This document shows positions 1 to 64,000 of a DNA stretch of 64,000 nucleotides, piece by piece. Under the pieces are notes generated by a model. That model had not been told where the DNA came from. It was given only the letters and a program-made list of their open reading frames with translations, and did not search any database. Position numbers and translations under genes: made by a program. Numbering within the stretch: the first letter of the stretch is position 1; the number at the start of each line of letters is the position of its first letter. Source of the stretch: Cryphonectria parasitica EP155 (taxonomy: Eukaryota > Ascomycota > Sordariomycetes > Diaporthales > Cryphonectriaceae); the NCBI RefSeq assembly GCF_011745365.1, contig NW_024468913.1, positions 2,046,001 to 2,110,000 of the forward strand. Reading direction: 5' to 3'.

Positions 1-1861
1 ACAGCAGCCAACTGGTCTTGGCTGGCTTTAGTGCATGCGACTCGTCACTCCCGAGTGTCGACCGCGTCCACCTCTTCGTAAGCGACACAGCAGCGCCCGA
101 TGGATAACCCTTGACGTCTGGCCCATGCCACCAGAGCTCTCCTCTTCGCCACCACGAGACCGTAACAAAGGAGACGTTCAGCTCGCCAGGCCACCTGTGT
201 GTGGCAATACCCGTGCGCGCACCACGGCGCGTGTACAATTGTGAGTATTGTGGGGTGCGAGCCGCGACGGCGAGCTGCGCACAACGGTCGGAGAGCTCCA
301 ATGGCACATCGGCTGCCTCGTCGGCGCTGGCCATGTACCCGTCGATCAGATCCTGGAGCTCGCTCCATGGCGACGAGACCTTGCGAGCATCAGCCTCGGA
401 GCAGACCAGGGACCAGACGATATGGGGTCGTCCTTCTTGCGGCGCGGAGTGGAGCTCGCATATAATCGTAAAGCGGCTGTATGCCTTCTTCTTATTCGTT
501 GTCGTCTTGGAGACTTTGGTGTTGAGGAGGCGTATGTGGACGACGGCGTGGTACCTGCGACCTGATTCGCAGATGAACGACTGGGTGGGGGAGTTCCAGA
601 TATTGGAGGGCTTGACCTTGACAGAGGCCAGCTGGAGGTGTTCAGGGAGGTCGAGGGTGAGCCTGACATACCAAAGCCGATGCTGGACTCGGATGGACTC
701 CCTGGGGCTCACGTCTCTATGGATATATAGTGTAGCCGGCTCCGTCGTCTTGAGACACATGTTGTCGTCGTCGTCCTGCCTGAAAAAAAGTTCAGTGGGC
801 AATCGTCTGTAGAAGCCCGAGGGTGTCTTTAACAAGCGGATGCCGATCTTCTTCGTTTCGAAACCCCTTCCCACAAGTTGAGATCCTATGAATAGAATGT
901 AATCGCTTTCAGGCATCTCAATCAGAGATGTCTTGATCCGTAATCCAGAGTTTGTCAGGGCAGACTCCTTGTTCAGCTGCAGAGCATGATCCGGCATCAC
1001 CTCCCGGCAGTTTACAAATTCCACCGGAGATCGAGCAAGTATGCCTCTGTACATCTGGCTCTTGCATCCTTTGGGTGTTAATGTGGAGGAAGGCTTTGAC
1101 TGTTGTCCCTGCTTTTGACATGTCCAGGCGAATAGGGTCATGTCATTGGTCTTTTTTAATATCTCCTCCTGGAGGCGGGTGAAGGCCTTCCCCCGTTCCC
1201 CATAAATCAAACTCATGTTGACGTCGAAGATCCCCAACAAACAGTACGCCATGTCCTCCTCACGAGTAGTCTGGCGCAGGGCGGCCCACGACATTTTCCT
1301 GCCCACCGGCATACTCTTCAAAGAATTGATGTTTTCCAGGGCGGCCAGGTCGATGCCTGTGATCTTGGACACCTCTTCGCTCCGCATGCGCTTCCCTCCG
1401 TGGTCGTTCCACTCGCAATCATAAAAGTTTAGGTTCCTCGGAGCGATTAGCTCCTGCAGCGTCCATCCCCTCGTCCACCACCGGCACGCCGGGAGCAGTG
1501 GGTCCGGGAAGCTGGGCTCGTGAGCAGGCAGGTCGGATAGGTAAACCAAGCAGAAAGTCGCCTGCTGATACCAGGCAAACATGGAGTTGATGGCCTCGGT
1601 CAGTTCCGCACTGCTCTCTTTGTTGATGCAGCAGGTGTCGACCCAGGCATACTGGAGCCCTCGCTGCTTCGCAATGATGCACGTCTGTTCGATCTTTGCG
1701 AAGCCTTTCTTCTGACGGCGCACCTCGGGACCCAGATTCTCCCAGTCTTGGAAGGTTACCTCATCCTCGTCCCAAGTATGAGAGAGGATCGCGTAGGGAT
1801 GCTCATCGTCCGCGCTCAGGAATTCTTCGAGCGCAAATGTCGTCGTATTGATAAGACGCAT
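1..1861 (-). CDS. HET-domain (heterokaryon incompatibility type) protein, 3' end outside the window
   Basis: One uninterrupted reading frame runs from an ATG at 1861-1859 to the left edge without a stop, giving at least 620 residues; the C-terminus is not visible. The N-terminus (MRLINTTTFALEEF) and the block YAILSHTWDEDEVTFQDW at residues 23-40 are typical of the HET domain (PF06985). They are followed by the conserved YAWVDTCCINK, a region with RWWTRGWTLQELIAPRNLNFYD, and the stretch MSWAALRQTTREEDMAYCLL ending in IYGERGKAFTRLQEEI. Such proteins take part in non-self recognition and programmed cell death on hyphal fusion. The part after residue 300 has no motif I recognise, and no NACHT or WD40 repeats are visible in what is present. 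No intron is needed. The overlapping plus-strand frames are shadows. Confidence 0.9.
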   Translation of the reverse strand, partial: MRLINTTTFALEEFLSADDEHPYAILSHTWDEDEVTFQDWENLGPEVRRQKKGFAKIEQTCIIAKQRGLQYAWVDTCCINKESSAELTEAINSMFAWYQQATFCLVYLSDLPAHEPSFPDPLLPACRWWTRGWTLQELIAPRNLNFYDCEWNDHGGKRMRSEEVSKITGIDLAALENINSLKSMPVGRKMSWAALRQTTREEDMAYCLLGIFDVNMSLIYGERGKAFTRLQEEILKKTNDMTLFAWTCQKQGQQSKPSSTLTPKGCKSQMYRGILARSPVEFVNCREVMPDHALQLNKESALTNSGLRIKTSLIEMPESDYILFIGSQLVGRGFETKKIGIRLLKTPSGFYRRLPTELFFRQDDDDNMCLKTTEPATLYIHRDVSPRESIRVQHRLWYVRLTLDLPEHLQLASVKVKPSNIWNSPTQSFICESGRRYHAVVHIRLLNTKVSKTTTNKKKAYSRFTIICELHSAPQEGRPHIVWSLVCSEADARKVSSPWSELQDLIDGYMASADEAADVPLELSDRCAQLAVAARTPQYSQLYTRRGARTGIATHRWPGELNVSFVTVSWWRRGELWWHGPDVKGYPSGAAVSLTKRWTRSTLGSDESHALKPAKTSWLL

Positions 1862-4591
1862 CTTGAGGCCGCCGGTGGCCCAGAAGACTGGGCGGGGCCT
1901 AGACGAGTTGGCGAATACTTGAGGGACATCTATCCTGAAGAGGAACGGCTTTCTGCGACGACGATGGACGGTGAGAAAGGAGGAGCAAAGTTGAACCCCT
2001 CGCCAATCCTCCACGAGAAAGCAGGAGGAAGGGTTACATTTTGGTGGTATAGTGCTGACAGTTGCACAGGCTAGCCAGATCCGCTTGCAATCGACGGGGT
2101 GCAGTGGCTGATCCTATGTGGAACCTTGAAGGGTACCTGCAGGGCATCCCAACGCCACCCTGTAACACAATGTGGGAGGGAACGATTACCGAGGATGATT
2201 TGCATTATGTATGAATGGGCTTACTTAGCAGCTTAGGTTAAGCATAACCTGTTGAGCTTCGATGCTGAGGCATGCTATAAAATCCAACACCAATTACACT
2301 CTTTTTTCTTTTCTTTCTTCCCTTGTGGTTTTTCCACCATTCTATTCAAGCTTGTATTATAAGTAGACTAGCTTGAAGTTAGACTATCGTTGTGTTGGAA
2401 GTTCGTAAAAAGTACCTGTGTCATTGGTCTGTCTCTTATGAGAAAGAGTGCTGGCCTTGTTGACTAATTATCGCAGCTTTAGGGTGTATGTTGCAGTATT
2501 TTGTACATACATCTTTCTGACTAGACAAGTACTTAATGGAATCTAGCAAGCAGTGGGAGAATGGTCGATAATCAATACAATGTCTCCTCAGTGCTGATCA
2601 CAGAGGCTGTGCCGGTACGCTTGAGGTAATGAGTTTTAAGAAATCTATTAGTATTATTATTATGTAAGTAGTTGAACAAGAAATGTGAGATGCTGAGACA
2701 AACCCATAGACGACAATCAGCATTCTGTCAACAAAGCATAGTTATTGAATCTCAGTCAAGAAAAAGTGCTGAGGTTCAAGTTTAATGAATGTCTCTGGCG
2801 GTCTCCCTGCCAGTGTCCATATCCAGCCCCTCAGATTTCATTCTTTGCTAAAAGGAACCCTTTCTGCTAAGGTCTGTTGTATGTACGGGACTCGAGGTCC
2901 TTGGTGTGCTGCCTGTCGAGCTTTTGCAGGAGGTCTTGTTAGGCTTAGACATAAATTTTCTCCTCAACTTTCGACAACAAATTGTAAATCACGACAGGTA
3001 GTAGATTCTCTAAAATAGTACCGGCTGGTAGTCATACATGGACTCAACACGAATTGGATCCAGCCCAAGTCCTGAATGAGCCAGTACCTATCAACAGTCA
3101 TATGTGAGAAGCAAAAGTTGATAAGTGATGAAGTGTAGAGGGGCTGTACCAACGAACAGTGGAGTAGGCCCAATATTGAATGAATATCTGCTAATCACAA
3201 CAGTAGATGCATTGCTGGCATCCTTTTGAGAACGGTGTTGCTCTCTGCCTCATCCTAAGATCTCAGCTTTTGTAGTTAGTTCCCCTCTAATAACACTGTC
3301 ACATTTTGCACTGAGACTCTTGATCGCAATTGTACAGCAAGTATGAGAATCTTCAGTATTGGATGTGTATGATACTGCAGACTGCGGTAAACAAGTCATG
3401 TCTTGATACACGTGCACTTCCTCCCCTTTCTGCTCGAAGAAGACTGACAAAATCATTGGAAGTCAAGATGTGTACATGTAGAAAGTTTCCCTCCTTTACT
3501 GATCAGGGTGTAAAAGTAAAACCTTTTTGAGACAATGCGATATTCGTTTACAACAAGATTCTGGTTTGGGTCAATCGGAAAGGGAGGGGGGAAGAGAAGA
3601 AACAAAGATCGAAGAAAATACTTGATTCCCCCCTCCCCCCTTTTGCAATTCTTCTGATATACACGGCTAACTGTTCCAGCAATTGAGGCCCGGCCCGCAT
3701 CCCGCCAGCGGTGCCCACCCGTTATTTGGGGTTGGGAGTGGGGGGTTTTGCACAGCATCGTGGAGTGGCATTCGGCAAAAATGTGGCCGATGAACTCATG
3801 TGTGATAAGCGCGCCAGTCGGCGAGCCTGGTCTTAAAAAAAGAAAGAAAGAAGTATTATAGGACCTTGAGCAGCCTCACCCATCCATTGCATAGAATGGC
3901 GACTCTCAATGTCAGGAGAAGGCAGTAAACAGATGAGAGTTTCGGCAGCAACCTCGAGCCCTTCGCGCGCAAATAGCAATCTTGTTGAGCCTTGAACGAG
4001 TGGCTCGCGCAGCATCTTCCAGACGCTGAAAACACAGCGGCGGCAGCGGTACTACGGCAAGATTGCCAGACCATCCAAGACACTTGAGAGGCTTTATCAA
4101 CTGTTAGTCGAGATCTCCTTGCCCCCAGATTTTGGGCCCGTTTCTTGGGGGAGGGGTTCCGGGTGGCTCTTCAGCGCTGTTCCCCTGGGCCCCAATCACC
4201 AATTTCGGTAGCTCCGCATTTCTAGGGTGAGAGGCTCCCGCCTCATAGCATAAGCTTGACAGAAAAAGAGCGGCAAAGTTCCGTGCAGCACAAGAGACTG
4301 GCTGACCAAAGACTTCGAACGAAATAGGCAAAAAAGGAAGAGAATAGCCAGAAGAAGAAAGAAAAAAGAGGTAAAAAAAGAGACCTCTCAAAAACACATC
4401 AACAGTTCACCACCTGGGACCGGAATTCAGAGAGAGACACAATCGTCTCACACGCACGCATACACACCCACCCACCCTGTAGCACGACGTCACACCTCTT
4501 CCCATCCCCATAATTAACACCAAGCTCACCCAAGATAAGGAAGGGACCAACACTCGTCACAACGCGATACCCTCACAATCTACACATCAAG
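1862..4591. other. Gene-free spacer between HET gene and SYM1
   Basis: About 2.7 kb with no frame that shows family motifs, plausible splice structure or coding-like composition. The middle part (2200-3500) is AT-rich and dense in stops in all frames. The last 200 bases are rich in A/C and CACACC runs and would form the SYM1 promoter and leader. Confidence 0.6.
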
Positions 4592-5330
4592 ATGCTCAGG
4601 TGGTAAGCATTGACCATGTTCACTAAGTTCCCCAACCCAATAGAATTGCACTGCTAACATGTCTTGACAGGTACCAAGCAAAACTGGCCAGCAGGCCCCT
4701 CCTCACCCAAGCTGTCACCACAGCTGTCCTCTTTGGTGCTGGCGATGTTATCGCCCAGCAGGCTGTCGACAAGAAGGGGATTGAGAAGCATGATCTTGCC
4801 AGGACTGGCCGCATGGCATTCTACGGTGGCTGTGAGTTTGTGCCATGCCTTGCTCTGCCCCCCGGGGGTCCTCCCCCCCCCCCCTCTTCAACCGCTTACC
4901 ATCTCACTCAATAAACCCCGTCCTCACCCCCTCACAAAACCTGTAAGCTGAATCTCTTGCTAATTTTTTTTTTTAAAAATTAAAAGCCGTCTTTGGTCCT
5001 GCCGCCGCGACCTGGTTCAAGTTCCTCGCCCGCAACGTGAACCTCAAGTCCCCCAACGCGACGATCGCGGCACGCGTCGCGCTCGACCAGGGCGTCTTCG
5101 CCCCCTGCGCCATCGGCATGTTCCTGTCGAGCATGGCCGTGCTAGAGGGCGGCTCCGTCGGCGAGAAGCTCGACAAGAACTACACCAACGCGCTCACCAC
5201 TAACTACATGGTGTGGCCGTTCGTGCAGGCCGTCAACTTCAAGATGGTCCCGCTGGAGCACCGCGTGCTATTCGTCAATGTCATCAGTATCGGGTGGAAT
5301 TGCTACCTCAGCTACCTGAACAGCTCGTAG
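4592..5330 (+). CDS. SYM1: Mpv17/PMP22-family protein SYM1
   Basis: Three exons: 4592-4602, 4671-4831 and 4987-5330, giving 171 residues. Exon 1 is only 11 nt (M-L-R and part of W); intron 1 has GTAAGC, a GCTAAC branch site and CAG. Intron 2 (4832-4986) contains a 12-C run. The protein starts [20 protein letters not shown], has GAGDVIAQQ, then [13 protein letters not shown]. It ends with the family signature, in which WPFVQ, NFKMVP, R and WNCYLSYL occur in order. This is the usual length and architecture (four hydrophobic segments) of the mitochondrial inner-membrane Sym1/Mpv17 family, which forms a channel needed for metabolism under stress. It converges on the UAP1 gene, 645 bases downstream. 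Confidence 0.93.
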
Positions 5331-5974
5331 GCGAGGGAAAAGGGGGAGGGGGTTTGGCAATTGGAGCGGGGGACGCAGGGGACGGGGAAGGGGAGCTGGT
5401 GGGCACGGCATGCTGCGAGATGGCAGGGCCTGGATTCGCGAGTTCCTTTCCCAGGCGATGGACGTTGATGGACAGCGGAGTGCACCCGAAACCATGTGAT
5501 TCTCCAGAAAGATGGTCAGGCGTTTACTAGCATTTGGTATTCATCGTCTTACGTTGGAGTCTTTTGACATGCCAGCGGTGCATAGAAGAAATACACTGAA
5601 GAAAGAGGCGTTGGTTAATTGCGTGGCAATAGACTACATGCCCTTTGCACAAAGATTGAAGAGACAGGATGCCAAGTGGTCCCGTCAAATTTTCGCCTTC
5701 CTCCTGGTCGACCCATGCGAGTAAAATTGAAGCGGCCTTAAACTGTATCGCGCCTCTTCACCAAAGACAGGCCGAGATACCAACCTGGTCTATACAGCAA
5801 CATACGATTTGAGGCTATTGGAGGTCAAACTTTCCATCCGGTCCAGCACAATTTCTCAATGTTTTGTTCCTATTTTTGCTCTAGAATCGATTCGCTGCGT
5901 CGAGATATCTACCACGTCTTCTATCCATTTTGTCTTTCCTTTCTTTACAAGGAATTAAAGAGTCTCCAGGACCC
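5331..5974. other. Convergent 3' spacer SYM1/UAP1
   Basis: The spacer holds the two 3' untranslated regions. I see no gene in it; the short open frames carry no recognisable domain. Confidence 0.6.
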
Positions 5975-7563
5975 CTACTGCTCTACTGGGTCGGCCACCA
6001 CAGCTGGTGCAATAATCTCTTTACCCTTCAGGTGTCCGAGACCCTCGCCACCCTGGAAAAAGGTGTTAGTCGCTCATATGTTGGTTTTGGAGGGGTACAG
6101 TCATTTGCACTTACATAGCTCACAAGAGGAGACACCTCGATACCATCGCCCTCACCAGTCACGATCACACCCGCAGCCTCTGCCCACCTCTTACCCTGGC
6201 CCATGATATCCTTCTTGCTGGTATCAGGATCATCCTCACCCGTACCCCGCGCGTTCTTCAGCGGCGAGAACTCATCCTCGCGCTTCACCTCTAGACAAGC
6301 GAACTTGCTCAGCTCGAGCATGGGGAACACGTCAAACACGAACTGCTCCAGCTTGATGCCGTTGGGCTTCTCGGGCTTGACGGTCTCGCCGCTCTTCAGA
6401 TCCGCATAGGGAATCTTCTTGCGCGCAACGTGGTGCGGCAGGTCCTTGGCCCAGCTGGGGATGGTCTCGAGGAAGCGGAAGCTGTAGTAGTGGTTGACGA
6501 TGTTCGCGGCGCGGAACTTGAGCACGTCAGGCTGCTTGGTGTCCTTGGCCTCGGCGGTCTCCTTGTCAATTTCGCTGTACTCGACGACATCCGGGCGGCC
6601 GTTCTTCTGGAGAATCAGGCCCACGGACTCGGTGGCGTTACGCTTCCGCACCACCTTGGTGGCAATGTCGACGTTCTTGGACGCAGCGAAGCCGGTGAAG
6701 GTAGGGTCGGCAACCTTGACCAGGCAGTTGTCTACACAGTACGCGTGGATGTGCTCAATGCCTCGCTTGCGCATGTCGCCCAGCACGGGCGAGACGACCA
6801 GCGCCTGGTAGATGCCTCCGTTGCCGTCGGGGGCGACCGCCACCCTGCCCTTGCTCTCAAGCAGGATCTTGCCCTCGTTCGAGATGCAAGGCAGGACGCC
6901 CTGCTCGAAGATGATGACGTTCTCCTTGTCCAGACCAAAGTATTTGTGCTCCTCGAAGAAGGCCTCTGTCGGGCCCCGCGTGGGCCCACTGGTCATGACG
7001 TACCAGGGGACCACAACCTTCTTGTCCTGAGACAATCCTGCGTGCTTGTGTGCCAGGACCTCTAGCCTGCGGATCCTCTCCGCCTGGATCTGAAAGAGGG
7101 ACTTGTGTGACGGTAGGCCGATGTCGAAGCAGCCCTTGGGCGCAGAGCTGCCCAGCCGTGTACCCTGCCCACCCGCCATCAGGACGACGGCCACCTTGTT
7201 CTTCGCCGTAAGGTCCAGGCCGGACTTGTACCACTTTTCGAGGTCTGCCGCATCAGAGTCCATGATACTCGCCGTGGCAGACTCGGGGAGAGGCTCGAGT
7301 TCTGCTTTCTTGTCATCGGCGGCAGGCGGGTGGAGGGCTTTCTGGGTGATGGTGTTGATATAATCGGGGTCGAAGCCGGCCAGCTGGTGGTACAGGCTGG
7401 CTTGCTCGTCTTCGGCAAGGGAGTCGTAGAAAGTGAAGACCTGCTCCTGGCCTGCCTTTTCATATTTCTCCTTGAGAGCTGAGACCTCATCCTTCGAAGG
7501 CACCCGTGGAGGGGCCTGCTTGGCGGTGGTGCCAATGTGCAGTGTCTGCTTGACGGCTTCCAT
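5975..7563 (-). CDS. UAP1: UDP-N-acetylglucosamine pyrophosphorylase
   Basis: Two exons on the minus strand, 7563-6115 and 6052-5975, separated by a 62-nt intron (GTAAGT ... CCAG), giving 508 residues. The enzyme joins GlcNAc-1-phosphate and UTP to make UDP-GlcNAc, the donor for chitin, N-glycans and GPI anchors, in the cytosol. The nucleotide-binding loop [17 protein letters not shown] lies at about residues 128-144, followed by [49 protein letters not shown] (substrate loop) and the C-terminal [16 protein letters not shown]. Without the intron the frame reads 26 wrong residues; splicing restores [14 protein letters not shown], the expected end. Gene symbol by yeast/human analogy (QRI1 in yeast). 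Confidence 0.96.
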
Positions 7564-8665
7564 TATGACGTCTGTGTTTCGTAGCTGTGGGACTTGGGAT
7601 CGGGCTCCTGCTTAAAGAAAGGTTCGTGAGATGGAAATATGTAGAGAAGAGGAGCGAGAGAAGGTCGAAAAGAGGAGGAGGACAGATCAGCAGAACCAAA
7701 TAGGCGGTGACAAGGACGAAAACCGTCAGCTTTGTTCCTCCCATAAATATATACACTATGCAGGATCACAGCTGAAGCTCGCACAAGCAAGCCACTGCTT
7801 GTACAGCAGCAGCGTGCCCCGCCAACCCCCTGATGGTAGGGAGGCCTATAGCCCCCCTGTATGCTTCCCGCGTTGGAGGGGCAGTACACCCAATTGGCCC
7901 GCTGCAAGGCGCCATGAGCGGTTAGCTTCTCTGGGTGGTCCAGGGGGCTGTCTAGGGTGTCCAGGGTGGGACGTCGGGACAGACTGTCAGCCACCAGTTG
8001 CTAATTTATCCACCGTATTCCACAAAGCTACCAAGGACACGAGCTTTGGTTTCCGTGGTGCTTGCCAACGCAGACAATACGAGCTTGGCGCTCGGATTCT
8101 CGCCTACGGATCAAGGATTACTACTACTGCTGATAACACACCACAGTAGAACAGCACAGGACAGGTCAGTCCAGGAGTCTGTACCTCTGAACCCACAATT
8201 GCCCTCATATGGATTGCTTGCCCTACACGGAACACTTTCTCTGACGGCAACGGTTGGACGTTATTAAAGAACGTACCCCAAATAGGGCAAGAACACTTTG
8301 CTTCACCCGCTCCAAGTGAATAACGCCCTAGGCTGACACCGCGATGAACAGGTTGCGTTGTCTAGGGTGTATTTCCTGGTGGCAGTTGAGACCCTACTGA
8401 AATTCCAGTTGTAAAATGGGCATTTGGGGATTTTGTTTTCTTGCAACTCTGTGTTATAATCGATTGCAAAGGCCACCCAAATGAGATCGTCACTGCCTAC
8501 TACATAAGTAGTGGCAGCAATTAGAAAAAATCCAGGGGGACTTATCAACGGCCTTAACGGTGTGAGGTGAGCCTAGCTGTCGACTTAAATTCCAGCCTCT
8601 GTCACAATTGCAAACTCTATGCAGATCTCAGCTCACACTGTAAAGACGGTCCACCAATCTTCAGG
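7564..8665. other. Divergent promoter region UAP1 / DNA glycosylase
   Basis: About 1.1 kb shared by two divergent genes. A TATA-like stretch lies near 7743-7753 on the UAP1 side. No coding frame is supported. Confidence 0.5.
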
Positions 8666-9700
8666 ATGGCAGAGGAGGCACCTGATAGCGAGGCTCATGG
8701 TCGAGCTTCGTCTCCTTTATCATCTTTCAGAGGTCGGTTGGACATGGACGCGTTCAAGTTCGAGACGGGAGAGTCACCACAGGAGATCTCGACAGCAGTC
8801 CGGCGAAGCAAACGGCTCTCATCTAGCATCACCATGTCCCTCACCGCAGCCACGACCTTTCCTGCAGCCCAACCTGGAGCAACAAAGAACGGGAAGAAGC
8901 GCAAAGCAGACGCCCTGGCCGACGCCACACCCCTAGGAGGCAATACTTTCCCGACCCTGCCCGACGGCTCAACTGAGACAGCCTCCTCAACGCCTCCTGC
9001 GCCGTCAGCTACCAAAAAGAAACGCAATCGCCCCAAAGCAGGCTACGCACCACCCTCTGTGTACGCACACCTCCCCTATCTCCCAGACGCCCTCGCGCCC
9101 AACCTCCTCGTCCTTTTCTGCGGGCTTAACCCTGGCGTGCGGACCGCCCAGACAGGCCACGCTTACAACCACCCTTCCAATCGCTTCTGGAAGCTCATGT
9201 ACTCGTCTGGCGTGCTGCCCGTGCCCTGCACCGCAGAGGAGGACCGTACCCTACCGGAGCGGTTCAGCTTGGGCCTCACTAACATCGTGGCCCGGCCGAG
9301 CCGCAACGGGGCCGAGCTGAGCAAGGCTGAGATGGACCAGGGCGTGAGCATCCTGGAGGACAAAGTGCGGAGGTGGCGGCCCGAGGTGGTGTGTGTCGTG
9401 GGGAAGAGCATCTGGGAATCTGTGTGGAGAGTGCGGCACGGAGGGCGGAGCATTAAGAAGGATGAGTTCAGGTATGGATGGCAGGACGAGGGCGAGAACA
9501 TGGGCGTTGGGGACGTCACTGCAGACGAGAAGATGGACGGTGTGGTGTATCAAGACGACTGGAATGGTGCGAGGGTGTTCGTGGCAACGTCCACAAGCGG
9601 ACTTGCCGCCACGCTGAGGCCGGAGGAGAAAGAGAAAATCTGGCGGGAGCTGGGCGCGTGGGTTGAACAGCGGCGGGCTGAGAGAGACGCTCCTCCTTGA
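8666..9700 (+). CDS. TDG/Mug-type G/T(U) mismatch-specific DNA glycosylase
   Basis: Single exon, 344 residues from the ATG at 8666 (MAEEAPDSEAHGR). The frame is open upstream as far as a GTG at 8567, but there is no better ATG there; a later Met at 8743 is a less likely start. The catalytic core begins around residue 130 with LPYLPDALAPNLLVLFCGLNPG; the Asn of GLNPG is the residue that positions the attacking water in Mug/TDG. It continues with HPSNRFWKLM, FSLGLTNIVARPSR and, near the end, TSTSGLAATLRPEEK, the equivalent of the second active-site loop. The enzyme removes U or T mispaired with G in base excision repair. The first 120 residues are a Lys/Arg-, Ser- and Thr-rich tail that looks disordered and carries NLS-like KKRK segments. 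Confidence 0.9.
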   Translation: MAEEAPDSEAHGRASSPLSSFRGRLDMDAFKFETGESPQEISTAVRRSKRLSSSITMSLTAATTFPAAQPGATKNGKKRKADALADATPLGGNTFPTLPDGSTETASSTPPAPSATKKKRNRPKAGYAPPSVYAHLPYLPDALAPNLLVLFCGLNPGVRTAQTGHAYNHPSNRFWKLMYSSGVLPVPCTAEEDRTLPERFSLGLTNIVARPSRNGAELSKAEMDQGVSILEDKVRRWRPEVVCVVGKSIWESVWRVRHGGRSIKKDEFRYGWQDEGENMGVGDVTADEKMDGVVYQDDWNGARVFVATSTSGLAATLRPEEKEKIWRELGAWVEQRRAERDAPP

Positions 9701-10059
9701 AGGCTAACAGTAAAGTGTCCTAGAGTTCGACAAGCTTCTGTTGTCGAGGTTATGCCACTCTTGTCAGAGTTCTTGCGGTGCAAACAGCATCTTGACCTTC
9801 GTCGTCTCCGACGTATTTGGTCATAGCGGTCTATTATCAGATACCAAGCATAAAAATAAAATCCTTTGCTGTACGCACGCAAAACTCACACCTTCAAATT
9901 GCTACCCATGCTCTAAGGGGTCCTGGATAATAATTATGAAGATCTGAAGGTTGTATTGAGTCAATGAAGATTCGAGGCCACAGCTTGAGGGTGTATTTGA
10001 CATGTTCTCATATCCCAAGCGATGTTGCATGGATGGGTAGGTCGTTCAGATGGGTTGCC
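9701..10059. other. Short convergent 3' spacer
   Basis: The 359 bases hold the 3' regions of the glycosylase and the ANCHR-like gene. No further gene is visible. Confidence 0.6.
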
Positions 10060-11370
10060 CTACCTAACCTCCCTCGCATCAAACTTCTCCCACTGGTGAC
10101 CCCGCTCGTCGAATCCCGCCGCAGGCCCAACATGCATCTCCTTCCAGCACCGCGCACAATACACATCGCCATCACATCCAAGGCACCGCACCGTGGCATC
10201 CTCAAGGCAAACAAGACACCACATCTTGGCGTCGTCGTCCGTATATCCAAGTTTCTTGGAGACCCCTGCGACGGGCCTGTCCTCGGGCTGGAACGTCGGC
10301 GCTGCCGGCAGGCCGAAGTCGTCTGTGGCGATGGGTTTGTGCCCTGGGCCCTTGAGCGCGGCGAGGCGTGCTGCTATTGATGACTCGAAGGGGTCGCCTG
10401 CTTTCGACGGCGGCACAGGATCCTGGAGGATGCTGGGCACGGCGGGCAGCGAGAGTCCCGCCGAGGCGGTAGTGTCATGAGGAGTTGTGGGGAGGTCAGG
10501 GAGAGATTGTTCTTCCGTGGGTGTTTGAGGCACGGCGGGGAGGGCGAGGTCAGTGTCTTGGTGTTGGTCTGGCAGATGGCCACCGAACGCGCTGGTTTTG
10601 TCTGCCTGCGTTGTGGAGGCGGGGTCGGGCTCGTCTGGCTGGATGGGCTGACCGGGGCCGCCCTCGAGTTTGACTTCATCTAGTGTTTTGGAAAGCACGT
10701 CTTGTATCTGCCGCGACATCTCTTCTCCCTCCGAGTCGTCGTTGCCTTCGCCTCCTTCTGCATCAGGGGGAGATTTCCCGGTGGATGGCAATGGCTGCGC
10801 CCCTGCGTCTCGCCTTAGGCCGGCTAGTAATTCCTCCACCCTCTGTGAGGATTCTTCATCATCCTCAGAAACAGACCATTGATCATCTTCCAGCACGAGA
10901 CTATCTAGTATCTCGTCAAGCGTCTTGCCGTTGTCATCGTCGTCATCATATGCGTGACCTTGCTCGGTCTCGTGTGTCACCTCTGCCCCAACCGTCTTGA
11001 CAGGTGGTGATTTGGCAGGCGATGGTCCTGCCTGCGAGTGTAAAAATGAAACCGGGTCTTTGTCACCTGCAGTCTCTGCATATGGTGGAGGGGGGTCGCT
11101 GAGTGTACGAGATTCCGGAGTGGCATCCCGTTGGTTCCTCAGGATCTTGAGCCTCTCTGATAACACATCTTCCTTGGATGCTGGCTCGGTGGGTCTTTCT
11201 CCAGACAGGGGGATGTTCAAGGCGCTTTTGGACTCAGTGTCAGCCTGAGATCACATGGTTGAGCACCACGAATTCCGAGTTACTGACTTTGTGGAGGGGT
11301 CGAGCTGGACGCTCGTTGGCTTGAGGGCGTTGAGTCTGGCAAGGAGACTCTTGTCGTTAGGGTCAGCCAT
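10060..11370 (-). CDS. ANCHR/ZFYVE19-like zinc-finger protein
   Basis: Two exons on the minus strand: 11370-11284 (start MADPNDKSLLARLNALKPTS) and 11244-10060, giving about 423 residues. The intron is needed because the unspliced frame stops at once; the best junction (GTAACT ... CTCAG) makes an intron of only 39 nt, and an in-frame acceptor 12 nt further gives 51 nt. The N-terminus LLARLNALKP matches a motif repeated later as AARLAALKGP. The C-terminus holds a compact Cys/His zinc domain with CLVCLEDATVRCLGCDGDVY, CARCWKEMH and a final GHQWEKF. This arrangement is that of fungal abscission/NoCut checkpoint regulator homologues, with acidic, Pro-rich disordered sequence between. Homologues delay cytokinetic abscission through VPS4/CHMP4C; a role here is inferred from the family only. 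The exact exon-1 border is uncertain. Confidence 0.78.
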
Positions 11371-13827
11371 GACTCATTTTGTGATGAGGAACGTATTCTG
11401 TAAATTCGAATAGGTGACAGGATACCAGGTGCAGATCTTGAAGTGCCAAAGTTAATGATGAAGGGACTCAGCTTCTGAGTTAGATATTGCGAAGTCACTG
11501 AGCGGATGAGTGAGCGCGGGCGTGCGGGCTTGTCCACGGGCCCGCTCCCATCTGAGCAGTGCCTCATGTGGGGCCGCCTACTTACAGTAGTGGAGTGGAT
11601 CACAGAACCCCCCCTGTCGCCTATCCATCCAAGTCCTCCAAGCCAGGGATCACAGGGTTGCACAAGTGTATGAACCAATCAAATTGCTGTCTTGACTGCT
11701 ACCTGTGACTTTCAGGATGAATGCTTGTGTAACTCGAGATATGTCACCAAGGCTGAAAATTTCCCTCCTTTTCTCCTTGTTTCTGTTTTCCTCCCTATCA
11801 CTCACATATCAAGGAACAGAACCATTTGGATATAATTGCCATGTGTTCAGGGAGGACCTACGCTTGGTGTTTACCTGAGCTATAATCAAGGTGTCCTACC
11901 TGGCGGAAGCATGGACATCGATGCTACTCATCATGATAAAGGCATGAGATTGGGTCATATTCCCCTGAATGTCATCTTGGATATGGAGAAGAGCAAAGAG
12001 CCTCCAGCTGTGCTCAAGGGAGAAGAAAGAAGGGCGGGATACATGGCTTTAGCTGAATAGATGATCAAGAGTATCAGCTTCGAGTGACCTAGGTCAGATG
12101 GATGGGAGATGGATTTTTCTCTAATTGCAGCTTTCACGCCTTAAATTTTTGGACTTTTGAAGGGAACACATGTCATGCTCACATCATACATTGCAAATTG
12201 GTGGGACTCGAACTATTAGAAGACTTCATAGACTCTAAGAGAGCTGGTACACAAATGGCATAAAAGTAGAGCCTACACTTAGCACTTCTTCCTCTTGCAC
12301 ATTGACAAGGAGATGAATAATTTAAGTATCGACTGAGAGGAACATACATGTTGTCCCACAACTTTTCCGTGGACGCGCTCAAGAAGGTTGAATATGTCAT
12401 AATAGACGGAACAATAATATACTTACTCACTCCCCTTGATCACTGGAACAGATTTAGAATATCAAATTTCTCCCTACAAGGAACTTGGCAGTCATTACAT
12501 AAACCACGGCTGTACCAGCATCACCATCTTGCATGCATGCCCCGGATATCATCTAGCACCAATCGATCCCATATCATCGTCATTCAGAACATGTGTCATT
12601 TCTGGTTACATTCATGTTTAAGGAAACTCATGGGAATTATTAGAAACTTGTCATTGAATATCGTCAGTTCTGAGTTAGAGCAGAGGCGATATCGACTGGA
12701 TGCTGAATCTAAGAAAGAGATAACATGTTCCTGCTAGGAACCCAGAGTTTCTGAATACTTGTTTAGTTGAAAAACATTCACTCCATAAAGGTGATTTCAT
12801 TTGAGTCAACTTACCCTCTCTCTAGGAGGGGCATTTTTTCCTTTGGTTTCTCTACCCCCCCCCCCCCGGGGCAAAAAAAAAACCATCACCAATACTTCCA
12901 CCCTTCTCTCTCACCCAGTCTTGATGCTATGTTTTCCTTGTTTTCGGCCCGGCCTTCCTTACTTCTCGCTGCTGCTATCGTACTGTCGTATATGGTACTG
13001 TAACCGTGTGACGTTTTGTTACCTCTTACATTCGAGCGTATTGGTTCGACTTCTAGTGCCACCATAAACGGCTGCCTGTGTGACGTCCAGGTAGGCATGA
13101 ATTGTGGAGCCACTGTAAGCTTATGTTTAACGCAGAAAGGCTCGCTAATGCGCGAACTGTTGTTTATAGTGCAGGGGCGGTGCAGATCCATGCAGTCAGG
13201 CAGGAATCAATTATATACTTGGTATGCAGTGCCCTCAGTAGGGAGACATTTTTGGAGGCCTTTTGGGGGCCTCAAAAACTTGAATCACCACTTCGACGGC
13301 ATCACATTAGTGTACAGATGTAAAGTCACCAGGTCACAAGAGCCAAGAAAGCAAGTAAAAGCGATCATCAAACGCCGAGAAAGGGTTCAAATGGTTGGCT
13401 GCCCTTTTGTTAGCGGGTGGCACAGCAGGGCAAAATTAAAGACGGCGGAAATGATTGACAGGTTGCGCCTCATCCTAGTGGACTCTAGTCTTACTTAGTG
13501 GGAGGATGCGCAGTGACTAGGGCCTCTGACGTCGAGTATATGATGGCCGGTGAACGCCACCCGGATCATCATCATGTTTGAAAATGTCATGTTCACTAGA
13601 TACTGGGTATCATCTTGGCGTTTCACTTTTTTGCCTGAAGTCGCCTCTCTCAATCTGGCGCTCTTCTAAAACCAAGCGCATCCTTTTTTTTCAGTCTGCG
13701 ATCACATCACGAAAAGCATCAATAATTATTTGATGCCCAACCACCCATTCTTCTTGTTACCTTCTATTTATTCGTCTTTGTCGCCAGCTACCGCACCAGC
13801 GCGCGCGCAGACATACACACGCACACC
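11371..13827. other. Gene-free AT-rich spacer
   Basis: About 2.5 kb without a supportable gene. Frames at 11836-12060 and 12348-12737 (+) were inspected; they have no recognised motifs, no splice structure and an AT-rich codon make-up unlike the real genes nearby. A 13-C run followed by GGGG and A10 lies at 12855-12880. Confidence 0.55.
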
Positions 13828-14709
13828 ATGAAGCTTAATCTCCTCCTCGCGGGTGTCGCCCTCTTGGACACAACTGTGTCGGCAGCCGCAATTCCCGATG
13901 GCTCCGATCTCACATCCTTTCACGCATCAGCACAAGCAAACACTCAGCGCGACGACGCAGCAGCAGCAGCAGCCCTCCCCTTCTTCTCGGACCTCTTCAA
14001 GCGCAGGGGCGGCGGCGGAAGTGGTTCTAAGGGTGGCTCAAGTGGAAGTTCGGATTCCGGCTCATCCTCATCCTCATCATCAGGCAAGACAGGTTCCTCC
14101 AGCAGCAGTTCCTCCTCCAGCAGCAGCTCCAAGGGTCTAGGCTCCTCGTCCTCTTCGACCGGCGGCAGAACCACCACAGGTTCCGGCGTCGCCGCCTCAT
14201 ACGGCGGTGGCAAGTACTATGGCGGCGGCACCACCGTGCCGTACCGGTCTGGCGCGCGGTCGACAGGCGGCCTCGTCGCCCTTCCCTTGCTCAGCACGGC
14301 CGCGCTGGTGGCATTCTGGCCCGGCGTGTGGTACCACCCGGCCTACCTCTATCCCTACTCGAACCCCTGGTACTTCCACAATGCGACTACGAATGCGAAC
14401 GAGACGAAGCCCGTCCAGTGCGGCTGCGAAGAGTACCAGGAGTGTGGCTGCGACGAGAACAACAGCACGGACTATGTCAACAGCATCCTGGGCAATGGAA
14501 GCTACAACCAGCTGAACCAGAGCCTGGTCACCGTGGCGAATGTCAACGGTACCGATACCATCCTGCTGAACGGGACGCTACCCAACGGCACGACGGCCAG
14601 CGGTGGCACAGACTCGCCCAGTGCTGCTGCGGGCTTCAGGCATCTGGCGGAGACGGCTGGGTACTGGCCCGTCGTGGTGACTGTGCTGGCTTTGGTGTTC
14701 TTTGGCTAA
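13828..14709 (+). CDS. Secreted Ser/Gly-rich protein, DUF7732-like, probable GPI anchor
   Basis: Single exon, 293 residues. Residues 1-19 are a signal peptide (MKLNLLLAGVALLDTTVSA). After an Ala run comes FFSDLFKRRGGGG, then a Ser/Gly low-complexity region (about residues 65-115) made of repeated TCC/AGC codons. The folded part holds a hydrophobic segment (GGLVALPLLSTAALVAFWPG) and the Trp/Tyr-rich WYHPAYLYPYSNPWYFHNAT. Next is a Cys cluster with CGCEEYQECGCDENN. At least eight N-x-S/T sites follow. The C-terminal hydrophobic tail YWPVVVTVLALVFFG with no charged end looks like a GPI-attachment signal. The Trp/Tyr and CGC motifs match a fungal family I believe is catalogued as DUF7732; its function is unknown. 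It is likely a cell-surface protein. Confidence 0.8.
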   Translation: MKLNLLLAGVALLDTTVSAAAIPDGSDLTSFHASAQANTQRDDAAAAAALPFFSDLFKRRGGGGSGSKGGSSGSSDSGSSSSSSSGKTGSSSSSSSSSSSSKGLGSSSSSTGGRTTTGSGVAASYGGGKYYGGGTTVPYRSGARSTGGLVALPLLSTAALVAFWPGVWYHPAYLYPYSNPWYFHNATTNANETKPVQCGCEEYQECGCDENNSTDYVNSILGNGSYNQLNQSLVTVANVNGTDTILLNGTLPNGTTASGGTDSPSAAAGFRHLAETAGYWPVVVTVLALVFFG

Positions 14710-15673
14710 GAATATATTCCTGATTTGAGTGAGCGCTCGTCCCCTGATTACGATGCGTTGCCTCTTGCTTGGTATCTTCGACTTTGGCGAATGAATGACG
14801 ATTGGTGATACTCTGGGATTGGACTGGCGCATGACGGTTTATGGAGAGAGAAATGGCGTTGGGCGTCTTTTCGCCGGAGTCTCACAGCGAGGTCGGATAT
14901 TTGGCTAGGCATAACAATTTTAGCTGTTTCCCCTAATTCCGAGGTCTTGTATGCATGAGTGTTCTTCGGACCAATGTGCGAGCCAATCTTTGTCACAAGG
15001 ATGGTGACAGTTCTCGTAGATGCTGCAGGAGAGAATTTCTCCTCTGCGGAAGGGGCTGAGACGCCGTCTTCTCCGTCTGTGACCATGCTTGCCTCGGAAT
15101 TGAGAGGTGGAAGCACCTAAAAGCAACCTTGGAATTCCTAGCCCTCCTCGCAATCCGTCCTACTGCTTTGACTTCCCCTCTTTTAGTTGCTCGTGAAGGG
15201 CATTTGGCATTTGTAGCTCACGTTCTTCTCTTCCGATCCCGTGGCGGCAATTGTGGCTCCGAAACTACAGTCCAGGTAGGAGGTACAAATTTGCTACAGT
15301 GGCATACTAAGGATGCCGCCCACAAGCAATACATTGACATTTTTACTTCGAAGACGCTCAGATTTTTTCCCAAAGAATTTCCTGGCAGTCAACCCCCGCA
15401 TTTTTATTTGAGGTTCTCGAAAAGGAAGTAGGAAGAGAAAAGTAAGTAAGTAAACCACCTTAGTCGACCCCCGTGAAGAAATGCGCGCTCAAACAAACAA
15501 AAGAGGTGCGTGTTTGCCCACCCAGGTTAACGCAGCATGTCCCTGATTACGCCCGTTCCGATATGCTGAACTCATGTGCCTCCCTCCGTGCTGTATCATA
15601 CTATCCCGTAGTCATTTGTCGTTATACAATCTGGTGTCCTTCCACGTCAGTAGTCGTTGAACGGCGACGACCA
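14710..15673. other. Convergent 3' spacer
   Basis: About 960 bases between the GPI-type protein gene and the LMBD1 gene. Only short frames without motifs are present; a small AAGT repeat lies near 15438-15451. Confidence 0.55.
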
Positions 15674-17443
15674 CTAGTTTGTTCCGTAGCCACGGTCTGA
15701 GCTACCTCCTCCGCTGCGACCTGTGACGTCCTGCCAGGTAGCTTGGAACCGCCTGCCTGTGCTCGCCAGAAGGCCCTCTTCCTCATCCTCCTCTGCTTCC
15801 TCATCGATCTCTGCGTAGTTCAATTTGGGGGCGCGGAACAGGCTCGTCACGAAAACGATGAGGAAGACGCCAAGGAAGGCAAATTGCGCCCAGAAATCGA
15901 TGGCGCCGAAGACCGGCCAGTTAAGTGCCACGCGGTTCAAGAAAGTCGACATCACGGAGGGCGTGCACACCGTGTGCGCGGCCTGGCTGTCTGCCAGCTC
16001 GGAACAAGGCTTGATCAAGTCGCGCAGGCCAGAACAATCAGGTTGATCACCTGGGTGGCGGGGTGGGTTGTCGCAAAAGACTTGGGTGCCATAGGTTGAG
16101 TATTGAGGTGCAACCATGGCGAAAATCGAATAGTTGATGGCGAGGATGATGAGCGCCAGCATGACGGTTGCAATCAGGAGGGCTTGCGGAAGGGTCCTAC
16201 CCTTCTTAATCTGGAAAATACGGATCCATAGAAACCGAATGCCGATAGCCGCGAGGCCATTGATTGAACTGCCAAAGAAAAACAAGATGAGTAGGGCCAT
16301 GAGGATGTAGTCGACCGGGAAGGCCTTGGCTGTCTGCACAAAGACCCAGTTGATGGGTTGGAAGACATTGATCTTCCCCAAGATGTAGCCGCAGTGTGAT
16401 TTGCAGATGGAGTTGGCGGCCTTGTCTATGCCAGTTATGAGCATAGAGATCCAGATCAGGACCGAAAGAAGCAGTAGTAGGATGCCTCCAATAAGCTTCA
16501 GAGGCCGGAAGACAGCCTCAACCTTCAGCCAGGCCTTGTATATCCAGCTCTGTCCCTCGCCACGGGCCTCAGAAGCGAGCCTCTGTCGTCGTACCAAGGT
16601 CTGCTCTTCGCGGACGAGCAGCTCCATCTCGCGCTGGTCTTTGGCCGACATACCCTCAGGGTTTCCCGCGTTGCGCATGTCCAGTTGGTGTTGGCGCTCC
16701 CTGTTGCTCTCCAGCTGAGACTCTGTCGTTTCCGACAGCTGTGGGGCAGAGATGGACGGAGCTGACTTGATCCATGATACCGGCAGCAGAGCTAAACCAG
16801 CGCCAGTATACAGAATATAAATCAGCGTTCCCAGAGTCACCAAAAGGCCCAATCCAAAAGTCAGGGCCTTCTCTCCTTTATTCTCGGACAGCAGCTTCTT
16901 GAAGTAGTCGAGGTCGAGATGGCGGTCTACCCTATTTCCAGCAGCCGGTACGAAGAAGCCGACCAGGAAGAGGATCACCACGAGAAAGATGAAGGCCACT
17001 GTGTATTTGAAGGCTCCCCAGAACTTGGCACCGAAGCCCCTGGTGCCCTCCTCTTCCTCAACCTCATCGTATTCCTCATACCAGAAATACGAGAATGGGA
17101 TGATGACGAGACACAGCAGAGCATCGAAGCTGTACAGTGAGTAGTAGACGACTTTTAGGGTGTAGAGGATGTTATTGACGCGCTGGGGAGTCGCCCAATC
17201 CTTCTTCGCACCGAGCGAGGTCGAGGTCGTTGCAGAAATCAAGGCGATGTCTACTGGAAGAAGCAGAACCGTCGCGAGGAGGGAGGTAAGACTGATGATG
17301 GCGACGATGGTCACGATCGCAGATCTTTCACGAGGGGCCTGCCAGATGAGGGTCGTGACGGTGGCAGCGATGAGGGCGAGCGCGACCGCGACCGCATACG
17401 CCACCCAGATCAGACTGACCTGCAAGTAGCCTGCAGAAGCCAT
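15674..17443 (-). CDS. LMBR1/LMBD1-family membrane protein (probable lysosomal cobalamin transporter type)
   Basis: Single exon, 589 residues, ATG at 17443. The protein begins with a luminal stub and a first membrane helix ([19 protein letters not shown]), has roughly nine hydrophobic segments, and a long cytosolic loop in the middle (about residues 225-310) with [20 protein letters not shown] and [14 protein letters not shown]. The fungal family hallmark is the N-terminal pair of helices followed by [20 protein letters not shown] and [31 protein letters not shown]. Mammalian LMBRD1 helps export vitamin B12 from lysosomes; since most fungi neither make nor need B12, the substrate here is unknown and a vacuolar location is inferred. 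It is divergent from CFT1, with 632 bases between the start codons. Confidence 0.88.
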
Positions 17444-18075
17444 TGTTGTGTCGCGTTGTGCTGGCTGCCGTGCTGTGGTATTGTCGTGTAGATTGTCAAA
17501 CTTTGGATTGTCGAATTGATTTTGTTGACTTTTATCAAGTCAAGTTGCTGGTGTTGACTCTCATGCCACCCCACAACATTTGGGTATGATGACGGAGGAA
17601 CAGTTGGAATGTGAAAGGAGACTTTCCATGAAAAGGTCAGGAGGTTCGTATTCTAGTCCAAGCTGCAAGGCAGCATCATGCACAACTGTATTTGCCTTAC
17701 AGTGACGTCGAGGTCTGCACTGGAGCCACTGACTCTAGGTGCGACAGGGAGCTTGGGCCTCTTTTCATGCGCCTACAGGGGTGTTTGTGGGGTCAAAACG
17801 GCAGGGGCTGGGGATCCCGGCGTGAGCCTGGGCCATCTCCAATTCTGGTAGCTGTGCAAGGCTCAAAGTTGTCGCAAAGGTCCCTTTCTCACCACTACAA
17901 CACATCCTTCTCCCCCAGCATTTGCAATTCCACAACAAGAACAGCACTGGTGCTTGTCAGCAGCCTCCCTTCTGTGGCTCTTTTTGTGTCTTGTTCTTCA
18001 ATTCACTAGGAACAATACTGAGCTGTTAGCTGTCCTTTCATGGACAACATCTAGCATGACCGGACAGGATTCACG
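17444..18075. promoter_or_regulatory. Bidirectional promoter region LMBD1 / CFT1
   Basis: The 632 bases separate two divergent start codons, so both promoters must lie here. No clear TATA box or coding frame was found. Confidence 0.5.
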
Positions 18076-21000
18076 ATGCAGTGCTATACTGAGTTGACGC
18101 CTCCCACGGCTATCACCCACTCTCTCGATATACCCTTCCTGTCAGCCCAGAGTAACAATCTCATTGTTGCAAGGTCATCTCTCCTCCAGATCTTCAACAC
18201 AAAGACCATTACTGCCGAGATCGACAACTCCCAGTCCTCGACCCTCCACTCGACCAAGGCAACTGCACAATACGACAGCCGGATCAACGACGACGATGGA
18301 CTCGAGTCCTCCTTCCTGGGTGGCGACGCAGCCTTCCAGAAATCCGACCGCACGAACAATACGAAGCTCGTTCTCGTCACCGAGATTAGCCTCTCGGGAA
18401 CGGTGACGGGGCTGGCGAGGATCAAGACACAGAACACGCTGTCTGGCGGCGAAGCTCTGCTGGTCCAGTTTAAAGACGCAAAGTTGAGTCTGCTGGAGTG
18501 GGACCCCGCGCGATACACCGTGACAACCATATCAATCCACTATTATGAGCAAGAGGAACACCAGGGCAGCCCTTGGGCTCCTGCGCTGAATGACTGTGTC
18601 AACTTCCTCGTCGCAGACCCTGGGAGCAGATGCGCCGCCCTCAAATTTGGCTCCAGGAACTTGGCCATCTTGCCCTTCAAGCAGGCCGACGAGGAAGACA
18701 TTGCAATGGATGATTGGGATCCAGATCTAGATGGGCCCAAACCTGCCAAGCAGGAAAATACATCCTCAGCCGTTGTAAATGGAACTAGCAACATAGAAGA
18801 CACACCATATTCACCATCATTTGTCCTTCGACTTTCCATACTCGATCCCAACCTCATCTATCCTGTTGACCTCGCGTTTCTCTACGAGTATAGAGAGCCC
18901 ACATTCGGCATTCTATCCTCCAAGCTGGGGCCGTCTGCTGCGATAGGTCGAAAAGACCACCTGTTCTTCATGGTGTTTACGCTAGACCTACAACAGAAAG
19001 CTTCCACTACTATTCTTTCTGTCGGCGGTCTTCCCCATGACTTGTTCAAGGTCATCGCGCTGCCTGCACCTGTTGGTGGTGCTCTGCTTGTTGGCGCCAA
19101 CGAGCTAATCCACATCGATCAGTCGGGTGCCTCTAACGGAGTGGCAGTAAATCCCTTCACCAAGCAATGCACGGACTTCAGTCTCACAGACCAGTCTGAT
19201 CTTGGCCTCCGCCTGGAGGGCTGTACTCTCAACTTCCTCTCGCCAGAGAATGGCCAAATGCTGATCGTTCTGTCTGACGGCCGTCTTGCAACCCTGGACT
19301 TTCTCATTGACGGGCGTAGAGTTTCCGGCCTCACCATCAAGCTTGTGGCTCCTGCGTCCGGGGGAAATATCATTTCAGGCAGGATATCATCACTCAGTCG
19401 TCTAGGCAGGAACACCCTGTTCGCAGGGAGTGAGAGCGGGGACTCAGTCGTTTTCGGCTGGATACGCAAGAACAGCCAGACGTCAAAGAAGAAGTCTCAT
19501 ATGCAAGAGTCTCTTGACTTCGAGGACTTCGATGAGGATGATGTGGAAGATGAGGATGACCTCTATGCAGATACGACCACAGCCACGCAAGCAAGTAGTG
19601 GTGCCGCAGCCGCGAAAGCAGGAGAGCTGGTGTTTCGGATCCACGACACGCTCACGAATATTGCGCCGATACAAGACATTACGTACGGGAAACCGCCTGC
19701 AGAAGCCGACGTGAAGGTACAGCAGAACTTGCTTGGCGTGCAGAGTGACTTGCAACTTGTGGCTGCCGTGGGTGTTGGGAAAGCTGGCTCTCTTGCAATT
19801 ATGAACCGTGAGATACAACCCAAGGTTATTGGCCGCTTCGACTTTCCCGAAGCTCGGGGTCTATGGACCATGAATGTTCAGAAACCTATGCCAAAGGTCC
19901 TGCAAGAGGGGAAGGGGAGCCAGGCTATGGGTGATGATTACGACTTGTCTGCGCAGTACGACAAGTTTATGATCGTTGCGAAGATCGACCTAGATAATTA
20001 CGAGACATCTGATGTCTACGCGTTGACATCAGCTGGCTTCGAATCTTTGACGGGAACAGAATTCGAGCCTGCAGCAGGCTTCACGGTAGAAGCAGGGACG
20101 ATGGCAAACCATCGCCGGGTGATCCAGGTGTTGAAGTCGGAGGTCCGCGTTTACGATGGAGGTAAGAGTACTGACATTTACTGATTCTGATTTATTATAC
20201 TGACTTCGTTCAGATCTTGGTTTGGATATGATCCTTCCCATGCAAGACGAGGAAACTGGTGCCGAGCCACGAGTTTTGAGCGCCAGTATCTGCGACCCCT
20301 ACCTCCTACTCATCAGAGATGACTCGAGTGCATTTGTCGCTCAAATGAACTCAGACGATGAGCTAGAGGAGGTCGACAAGACCGACAGCGGGTTAACGTC
20401 CACAAAGTGGGTATCGGGCTGCTTATACGCTGATACGACTGGGGCTTTCGGCGCGGCACAGGGAGAGACAGGCTCACGCAATACTTTCATGTTCTTGCTC
20501 AGCAACACTGGTGCACTCCAGGTCAGTGGCCTTTCAGAATACTGCGTATAAGAAGATCAACTGACGTTACATAGGTTTATGCCCTTCCAGACCTGTCCAA
20601 GCCGGTATACACGGCTGCGGGACTGAGTCACATCCCCCCCATTCTCACGCCTGAGTGGGTTGCCAGACGTGGCACTTCCAAGGAATCTATCAGCGAGATT
20701 CTTGTGACAGATCTTGGGGATATAGTCGCAAAATCGCCACATCTAATTGTAAGCTTTCTCGCCTCTCTCTTCAGTGCCACATATAAGCTGACTTTCTGAT
20801 AGCTGCGGCATGCCAATGATGATTTGACTATCTATGAGCCCCATACAAACCCGAACGCCACCTCAAAAAATCTTATGTCCTCACTATTCTTCCGTAAACT
20901 ACCTAATAATGCGTTCGCCAAGTCTATTGAAGAGCCAGCAGAAGATGACGACACGGCTGATGAGGTCCGAACAATGCCACTGCGCGCCTGCGTCAACATT

Positions 21001-22664
21001 GCTGGGTACAGTTCTGTTTTCCTTCCAGGACCAACACCAAGCTTCATCATCAAGTCAGCCAGGTCCACGCCAAAGGTAATCGGGCTCCAAGGGGCTGGCG
21101 TCAGAACCCTGAGCTCATTCCATACTGAAGGCTGCGAGCGAGGCTTCATATATGCGGATGCCGAAGGCATAGCTCGTGTCACGCAGCTACCAGCAGAGTG
21201 CAGCTACTCAATCGGCATGTCCCTCAGGAAGGTCCCGCTGGATGTGGACGTTAATTCTGTGGCATATCATTCCGCCGCTGCAGTGTACACCATAGGCTGC
21301 AACATCGAAGAGGAGTTTGAACTTCCCAAAGATGAGGACAGTAATCCACAGCAGGCACCCTTCTGGACGAAAGAGAAGATCACCTTCAAACCGGTATCGG
21401 AGCGCGGTATTTTGAAGCTCGTCAGCCCACAAAACTGGAGCGTCATTGACAGTGTTGACATGGAGGCATGCGAGATCATCCTATGTATCAAGAGCCTCAA
21501 CCTTGAGGTCTCCGAGTCTACGCACGAGCGTCGCGAGCTGATTGTCGTCGGTACTGCTATCTCAAGGGGCGAGGACCTCCCCATTCGGGGTCGCATCCAT
21601 GTCTACGACCTGGCGACCGTCATTCCTGAGCCCGGCCGGCCGGAGACGAACAAGAAGTTCAAGCTTGTAGCCAAGGAAGACATACCAAGAGGTGGTGTCA
21701 CAGCAATCTCGGGTGTCGGCACACAAGGCTTTGTGCTCGTTGCTCACGGTCAAAAATGCACAGTCCGCGGTCTTAAGGAGGATGGAACTTTATTGCCTGT
21801 CGCTTTTATGGATATGTCCAACTACGTCACAAGCGTCAAAGAAGTTCCCGGCACAGGTCTGTGCGTCATGTCGGACGCCTTCAAGGGCGTGTGGTTTACT
21901 GGCTATACCGAGGAGCCATACAAAATGTTGCTATTTGGGAAGAGCAACACCAGGTTAGAGGTGCTGAATGTTGACTTCCTGCCTGATGGCAAGGAGCTCT
22001 TCATTGTGGCAGCCGATGCGGACGGGAACATGCATGTGCTCCAGTTCGACCCAGAACGTAAGTTCCTCATGCCTCTCCAAGAGCCGTACCTTTAAGCACT
22101 GTTAACAATATACCCTCAGATCCCAAATCTCTTCAAGGCCATCTGCTCTTGCACCGTACTACCTTCAACACTGGTGCGAACCTCCCCACAAAGTCAATGA
22201 TGCTTCCGCGCGTCCCCCTGCCGCCCTTGCGTGGGCAAGAGAACGGCGCAGACCTCAAGAACGGTGATGCAAAATCACAACCCGGATCACTGCCAACACA
22301 GATCCTCCTCTTTGCCTCGCCCACTGGCTCTCTCGCGGCTCTCAATCCGCTGTCTGAGGCGTCATACCGACGCCTCTCATCCCTGACATCGCAGCTCATC
22401 AACACCCTACCTCAACCGGCGGGTCTCAACCCGAAGGCTTACCGTATGCCGCCATCAGCGACGCAGACGACCGCCAAGATGGGACCCGGAATCGATTCTG
22501 GTGTCGGCACGAACATTGTAGACGGCGCGATACTTGCCAGGTGGAATGAGCTGGCCAGTGGTAGACGGGGAGAGATTGCTGGGCGGGCTGGATACTCCGA
22601 AACAGAGGAAGTCAGAGCGGAGCTAGAAGGGCTGCTCGGTTGGGGAGGACTGAGCTATTTCTAG
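18076..22664 (+). CDS. CFT1: Cleavage and polyadenylation factor large subunit CFT1 (CPSF160)
   Basis: Five exons: 18076-20161, 20214-20521, 20575-20748, 20803-22057 and 22120-22664, giving 1455 residues; all four introns are 52-62 nt, GT-AG and phase-consistent. The start MQCYTELTPPTAITHSLDIPFLSA is the fungal CFT1 N-terminus. The protein is the multi-beta-propeller scaffold of the pre-mRNA 3'-end processing complex, related to DDB1. An acidic low-complexity loop (SLDFEDFDEDDVEDEDDLY, about residues 475-495) interrupts the N-terminal propeller region. The C-terminal CPSF_A-like part covers LKLVSPQNWSVIDSVDM, ELIVVGTAISRGEDLPIRG and GRIHVYDLATVIPEPGRPE, and ends in EVRAELEGLLGWGGLSYF. The length fits fungal orthologues. 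Confidence 0.96.
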
Positions 22665-23318
22665 AGGGTGAGCGAGCGGTGCGGTGCATGCAAAGATGCA
22701 TTATGGTCTTCTGGGTCTGTTGGTCATAGGAGCCTCGACAAGGTCAGGACAGGAGGCTTTCGAGGATGTAAAAAAAGAACGCATCAGTAGACGAGCGAAA
22801 GGCTTGGCCGTTCAGTGGGTGATGAGTCTTTACCTCAAAAATTTCTGTATATCTAAGTAGATACCAATTAAGTCATCAGGCATGCCGGGCTTGTTTCTCG
22901 TCGCATACCTCCACCAGTTGCATTGCTTCTTGAGAGACTGACTTGGTCTGCCCGCGTCGGCTGAACTTTACATGCTGGCCAACGAATAAGAACTTACTCA
23001 TTGGCAGCCAAACGAGCGACGAAAGAGAAAAGAAATGAGATGTCCATGAAGGAAGAGAAGAAAACCTATGCAGCATGCACTAGGTGAAGCACTAAGAGGT
23101 CCACCTGCAACCGTAATGAGATGGGTGTACCGAGGCGAGACACACCTTCGATACTACACTCCCAGCGTGGTGGCCTTAACGTTGTTTGCTTTGCAGGCAT
23201 GACAAGATCAAAAGCATAAATTCAGGTGCATAACTCGGTTGGTCATCAGCTGTCTCACCGCCAAAACCATAAACTAATAATCACAAGAAATCAAAAACAA
23301 GAAAGAAATGCAAAAGTG
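22665..23318. other. Spacer between CFT1 and tRNA-Gly
   Basis: About 650 bases with CFT1 3' sequence. Nothing else is recognised. Confidence 0.5.
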
Positions 23319-23389
23319 TGCGCAAACCCGGAATCGAACCGGGGGCCCATCGATGGCAACGATGGATTTTACCACTAAACCATTTGCGC
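23319..23389 (-). tRNA. tRNA-Gly, anticodon GCC
   Basis: A 71-nt cloverleaf on the minus strand without intron. The acceptor stem pairs GCGCAAA (23389-23383) with TTTGCGC (23326-23320), with discriminator A at 23319. The D-arm reads GGTTTAGTGGTAAAATCC. The anticodon stem CATCG/CGATG encloses TTGCCAT, giving GCC. The T-arm has the invariant GGTTCGATTCC (B box). A short T4 stretch just after the 3' end (23315-23312) would serve as the Pol III terminator. Confidence 0.97.
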
Positions 23390-23988
23390 AACTCGTAATA
23401 TGGTTGAAGGTTGCCAAATTTCAAAAACTTATAGCCCTAGCACAAGCTGTGGCTCCAGAAGGGGTTTCAGCAGGTGTGGGGCAGGGCAACTCGAGATGTG
23501 CTAGCGGACCACTACGGAACCTCGAAATCATATTCGAGAATACTCAACCTGGGGGTTGCCATTGATATCTGAATCGTCCGATCCAGGAGCTGACGGAGTC
23601 GTTGGGCCACAATATGAAGATAAGTTATGAGTGTGATAATACGATTCTGCGACCTAGGCGGACTTGCTAGGCCACTTATGTTCGACCATGGCCTTGGTAT
23701 ACTTGATCTTATCACATTGCTAAACAGGGACATCTTCGAGGTCGAAGTCAACGGCCCCAACATGGCAGACTCTCTGTGCCAATGGACCAGGGATAGATGA
23801 CATACCAAGCCTCAATTTGATGCCTTCGCAGAACATGCACAGGTCTTCGAGCTATGATATCCTTGAGGGAGTGGAGAGGGGTTCTGTATGCATCTATACT
23901 TCTCAAGTGCCCTGCATGCGACACAGAACGAAAGAAGGAAAAGCTGGCCGCTTATCACCCAAGACGTATGTCTACAAAGTCGCCATCC
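23390..23988. other. Spacer between tRNA-Gly and agmatinase
   Basis: About 600 bases holding the upstream side of the tRNA gene and the agmatinase 3' region. No gene is visible. Confidence 0.5.
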
Positions 23989-25591
23989 TTACGTTTCTCT
24001 ATCGGCCTTAGATTCCACAGGGACATCCACCATCAGCTGCAGTAGCGACCACCCAACCTGCGCCGCTGCCAGAAGCGTGGTCTCTCCAGGATTGTCATAG
24101 ATAGGAGCCACCTCGACCACATCCCCTCCAACCACCTTAAGCCCGCTCAGGCCGTCCAGGATGGTGAGGAGCTCACGACTGGTCCAGCCGCCAGGCTCGG
24201 CTGTGCCAGTGGCTAGGGAGATAGTCCATCAGCCAATTTTCCAACAGAGGGAAGAGAAATTACTCCGGGTTCGAACCCACTCACCTGGAGCGTATGCCGG
24301 ATCGAGAACATCAATGTCCACGCTGATGTAGACATTCGAGTCTCCCACGCGCTTCTTGATTTGATCTATGATCCCGTCCGGACCGATCTTATCAATGGCT
24401 CTCGCGGTGATGAGATCGAAGCCGCAGCGTACGTCATTGCGGATGTCATCCTTGGGTCTCATCACGGGGGCTCGGATACCGGCGTGAATAGACGTGTTCC
24501 TGATAAGGCCCTACAACAAGTTGGAGGTTAAGCGAAGCCACTCAGGTCGGCCGGGGGTCACCTAGATAGTAGATGGGGGGTGACATACCTCCTCGTGAGC
24601 AATATGCAGGAATGTGCCATGGTTGATGCCACTTGAAAAAGAGTGTCAGCTCAGACAGTCGTCCTCCATGTTTGAAGAGAGGGGGTATCACACACGCGTA
24701 GTCTGACAGGCCACCTCCTAGCACGGACGGATCCCAAGTATCTGCGGATGCGTTGTTCAGCCCATGGTCGCTCCTGACAGCAAGACAAGCGCGAACTCTT
24801 TTACTCACCAATATGGCTATCGAAATGGATGACCGAGACGTCGCCCCACTTCTCAGCGGTAGATCTCAGCGCGCTCAGCGTGGTCGTGTGGTCACCACCC
24901 AGCGTCAGGATTCGAGGTGTCTTAGACACGCTTGAGTTCGCAGCTGGCCGACCAGAGATGACCTTTTTCATTCAACCTCATTAGCATACACGGCTTTCAA
25001 ATTTCACGTGGCTTTTTCCTCTTTTCTGTTTCTCGCCACCACCACAGGTCTGTGCCAAAGAGAAGACTCCCCCCCCCCCTTTTCCCCACCCAGAGGAAAA
25101 GAATGATCACGCACTCTATGAGCCTTGTCCAGCTGCCTCAGCGCAATGGTGTTGTCAAACCACGTCAGCCCGACATCACCGCAGTCCACGACCTTGGCCC
25201 ACTGGTTTAGCGTGCCCTCGCCCGTGTAGACAGAGATGGAGTCAGGAAACATGCGCTGGCTGCCCGTCCTGATCCCGCTCGGCCCAAAGCGGGCGCCGGG
25301 TCTCCCAGATGTCGCTGTATCGAAGGGGGCCCCGAAGATGGCAATGTCGTACCTGTTGTCCCCGGCCTCCTCGTCCGAGAGGGCGTTCACGTAGGGCAGG
25401 TTGGCAAAGGTCTTGAGACCGCGGAACTGCGAGCCCGTCACAATGTCGATGTCGCTGTCATCCTCGGGTATAGAGCCCAGAGGGCGCTGTTGTTGCACCC
25501 AGAAGGGCTGTTGGTTTGCGTTGGGGAGCTGCCATGCCCTCGCTGATGCTGCGAGTGTGACGCCCGCTTCAAGCAGTGTCGTGGATCTCAT
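23989..25591 (-). CDS. Agmatinase/ureohydrolase-family protein with signal peptide
   Basis: Six exons on the minus strand: 25591-25115, 24962-24809, 24741-24696, 24631-24589, 24510-24285 and 24212-23989, giving 389 residues; all phases fit. The family hydrolyses a guanidino C-N bond to release urea; the binuclear Mn site is visible as LGGDHTTT, HFDSHIDTW and SVDIDVLDPAYAPATGTAEP GGW. EVAPIYDNPGETT follows near the end. Agmatinase (agmatine to putrescine plus urea) is the best guess over arginase from the SxDIDVLDPAxAPATGTxEPGG pattern. Residues 1-20 (MRSTTLLEAGVTLAASARAW) look like a signal peptide, so the enzyme is probably secreted or vacuolar. Intron 1 (24963-25114) carries an 11-nt C/G run. 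It is divergent from the Zn2Cys6 regulator, 961 bases away. Confidence 0.9.
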
Positions 25592-26552
25592 CGTGAATTT
25601 GAGGCTCTCTTGCGTAGGAGATCTGGACGGGGTTCCCGTGCACGGTGGGAAAAGCAGATACTATGTATTCACTTCACAGCTAAAAAGTTGCTCACCCAAG
25701 TTCTGTTCTATTCTATTACCACTTGGTCATAATCATGGCAAGTCTGACGCAACTTGCCGGATGCATTGCCTATCATTCTCCCACAAGTGCGGCGGTCCGA
25801 AATGCGGGTCCGGCCGGTGTGAAGGTCGAGCGCGGATTAAATAGCTAGCTGCGTCCGACCTCAGCTGTTCTCCCTTTTCTCTTCCCCGTTTCACTTGCTC
25901 TTGACTTGAAGGATTTTCAGAGCTCAAAGGGTGGATGATATCTCATCAAGTAAGTAATGGTTTCGTGCTGTGAATGAGGTCACTAAGGACTTGAGTGCGC
26001 TGCGCCTTAAAGGACTGGTTCTTTGTTGCTGGCGCCTGCATGCCTGCACGCCTGCAATAAACAATGTAGTCAGCGGCGTCACTTGTTGGCAGGAAGGCAC
26101 AGTCAGCAGGGTCGGTAGTGCTTACAGGAGATTTCTCCGAAGCCAGCTAGCACTAGAGGACTTCCCTCAACTTCATCCAACATCAATGACTTCATTTCAT
26201 TTACACAATCCAGGTTTCACTGCAGTTGGTGGACGGGGTTCTTTGGGGTTGCATCCGCCCGGGTAAATCCAATGCCTTTCGGCTCAAATCTAGCCGCACG
26301 TGCCGCAGTATTGCCGAGGCAATAACTTTGTCCGCAGTGCAGCAACGATTCAGGGATGGCCTCGAATAAGGTTTCCCAGCGTTTGAGATGCCCCCCCCCC
26401 CCTTTTCTCTGTCCACAAGCATCTTGATTGCTTGGCGCTTGCTGAATACTAAGCAAACAACTATGACTGTCTCCTTTGTCGTGAACAGAGTCAACTTACT
26501 CTAGTTCTTTCCATCGACATGCAGACGTACGCATGAGTCCAACGTCGCCGTC
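25592..26552. promoter_or_regulatory. Divergent promoter region agmatinase / Zn2Cys6 regulator
   Basis: The 961 bases separate two divergent start codons. They contain a 12-C run (26391-26402) and no credible coding frame. GC-rich CGG/CCG elements of the kind bound by Zn2Cys6 factors occur (for example GCGGTCCG near 25791 and ATCCGCCCGG near 26251), but no clear paired site can be assigned by eye. Confidence 0.45.
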
Positions 26553-29441
26553 ATGGATCATCACCACTCCTCGCATGCAGGCTCTAGCAAGATCAGAAGA
26601 CGAGCCAACAAGGCATGTTTAGCCTGCCGAGCCCGCAAGGTCCGATGCGATGTGTCTCAGCGGGGCCGGCCGTGCATGAATTGTTTTCTGGACGGCGAGG
26701 CTTGTGTTGTGATCGGTCGAGCTTCAAGACGGTTCGTATCGTCGAGCCTGAGAAAGGAGTACTTGCCAGGCTGACACTAGCCTACAGTCGGGCGTCGAAT
26801 AACACCAACACAGGGAGTGGCGACAGATCAGCCGAAAATGCAGCCCACAGGGACCCACAAGCTCAGGAGCAGCTTGAGGGAGGGCGTGTCGAGACCCCGG
26901 CACAGCCTTCGCACGCTGAAGCCGTTGCAGACATGCTGTCAGATCATGGCAGTGAAAATTCGGACAGTGGCATCAACTCTCTGTCTAAGGTCACTGCTGG
27001 CAGTACTCTAGACTCAGAAAGAGAATTCAGCTTGAGAGGTCCGGAGGAGGACTCGTATCGAGGACTACCTCCGGCACGGCATGGTCCACGGCATGAGTCA
27101 CTGCAAGAGCTGCTGCATCAGCACGCACACTCGTCGACAAGAGCGAGGATCCAGCAGCTTGAGTGGGTGGGTGAGCAGAGCATGAGGTTCGGATCTGACG
27201 TGACATACTCCTACTATCCATTCCTTGAGGTCAACAACCTACCAAGTATCTTGCCGCAAGATGTCAGTTATCTCGAGATGCAGGGCTGCCTACGCGTACC
27301 CGCCAAGCCAATACTGGACGATTTTGTCAAGCAATACTACCTTCATGTTCATCCCATCATGCCGCTTGTGGACGAGGGTATTTTCTGGGAAATGTACGGC
27401 TCTCAGCCGGGTGCGATCTCTCCCAAGGAGCGGTTGTCGTTGCTTGTGCTGCAGGCAATGCTCTTCGCCGCATGTAGTGTAAGTTCAAACTCACGTCACT
27501 CTTGGCCAAGTGACGACTGACGTGAGTCTAGTATGTCCCACGGAAAAGTCTTCAGACACTCGGATTTGTAAATGTCAAGTCCGCCAAAGAGGCATTGTAT
27601 CGTCAAACGAAGGTGAATTGATCGGTCTCTATATTCTGAATACCGGGGACAGAACTAATTTGATACTACCTACAGCTGCTGTTTGACTTTGGAGCCGAAG
27701 CCTCGCCCATTGCCAGCGCGCAAGCCGCTCTTCTTCTCTCAGCTTGGTCCCCACTCACCACGAGTGAATGTGCACACGCTAGCAGCTATTGGCTCAGCGT
27801 CGCAATTCAGCAAGCTAAGAGGGCTGGAGCACATCGTAAAGACCACATGCCCGATACAGGGGTTCCTCCCCACCGCCGCGTCTCTCTCAAAATGCTATGG
27901 TCTTGTATAATTTTACAAGACCGACTCCTTTCTCTCTGCTCTCGGAGGCCGATCCAGCTGTCCAAGGCCCATTATGATACCGACGACGAATGGTTTGCCG
28001 CTTGTGAGCCTGGGTTGCTGTGGAATGAAGCCAAACGCGGCCGAGCCTATAATGTCAGAACGAAGGCGACCTTGAATGCCATCTTCTCGCTCATGGTGAG
28101 CCTCGCATTGGTCCTCACGGACCTTCTCACTGAAGTTTGGCCGTTAAATGACGAGCCACTCTGGGAGGCACGTCGTGATCAAGAGGTTATGCAAAGCATC
28201 GGAAGCTGCAAGGCGCGTCTGAATGGCTGGTATCAAAAAGCCACTGCAGCACTTTCCAAGTCGCAACATCACCGAGTTTCCACGGATACTATCTTTGGGG
28301 ACGATTCTCATGATGAGTTTCAACACGAATCCGTGACCCTTTACAGCAACTACATGTACATGCTCTATCAGTCAGTTGCCCTCAGTCCGTAAGTCCACTG
28401 CCCTTTACGGAATCTGAAGCTAATTCACTTGTGGCATGTAGTTCTGCCCTGACAAGACTCTGCCACCATGAGGGCCTGTATTTGATACGCAAGTTTCACT
28501 CGACCCAAGAGAATAGCATGAGTCTCCGAGAAAGAGCGTTACTTGCCGACAGCCGCCGCGAGATGGAACAAGCAGCTTGGGCAGGCTCCCAATGCCTCAA
28601 AGTCCTCGTGACGCATCGACTGTCGAGATGGGCACCAACAACTTCGTACGCATTTTCTCGTCCCACTCTCCGAGATTCATTGACCTGATGTAGTTCCAGC
28701 ATTACTTGCATATCAATGCCGCTGCTTCTTTGTATTACCAAAGCCAAATCGTTGCCCACTCCGAGTGTCGAGTATCATCGACTTTGCGACCTGAGTGAGG
28801 CCATCAAGAAGTACCAACCGCAGCCAGACGTTGAAGACCATTTGTACGAAGCCACCCAGAGCATCCTTGACGTAGCACTGCTTGATGACGACCCTACACC
28901 TGCAGCTCCCTCATCTGCTGTGGCTAGAGAGAGCGCGGCGGCAGGGGGCGACTACAACGATACAATCTCAGAGTTGAGCTTGCATCCTGCTATGTGCCTC
29001 CGCATCGCCTTGGTCTCTGGCACAAGCCGTTTCGCTGGTGGTAAGGAAGATCCTGCTAGCCTCCTGAGGTTATTTACCGCCAAGAACCTCCATCACATTC
29101 CGTCCCTCCTAAGACACGGTCTATCAGGGGAGGTCAAGTCTTCAGGTGCAACCTCAGGACGGAGGTCGCCATCAGCATCAAAGTCCATAGAAGAAGCCCT
29201 GCGACAGACTGTAGCAAGATGGACACAAGAGGACCAGGCTGTCAGCTTTGGTGTGCAGCTGGGCATCGTCTCAGCCCAGGCGGGAGGTGAAGATGGCGTC
29301 AGCGAGGGGGGCCCTGAGGGTAAGAGCATACAGAGCGTTCTGGGCCAGGTTTTTTCTGAGGCTGCAGATACTCTAGAGGGTAATTTGTTGAGTGCTTGTG
29401 TCCTCAGTCCTCAAATAGCAAGAGCAGAGGAAGGCTTGTGA
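26553..29441 (+). CDS. Zn2Cys6 fungal-specific transcription factor, CTF1/FarA-like
   Basis: Six exons: 26553-26731, 26788-27478, 27532-27612, 27676-28388, 28442-28645 and 28694-29441, giving 871 residues with matching phases. The DNA-binding cluster is ACLACRARKVRCD ... PCMNCFLDGEACVV with Cys at 22, 25, 32, 41, 44 and 51 (C-x2-C-x6-C-x8-C-x2-C-x6-C). The Fungal_trans middle region spans FVKQYYLHVHPIMPLVDE, ERLSLLVLQAMLFAACSYVP, LYRQTKLLFDFGAEASPI and AQAALLLSAWSPLTT. This wording is typical of the cutinase-transcription-factor/FarA group that responds to fatty acids or plant polymers; the inducer here is unknown. Exon 6 frame was chosen because it stays open to the end and gives PLLLCITKAKS, matching the family's C-terminal region. 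Confidence 0.87.
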
Positions 29442-32400
29442 TGGACAGCATCATGCCAAGACAATTTGATTATCTCCTCCTGAATTTGTCTTCTATCCCC
29501 CTCCGTCCCTCCTTTTCTTTCCGCTGTCTAATTCTTAAGGTAAGCCATTGACTTTGTCACCTCTGTCCCCTTTTTAGGTTTTGGAAAAGTGGAAGGGGGG
29601 AAGGGACGAGGAGCCCCCCCCCCCCCGTTCGGTTGCATAGCACGGACCCTTCCTACATAGTAGCAATATTGATTGCCTCAGCCGATGATTCGTCTCCTCT
29701 TTGTCCCCTCACCAAATACAATGCAAGCCATTTCGAGTCCCAATTCATCTGCCACATACCCTCCGACGACCGATGACATATATCTTCAAAAGAAATGCCG
29801 GCACTATGAGCAAGTTCACATGCTGACATCAACCTGGAAAGCCGACACGGACCGAACGGCAAACTCGTCAAAACATGTCCAAGGCACCCCAAAACCTTGC
29901 TGCATATCAGCTGCGCGCCCCACTTATCACACAGCATAACATGCCACGCCTGTTGACAAGGTGTTTAAAAAAGGTGCTGACAGGGTGATGGGATCCGGAG
30001 GGAAGGGGGAGAGGCACCAAGTCATGGCGCATCTCGTTGATACAACCTTAGCGGCTCGGTCTGTGCCGCACTCGGGGCTCCTCAATCTTGACGGCCGGGC
30101 GCTTCGAAATCGCGACGAGGATCTGCTTAGGTGGCACAGGAAGAGCTCCCGGGCCCACCGCCTCGCATCCCGGCAACATCATGTGAGTTTGATGAGCTCA
30201 AGAGGAGAGCAAAATGCATTGTCAATCCGAGAGAGGGAACATTGCTTGTGCTCGATTTGGATTCCTCGTGTGGGCCAATCTCCTTCCTACCCCGGGCCCA
30301 TTTAATTGGAATGTCATACAAGAAGACCGCCTGGCCAAGAGGACGAAGTCCACCAATCAACAACCTGTCTTTGGTACATTACCAAGTCTCATTGCTGCCC
30401 CAGATCCCCCACTCTACAGCATGTCACACGCCCATGCACCGGTATGCCCGGTACCTTTTTTCACGCTCCTCCTTATGGGCCCAAGGCTGAATTAGTCTAA
30501 CAGGAAAAAAGACATCTCGATGGCCTGGAACACCTTCCATCATGTCATAACAGACACGCAATATCTCGGTTTCATCTGTTGCAACTGGCATGTCTGGACA
30601 GGACAGTACCCTGACGGCTGTCCATGGACCAACATGCGTGGCTTGCCATGGCCGACCGAACTCATCACCAAAGCATGAGAGTGTAGGCATGCTACAAGAG
30701 GGGGGGCGCTTCTGTCGTCCTGGGGATCTTGCTCGACGAGTGTCCATGCCACGATGGCAGCATGCACCTGTGCCCACAGGCGCGTGGACCCTCAATGCGA
30801 CTGGGGAGATCCATGCCCGTCAGCTTATCTTGTCCAATCAAATTCTAGTCTCACCAGTCCACAGCGTTGCTGTCACCACACGCCTTACCTGGAGTAGCCT
30901 AGACCGTCCCGACAGTCTGGTAAAGGTCAACATGATTGCCTCTTTTCTACAGGGGGGCCTGCCTGGATGGATCCTGCGCACTTCGCAGGCCACTCTGGCG
31001 CCCTCGGGTCCTGGTACAGACGATGGTACTGTTCTTTGGTACTTTTTTTTCCATCCCTCCCTGCCTCCCGAGCATAGATCCCTCCCGACCTGCCCGAGAT
31101 GGCGCAAGAGGCATATGCCGGTCGGAACTTCATGGATCTCTGGACGGGCCCCTGGACAGGTCACCGCCTCGACAGAGCAGACCTGATACAATGAGCTCGT
31201 CGCCCTGAACAGGAAGGGGTGCCACAAGAAGGCCAACCGACTCCTGGACACGACATGATCCTCCTGTGTTGTGGGCTAGGCATGTGAGCACCTAATCGTC
31301 AGGATTGTATTATGATGGCTCGTGCTGAGCTGCCGAGAAGGATGATGCCTCAAACTCACGCTTTGATAGTACATCCAAGATAGGCACGGCTTATGGAGAC
31401 ATTGTCCTACAGAGCCTTTTCTTACCGACTCTCACGCCATGGCCAAGTGTATGAATGGTCCAGCCGGACTGGAGTCCCAAGAGGAGCCCTCACACCCGGA
31501 CGGTGTATCCGGTAACCTCGCGATGCTCAATCTGGACAGCAAATCCCCACCTCGCCGTTCTCTGATCCACCTCTCTAGAGCAGCAACCCTTGTATGCTTG
31601 TTCCTCCTGCGCGGAAAATGGTTTGGGCTTCAAGAGAAGAGTGGGCTGGGCTACCTTGTCGTCTTGCTTGACGACAGCTGGCGCCAGAAGCGTTGGGTCT
31701 TGTTGCAGGGCTGTGTCTACTAAAATTCTGCGGGGTATCCTGCTTGTACCCTGTCCGTGGAGGGAGGGGAGGGGGAGGGGGGTGTGGGAATGCGCTGTCA
31801 TGTACAGGCCGTGGCCGTGACCAGCGCATACTCGACAGAACACACCCTCCCTTCTTGAGGCGGACGGGCTGGAAATACAGCTCGCTAGAGTGGGCGAGCA
31901 GCACCGTGCCAGCTTGGTTGCAAGAACGCAACTGCGCCTACACACCAACCGCAGGTGAATGTACCCAACTTCTAACCCCCCCTCCCCCGGCAGGTCAGGA
32001 GTCTATACAGCAATGCAGCCGCCGCGGAGGGGACAAGCCATAAGGGACCTTGCATTTGCGAGCGCACGTAGCTGTTCCTTCTGGACCATCCTCCAATGGT
32101 ACCACGTCTGCTGTCCCGACTCTCTGGAAACCAGTAGAAAAAGTCTGCGAAAGGCGCTTCGCCCTAAATAGTTCAGATCCTCAATGGCTAACAAACCAAC
32201 ATTCGATGTCGCATGGTGGAGGCAGGGAACTCCAGGCCCACCCCTACTGCATCAATGTTACCAACATGCGTTGTGTCCTGAACGGGCGAGGGACATCTGC
32301 TGAAATATGTGGTAGCCAATTGCGAAAACTGTCTGTGGTCAACAGGTTGCATTTCTCTGAGAGATAGTGCCTCTCCTCCTTCTCCACTCAACCCCCATAT

Positions 32401-32657
32401 TATAAGACCACCAGTCAACAACTACAAAGGAAGAAGAAAAGGAAAACTCTCCTATATCGCTAATGATCTCAATTACGACAACTTTGTGGGCCTGAGTCGA
32501 CTTACTTGCGATGCACTCCTGAGTTGCCGGGCTACAAGGAAGGCCAGACGAATCAAACGACTGAAGAAAACGTCTCTCTCACACACCAGAGTCTCAGACG
32601 TTCGGCGTCCGTAGCCCTGCGCTGACCAAGGAAGGAAAAGAATTTCCCCCTATAATC
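29442..32657. other. Gene-poor spacer, 3.2 kb
   Basis: No gene could be supported. The region is not especially AT-rich, so several overlapping frames of 100-200 codons occur by chance (30590-31186 +, 30838-31251 -, 31490-31948 -), but none has a motif, a conserved splice structure or a consistent codon bias. A 13-C run lies at 29614-29626. A decayed gene somewhere in 30.1-32.1 kb cannot be excluded. Confidence 0.5.
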
Positions 32658-34925
32658 ATGGCTTCTCGGTGTCAGAGTACTTCTCAGGCTTCTGCACCTC
32701 ATACTCCCACCACCCTCCCTACTCTGCCACCTGTCAGCCGCATACTTCCTCCCCCCGTTCAGGACTCGCGATGCTCGACTTTCACGGATCCTATACACCA
32801 TTTTAGCGATTTAGAAGGAAGATATTGGCACGTCCGCAACGCATCAACTTGCTCGTCCGCCACCAGTGACCAACGCCCATCCAAAGGCCGTTCAGGACAG
32901 AGACGATGGCCTGGCGACCCAAAGAGGGATGCCAGTACACCAAGGGTTCTAGCCGAGGATTCAAGTCCGAGACACTCCAGGGACAACGAAAGCGGAGGTC
33001 AAGAGCCTGAGTACCTAGAGCAGTCGCTGAAGCGATGCAAAATTAACGATAGCGATTGGATCAGCAAAGCGCTGAGTCAAGGACAAGAGCAGTGGGCGCG
33101 GCGTGGAGTGCCCGATCCACGACCCTTTCCCCTGCAGACGCCACCGCCAGAACAATTGGAATCGCCCTTGCCACATCCTCATTCACGACAAAGCACGCCC
33201 ACACAACAGCATCGTCACCGGACCTCCCGCTTCCTCAGCCCGTCTAACCTTGCCCGGTCATCTGGTCTACACTCCGCAGCGGGTTCACGGCGATCATCAT
33301 ACATCTCCTCAAGCACTGCGCCATCTCCCAGCCCAGTTCCCAGCCATACTACTGTCGCCTCGACGAGCCGACCGGACGAAGCTTCACCTCCAGACACCTC
33401 AACCGTTGCGACAGCCTTCTCCGACATGGAGCTCTCCGTCCCAGAGCATCCAGTAGCTCCTGTTGAGATAGACTTGACCGGGACCTTTGAGCAGATACAC
33501 GGCATGCCAAAGGTCAACTTGAGATGGCGCACGCCGATGGAAGAGCCGACCTCGAGAATAGAGTCCCTCCCACAACAATTGTTCATGCGCATCATGATGT
33601 ACTGCGGGTACAGAGAACAGACTCTGCTAAAGGAATGCAGCCACAGGCTCTACCGTATGGTAGATCTCGAAGCAATCCCCTGGGAGGTCAAGACCGAGGC
33701 TATCCTCTGCGAAGAACGCGATAATCCCAAGAACTTCCCCAAGAAAGAGCCGAGAGCACAGAACAAGAATGAGCCCAACGAGGATGGCGGGAATGCAGAA
33801 GCTGCCTCCTCTGATACAGAAACAACTTCACGGACAAGCGCTGTCGACAGCAAGAAGAACAATGACAAGACAGCCTCGGACGGACGGAAGCCGGCAAAGG
33901 GCAGATCAAAGCAGACCAACAGCAAGTCCAAGTCCAAGCAAGCAGCCGACAGACCCAAAGCCCACCCGGACACGTATGGAAAATGGGGCTGCTATTGTTG
34001 CTATAAAGTCCTGCCGGCACATTACTTCGAGGGCCAGCTGCTGGAAGACAAGGAGAGTCGGGTCGCGAAAAACCAAGATGCAACGAGGGCGAACGCTGAC
34101 GAGGCCGACAAGAAGGTCGACATGCGGGTCGAATACGTCCAGATTCTCGGTGTTGTTCCTGGTGGGAAGCTGCCGGACTGGCTTACAACAGATATGCGCA
34201 CAGTACAAACAAACAATATGGATGACTACGTGCGGCAAAGGATGGAGAGAGGAGTAAACCAAGACGACCTCAGGGCCTACTACAGAGACATCAACAGGGA
34301 GAAGCACCTTGTCGCACCGCTCCGGAGCGTCAACCCAACATTCACCATCTTGCCAAACAGTTCTCCGAAGTTGAATCAAGAGCATCTTGGGCACCTAATC
34401 AACAACGACAAGAAGTCGAGAAACGCAATTGACTCGACTGGCGGCAACAATATCAACAACCCAACAAAAGCCACTGCTTTCACCGAGAACATTGGCTCTG
34501 GGTTTGATGCGGGATCCCGCAGGCCGCTCTATAAGCTGCCAGCTAACAAGGCTGCTCGAGGAGGGCTCGAGGCTGGAGGTTACACATACGAGCTCTTTGC
34601 CCCCCGGGGCAAGCTTCAAGATGAAAGATACTACGAGGAGCCGACCATGCCAGATACCAAGCAGGTCGGCCACATTTGTCTTCCGCAGAAGAGTTCTGAA
34701 GACGAGAAGTTGGGTATACCTTTGGGACCTCAGGTTGGAGATGTGGTCTCGCTACGTCGGGTGTGTATTCCTTGTGGCACCAAGTTTGCGGTCTACAGGA
34801 GGGATTGCAATCGCAAGATTATCAGCAAGACCCAGGAGGCCTGGTGGGTCTGTGACTGTAAGCAGGTCAGACTTGCTGGAATGAGCGATGGCTGCAAGGC
34901 ATGTGGCAGCAAGGTCATCTACTAG
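32658..34925 (+). CDS. F-box-like protein with C-terminal cysteine cluster
   Basis: Single exon, 755 residues. The first 270 residues are Ser/Pro/Thr-rich and look disordered. An F-box-like helix bundle starts near residue 297: IESLPQQLFMRIMMYCGYRE followed by LLKECSHRLYRMVDLEAIPW. F-box proteins recruit substrates to SCF ubiquitin ligases through Skp1. A basic linker with DRPKAHPDTYGKWGCYCCYK follows; this CxCC and LPAHYFEGQLLED resemble the Cys/F-rich segment seen in fungal F-box proteins of this type. The final 60 residues hold CIPCGTKFAVYRRDC, WWVCDCKQVR and GCKACGSKVIY, seven or eight Cys likely to bind zinc. Substrate unknown. It looks intact, with an ATG in good context (AATCATGG). Confidence 0.8.
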   Translation: MASRCQSTSQASAPHTPTTLPTLPPVSRILPPPVQDSRCSTFTDPIHHFSDLEGRYWHVRNASTCSSATSDQRPSKGRSGQRRWPGDPKRDASTPRVLAEDSSPRHSRDNESGGQEPEYLEQSLKRCKINDSDWISKALSQGQEQWARRGVPDPRPFPLQTPPPEQLESPLPHPHSRQSTPTQQHRHRTSRFLSPSNLARSSGLHSAAGSRRSSYISSSTAPSPSPVPSHTTVASTSRPDEASPPDTSTVATAFSDMELSVPEHPVAPVEIDLTGTFEQIHGMPKVNLRWRTPMEEPTSRIESLPQQLFMRIMMYCGYREQTLLKECSHRLYRMVDLEAIPWEVKTEAILCEERDNPKNFPKKEPRAQNKNEPNEDGGNAEAASSDTETTSRTSAVDSKKNNDKTASDGRKPAKGRSKQTNSKSKSKQAADRPKAHPDTYGKWGCYCCYKVLPAHYFEGQLLEDKESRVAKNQDATRANADEADKKVDMRVEYVQILGVVPGGKLPDWLTTDMRTVQTNNMDDYVRQRMERGVNQDDLRAYYRDINREKHLVAPLRSVNPTFTILPNSSPKLNQEHLGHLINNDKKSRNAIDSTGGNNINNPTKATAFTENIGSGFDAGSRRPLYKLPANKAARGGLEAGGYTYELFAPRGKLQDERYYEEPTMPDTKQVGHICLPQKSSEDEKLGIPLGPQVGDVVSLRRVCIPCGTKFAVYRRDCNRKIISKTQEAWWVCDCKQVRLAGMSDGCKACGSKVIY

Positions 34926-35392
34926 TCATGGGATGATATAAAAAACGGTGGGCTCGGGCCAAGTTGTGCTCCTTTTAACAACAATGAAGCTGGTTAGACT
35001 ACGCTTCTTTGGTCTCTACACTACTATAGACAACATTGCCTCGTGGCCTTGATACCTTTTAGAGTCGAACCAATCTTCAAAATAAGAGAGAGGAAGAGAA
35101 TTAGACTTGTACCAAGCTTGCTCGCCCATGATAGCAGATGGCCAAAAGTCTAGCTGCTGTGTTTCTTGTCAAACACCTCAGGTAGAGAAGTCACCTAAAG
35201 TGGTACGACACACTCTCCAAATTGGTTGCCGAGTATCTGTTTTCTCCCTTTCCAACCACAGAAACTAGGCCAGGCTTCCGTTACATCCAAAAGAGGGGGT
35301 TCATCAACCAACAGCATTCAGATCGACAAAGAACAAATCCAGGAAAGCGGGCCGGAGGTACGCAGCAGAATTGGGTAGCAAGTCGGCCGCCC

Positions 35393-35396
<4 letters not shown>

Positions 35397-35426
<30 letters not shown>
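35397..35426. repeat. (CA)15 microsatellite
   Basis: Fifteen perfect CA units follow CCAAAA and run into CCCCACCCACC. It lies in the gene-free region downstream of the F-box gene. Confidence 0.97.
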
Positions 35427-35429
<3 letters not shown>

Positions 35430-38400
35430 CACCCACCTCCCCCTCGTCTATAGTCGGCAGCCCAGTCCACCCAGGCGCCGTGGTGGGTTCCATCTCTGTC
35501 CTCTTTTGGTATCAGCTACAGGACACGAAGTGCGCCGCCAACCCTTTTTTAGTCTTCTTCTTTTTTTTCCCGGGTTGCGGCCGCTGAGGTTGACTAGGCC
35601 GAGCAAATCCATCTGCACCAGACTTGAAAAACTGAGCCCCCCTCCCCTTCTCTCAGACAATGCGACAACCTCGGATGTGAAAACGTTAGGTTCCCTACAG
35701 GCCGCCTTGGCTGAAGTGTGTTTCTGTTATTATAGACATTGGATGAAGCACATATTGACTATAATTCCTGTCCACCCAATCGCGTCTATTTTCGACTCGA
35801 AAGCCTTGGATCTCCTCCTGTAATTTTATCCTCGCTCGTCTACAGTTGCAGAGCTCAGAGCAAAGTCCCATCCCCCCCGGCCTGGCGTGTTTCCACCTGC
35901 GCCTTGCCTCTTTGTTTACCGCACTACTTGCATTTTTCATGCATCTAGGTCCCGGCGTTCTGGTTCACCTAATCAAATCACGTCTACAAGTCGTATGACC
36001 TTAGGCAAGAAGGCAGTTAAGTCCTATGCCCTGTTTATGAAGAGTTATTGTGTGGACCCTCCTGGGGAGTTACACTAGCTAGTGCTCACGGCTCAACCCC
36101 CTTCTTTCGTCGCGAGATTGCGTGAAGGGGCCCGGGGGGGGGGGGCAGAAGGAGAAGGCGATCAGTGCGATGCACTATGCCCTACACCGCAGCAGCACCG
36201 CAACGGCGAGCATTGACGGATTGGTAAAGCAAAATTTTGAGTTGTGGGGGTGCGACAATTGTTTCGTATGGGTGTTCTGATGGCGCCATGGGACGGAAAG
36301 GGTTGTGTCTCTGTGCAGCGAAAAGACAGCGAATCCAAGGCCGATAGTGAGACGACACCCACACCCACCCACGCGCACACACAAAAGAAGGAATAACAGA
36401 ACGAGTTAATAATGACATGCCAATTTATCGATACTCCCAACGGCTTATGCTTGATGTTTTTGGGGGGCCGGGAGGAGGGGGGCTACCAAGTCATCTCTAC
36501 TATACTGCGACAATTATCACATCAACAAGGCGCGCATTCAGTGTCTCCTAACCAAAGAAACACCCCAGCTCGATGTCCCTCATACGATCTACTCTCAGAA
36601 TACTAGCAACTTAGCATTACTTCCGCGGAGACAAGAATACAAGCCCAGCCTCTGAAAACGTTCTCAAGCCTTCAAAGCCCTACATGAACGTCTTGACGAA
36701 TCTCTCTCTGTCTTGTCGTGCTCTCACTAGCAGGGAATCACCGGCGCCTAATTTGTCCAGGGAAGCGCTTGTGCCATGCGTTATAACAGTGATAGGATCT
36801 ATCCCACCTGCATGGACTAGGACAGGTGTCTCTGGCATGGAGGGAGGGTAGCTTTAACGGTTGATGCCGGCACTGTGCGAGATGAACTGTAGTCCCTCGA
36901 GGTCACCGATTCATGACTGCATACACATGTACATCAAGTGAGCCTGTCTCTATTTCTGCTTTGCCGAACTTGGCGAGCCTCCCAACGTGCATCTTAGCCT
37001 TGCGACTTTTCTCATCACGGTACTTGAAGGAAGAAGAAGAACCAGACAATCGGTCTTGTCGGCACGCCGAGCGCGCGGTAGTCTCAGAACCAACGGTCAA
37101 GAATCCTTGCCACGTGGTGTCTTGGACCTTTGAAGGCATCCGCCTTGCTTTCATTTCATGAACAGACTAGCATCATGTACTCCATCATCATCGGGCTGGA
37201 TATGAATGGAAAGGCGGATCAACAGAAGCTTGAGTCCCCTTGTGCCTTGTGTTTTCTCCTGAGGGAATATTGGCTCCGTGTTGGTCTCACTTCCTAATTA
37301 TGAGTTTCTCATTATGCCATCGTATATGTTAGCTGTACACAAGTGTAGATATACTCATCGCGCCTGGGAGGTCTTGGCCAACATTGAAGCATATAATATA
37401 CCAGGTGTCTGTAATGGTCGATGCTGCCCAATGTCCTCCCATCGTCACATACGCACAAATGCATCACATCCCACTCTCCATGTCACCCTCCATTTCCTTT
37501 ATTTGTAGAAGAGGCTTTAGACATAATCAGCCGAGATCCCGACGGATGCGTGGAATAGAAGAAGAAAAAACGCGCGCCTGACGCCCCTCCTTCTGCCTAG
37601 GTACACATCTGCAAGTCCCGAGATGTGGCTCCTGCTCGATCCAGGGATCCGCATGCTGACGCTTGACACCCTCACCAACTTACCACTAGCCAGTCAGGTA
37701 AGTATCTTAAACGACTGTTGGTACTTAGCGTCGTCACGATAACCAATCAACCAGTCAGGCAATCACTCGGCGCCTCCTCCAGAGATTATCGGTAAGGCTG
37801 TCTGTCAACAAGACCGACCGAACCTGGTAGATCATTCAACACTAGCATGGGGGTGTTCATTATAATGTCGGCAAACAGAAATCGTCTCTCAGGATTTTCA
37901 AGTAGAAAGACAAGTCGTCCAGCACTAGTAGATCTCGGCCCGCTGGCCCTTGTGGCAAAGTTATCTCTTAGGTCGCAGTAAATGAGCAGAGCTAGGGCAA
38001 GCAACGGGTGCCTTAATCCAGATCGTGGCCTGGTTCGTTCTGTGCGTTTTTCCCCCTTCCTTTTCTTCTTCAAACTTCCAGGCTGCTTGGAAGGAGTTTC
38101 CTTCTACTCAGGATCGCCCTTGTGCACCGCCTACGCAAGAGCCGGCTATACCCAGACCGTGGTGTTCCAAGGTCTCGGACTACTTTCATGATAGTGCTGT
38201 GCATTTGGGTAGTTTCATGAGGTTGCTGGTTTAAGCCGCCGACAGTGTCATGGTGTGAAGCCTTGTTTTACCTGCCTCAATACTTGCGGAGCGCCAGCCG
38301 TTTCTCCGTTCATTGGTTGCCCTCGTGCCACATCCGTCATATACTCGTATCTGACACGAAGTCTTCTTTTTTTTTTTTTGACGAGCTTCCTGTCTAGGGA

Positions 38401-39178
38401 CTTGAAAGTTCCAACAGGTGTCTAGTAGAACAATAGATGCAGATGGACGGCGGTCTGAGACAGGGCAGACATCTTCTTCTGGTTGGAACAGGGCTTGGAG
38501 CCCATTGAAGGTGCCCCTCCCGCTTGTGACCTGTAACGAGTCGGTGCATCTTGATATGAAAATCCATTACACAAGTACCTTATTCAAGCGAAAAAAGAAT
38601 TGCCACCTGGCCAAGACCTCACTCACATCTTAGCAAACCTTGGAACGGTAGCGCTCGCGAATACTTCTCAACTCATCGCCTGCAGCTTAGAAAAGTCAGT
38701 CTGTTCTACCTGGGTCAAATCGATGTCTCGTTCCAGTTGTACAAGTGCGAGATTGATCTGCCTGTGGCTGACACCCGCGCGCATTAGATTTTCTTGACGT
38801 ATGCTTTGCCACGCTCTGAGGAGCAAATCTCACATGAGATGAGCTCCGCTCAGCTCAGAATACTGCCGAACACTGTCAGCAAAACGTTGCCTGTGTCACC
38901 GTGTATATCTCACGTATAACATCTATGTTTATGTTAGTAGGCAAGTGAAAAGCTTTATGCCATGCTAATTCGTAGCTGAGAGAGTAAGCGATGGCCCGTC
39001 CTTCTGGCCTGCTGACTTGTACAGCCGTACCTGTTCTCAACCTATAGTATCCTATTTCTCGAATCAGAAAGTAATTTTTTCTTCTTTAATTAATCCTTCA
39101 TTGGTGATCTTCTCTACCATCATTGCCAGCAATCAGAACTGGCCTGCGAGAGGAGATCCACATATACCATTTCATCTC

Positions 39179-39211
39179 AAAAAAAAAAAAAAAACCCCCC
39201 AAAAAAAACCC
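39179..39211. repeat. A/C homopolymer block
   Basis: A16, C6, A8 and C3 follow each other without interruption. It is in gene-free DNA and could mark the poly-A end of a decayed retroposed copy, though no such copy was recognised. Confidence 0.7.
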
Positions 39212-41383
39212 AGTAATCTATGGAGCTGGCTTGCTTCCCATATTCATTGCCCATATTTAATCTTCAAAGGCAATCTTTATGTGTTACCTCTAATATAGCA
39301 GACGTTTAGTCAGGCACGCCACAAGTAAGAAGAGCAGAAGGTCGCTCCACTGCTGAACTTGTGGATGAACGTGACACGGAGCCTGCGATCGTGATGGTGA
39401 TTGTTATCCTTGTTGAGTAGCTCGTGAAAGCCCTGGTCCTCTCTTCAGTAGCCAAGGGCGCGCATGTGATTGATATCAGAGTCGCTGAGCAGATCTCCAA
39501 AGATCTAAAAAGGACTTAGAGCATGTACACTTAGATTCTGAGTTCTCCCTTACTGAGCTTTCTGGCACATGTCCAAGTCATAACCTGTATGGAAATTTGT
39601 CATGTTCATGGCTCAAACGTGAAGTGAAAGGAGTGGTGTGAGGTGCACCAAAGCCGTAAATTTTTGGTGTTATAGAAAAGAGAGTGACTGATGCTGTCCT
39701 GTCTCTCGCTGTCTGTTACTAGCTAACACATTTCATATGGTCCATTGCCTCACTCCGGTCGTGCCATGTAGGCAGTTCCTCGCAGCACACTCTTGGAGTT
39801 TATCATTGCTACTGCGGGTACCAGGCTTGAAGACCTTCCCATCTTTGAGGGCTGAAGCTTGTCCCGTGGCAGCTGTATTGAGGGAAGCCACTGCAGCAAT
39901 ATGACTACAGAACTTCATAATACAGCAGTTTCTGGCTCCAATATAGGTGCATAGATTGGAGAATGTAGATTACTTGAATAGATCCATGTCTGTGCTGAGA
40001 CCTGAGCAGCTCTCTCTGCGCATCTTCTCTTGATAGCCCCTTTATCTCTCAATTCAGGGTGATTGTATTCTTGATGAGACCTACGAGAGCCAACAGATTG
40101 AGATGCTCCACGCGATCCAGCTGCTGCTTTCATTGTTAAGTGTCTAGATTGGATGCACCACAAGATCTTAGCGGTGACAGTGTTGGCTTCAAGTCCATCC
40201 TTGGACACAACCCCGTGACTGGACATACTTGCATGGCGTGTGTGGACGATCTCACATCCAGGTCTCGGAACTATGTGGTTCACTGCAACTTCCTAACACC
40301 ATTATGCATAATGTAACCCTGTGTTTCTTTTGCTAAATTTATGTGAGTTCTGTGCTCTGATACTACGATAGGGACTCCCTGATTGTTGCCTGCTTGTAGG
40401 TATGCTGTAAGTTATGGCTATGAGAAACGCAGAAACTTGGTCTATGATGCAAAGTGATGAGTCCAAGTGAAATAGCTCCTTGCTAAAGTTTTGATAAAGT
40501 CTCTCACTCATACGAGGATGATGTTGAAAGAGATAAACATTACTCAGCAAAATATTCCAGCTTAGTTAGAGAAAAACCCTGATGATCTTAGTATGGACTT
40601 CATCACATTGGACAAAATCATACAAAATCTATAAAGATCAAGCTGCAAACTAACATACTTTTACCTGATAATATCATTTATTCTTCCCTAAAGAGAAGTT
40701 TGCTTATCAGATTCTCTGGTTTAGTAATTTGGCGTTCATTAATATGCTAGATCATAAGCTGCTTCTGTCTGATTTAAAGTGTTATCTGCACTCGTTTGTT
40801 ATTCACTTTGACCTCATCCAAGCTTCAGCATCAAATATCCAGAAAGTGAAGCATGGAAAGGATAAATCAGATGGCTTGACAATAGGAAATATTCAGAATA
40901 TTGACTTGATCTCTTGATTCGCATGTTGACAAGTTCGATAGGGTTCGAAAAGATTTTGAAAAGTGTCGATGCACATGTGAATATTTTCCAATCCATGCCA
41001 CATCTGAGAATGGAAACTTTCTTGTATGCTCATATGCATCGATACCTGAATTCATCCCATCACGTATCAAGAAGTTTCGAGAACAAGGGAAGTCTGCTCC
41101 ATTCACCAGGTAAATACTGGAATGTGGTAGCCCCTTCCTTCTGGAGCCTCAGTGCCCCGCTTCCCTGCTATATTGCACCTGCTTCATCTTGTTAATTGTC
41201 TGAGAAGCTGAATACTTTGATCTTCTCAACAATTCCAGCAGCTTCGATCATGGCTCTCGCACCCCAGCACTAAGTATTTAACTCCAGTTCCTTTTTCCTT
41301 TGGCATCCGTTCTTCTTCCTCTTCCTGTTCTGTCCCTGCTTTTTCTTTTCTTTTCTCCCCAACAATCATTAAATTTTTTCAAG

Positions 41384-42768
41384 ATGGCAAAGCCAACAAC
41401 AGAGGAACTTATCCAGCGAATGTCCCAAAACGGGGCGGGTACTGGTGAGAAGCGCACGGAAGCGGTCGAAGACCCTGCTATGTTGCGCGCAAGGCTTATT
41501 GAAGCCTTGAAGAAAGCGCGACTGATAGAGCGGGAGGAGGACCTGCTTCCTTGTGCTTCTCAACCTGATCCTGCCCGCCCACCGGCCCCTTCTTCCCTCC
41601 CTGCCCAGTCCGTCTCGCCTCAATCCATATCTCCATCATCCAATTCGACCTTGACTGCGGCCGATCAAGAATCGCCGGCTTCTTCCTCGTCCTCCGAGCT
41701 TTCACACGACTCGTCAGACGAGGAATCACAGGAATCGACAATGTGTTCACCAAAGACAGCAAAAGAGCTGTCATTATCGACTGGCCAATACCATGCCGTC
41801 ACCAGTGACCACCAAAGCGGTCAGGAGCCGGATGATGAGCCCCAAGCACCAGGACTTGTGCTTGGAGGCTACGTCAGCGGAAAACCTGTATACTTCGCGA
41901 CTAAGGAGTACGTTTTTCCTTTTTTCCCTTTCGCAAAGACCCTACCTCAAAGAGGCAGGGGAGGTTGAGAGACACAGAGAGTGAAAGGGAGAAAACAGAA
42001 TCGGCTTTGCTTACGTTTGCAACAGAACTTCGGAGCCCAAAGCGATCGAGACCAAGACGGCCATTGGCCTGCGACACGTACAACAGCCTATAGAGACCTG
42101 CTTTGGACAGACGCCTACCGATGTGCTGGCTGGCGCTGAATCGAACCAGCCAAGCCTCCCCTCAATGCCACCCAATCGCACCTTCTCCAACGACTGGTTC
42201 GCTGTTGGCAAGTCCTCCTTGGGCGGCTATGGCATCTCTGCCGCCGTCGATATCCCGAAGCATACACACTTCCTTGTCGAGAAACCATTCATCCGCCTCA
42301 AGAAGTATTGCGAGCTCCCAGGCAAATATGCAAAGCTGTCTCAGGAAGAGAAGCTCGTCTTCGACAATTTGCACGAGTTCGACAAGCAGGACAGAGCGCC
42401 TGTCTTCAAGAAGTGGAACGCGAACAGGTTCGTGCTTGGGAACGATAATAAACAAGTCTCGCAGGACAGAGTGAATACTGATTTTGTACTCCAGCTTCGT
42501 CCTCGGCCAAGGCGAGGGCTGCTTTGCTATTGCTTCCAATTTCAACCACGCCTGCCACTCGAAGCGCAATGCGCAGTACTGCTGGGACGGAAAGCGGCGC
42601 GTGATGACTTTCACCTCGATACGCGAGATCGCGAAGGGAGAGGAGATCTTCATCTCGTATGGCTCGGTCTGGGAGTTGCTCTTGGAGAAGTTCGGCTTCG
42701 CCTGTGAGTGTGGAGGGTGCGAGGGCTATGGCTGGAAGATACCAGCCAAACCCTGGTATGCGGAGTAA
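41384..42768 (+). CDS. SET-domain protein
   Basis: Three exons: 41384-41907, 42026-42427 and 42495-42768, giving 399 residues. The first 175 residues are low-complexity with a helical N-terminus (TEELIQRMSQ; MLRARLIEALKKARLIEREE). The SET core starts near residue 195 with GKSSLGGYGISAAVDIPKHT and FLVEKPFIRLKKY. The cofactor and knot part is GEGCFAIASNFNHACHSKR with the NHxC motif, then REIAKGEEIFISYG and a post-SET-like CECGGCEG. Such proteins methylate lysine on histones or other proteins. The short SET without MYND zinc finger is common among fungal SET proteins of unknown substrate. The first intron (118 nt) uses GTACGT and CAACAG; the second (67 nt) uses GTTCGT and CTCCAG. Confidence 0.85.
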
Positions 42769-44249
42769 TAGAAGGCCATTGGAGGGAGCAGGCGGTATTG
42801 CAATTATTTCTCTTCACCGAAAAACTTGCCCAGGGGAAGAGAGTCGTTCTGGGGGAGGCATAACAGAGCCTGGGGGAGGAAGTTGAGATCGGGATGGTGG
42901 ATATCTTTTCCACTCGGAAAGGACTACTTTGCGCATTTGCTGCACCTTCGGGGCGTTTGCGGAGTAATCAAGTCTGATCAATGCATACATACGACAGTTG
43001 GGAGGGATGAGGACTGCATTTGATAGAGATCAATATATTTGCGTTACTACTTTGCACGAATGAAGAACATTGGCACCGTCGATGAATGACCGCCCTCGTC
43101 CTTATATTGATATGGTGCCGGACTTAGGCGATGCCTCGCCAGTGACAGCCAGGCCCTCTCAAACGGTCTCCCCTGATATTGTTCCCTCCAAAATCGAAGC
43201 AGCCGTCTGATTTCATGCTGTCTAAGAACCGGAGTCGCAATCGATAACAATGATGAAGCATTTATTCCTGGCTGAAGGGCACAAGAATGGGAAACAATCT
43301 CGCGGGATCATCAATTGTGTCGGGTGACCAAAGGAAACAAAAACATGCTCATCTGCTTTGAAATCATGCAGGACACCAACAGAAAAAACTCGCCCGTGTC
43401 TACTGGTAGTTACTCAGAGGATGTAGAGGCCCTACTGCTCTAAGGACATGTAACCCCCTCTTCTCCCTCAAGCGGCCCTGATTATTGCCCTTCTCCTTAC
43501 ATAACAAATTGGCCTCGAATTATTATTAGTCGCAATTGCGCACCATCAACGCCAGTGTCTTTGGGGGGGGGGGGGGAGGGCAGGTCTGCTTGTTGATTAC
43601 TCAACTACGAGGAATATCCGAGTTGTATATGTCAGCAAGTAGACGCCTTGCCAGCGACTTGGGTGTGCGTACTTTCTTTTCTTCCGAGGTGGAGGAGGGG
43701 GGGTGGGGGCCGGACCGTATAACGCAGTGAGCAGCATCTTGCCGTGGCTTTAGCGGCTCAGCTTTCCAGACAAGACACCAAGTCAACCATTCAAGGGCCT
43801 TGAAGAATATCCCCGAGGGCCTTAAACGCCCAAAGAAGGGTCGCTAGTCCTTTCGTCCCCCAAAAGTCCCTCGCGTCTTCGGCTTTTTCCGTGTATTCGT
43901 GCTTGCCGGGGGCCTGGCGATGATAGGACTATGTAATAAAAGGACACCGCCCGAGTGGACATCCTACGATAGCTGGCCACCATTGCTTCATCTTTTGACT
44001 ATTTGTTGCAATCATGCTGACCGATTTCGTGGAAGCTTTGCATCGCACAAACCTGTTGGAGGCTGATGTCTTATAAAAAGACAGTTCCAGGCGGTCTGGT
44101 CCCACTTAAAAAGGGGACAAGACGTTCTTTCGTATTCATTCATACGTGCGGGACCTGATTGGACGCTCACTCACCGACCTTACATCATTGAGTTCATTTT
44201 TGTTTGCTTTACTTTTCAAGGTGCTTGTGTTCAATCTGTGATACTCAAA
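42769..44249. other. Spacer SET gene / MFS gene
   Basis: About 1.5 kb without a supported gene. It contains a 14-G run at 43563-43576 and, near its right end, the MFS promoter. Confidence 0.55.
44072..44080 (+). promoter_or_regulatory. Possible TATA box of the MFS gene
   Basis: TATAAAAAG lies about 170 bases upstream of the MFS start codon, a usual distance for a fungal TATA element with a short leader. No other evidence of function is available. Confidence 0.35.
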
Positions 44250-45674
44250 ATGGGCACAGAGATGGAGTATTCGTCTCCAACCTCCGACTCGGAAAAGCCA
44301 GAGGTCTCGGATCGGGAGAATGAGGTGCAGTATTGCGAGGCGGCCTCCGAGAAAGACGATACTGGCCCAGCCACGGCTTCACAAACCGCCACGGCCCCGG
44401 CCACCTATGTACGATCTCAGCTGCCGGCTTCAGCAGCACCAGACGCGAACTCGTCTGGGCACGGCCCCATACCGAACGGCGGACTGCAGGCCTGGCTGCA
44501 AGTGCTGGGCTCATGGGTGGTCCTCGTGGCCACATGGGGCTTGGTCAACACGTTTGGTGTCTTCCAGACCTACTACGAGACGGAACTCCTCAGCACCTCG
44601 TCATCAGCGTCCATTTCCTGGATTGGCTCGATCCAGGCGTGCCTGCTCATGCTGGTCGGAGTGGTGGCCGGGCCGCTCTACGACGCGGGCTTCTTCCGGT
44701 ACCTGCTCTCCACAGGGCTGTTGCTCATCATCTTTGGCCAGTTCATGATCTCCCTCGGCACGGCGTACTGGCACATCCTCCTCGCACAGGGTGTGTGCGT
44801 CGGCATCGGCATGGGTCTGATCATGTTGCCTTCTACAGCCATCCTGGCACAGTACTTCACTACGAGACGGGCGCTGGCGATCGGGATCGCGAGCTCAGGC
44901 AGCCCCATCGCAGGAATCGTGTTCCCCATCGTGTTCAGCAACCTCGTGAACAGGGTGGGGTTCGGGTGGGCGACGCGTGTCATCGCCTTCATCCTGCTTG
45001 GGCTGAGTGCGATCCCCGTCGTGTTCATGCGCACGCGGGTGCCGCCGTCAGGCAGGAAACGTGCCCTCATCGACACCGACGCGCTGCGGGACCCAGCCTT
45101 CGTCTTGTTCGTGAGCGCGAGCTTCTTCTTGTTCCTGTGCCTGTACACGGCCTTCTTCTACCTGCAGCTGTTTGACGAGTTGCACGGTCTGTCGAGCCTC
45201 GCATTTGCGCCGTACACGGTCACCCTGCTCAACGTGGGCAGCGTCTTCGGGCGGCTGCTTCCCAACTACTTCGCTGATAAGGTAGGCAGCGTCAACACCT
45301 GCCTCGCCTGCGCGGCCGTCTCGGCGGTTCTTCTGCTCGGCTGGCTGGGTATCCACAACCTGGGCGGGCTGGTAGTGTTTGCCCTGCTGTACGGCTTGTT
45401 CTCGGGCGGGATCGTCTCGGTGACGCCCAGCGCGGTCATGAGCATGTCCCCAGACATGTCGCGCGTCGGCACGCGGATGGGCATGACATTTATGCTCGCG
45501 GGCTTCTCCATCTTGCTTGGTACACCCATCGCGGGTTGGATCCTGGGTGGATTCAGTGAGAGCGAATGGAAGGGCGTCATTGGGTATTCGGCGGCTGGCG
45601 TGACGGTGGGAACGTGTTTGTATGCGGGCTCGAGGTTGGTGTTGTACAGGCGGAATGGTAAATTGGTGGCATGA
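44250..45674 (+). CDS. MFS transporter, monocarboxylate (MCT) type
   Basis: Single exon, 474 residues from the ATG at 44250 (MGTEMEYSSPTSDSEK). A 75-residue hydrophilic N-terminus precedes PNGGLQAWLQVLGSWVVLVATWG, the typical start of fungal monocarboxylate-permease-like transporters (DGGxxAWxxxxG...). GVFQTYYETELL, SISWIGSIQACLL, the R-rich loop FTTRRALAIGIASSGSPIAG and GFGWATRVIAF follow; about 12 membrane segments can be counted. The second half holds SSLAFAPYTVTLLNVGSVFGRLLPNYFADKVG. The family moves carboxylates or small organic solutes with protons; the substrate cannot be read from the sequence. No biosynthetic genes adjoin it. Confidence 0.9.
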   Translation: MGTEMEYSSPTSDSEKPEVSDRENEVQYCEAASEKDDTGPATASQTATAPATYVRSQLPASAAPDANSSGHGPIPNGGLQAWLQVLGSWVVLVATWGLVNTFGVFQTYYETELLSTSSSASISWIGSIQACLLMLVGVVAGPLYDAGFFRYLLSTGLLLIIFGQFMISLGTAYWHILLAQGVCVGIGMGLIMLPSTAILAQYFTTRRALAIGIASSGSPIAGIVFPIVFSNLVNRVGFGWATRVIAFILLGLSAIPVVFMRTRVPPSGRKRALIDTDALRDPAFVLFVSASFFLFLCLYTAFFYLQLFDELHGLSSLAFAPYTVTLLNVGSVFGRLLPNYFADKVGSVNTCLACAAVSAVLLLGWLGIHNLGGLVVFALLYGLFSGGIVSVTPSAVMSMSPDMSRVGTRMGMTFMLAGFSILLGTPIAGWILGGFSESEWKGVIGYSAAGVTVGTCLYAGSRLVLYRRNGKLVA

Positions 45675-47590
45675 GATTATAGAGGTTGACAACCTTTCCA
45701 AGACATTGCGTACAAATACATTATATGCTATACCTGGCAGCATATACAGCATGGAGTACAGGGATGGGTAGCCTCTTATACTGTATCATTAGGTTTGCAT
45801 GGCAGAAATACAGATGAGTGTACATTGTAAAAGATTTGAGTTTTTTATTGCAGCACCCGTTGTAAAGCATCTGGGTTGCTCCTGCAGTGCTAGGTCTATT
45901 GGAAAGTTCAAACCTGGACAGGTAAGATACCATTGGCAAAGTGATACCTGATATGCGCTTTTTCGCTTACCTATTGGACGGCTGGGTCCAGGGCTGTTCG
46001 GGGTTTCCCTTAGCCCACCTCCTCCAGCCTTACCATATTTCTTTCCATTGCTTTTCTATTGGCACAGCATCCTTAATCACCTCACATCAGTAAGATGCCC
46101 ATCAGAGAGCATATAGTGCGGCTCAAAAGCTGATGACATGTCCTTCCATATGGTGAAACGTCCTTGAATACTACGTAGTCTTCAACTACCCCCCTCCCCC
46201 CCATTATTGACCCTGCTCTCTATAAGGGCCATCAGTGATTTCTGATCAGTTCATGACTCAACTTACTTGTATGAAGGAGTTACTAATATTTCTCTGCATC
46301 AACATGCTCTTGCAGAGTGTGATGCTGGAATACTGGTTTGGTGCTGTCAAGATATCCACTAACTAGAAGATATACAGAGAGAACTACCATAGTCTTATAG
46401 TCTGGTGTGCAGGTGAGAAGTGAGAGGGGAAAGGGAGGTGGAGGAGACATGCTGACCTGCAGCTCAAAAAATTCAAAGTTGCCAACAACACGACACACCC
46501 CTGCATGCCGTCAGAGAGAAGATAGTTGTGCACCAGTCTGTCTGAAGAAGAAAAAGCAGAATCATATCATTTTGCCCTCATTCTATTCCCTCCACCAAAG
46601 CTGAAAGTTCCAGATCATCGGTCTCCTGTATGTTTTGTCAGTTTTTGTCAGACCGGACAAATCCACCACTGGGTCCAGTGGTGCTGTACAGGTCAGCCCT
46701 TATTCAGCGACATCCCCCACCATTTCCGCCTCTAGCAGGGTCAGGGTGCATTGTGCTAGGCTTGGCTTGGGCATATGGGCCCCGCGTGCCTGGAGGGTCG
46801 GTGTTATGGTATGACAGATCATGATGTAAATTAGTACCAACAGAAAGTAGCATTTCTGCAAACAGCATCACCGTTGCTGGAGAGCTATATCATAGTACCT
46901 TCCCAGCTATTACCAATGCAGACAAATCCATTACTACACAGCACACGCATGGTTAGCAGAGACAATGGGAGACAGAAATGTACCCTCTCTCTCCTTCCTT
47001 TTTGAGGAGGGAGGAAGGAGGGAGGGGTGAATCCGAGATCCCAATCCCGAGGAAAGAGAGGAGGGGAAGTCGAGGAGAGGGGGAGGGAAAGAGGGTGGAT
47101 CTGCACCTAGAGGACTCACCCTGGTAAAGAAAGCTTGGCAAGGTACTACCCGCCCACCACAGCACTGTGTAGAGTAAGCATTCTGATCATGGACTGAGAC
47201 AAAGACAGAAATCAACAGTTCCAGGGTGCCTGGGTGCCAATCGTCCATAACGGCACAAGGGCTACGAATCCGATGGAACCAACAGTTGTACAGTAGTGGA
47301 TCCTGCTGCTCTCATCAGCAATAGTCTCAAACCCAAAGACTGTGTCCTGCATTTGTGGGACCCTTTCCCCTCCCCACCCAGCCGAGCATGCCATATCTGG
47401 GACCCTGGCCTCATCATGTCAAAGAATGCACCAGCTTTCCTTGTCAGGATGACACTATGTAATATAAAGATCCCCTCATTCTCCCACCTTGCCCCTCTTC
47501 CCACTGGACTTTCTTTATTCAATTGACTCTTGTACACCTTCTAGAACCCACCTTTTGCTATCTCAACAGACTTCCAAACCCACAGTCATA
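45675..47590. other. Spacer MFS gene / WrbA gene
   Basis: About 1.9 kb with no supported gene. Purine/pyrimidine-biased stretches (GGAGGGA-rich on the plus strand at 47000-47100) open long spurious frames on the minus strand. Confidence 0.55.
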
Positions 47591-48454
47591 ATGGCTCCCA
47601 AGATTGCTGTTGTTTATGTAAGTAGCTATATCAACAGCTTCCTCGAGTGCTTGCTTATCTCTTGACAGCTTAGGTGAACAAAACAGCTAACCCATGTTGT
47701 CCTCTCCCATTAGTACTCCATGTATGGCCATGTCAAGACCATTGCTGAGGCTGAGATCAAGGGCATCGAGGCTGCTGGTGGTTCTGCCGACCTCTTCCAG
47801 TATGTATACTGTTCCTACAAGATACCATTTTCCCGTCTTCCTCTCTTCTTTCCCCTTCCATCTGCCCCCCCCCCCCCCAATATATTTCCAGCTTCACCTA
47901 GGAATCTATGAATGGCAAAACTGACGCAGGCCCTGTCTGCCTTGTCCTTTAGAATCCCAGAGACCCTCTCCGAGGAGGTCCTGGCCAAGATGCACGCCCC
48001 GCCTAAGCCCACCGACGTGAAGACGCTCACGGACCCGGCCACGCTCGTTGAGTACGATGCCTTCCTCCTCGGCATCCCCACACGCTACGGAAATTTCCCC
48101 GCCCAGTGGAAGGCGTTCTGGGACCACACGGGCGCCCAGTGGCAGACGGGTGCCTTTGCCGGCAAGCTGGCTGGCCTCTTCATCTCCACCGCCTCTCTCG
48201 GTGGCGGCCAGGAGTCGACCGCCATCGCTGCCATGTCCACCCTCGCCCACCACGGCATCGTCTACGTCCCATTGGGCTACTCCAAGACCTTTGCCCAGCT
48301 CACCAACCTCTCCGAGGTCCACGGCGGCTCCCCCTGGGGCGCTGGTACCTTTGCCGGCCCCGACGGCTCCCGCCAGCCCAGCGCGCTGGAGCTCGAGGTT
48401 GCTGAGATCCAGGGCAAGGCCTTCTATGAGACCGTGAGCAAGTTCTCCGGCTGA
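47591..48454 (+). CDS. WrbA/Pst2-type flavodoxin-like NAD(P)H:quinone oxidoreductase
   Basis: Three exons: 47591-47617, 47714-47799 and 47953-48454, giving 204 residues to the first stop. The protein begins [20 protein letters not shown], the FMN phosphate-binding loop of the flavodoxin fold. It continues with [39 protein letters not shown], the conserved [31 protein letters not shown] and [20 protein letters not shown]. It reduces quinones by two electrons and so limits oxidative stress; the family includes the minor allergen Alt a 7. Length to this stop equals the usual family length. Intron 2 (47800-47952) contains a 14-C run. The stop is TGA followed by CTA, and the frame continues as a coding-like tail (see next entry). 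Confidence 0.94.
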
Positions 48455-48628
48455 CTACATGGAAGTGATGAAAAGAAGAAGGAGGGGCAGGATGGGCAGC
48501 CTGCTGCCACCACTGCTGCGGCCAAGAAGCCCGACGTTAAGGCGACCGGGAACAATGGGCCAGCTAAGGAAGAGAAGAAGGAGAGTGAGGGGCCGTGTGG
48601 ACTGCCCAAGAAGTGTGCGCTCATGTGA
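48452..48628 (+). other. TGA-CTA read-through site and in-frame CaaX extension of the WrbA/Pst2 gene
   Basis: Seen directly: GGC-TGA-CTA at 48449-48457, then an in-frame open stretch to a TGA at 48626-48628, 57 codons. The tail begins LHGSDEKKKEGQDGQ, has AATTAAAKKPDVKATG in the middle, and ends ESEGPCGLPKKCALM. CALM is a CaaX box (Met at the end favours farnesylation), with two Lys before it and another Cys seven residues upstream of the CaaX Cys. Third positions are mostly G or C, as in coding DNA. UGA CUA is an established leaky stop context in fungi and animals. Alternatively an intron 48434-48490 (GTGAGC, a CTGAC branch, GGGCAG) would remove the stop in frame; its acceptor lacks a pyrimidine tract. 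Either route adds a lipid-anchor signal to the enzyme. Confidence 0.65.
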
Positions 48629-48809
48629 ATGTGATACCTCGGGCGAGTAGAATTAAACTTCAAAGAAAAAAAAAATACAATAAAAGATTTCGAAGAAAGA
48701 AAAGAAAAAAAGGATGAATTATGTTTACCCAAATATGCATGCATATGATGTACTCGTCAAGGAAGCTGCTTACGACCTTGGATTCTGCTTTACGCCAGAC
48801 TCGACAAGC

Positions 48810-49754
48810 TCAGAGCTTTGCCTTGTCACCGCCCTCGTTAGGCGCCTTCGACAACACATCCTCCCACCAAGGCCACACGCTCGGCCCGTCCTGGGGCATC
48901 GTGCCCTCCATCACCGGATCCCTCTTCTCCACGAACCCCTTGACGCCCTCGACAAAGTCCGGCTTGCTGAACAGGTCGAACAGCACCTTGCTCTCCAGCA
49001 GGTGCGCCTCCTCAGGCGACGCCGGCCCGCGGTAGATCATATCCCGCATGACCACGGCACTCACCACGCTCGCGCTCCGCACCACGTCCTCGGCGATGGC
49101 CAGCGCCCGGGGCAACACAGCCGCCGGGTCCTCGACGAGGGTGAACAGCCCGTCCAGCAGCGGGGCGTCGGCGCGGCACACGGCGCCCGTGGTGGCGAGG
49201 TGCACGGCGCGCGAGGCGCCCAGCAGCCGCGGCAGGAAGAAGGAGCTGCAGCCCTCGAGCACGAGCCCGCGCCGCGCAAAGACGAAGCCGATGCGGGCCC
49301 GGCGGTGCGTCACGCGCACGGCGCACGGCAGCGTCATGGTCGCGCCCACCCCGACCGCGCTGCCGTTCACCGCCGCCACCACGGGCTTGTGGCACCGGAA
49401 GATGGCGAGGGACGCCCGCCCGCCGCCGTCGCGGTGCGTGTCGCGCGTGGCGCTTGAGAGGCGGTCTGCCTCGACGGATGCTGGCGACGCGGTTAGGTCC
49501 ATGCCGGCGCAGAAGATCTGGTTGGTCGGGTCGGAGCCTGTGAGGACGATGCAGCGCACGCGGGGGTCGGCGGAGAGGAGGTGAAAGGCGTGCTCTAGAG
49601 AGGTCATCATTGCTGTGTTGAAGGCATTTCTGGCGGCTGGGCGGTCGAGGATCACGAGGATGATGGGGGTTACCATGGGGGAGGAAGGAGGGTGGTGAGA
49701 GAATCTGATAGTAGGGAGCTTGAGGGTTTCATAGGAGGAGGGGAGGTCGGCCAT
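48810..49754 (-). CDS. Enoyl-CoA hydratase/isomerase (crotonase) family protein, PTS1
   Basis: Single exon, 314 residues from the ATG at 49754 (MADLPSSYETLKLPTIRFS); the frame is open 29 codons further up but that sequence is AT-rich leader. Crotonase features are ILDRPAARNAFNTAMMTSLE, the oxyanion-hole stretch IFCAGMDLTA, and KPVVAAVNGSAVGVGATMTL. The block GFVFARRGLVLEGCSSFFLP follows, in which the Glu of LEGCSS is in the place of a catalytic acid. The last three residues are AKL, a peroxisomal targeting signal of type 1. It therefore probably acts in peroxisomal beta-oxidation or a related acyl-CoA step; hydratase and isomerase activity cannot be told apart here. It converges on the WrbA gene: 181 bases lie between the CaaX-tail stop and this stop. 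Confidence 0.9.
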   Translation of the reverse strand: MADLPSSYETLKLPTIRFSHHPPSSPMVTPIILVILDRPAARNAFNTAMMTSLEHAFHLLSADPRVRCIVLTGSDPTNQIFCAGMDLTASPASVEADRLSSATRDTHRDGGGRASLAIFRCHKPVVAAVNGSAVGVGATMTLPCAVRVTHRRARIGFVFARRGLVLEGCSSFFLPRLLGASRAVHLATTGAVCRADAPLLDGLFTLVEDPAAVLPRALAIAEDVVRSASVVSAVVMRDMIYRGPASPEEAHLLESKVLFDLFSKPDFVEGVKGFVEKRDPVMEGTMPQDGPSVWPWWEDVLSKAPNEGGDKAKL

Positions 49755-50439
49755 CTTGGAGATTCTGGCCCCCCTAGAGGAGACTGTGTGCTTTTGAATT
49801 GTGTATATGTCAAGGTAAAGAATGAAACCAAAATATATCAACTAAGGCCTTTCTAGGAGATGAAATTTTTATCTGGGTTTCCGGGATTTTATTGCAGTTC
49901 GTGAGGGGAAGGCATAGTTACAAGTAAAGCATTACCGTATAAGTTAGACGCTCCCACAAGGGAATAATGCCGAGGTCAAATCTGCTCAGGCGAGGAGGAG
50001 CGTTGAACAAAATTCATAGTACATATTATACTAAATATGAAATCGAACCTGTAATAAACTGAGTTCATACTTTACTAAAATAGTCGTTCTGATGATGAAT
50101 TGTATTAGACCCTTCCCTCTTATTCATGTAAAGGGGTGCTAATAGATCACTTTCTCTGAGAGGCCTTCAAAAATTGAAAGCCTCGGTTGCCAGGACGCCG
50201 TTAAATATCCATATCAGAATCAGTTCAATTCGTGATTTGAAAAAAGAAAGACAGACAGAAAACCAATGGTGGCAATCGTTCGTTACCGCCTCTCCGGGAG
50301 TGGGAGTGAGTACGGCTAAGTGCAATGACAACAATTGTGAACACATGACAATCTGAGCAATGCTGCTTTGGCTTTCATTCTACCTTTCAAACTCTCTATC
50401 ACTTCCTTTCCCGCAGGCAGGAGGAGTCCAGCAGGGTTT
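49755..50439. other. Spacer upstream of the crotonase gene
   Basis: About 690 AT-rich bases with no supported gene, holding the crotonase promoter and the 3' region of the beta-flanking-like gene. Confidence 0.55.
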
Positions 50440-51612
50440 TTACATAAACTTGCTCGCCAAGCTCATCAGGCCACCGCTGCTCCCGCCCTGGCTCTTAAGA
50501 TACATCTTGAACGCCATCTCGCCAGCCTGCTGCACGGCGCTCTCCTTGGACGCGCCGGAGCTCACGCGGCCCGACGAGGCCTGCGAGTCGAACAGCTTGC
50601 TCGCCTCGCTCATGGCCAGCCCGATGAACTCGCTCTGCGAGCCGCCGCTGCTGCCGCCGCTACCACCGGCGAACATCTTGAGCGCCTGCATGGCGGCCGC
50701 GTTGCCCATGGACCCAGAGTCGGCCTCGCTGCCGTCGTCTTCGCCGCCAAAGAACTTCTTGTGATGGGCGACAGCCGCTGTAGCACTGGGTCAGTATCTT
50801 CTTTCCTTGTTTTTTCAGGGGGCCCCTGTATCCCCGCCTTCTCCTTCTTTTTCTTTCTACTGTTCCTTCTCTTTATGTGTCTTTTGTCTTTCTTTTCTTC
50901 CTTTTCCCCCCACACACTCTCTGTATGTATACATCCTTTTCGAAAATCGAAGTGATAAAGGGAAATTCGCAAACGTACCCTGCTCGTCAACGTCTTCGTT
51001 CGCAAGCTGGGTCTTCTTGCCCATGAACTGACCCATGATGCCCGAGAAAAAGTCGGAACCGCCCGAGTCGCCAGCATTGCGAGCGGCGTGCTCGGCCGCG
51101 CGCTGGTGGAAGCCCTCTTCCTCGCTGTCATCACGGGGCGCGTATCCGCGGTTGGGCACTAGAAGGAGAGGAGGGATGTATGTTAGTTCAGTGATGTTTT
51201 TTTCTCTTGTGGCCACAAATTAAAGCAGACATCTGAGCATTCAAGGAGAAGATATCGAGGAGATATCTGTATGGTTATGAGATGGGCAGACTTACTCCTC
51301 TCGCCCTCGTAGCCACCGCCGCCACCACCGCCACCACCACCATAGGCACCACCTGTCTCTAGGTTAGTATCTGTGGTCCTCGTCAAGTTGATTCCTAGAA
51401 AAGGTTGCCCTTACTGCCGAATTCTGTATTTCAAGATATGATCAATTAGCATGTACTCCCTCCAAAATCTTCAATAGTATTGCTCATTAGGAGCCATAGG
51501 AGCTTCCGCAACATCTGACACGGGCGGCTGCCCCTGATGACGAGGATGGCGGGGTAGCTCCGGCAATAGCTCGCTTGGGGTACTCACCGGGCTGCTCTCG
51601 TCCGTAAGACAT
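50440..51612 (-). CDS. Beta-flanking-like protein (DUF7721 type) with a 9-nt microexon
   Basis: Five exons on the minus strand: 51612-51588, 51423-51415, 51358-51296, 51158-50979 and 50777-50440, giving 204 residues. All junctions are GT-AG and phase-consistent. The 9-nt exon 2 adds EFG between introns with good signals (branch GCTAAT before it, a perfect TACTAAC after it). The protein starts MSYGREQPEFG, has a Gly run (YGGGGGGGGGGYEGER), then NRGYAPRDDSEEEGFHQRAA and SDFFSGIMGQFMGKKTQL. It continues with AVAHHKKFFGGEDDG and an Ala/Ser/Gly-rich helical end QALKMFAGG ... MYLKSQGGSSGG. This matches the fungal protein often called beta-flanking protein; its function is unknown. Confidence 0.78.
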
Positions 51613-52583
51613 TTTGAAAGTTTTCGTTCTCTTTGGGGGGTTTGATATCCAGCAAAAGCGGGCTTGTATTTTGTTCAGTCGTCACAAGTCAATAGACCTA
51701 GGCAAAAATGATGATGGCACAGGGTGGTTGTCGTGGTTTCTGACGTTGACCAAGAAAGCTTGGTGGTGCGCAGGGGCTCTTGGCTATACTATATAGAAGC
51801 CACTACAAGCTTGCATTGTATGGGGATAATAGGGTGGGGTTGGGGGGGCTTTCAGTGACTGGCTAGGGCTGCCTCGCCCCCTCCCCTGGAAGAGGGGTTG
51901 CATCACTGCATAACAACCTCACTACATCACTGCACCTACCTCTAGAGGAGGCGCAGCGGACCCCACATCATGAGCTGTGAGGTGACGTTGGTGGGTACCT
52001 ACCTGCTGAAACCTGAAAAGAAGAGCCCCCGACCGCTATTTCTCTTTGGCTTGTTGTCCAATCCAGCTCTTTAAGCATGAGCATGACCTTGACAAGATGA
52101 TGCTACAATGGTACGAGGAATGAGTTAGAAAGAAAAATCAGGGCTGGGTTACCTTCGCAAAGGTGACTCTTCATCCTGTCTCTATTTTCAGCTTACGAGC
52201 TGCTCGTGGTATTCCAGTTCAGCAGCAAGTTTTCTGCATGAACAAATCCTACAAAACTCTGCTTACCCTGTCCGCACACCAGTGGCAGTGAGAGGCCTCA
52301 ATAAGAGACTTAGAATCTCTACACAATTAACAAAGCCCCTTCGTCTGAACTCCCTCAACTCGTATACAGCAGGAGCATTATACACAACCAAGATATCATA
52401 GGCTCGTGAAAGCAGTATTGTCCCTCCATCCAAGACGCCATCTGGCCGGATTCTATCCGTGATCAACGGCGACTGATACACCACGATGCTATTCCTAAAA
52501 CGCCGCTGTGCGTACGCGCATGTGCACGCCACCAAAAAGAGAGAAAAAGAGAGAAGAATGGAAGACGGGTCGTGAACGAAGGA
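51613..52583. other. Spacer beta-flanking gene / WC-2
   Basis: About 970 bases with the promoter of the beta-flanking-like gene and the WC-2 3' region. No gene is recognised. Confidence 0.55.
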
Positions 52584-54391
52584 TCAGGCCTGGCCCGGGT
52601 CCATGACGGGCAGTCCACCCATCCCCCCTGGTCCAGGACCTGGTGTGTCGATATTGTTCCCGCCCTGGGTCTTCTTCTTCTCTTTCTTGGCCCACCGGAG
52701 TCCGCAGGCGTTGCAGAGAGTCTTAGGCCCTGCAGGTCCTTTTCGCCATTCGGGTGAATCGAGGGTTCCTAAAGCGGGGAAAGACAGAGGGTCGTCAGTT
52801 ACAAGGGCAATAGTGATGATGAAATGTTGAGAATAAACCTACCGCAATCCGTGCAGACGTATTCCTCCGCGACCTTGAGCTTCTTCTTCTTCTCGCCTGT
52901 CCTGGGGTCCCGATCTATTGGTATGGCAATGCCCGCATCTCCCTTGATGAGTGTGGGGCTGCGTGCGCCTGTCGAGACGCCCTTTGCCCGCTCGCCATCC
53001 TGGTACCGTAGACCTGTGAGCATCTCGATGGTGTTGATCCCTTCGTACCGAGCCATCTTATCCCTGATCGAGTCGGGTCCGTTCCCTGCCGTGACGCCCT
53101 CTAGGTTCTCCCTCGTCAGTGCAATGTTGAGCGGGTTCGGTCTCTCTGGCGGTGGCATGGCGGCCGAGTCGGCATTGCGGTAGGAGCTGCCCGTGACGCT
53201 GGTCTTGGTCCCGTCTTCTGAGGATGCGACAACGCTCCGGCCGTCTTGGCTCTGCCGCCAGCTTCGTGTGGCCTCTTCCGCCTCTGCCGCCTCTTCTCTC
53301 TTCAGCTCCGTGATCCTCCTCTTGAGCCTCTCGTTCTCCATCTTGTGTTCAAGAAACGAGTCTAGGAGCTGCGCGTTCGCAGCTGGGTACAGCCGCGACA
53401 TCATGAATACGGCCTGGCAAAAGGGGCTCTGGTTGTTTGGGTTGGGTGCGAAGCGGGCCGCAGCAATGTGTGCATGGCCCATGCACTCGAAGATGGCATA
53501 CGCCCCGTCCTTTTTCCTCAGCCTGTAGAATAGCCGCAGGGTATTGCCCGTGGCGATGCACTCGTTGAACTCGGATAGAAACAGTGCAGAGTCGTCGGGG
53601 TGGAGAAACTCGCGCAGGAGCCGCTCGTTGAACTCGTCGGCCTTGTAACCTGTGAGGGCGCTGACGCTGGGGGAGCAGTGCCTGATGCGGCCGTCCTGGT
53701 CGAGGATCATCAGCAGGTCCTTGAGCTCCTCGACGACCTTGGCAGGCCAATTCCGCCGCTTGGTGAACTCGGTCAGCGTCGACGCGCCCGGCACTTGGGT
53801 GTGCTGCGACATGCTAAAGCTAGGTATGGGAGCGGGGCCTGCGCCTGGGACATTCTCTTCGGCGGCAGCGGCGGCCTGGAATCGCTGCACATCCATCGCA
53901 CTGGACTGTGGCAGGGCACCCTGTGGGGTCGGGTCGGTGGTTTCCGAACTGTAGGCAGCGGAGGACATGGCGGCCTCGTCCGGGTTATCGAGGCTCATGG
54001 GCATGGAGGAGGTATCGAAGAAGACATTGTTCTCCATGGACGAGGGGTCGCCGAGAAGGACCATCATGTCCTGGCTGTCGGTCATCTGTCGAAAACGTGG
54101 ATTTACTGGTCAGCCCAAAACAACTGCGGAGGCGGAGGCGAGAAAAGGTCCTAGCGATGCAGCCTCGGCTGGAGCTGCAAGGTGCTCGGAAAAGACAACC
54201 TGCCACCCCTGAGGGGAGCCAGCTTGTGTGATTTGCGCGTGAGGGCGGCAGCATGCATGGGGCCCTAAGCCAAGCAAGGGAGGGGAGAGGGTTGCAAAAC
54301 TTACTCCCACCCCGTTCATGTCGGGCATGGCCATCTGGCTGTAAGAAAACATGTTGCCTGGAAGGGGCGGCGGCGGCGGGCCGCGAGACAT
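52584..54391 (-). CDS. wc-2: White collar 2, PAS/GATA light and clock transcription factor
   Basis: Three exons on the minus strand: 54391-54305, 54085-52843 and 52768-52584, giving 504 residues. The start is [20 protein letters not shown]; intron 1 (219 nt) ends just before an in-frame ATG ([13 protein letters not shown]). The PAS domain lies at about residues 145-265: [39 protein letters not shown] and [21 protein letters not shown] helix with [20 protein letters not shown] follows. The single GATA finger spans the last intron: CTDCG ... [22 protein letters not shown]-x2-C-x18-C-x2-C. WC-2 binds WC-1 to form the white collar complex that drives blue-light responses and, in Neurospora, the circadian clock. 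It is divergent from RAD50, with 2.2 kb between the starts. Confidence 0.96.
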
Positions 54392-56626
54392 CGCGGGCAA
54401 GGCTGGGCGGGTTGCCTTCCGATCGAAGCTGTTGAGCCTATCGCTGGACAGATGAGAAAACGAGTTCGGCCGTAGCAATTACTTCTGCTGATGCGTGATC
54501 GTGTCGGTAACGGGCGCCGCACCCGGGGCAGCATAGAGAATTTTCTTCTTTTCCCTCCCCTCCTTTCTTTGTGTTTCTTCTTTTTTTTCTTTCTTGTTTT
54601 TATCAGATCTGGCTTGTCGTCCAGAGTCTTTCGCTTTGATTAGGGTGGTGCTAAGGAGTTATAATTCCGCAGAGCCTTCCAGCCTCGCATGACATTGGTC
54701 GTCGTAAATTCTCTTGTGGTTGCCCTCGTCAGGCCGGGATCTGATATTGAAAAGGCCCGACGATAGTATTTTGGGCGTAAACGGGCAGCGTAGACGAGGC
54801 AGCCGAAAAGAAGCCGCTCGTCAAAATCCTTGGGTAGGAACAATGTCTGTGTGCGAGTCCGCGTGCGAGTGTGCGTGTGTACGTATGTGCAACATGCAGA
54901 AAGTGTGCGGATATGAGCATAGGAGCGTAGTTGATCAGCAAGGAGGGAGCATAGAGACTGTACGCAGTACGATTGGAAAACAAGGGTGGGCTGTCTAGAA
55001 TGACGCCCTGAGCGCGAGCCTCCAAGAGATAAGGAACGTGAAATATAATACTGTTAGAGGGCGGGAGGTAGAGTCTTCCAAAAATCTTGCCAGGCCTCTC
55101 TTTTCGTCGATATGAGAAGTGGAGGGGAGAGAACATGGGATTGTAATTCATTAGGATGGGGAATTGCACAATCGCAGTCTCTGGCTCTCTGGACCCCACT
55201 CCCACCCTTCTTCCCCCCAAAAGCTTCTGCTCATGGGCCGTTATGGGATCTGACCAGGTGTGAGTTGCAGCTAGGACCCGGGTTGCATGGCCTCCCTGAT
55301 AGCCTTGGCGCAACTGAATCGTCAACTAGCTAAAGTCTCCTTCCCGGCAGCCAACTATCTATTGGTGTCCGAGGAAGAAAGAAATAGCGCATAATGAAGA
55401 GGGAGAGTCAGTTACACATACACGCATGCACACATGCATACACATGACAAGAGACACAGTTCATCTCATACACCAGATACCACATACAACACTTTGGCAT
55501 TAAGTGCTTATGCAGGGTATCCATCACCTCGAGATCAGTTCGACAGAGTGGGTCGTTGGGGTTTGAGACATGTCTTTCGAGTCGTAGGGACAAGAAGCAA
55601 GACGCGGGGTCATGACTTGCTGCTGCATGCGTTCAGGAACATCTGTGTAGCACTACCTCAGTGTTACCCCTTTGCCTGCCTCTACTACCAGAGGTACATT
55701 GTACCACCAGAGTACAGTGCAACAATTATCCGTTGCTTTCCCATACCCTGCAATAATTCAGCTCTTTTTGTGTCTTTTCCAATAACTTGACCTAGGAACA
55801 GGTTGCAACACGTATAATCGTTACAGACCCGGAGCTTTTGCTCCTTTGCAGCGGTTTCCACTGCTGATCACTCCAAGCAGTGGAACGACCAGACCTTGCC
55901 CTGGACTTGCCCTAATTCATATAACCACATCAAAGCCCACAGACTATACTATATTTATAAGAAAAGAGAGGATGAATGGCCTTGGGAGACAGGAGGTCTT
56001 GTTGAAGAATGCAACTGACAAAGTACAGCAATAACCGCAGGGTCTTTGCCTCTCAGGTCCCCTGATCATCCAACTAGCTCCGAGAGAAACTACCAACGAG
56101 CTGCGCAGCGCAAGCTATGGTTCTCGCGTATCTAAGTCAAGAGCGAAGAATAGGACGCAGACTCCTGAGATATAGCCTGAAGCACATTTTGCCAGGCTTG
56201 GTTTAGATTTTGCTCTCGATAGCACCGGAATCACGTCGATTTTGGCCATGAAGATTTGGCCCAGAAAGGCTCTGGAGAAAGCTTGGGCCATTTTGAGAGG
56301 TGAGGCAGCAGTGCACGTGGGAGCGCGACACAGGCTCTCTAGGCGCTCCCCACTTGGCCCCTGCCCATCTAGGCAACCAACGCGCCCCGCCTTACTTTGT
56401 TAATTGACGACGCGAACGTGCCTCTCGTTTGTTTGATTTTGAGCCCTCAACCCAACTCCTTTTATTGTGTTAGCCGTCCTGCGCGTTGTCGGCCCTTAGA
56501 CATACCGCACGCGAGGACGTCAACGAGCGCATGCCCTATTTTCCCATCTCTTCTGTTTTCCTGTCATCCTGCCTTTCCGAGGACACACAAAAGCTGCTCT
56601 GACGCGCACCGCCAACCTCTGGCGCC
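54392..56626. other. Long divergent intergenic region WC-2 / RAD50
   Basis: About 2.2 kb. A 198-codon minus-strand frame at 54729-55325 has no family motif and lies where a WC-2 leader or promoter would be; I do not accept it. The side near WC-2 has T- and C-rich stretches (54540-54600), and the side near RAD50 contains a small upstream frame. Confidence 0.5.
56531..56602 (+). promoter_or_regulatory. Possible upstream ORF in the RAD50 leader
   Basis: An ATG in a moderate context (GCGCATGC) opens a 23-codon frame that stops at TGA 56600-56602, 24 bases before the RAD50 start codon. If the transcript begins upstream of it, it could lower RAD50 translation. The transcript start is not known. 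Confidence 0.3.
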
Positions 56627-59600
56627 ATGTCACGCATAGAGGGTCTGTCAGTCCAGGGCATACGATCTTTTGCCCCTGATCACCGTGAAGCCATCAGCCT
56701 CTACACCCCGCTGACGCTCATCGTTGGGTATAATGGCTCGGGCAAGACAACCATCATCGAATGTCTCAAGTATGCCACTACGGGCGAACTGCCACCCAAC
56801 AGCAAGGGTGGCGCCTTCGTTCATGACCCCAAGGTATATTTAGAGTCAAGGTGATCTCTCGGTTCAATTCTTCTCTCACGTGCTGACTTAGACTGCTCTT
56901 CCTAGCTTTGCAACGAGAAAACGGTCTTCGCCAATGTCGGTCTCAAGTTCACCTCCCTCAATGGAACCCAGCACAACCTCCACCGACGGCTTCAGGTCAC
57001 CCTGAGCAAGGGTGGTGCTCGCGCGTTTAAAACTCTCGAGTCTAGCTGGAAGGTCGACGGAGAAGAGAGGCACACGTCTTCCAAGAAGGTTACTGCCGTT
57101 GACGAGGAGATCACCACCGAGCTTGGCGTCTCGCCGGCTATCCTGGATTCGGTCATCTTCTGCCACCAGGACGAGTCTCTCTGGCCTATGAGTGAGCCTT
57201 CCGCCCTCAAGAAAAAATTCGACGAGATATTTGAGGCCCAAAAATACACCAAAGCCATCGAACAGCTGAAGATCGTCCGGAAGAAGCAAGGCGAGTCCTT
57301 GCGCAACGCACAGATGGAACTGAAACAGCAGGAGAGCGATAAGAAGATGGCATCCGAGAACAGCAGACAAATTCAGGAGCTGACTGCGGAACTGGAGGCA
57401 CTGGACAGGGAAATGAAGGAGTTGGAGGAGAGGATCAGAGAGGCCCACGAGAAGGCGAAGGCCAAACGGGACGACTCCATCCAATTCCACAGCATCCTGG
57501 TCGATTTGAAAAACCTGCAAGATCAATACACATTCAGACAGGACGCTGTCACAGAGCTCCGAGACTCCATCGACATGATGCCTGAGAGCGATGATGAGCT
57601 GAAACGCGCTCTGGACCAGTATGAGGCCCGCCTAGACCGGCTCAGAGGGAAGATCGACGAGGACACGGCCCAGTATTACGGCCTCGAGGAGAAAGTAAAC
57701 GCCACTCGAGCGGACCTAAATGCAAAGCTGGGCGAGAAGGGTCGCCTCGAGTCCGACAAGGAAAAGTACGAACGTCAGCTCCAGACTCGTATCGAAATGA
57801 CAAAGGAGGCCGCAGCCAAGCATGGCATACGGGGATTTAACCACGCCCTCGATGAAGACCAAGTCCATGCTTTCAACGAGAAGATTCGTGCAATATTCAA
57901 TAGCAAGAAAAAGGAGCATGAGAAGCTTCAAAACGAGCTGACCAGAGCGGCTGACGAGGCCGGCGTGAAAATATCTGCTTTGGAAGGCAAGAAGAGCTCT
58001 TTGGGCTCAGAACGAGCATTCTCCAAGCAGAATAAGATGGAAAATGATCGCAAAGTCAAGCGTCTTCAGACAGAAGCCGACTCCATTGATTGTGATGAAG
58101 GTCACGTCAACATCCTGGAGAAAACCACAGCAGCACTCCGAGAACGCTACCAGAACGCACAAAACGACTTCAGCCAAAGCGACTGGGAGAGCAAGATCCG
58201 GGGTGCGAAGACGGAGCTGAGTGATCTCGAGAAGAGAAGTGAAGAGTTAAACACCGAGCTTGTGAACTGCACCCGACTCTCTAGCGAGCGCGCACAATTA
58301 GATCTTCGCAAGAAGGAAATGAAAGAGCGCGAAGGCAATCTTGAGAGCTTGGTGGCCACCTACAGCGGGCGGATCTCCAGCTTACTGAAGCATGATTTCG
58401 ATCTCAACTCATTAGGATCGAATTATAGGACGGCGATCAACGAGCAGGATGCCGTCGTGAAGCAGGCAAAGGCGAAATGTGATTCTCTCCAGAAGGAGTT
58501 GGACCAGCGAGACTTCGAGCTCGCTGAGGCACACAAGCGGCAGGCGACCTCGCAGCAAGCCAGGGCAAAGTACGAGCAATCTGTCATCAAGGTCCTCAAG
58601 AAGGTAGCAGAATCCCCAGACGCCGTTACTGTGGACGACTTCAACGAGGAGATCGAGTCGCTTGAGGAGGCCAAATCCGTGGCGGAAAAGGATCTGGCCC
58701 TCTTTGATGAGATGAAGGCATATTACGTTCAGGCGGAGACAGTCTTGAACACTAAGAACAGGTGCCATCTTTGCGACCGTAGCTTTGATGACGATAGGTC
58801 CAAGTCCAAGCTCCTGAAGAAGATTGCTAAAGCTCTCAGCGAGCAAGAAAAAGAGAGTATACAGCAGGATTTCAAGGACGTCAGTGAGAAAGTTGCCCGT
58901 TTGACCGCTGTCCGTTCTGATTACGACGGCCTCTTGCGACTGAGAACAGAATCAGCGAAGCTTAAGAGAGACATCGATGAGGCGCAAGGCAGGCGAGAGG
59001 AGAAGCTCCGGCAGCTGGAAGCCGCCGCGGACCAGCACAGCAAAGTGGCGGACTTGCTGAACGAGATTGAGTCTGTCTCCAAGAATGTCTCAGAGATAAC
59101 ACAGCTCCACAACCAGATCCAGGAGTCGAAGGAACAGATCGGGAGGCTTCAGTCACAGTCACAGATGAGCGGCACCGGCCGCAGTGCTGACGAGATTCAG
59201 CATGCTCAATCAGTGAACTCGGACAAGCTGAGGGAGGTCAAGAAGGATTTGGAGAATCTGACCCGGGACCGCCAGCGCAGTCTCGACCTCATCAGTAACC
59301 TCGAGCTTGAGCAAAGCGAGACCAAGAACAAGCTCAACCAGGCAAAGCAGCAGATGGAGAAGAAGTCATCACTGTCGAAAGGTATCAAGGCTCTGCGGGA
59401 AGAAAACCAGAGACAAGATGAAATGGTATCCAAGTTTGACGAGGAGCTCAAGACGCTTCAGCCTCGTATTGATGCTGCCAGAGGCCAGCGTGACGCTGAA
59501 CTTGAGAGGAGTCGTGAGAAGGCCAAAATCGTCGCCGATGAGCGGGACGCTATCGCGAATACCCTCAGCAGGCTCAAACTTATCGAAGACGACATTCAGG

Positions 59601-60643
59601 ACTATATCGATCATGGCAAAGCATCCTCTCTTGCCTCCGTCGAACGGGCCATTGTGGTTCTCCAACAGCAACACGAACAGCTCAAGGTCGAAATGACTGA
59701 GCTCACAACACGCATCAATGGCCAGAAGGGGGAGCTAGCCCAAGGCGACCGCAGGAAGAAGAACATCAATGACAACTTGCGGTACCGCGAACACTGCCGG
59801 ACCCTTGACAAACTGGATGTGAAAATCAAACAGCTTGAGGCTCACGATGCACAAGAGGACTACAACCGGCTTGTGGCGGAGGCTCAGGAGTTGGAAGACG
59901 AAGTGAGCCGTCTCACGGCTCGTGTCAATACAATCGCTGGTGAGAGTGGTGCCAAGGACGATAGCCTGAAGAAGCGATTGAAGACGCACCAAACTTTCTA
60001 CGCAGGCGTTGAGGAGAGTTACAAGGAGACCAAGATAAAGGTGGACACCAAAAAGCTTGCCATCGAGGACATTCAGACCTATAGCGATGCTGTCGACAAT
60101 GCCATCATGCAGTTTCACGCATTGAAGATGGAAGAGGTGAACCGCATTGCGGGCGAACTGTGGCGCGCAACATACCAAGGCACGGACATTGACACCATTG
60201 CCATCCGGTCTGAGAGCGAAAAGGTGACAGCCAAATCGTCTTCGACACGCCGCTGCTATAACTATCGCGTGACGATGGTCAAGCAGGACACGGAGATGGA
60301 TATGCGAGGTCGTTGCTCTGCTGGACAAAAGGTACTGGCGTCTATTATCATCCGTCTGGCCCTGGCCGAGTCCTTTGGCGTCAACTGTGGCCTCATCGCG
60401 CTGGACGAGCCAACGACGAACCTCGACAGCGACAACATTCGCTCGCTGGCCGTGAGCCTGCACGGCATCATCAAAGCACGTCAGGCACAAGCGAACTTCC
60501 AGCTTATCGTCATCACGCACGATGAGGAGTTCCTACGCCACATGAGGTGCAACGACTTTTGCGACAAGTTCTACCGCGTCAAGAGGGATGTGAACCAGTG
60601 CAGTGTCATTAAGAAGGAGGACATCTCAATGATTATAGAGTGA
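56627..60643 (+). CDS. RAD50: RAD50, DNA double-strand-break repair ATPase
   Basis: Two exons, 56627-56833 and 56906-60643 (72-nt intron with a GCTGACTT branch site), giving 1314 residues. It starts [20 protein letters not shown]. The Walker A loop GYNGSGKTT is at residues 34-42, the Q-loop [10 protein letters not shown] at about 154-163, and the two long coiled-coil arms fill residues 190-1100. At the hinge is the zinc hook CHLC (Cys 689 and 692). The signature loop [20 protein letters not shown] is at about 1203, Walker [14 protein letters not shown] near 1230, and VITHDEEFL closes the ATPase. With Mre11 and Xrs2/Nbs1 it tethers and processes broken ends. The length matches fungal RAD50 exactly. 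Confidence 0.98.
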
Positions 60644-61350
60644 CGCTGGCCTCCTTGGCATGGGTTGAACGGGAATGTACACCACGGACTGCGGGAATTG
60701 ACTGGCGGTTTACTTCATAGGCATCTGCGGGATTGGCATTTTGCTAACATTTGCGCAAATGGGGAGGTTGAGCATTGTTTTTTTTTTTTTTCTTTTTTTC
60801 CTTCAACTTTTTTCTTAACCCCCCTTTAGATTTTGCAGTCATGTGCCAAGCAGCCATCTGAGTTGCTCAACCTGCGAATGACAAGACGCATCCAATGAGA
60901 TGACTTCTACTATGATGAGCGCAGAAAGCGAATGCACTCTTCATGTGGACCTTATATCTAGAGAAGTTTTGGGGCCCATCATCACCATCAGCGGCCAATT
61001 GAGTGCCTACTGTCACATTAATAGTATCCACAAACTGTTTGAAATCGACGCCGGACCCCCTTTCTCGAAACCCGTTCCCCTTAGCCCTAAACCAAAGCGT
61101 CGCAAAGATCGAACATAACACATACAATATGACAGCCCAAGACGTATCATGAATAGCACGGTTGAGAAGAAGAAGCAGAAAAAACCACCGAAGAGATTTT
61201 GGTATCTGGTTGCTTTCCTACCAGTCCGCCTCGCCAAAACCACCACTGCCGGAATCATCGCTGTCAGTGCCTCGCCACCGCCTCGAGTTGTCTCGGCTCG
61301 GGCGCATGGGAAAGGGACGACATTGTCTGGATCAGCCTCGGGCACCTTCC
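60644..61350. other. Convergent 3' spacer RAD50 / PSY4
   Basis: About 700 bases with a T-rich run at 60778-60800. No gene is visible. Confidence 0.6.
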
Positions 61351-63619
61351 CTAGTTTGCCTCCTCAGTGGTAGATTCTGCTGCGTCGTCTTTCCCTTCCT
61401 CCTTCTTCTCCTCCTCTGGGACCTCAGCTGTGCCCTTCTGCTTGTCGGCCGCGGCCGCAGAGCTTAGCCCAGCAGACCCGGCGTCTGCCTTGGCGGGTTG
61501 GTCAAGGGGCTCGACGTCACCCTCAACCTCCTTGCCCTGTGTTCTGTCACCAGAGCCGCCGGCCTCCTCCTCCCCGGACGAGCCCTTCAGTCGCTTCGAA
61601 TCCAACTCGTCGATATCTTCCTCAGCCTCGCGCTTGCCTGGTGCAGGACTTGGCAAGGCTGACATGGTGGCCGAAGAGGGCTCAGTATACAAGCCATCAG
61701 ATGACTGCGCGCCCTCTGTTTGTGGTGCCGGCTCTCCGGCACTGGCCTCGTTCGGTTTCTCACCCTCGCTGGCTTTGATACCTTCTCCTTCGCCTTGGGT
61801 TGCAGCGGGCCTTTCAGTAGAATCTGTTGACGGCGGTGTCATGACAGCGTCGTCACTGGTCTCGGAATGCGTCGTAGTAGCGCCCTCGTCGTCGGCAGTG
61901 GGAGCCTGAGCCTCGTGCTTCCGCCCCACGGCGGCCTCGACATCGATCCTGCGTACCTCGACATTGCCTCCGCTGCTGATTCTGAAGGTGGATGAGGTTG
62001 GCGTCTGAGGGCCCATATCCGCCGCACCAATGATGTCTGGCCCACGAGCATGTGGCGTCTCGTCTTCGTCTGCCATGTCCTCATCTGATTTTTCGCTGTT
62101 GTTGTCCCTTGGTACTCCGTCCTCGCCCTCGCCCTCGCCTTCCGCCATCGTCGTGTCGGCACCCTCCTCCCCTGCCGTCGTTGTCGATGCGGCGGCCGCA
62201 GATGGAGAGCTGGCCACCACTGGGCCGGACCTCGCAAGCTGGCTGACCGGGACGACACCCGCTTTCTGCTCCTGGCGGATGAGCTCGCCTTGTGTAATGA
62301 CCCTCTGCTGCTGCGCGGCGCTCATCGATGAGATGCCATTGATCGACACCGTCACGGTCTCGATGCTCCCCACGCCGTTGGGCCCCTCGATCGTCTCCGT
62401 GCTCTCTGTCCGCACCTGCGGCTCGAATTGCCGCCCTTGGCCCTGGCCCTGGCCCTGGCCCTGGCCCTGGCCCTGACCTTGACCCTGCCTCTGCTGTGAC
62501 GCCGACGGGCCCTGGCTTGGGGGCGCCGTTGCCGCCGCACCGAGAGGAGACGGGCCACCCTCAGAGCCCAGCGTGGACGACTCGCCCGACTCCGATCCCG
62601 TGTCCCCGCCTCCCGCAACCCGCCGCGCGAGCCACGGGATAGGTGTGAGCAGCGCACCGCCCAGCGCCTCGTCGCTACCGACCAGCGCGCCGGTGCTGCT
62701 GGTGCTGCTGCCGGTGCTGATGCTGCGAGGGGTGGCGAACGGGGCGGCGGAGCCAGCCTCGCCTTCCACACTGCCACCCTCCTCATGGTTGTCGTCCGCG
62801 GTGCCGTTGATCGACAGGTGCGACATGTCCGACACGGCGGGTGGCAACGGATAGATGTTGTTGCCGCTCGTGACGTGTACCACCCTGTCGACAGCGTGCA
62901 GGTACGAGGGCAGGGAGCGGTAGTGCCGCCGCGGCTCGAGTATCAGCTCGGCCAGGCGTTGGATTGTATGTGGTGGATAGGTGTGGAAGGTCTCGCACAA
63001 CACGCCGGTGATCTCAGAGACCATGGCTATGATTTGGGGCGGGAGGCTGCCGGGTTCGAGCTCGGCGGCTGCTGGTGCTAGTGGTTGCTGTGGTCCAGAG
63101 GGCCGTGATGCTGCTGCTGCCGGCGGAGAGGCGGGGGCGGCGTTCTCCTTGTTGGTCTCTTGGGATGACGAGGCCGCGGAGCTGTTGCTGCCGCTACCAT
63201 CGGCGCCAGCAGTGGCCCCATCTTCGGGAGCCGGGTTCGGGGGCTCGGCGGCGTCTGAGGAAGGCAAGGGCACGAGAAAAGGTCGTTCTGGACCGGGAGG
63301 AAGGCCGTTCATGGCGGACTCGGGGATGCGCGGGATGGGGAAGTCATTGCGCGCGATCTGCAGTACCAAACACGTCAGCACCACACGGCACATCTGAGGG
63401 CTCCAAGATACAAAGACAATCAATCAATCACCTTCTCGATGCGCGATACAAGCGTGGTGAGCAGGAGGGGCCAGGACGAGCTGCGAAGATGGGTCACATG
63501 TCAGCCCGCCAGTCGTCCACCTCGAGAACCTGTCGCGGTGGTAGGGAAACTTGCTAGTCCATGGTGCCGCCCGCGGCGAGCTTACGCAGGGTCTCCTCGT
63601 CGCCGCCATCTAGGTCCAT
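61351..63619 (-). CDS. PSY4: Protein phosphatase 4 regulatory subunit 2 homologue (PSY4/PPP4R2)
   Basis: Three exons on the minus strand: 63619-63555, 63480-63432 and 63357-61351, giving 706 residues. The first intron (63481-63554) reads GCAAGT ... CGCAG, a GC-AG intron; only this junction joins GTMD to YSSWPLLLTTL in frame. Intron 2 (63358-63431) is GTGATT ... CTGCAG. The PPP4R2 domain covers about residues 1-200: GDEETLRKLAAGG, SRIEKIARNDFPIPRIPE, ITGVLCETFHTYPPHTIQRL and SYLHAVDRVVHVTSGNNIYP. The rest is disordered, Ser/Glu/Ala-rich, with a (QG) tract and a basic DSKRLKGSSG segment. The PP4 holoenzyme acts in DNA-damage checkpoint recovery (for example on gamma-H2A and Rad53 in yeast). It converges on RAD50. 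Confidence 0.88.
62435..62488. repeat. Hexanucleotide repeat coding for a Gln-Gly tract
   Basis: About nine copies of CCCTGG, perfect in the middle and with single-base changes at both ends, lie inside exon 3 of the PSY4-like gene. On the coding strand they give alternating Gln and Gly. A six-base unit keeps the frame, so length can vary without breaking the protein. Confidence 0.9.
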
Positions 63620-64000
63620 GATGGCTACTATCTCTGTATGGGTGATGAGGGATGCGGCTATGTGAGGATGCGATCCGAGCTCACAGCCTCGCGATACAAA
63701 AAAAAAGTTGAGCCGCGCGGGGGATGATTGCATGGGCGTTGGGCCGCGTTCAATCTAGCGGCTCCTACCTCCTGCTATGACAACACACTATTAGGGGACC
63801 CTACCGGTTCTGTGCTCTGCTGCAGGCGCTAGAGGGTAGTAGGTCTAGCGCCCGGTGGCTGGAGTGGTCTTTCCCCAGCTTCAACCCTGGCCTGGGTCTG
63901 CAAGAGATCCACTGAACATGCGCTATAGCCTATGACAGCACATCAACTACAATGTCGGACAAGAACCACGACCATGGTCAAGTATGGCTCCAGATGCGAC
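63620..64000. other. Right-edge region upstream of PSY4
   Basis: The last 380 bases would hold the PSY4 promoter. No gene is seen before the window ends. Confidence 0.5.

Follow-up and report, generated by a model that had tools for sequence, protein, structure and literature searches.

Fungal glycolytic enzymes are reportedly dual-targeted by cryptic PTS1 peroxisomal signals, a finding attributed to Freitag (2012), and the CDC42 and OAS1 isoforms are said to show splice-dependent prenylation, in which the choice of mRNA end determines whether, or in what way, the protein is prenylated. According to Stiebler et al. (2014), cytosolic enzymes of fungi reach their cryptic PTS1 through read-through of UGA CU(A) or through alternative splicing; in Ustilago, CUA placed after UGA was all that efficient read-through required, and human cells are leaky at UGA CU as well (PMC4207609). 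Thus, the statement in an earlier note on the present DNA that UGA CUA permits stop read-through agrees with what has been shown in fungi (PMC4207609). The same note knew of no report in which read-through uncovers a CaaX box. This is too strong, given that Dunn et al. (2013) reported a predicted farnesyltransferase signal in the read-through extension of Drosophila Syx17 (PMC3840789). A search for prenylation sites has also been made in mammalian read-through extensions (PMC4359377). Among WrbA-type quinone reductases, Candida albicans Ycp4 is extended at its C-terminus by ~90 residues that close with a CAAX box; the plasma membrane was the location of GFP-Ycp4 and other Candida flavodoxin-like proteins, for which ubiquinone was proposed as substrate (PMC4556627). 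Ycp4 of S. cerevisiae appears beside Ras1 and Ras2 in a list of proteins that Erf2 S-acylates (PMC5364179).

The window analysed here is a stretch of 64,000 nucleotides from Cryphonectria parasitica EP155 (contig NW_024468913.1, positions 2,046,001 to 2,110,000 of the forward strand). On its forward strand lies a WrbA/Pst2 frame of 204 aa in three exons: exon 1 (47591-47617), the translation of which agrees with the database protein P0002, exon 2 (47714-47799) and exon 3 (47953-48454 including the stop codon, coding part 47953-48451, with a TIGR01755 match), separated by intron 1 (47618-47713, GTAAGT...TTAG) and intron 2 (47800-47952, GTATGT...TTAG). The public annotation is this short 204-aa form (P0002, 'flavo protein WrbA'; 100% identity over 81% of the query). 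The protein scored 194.1 bits against TIGR01755 (cut-off 132.5) and 204.2 bits against NF002999 (cut-off 141), and thereby passes the curated model for type IV NAD(P)H:quinone oxidoreductases. The nearest solved protein by sequence was S. cerevisiae Pst2 (5mp4; query residues 3-202, E 1.9e-85), and FMN binding, a tetrameric state and NAD(P)H-dependent quinone reduction are predicted from the similarity to the solved Pst2 and WrbA proteins. Only one WrbA gene was detected in the 43.8-Mb, 17-contig genome by six-frame protein search (E up to 10), and there is therefore no detected paralogue able to supply a CaaX form.

The short frame ends with TGA (48452-48454) directly followed by CTA (48455-48457), so that the leaky-stop context UGA CU(A) of fungi (PMC4207609) is found at 48452-48457. 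The frame then stays open for 57 codons (48455-48625) and closes with ...SEGPCGLPKKCALM and a TGA at 48626-48628, the stop of the long form. The conserved end of this tail, EGPCGLPKKCALM (48587-48625), contains an upstream Cys (48596-48598), the basic residues KK and the CaaX box CALM, whose Cys (codon 48614-48616) is the fourth residue from the end of the reading frame and lies six residues downstream of the other Cys. The observation made in the earlier note was thereby confirmed as a whole: TGA CTA, the open 57-codon frame and an end reading CGLPKKCALM, with basic residues and a second upstream Cys, were all seen in the sequence; the sense codons end at 48625, and the end coordinate 48628 of the note takes in the final stop.

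The codon composition of the tail was coding-like only in part. The fraction of G or C at third positions (GC3) was 0.64 for the whole tail and 0.67 for 48491-48628, compared to 0.81 for the body, and every one of the first six codons past the TGA ended in A or T, which leaves the claim of G/C-rich third positions with little weight. Similarly, stop-to-stop stretches of at least 57 codons made up 14.5% of the 16,751 examined in 264 kb of genome (real coding frames included), and the openness by itself is therefore unremarkable; stretches of this length with a loosely defined CaaX end made up 0.16% of the same set. The purine content of 48455-48490 was 81%, unlike introns 1 and 2 (44% and 32%) and nearer to the Lys/Glu-rich tail (63%). 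Given that exon 3 of the body has 43% purines, this richness marks the tail and not coding as such. RNA structure 3' of the stop, sought as a read-through stimulator, was no stronger than in shuffled sequences (z -0.25). The convergent neighbour on the minus strand, from 48810 to about 49754, is an enoyl-CoA hydratase/isomerase (PF00378, 129.4 bits) with its stop ~180 bases past the end of the tail frame; it ends in AKL, a PTS1-type peroxisomal signal.

Three protein searches gave 193 homologues (two returned the best 120 of several thousand each and the third six matches), and the counts rest on the 158 listed homologues shorter than 300 aa, the 35 longer ones, mostly tandem WrbA by length, being excluded. 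Among these 158, which come from lists ranked with tail-bearing queries and do not give population frequencies, a Cys at position -4 was found in 54 and CGLP preceded it in all 54. Conservation of the CaaX end, which the earlier note had proposed to look for in orthologues, was thus found. Divided by source, the tail motif was present in 52/116 of the listed named or genome rows and in 2/42 of those known from metagenome-type sources only. Neighbouring positions were also constrained in 52 gap-free right-aligned ends, themselves picked by the motif, with Gly at -12 in 52/52 and Pro at -11 in 49/52, and the X residue of the CaaX box in these ends was Q (24), L (19) or M (9). Q and M at X favour farnesyl transfer and L favours geranylgeranyl transfer. 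The word CALM was absent from the main text of a yeast FTase screen (PMC10320760).

A 13-residue profile was built from 31 distinct relatives' ends, chosen for bearing the motif and excluding C. parasitica. The profile found the C. parasitica tail at E 2.9e-6, with the next best match at E 0.26 among 10,554 six-frame peptides from 264 kb. Given the conservation of motif and profile, the tail is a homologous protein end that was once, or is still, translated, and judged by its sequence it is not a product of chance. The argument of the earlier note that such a tail is unlikely by chance thus holds on the grounds of conservation and not on those of length. A homology search with the tail alone gave six matches, four of them tail-bearing, the query being too short for more. 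By genus name, the tail occurs in Sordariomycetes, Eurotiomycetes and Dothideomycetes, and in Penicillium, Aspergillus and Paecilomyces 19/19 listed rows were long, that is, carried the tail. Pattern scans of the viral_contigs and genome_contigs collections for relatives' DNA found no fungal WrbA locus; the sole match, L004, translated to an unrelated context and was discarded.

Other WrbA architectures were also present among the listed rows. Proteins of about 390-470 aa (P0003, P0004, P0125-P0149 and others) look like tandems of two WrbA domains; several of them bear the names of dinoflagellates (Symbiodinium, Durusdinium), and P0001 is from the mushroom Gymnopilus. The WrbA protein P0123 of the mushroom Daedaleopsis nitida is without the CaaX tail and has an N-terminal extension (MCFPGKRLKNN...) which, with a Cys beside the Met and basic residues, is possibly another lipid anchor.

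In a tree for which 77 proteins (30 of them long) were selected for breadth out of 123, long and short rows were interleaved, with 10 changes between the two forms, at least 5 of which were forced by well-supported branches, in an analysis whose bootstrap had not settled. This interleaving indicates that long and short rows represent the same orthologue. Both kinds were listed in genera such as Colletotrichum, Neonectria and Podospora, and when the bodies of 52 long and 94 short rows were compared, those of P0028 (long, 250 aa) and P0167 (short, 205 aa) were identical at 189/189 residues, followed by the pairs P0086/P0162 (Colletotrichum, 99.5%) and P0037/P0186 (Fusarium type, 98.4%). P0167, from Podospora aff. 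communis, has members in both JGI and Logan, and the source of P0028 is a JGI contig of 1,058 bases. P0028 is probably a transcript, judging from a frame that runs unbroken through the places where C. parasitica has its two introns. Where P0167 reads VAKAFGA-stop, P0028 reads VAKAFG|GIANG; the Ala and the stop are missing together, and therefore removal of a terminal intron fits this pair and simple read-through does not.

Concerning the relative abundance of the two forms, 1/33 of the metagenome-type rows beginning at the family N-terminus was long, which suggests that the short form is dominant in apparent transcripts, although the tail may be absent from some of the species concerned. All eight rows of the first listing from genera of the Diaporthales, C. 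parasitica included, were annotated as short, and given the case of C. parasitica itself a short annotation does not mean an absent tail. A Gly-Ala C-terminus was found in 27 short rows, many of them from Podospora-like genera; such a GA-stop end would follow if the DNA were GGTGCGTAAGT, in which the stop shares bases with the donors GTGCGT and GTAAGT. At the join of body and tail, the near-identical Fusarium-type rows P0011, P0016, P0019, P0022, P0027, P0037, P0056 and P0057 differed in their residues, and for this reason some published gene models of the tail are probably forced or wrong.

Two routes around the stop, together with the readings that the tail is a relic or a coincidence, have to be weighed, and the probabilities of the routes given here were weighed by hand, by inference. 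For C. parasitica itself, we give ribosomal read-through of UGA CUA about an even chance of being the bypass route. The tail is in frame and conserved, the stop has a leaky context that is infrequent in this genome (CTA follows 66 of 9,028 TGAs, 0.73%, counting both strands of 264 kb), and the public annotation is the short form; the purine content of 48455-48490 and the poor 3' half of the rival intron described below also favour this route. The interpretation of the earlier note was partly supported, namely as to the tail and the leaky context. Against read-through, the best long/short pair among relatives, P0028/P0167, looks like splicing of a terminal intron; the lack of unusual RNA structure after the stop, the short annotation of all eight Diaporthales rows and the single long row among 33 of metagenome type count on the same side. 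The earlier note had also pointed to an alternative intron at 48434-48490, which is indeed present as a candidate of 57 nt in phase 0 that removes the stop in frame, with a GTGAGC donor at 48434, a CTGAC branch site at 48451-48455 that contains the stop codon, and a CAG acceptor at 48488-48490. Its donor, branch motif (CTRAY) and acceptor (YAG) conform to the consensus known from Fusarium, from which the exon bases ACC ahead of the donor deviate (PMC5677156). Under this alternative, a minority of transcripts would lose 48434-48490 (or splice to AAG/GAG at 48475, 48478, 48481 or 48484, or to CAG at 48499, the other in-frame acceptors), the tail would replace VSKFSG-stop, retention of the intron would give the short enzyme, and TGA CTA would be a mere branch site. 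We rate this as a real possibility, though clearly below an even chance. An in-frame set of strong donor, CTRAY and YAG occurred at 0.16% of 24,933 random coding positions, and the candidate is therefore no everyday coincidence. The three long/short pairs with identical or near-identical bodies point the same way, as do P0045, P0016 and P0069, which lack the Val-x-Lys of the family after the same Thr (FYNT-KKEA, FYQT-AAPE and FYNT-AAES), suggesting, from protein sequence only, that the annotated junctions of these rows coincide with the 48434 donor. The PGK gene of the same genome (G000:C3:1938383-1939612 region, loci L025/L026) offers a parallel, in that its frame closes with ...SSK and a TAA that is itself part of a GTAAGT donor. 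Joined to an acceptor 103 nt further on, this donor could yield ...SSNL, which is PTS1-like; one of nine YAG acceptors (40-400 nt on, with the frame closing within the stretch read) gave a PTS1-like end, which may be due to chance. Other fungi have a cryptic peroxisomal PGK. For TIM, no TGA CTA stop was found on the matching frame of locus L029.

While the donor and branch site of the candidate intron are good, its 3' half is poor. The comparison was made with introns from a survey limited to strong donors, which gave 35 introns once one version of the candidate (48434-48499) was left out; some of the 35 may be false. Compared to the 19 of them that have a CTRAY site, the distance from branch site to AG was 36 nt versus a median of 15, with 2/19 at 35 nt or more, and the purine fraction of this segment was 0.84 versus a median of 0.38 and a highest value of 0.83. 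The intron would furthermore pass over five AGs, four of which (48475-48484) would yield in-frame products. Two ab initio intron sets, one with 7 introns and the other with several hundred mostly spurious ones, were dropped as comparison. The donor codons also argue against splicing: Val-Ser-Lys is kept in P0002, P0008 and P0051, the latter two from one species, but five close rows (P0005, P0013, P0032, P0038 and P0097) read Val-Ala-Lys, for which the codons GTNGCN make a poor donor, and the junctions deduced from Fusarium proteins vary between near-identical genes, as they would in forced gene models. Given that the leaky-stop context and the candidate intron share bases, the sequence alone cannot separate the two routes, and both could operate together. 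That the tail was expressed in ancestors and now lies behind a real stop, decaying or just lost, would be compatible with the short public annotation, the lower GC3 of the tail and the A/T-ending codons after the TGA; we consider it improbable, as the CaaX end is complete through its final residue, no frame break has occurred and the stop has a context leaky in fungi. Finally, frames that stay open for 57 codons past a stop are common, but a chance open frame or coding on the opposite strand is hardly credible. The chance frame is refuted by conservation of the motif, with a homologous end in 54 listed relatives and the profile match at E 2.9e-6, and antisense or neighbour coding was rejected as a source of this conservation since the frame of the convergent gene stops at 48810, outside the tail.

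Read-through thus being the preferred route in C. parasitica, the following mechanism is proposed. One single-copy WrbA/Pst2 gene would give two C-termini: a major product stopping at the TGA at 48452-48454, a soluble FMN-dependent NAD(P)H:quinone reductase, and a minor product with the 57-codon tail added, ending in EGPCGLPKKCALM, the stop being bypassed most likely by ribosomal read-through of UGA CUA. The Cys of the CaaX box would receive a prenyl group and the upstream Cys an acyl group, in the manner of Ras, by S-acylation, and the lipidated long enzyme would be held on a membrane, where it would reduce membrane quinones. Such a dual location with action on membrane ubiquinone, as suggested in the earlier note, would fit by analogy with the published Candida flavodoxin-like proteins (PMC4556627). 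Given that Pst1, Pst2 and Pst3 fusions are likewise found at the plasma membrane in Candida (PMC4556627), the tail may adjust membrane binding rather than bring it about. That one gene gives two forms with different C-termini seems very probable to us when the route is left aside; with read-through included as the route, the proposal might as easily be wrong as right. More tentatively, and somewhat short of even in our estimate, the locus may be one instance of a conserved fungal switch that exposes a Ras-like lipid anchor, through a terminal intron in many Pezizomycotina and through UGA CUA read-through in the Cryphonectria lineage.

If true, prenylation of a metabolic enzyme would depend on read-through; lipid anchors would join peroxisomal signals among the conditional C-terminal targeting signals of fungi, and membrane antioxidant defence by ubiquinone reduction would be tied to the efficiency of translation termination or splicing. 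There is also a warning for annotation, since gene models, the C. parasitica one among them, omit the CaaX end of a widespread enzyme. No description of two C-termini from one filamentous-fungal WrbA gene was found in a literature search that covered a minority of subscription papers, and no single fungal gene with a CaaX anchor dependent on stop bypass was found in the same literature. CaaX-tailed WrbA proteins, UGA CUA read-through and splice-dependent targeting are each already known, and one gene conditionally exposing a lipid anchor appears to be new. Like the C. parasitica WrbA, the glycolytic enzymes with cryptic PTS1 are cytosolic enzymes with a targeting signal past the stop, but their signal is a peroxisomal tripeptide and not a lipid anchor. 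Syx17 is a different protein, from an animal, and its signal is a prediction only, and CDC42 and OAS1 are animal genes, unlike a fungal metabolic enzyme with a retained intron or a leaky stop. S. cerevisiae Pst2 (5mp4) resembles the body and is a chain of 198 residues without the tail. Ycp4 is similar to the C. parasitica long form in being a WrbA-type quinone reductase with a C-terminal extension and a CAAX end. However, in the yeasts a separate gene encodes the CaaX form, with Pst1, Pst2 and Pst3 as paralogues, whereas in C. parasitica one gene would make both forms, and filamentous fungi would, if the proposal is true, do with one gene what yeasts do with separate genes (Pst and Ycp4).
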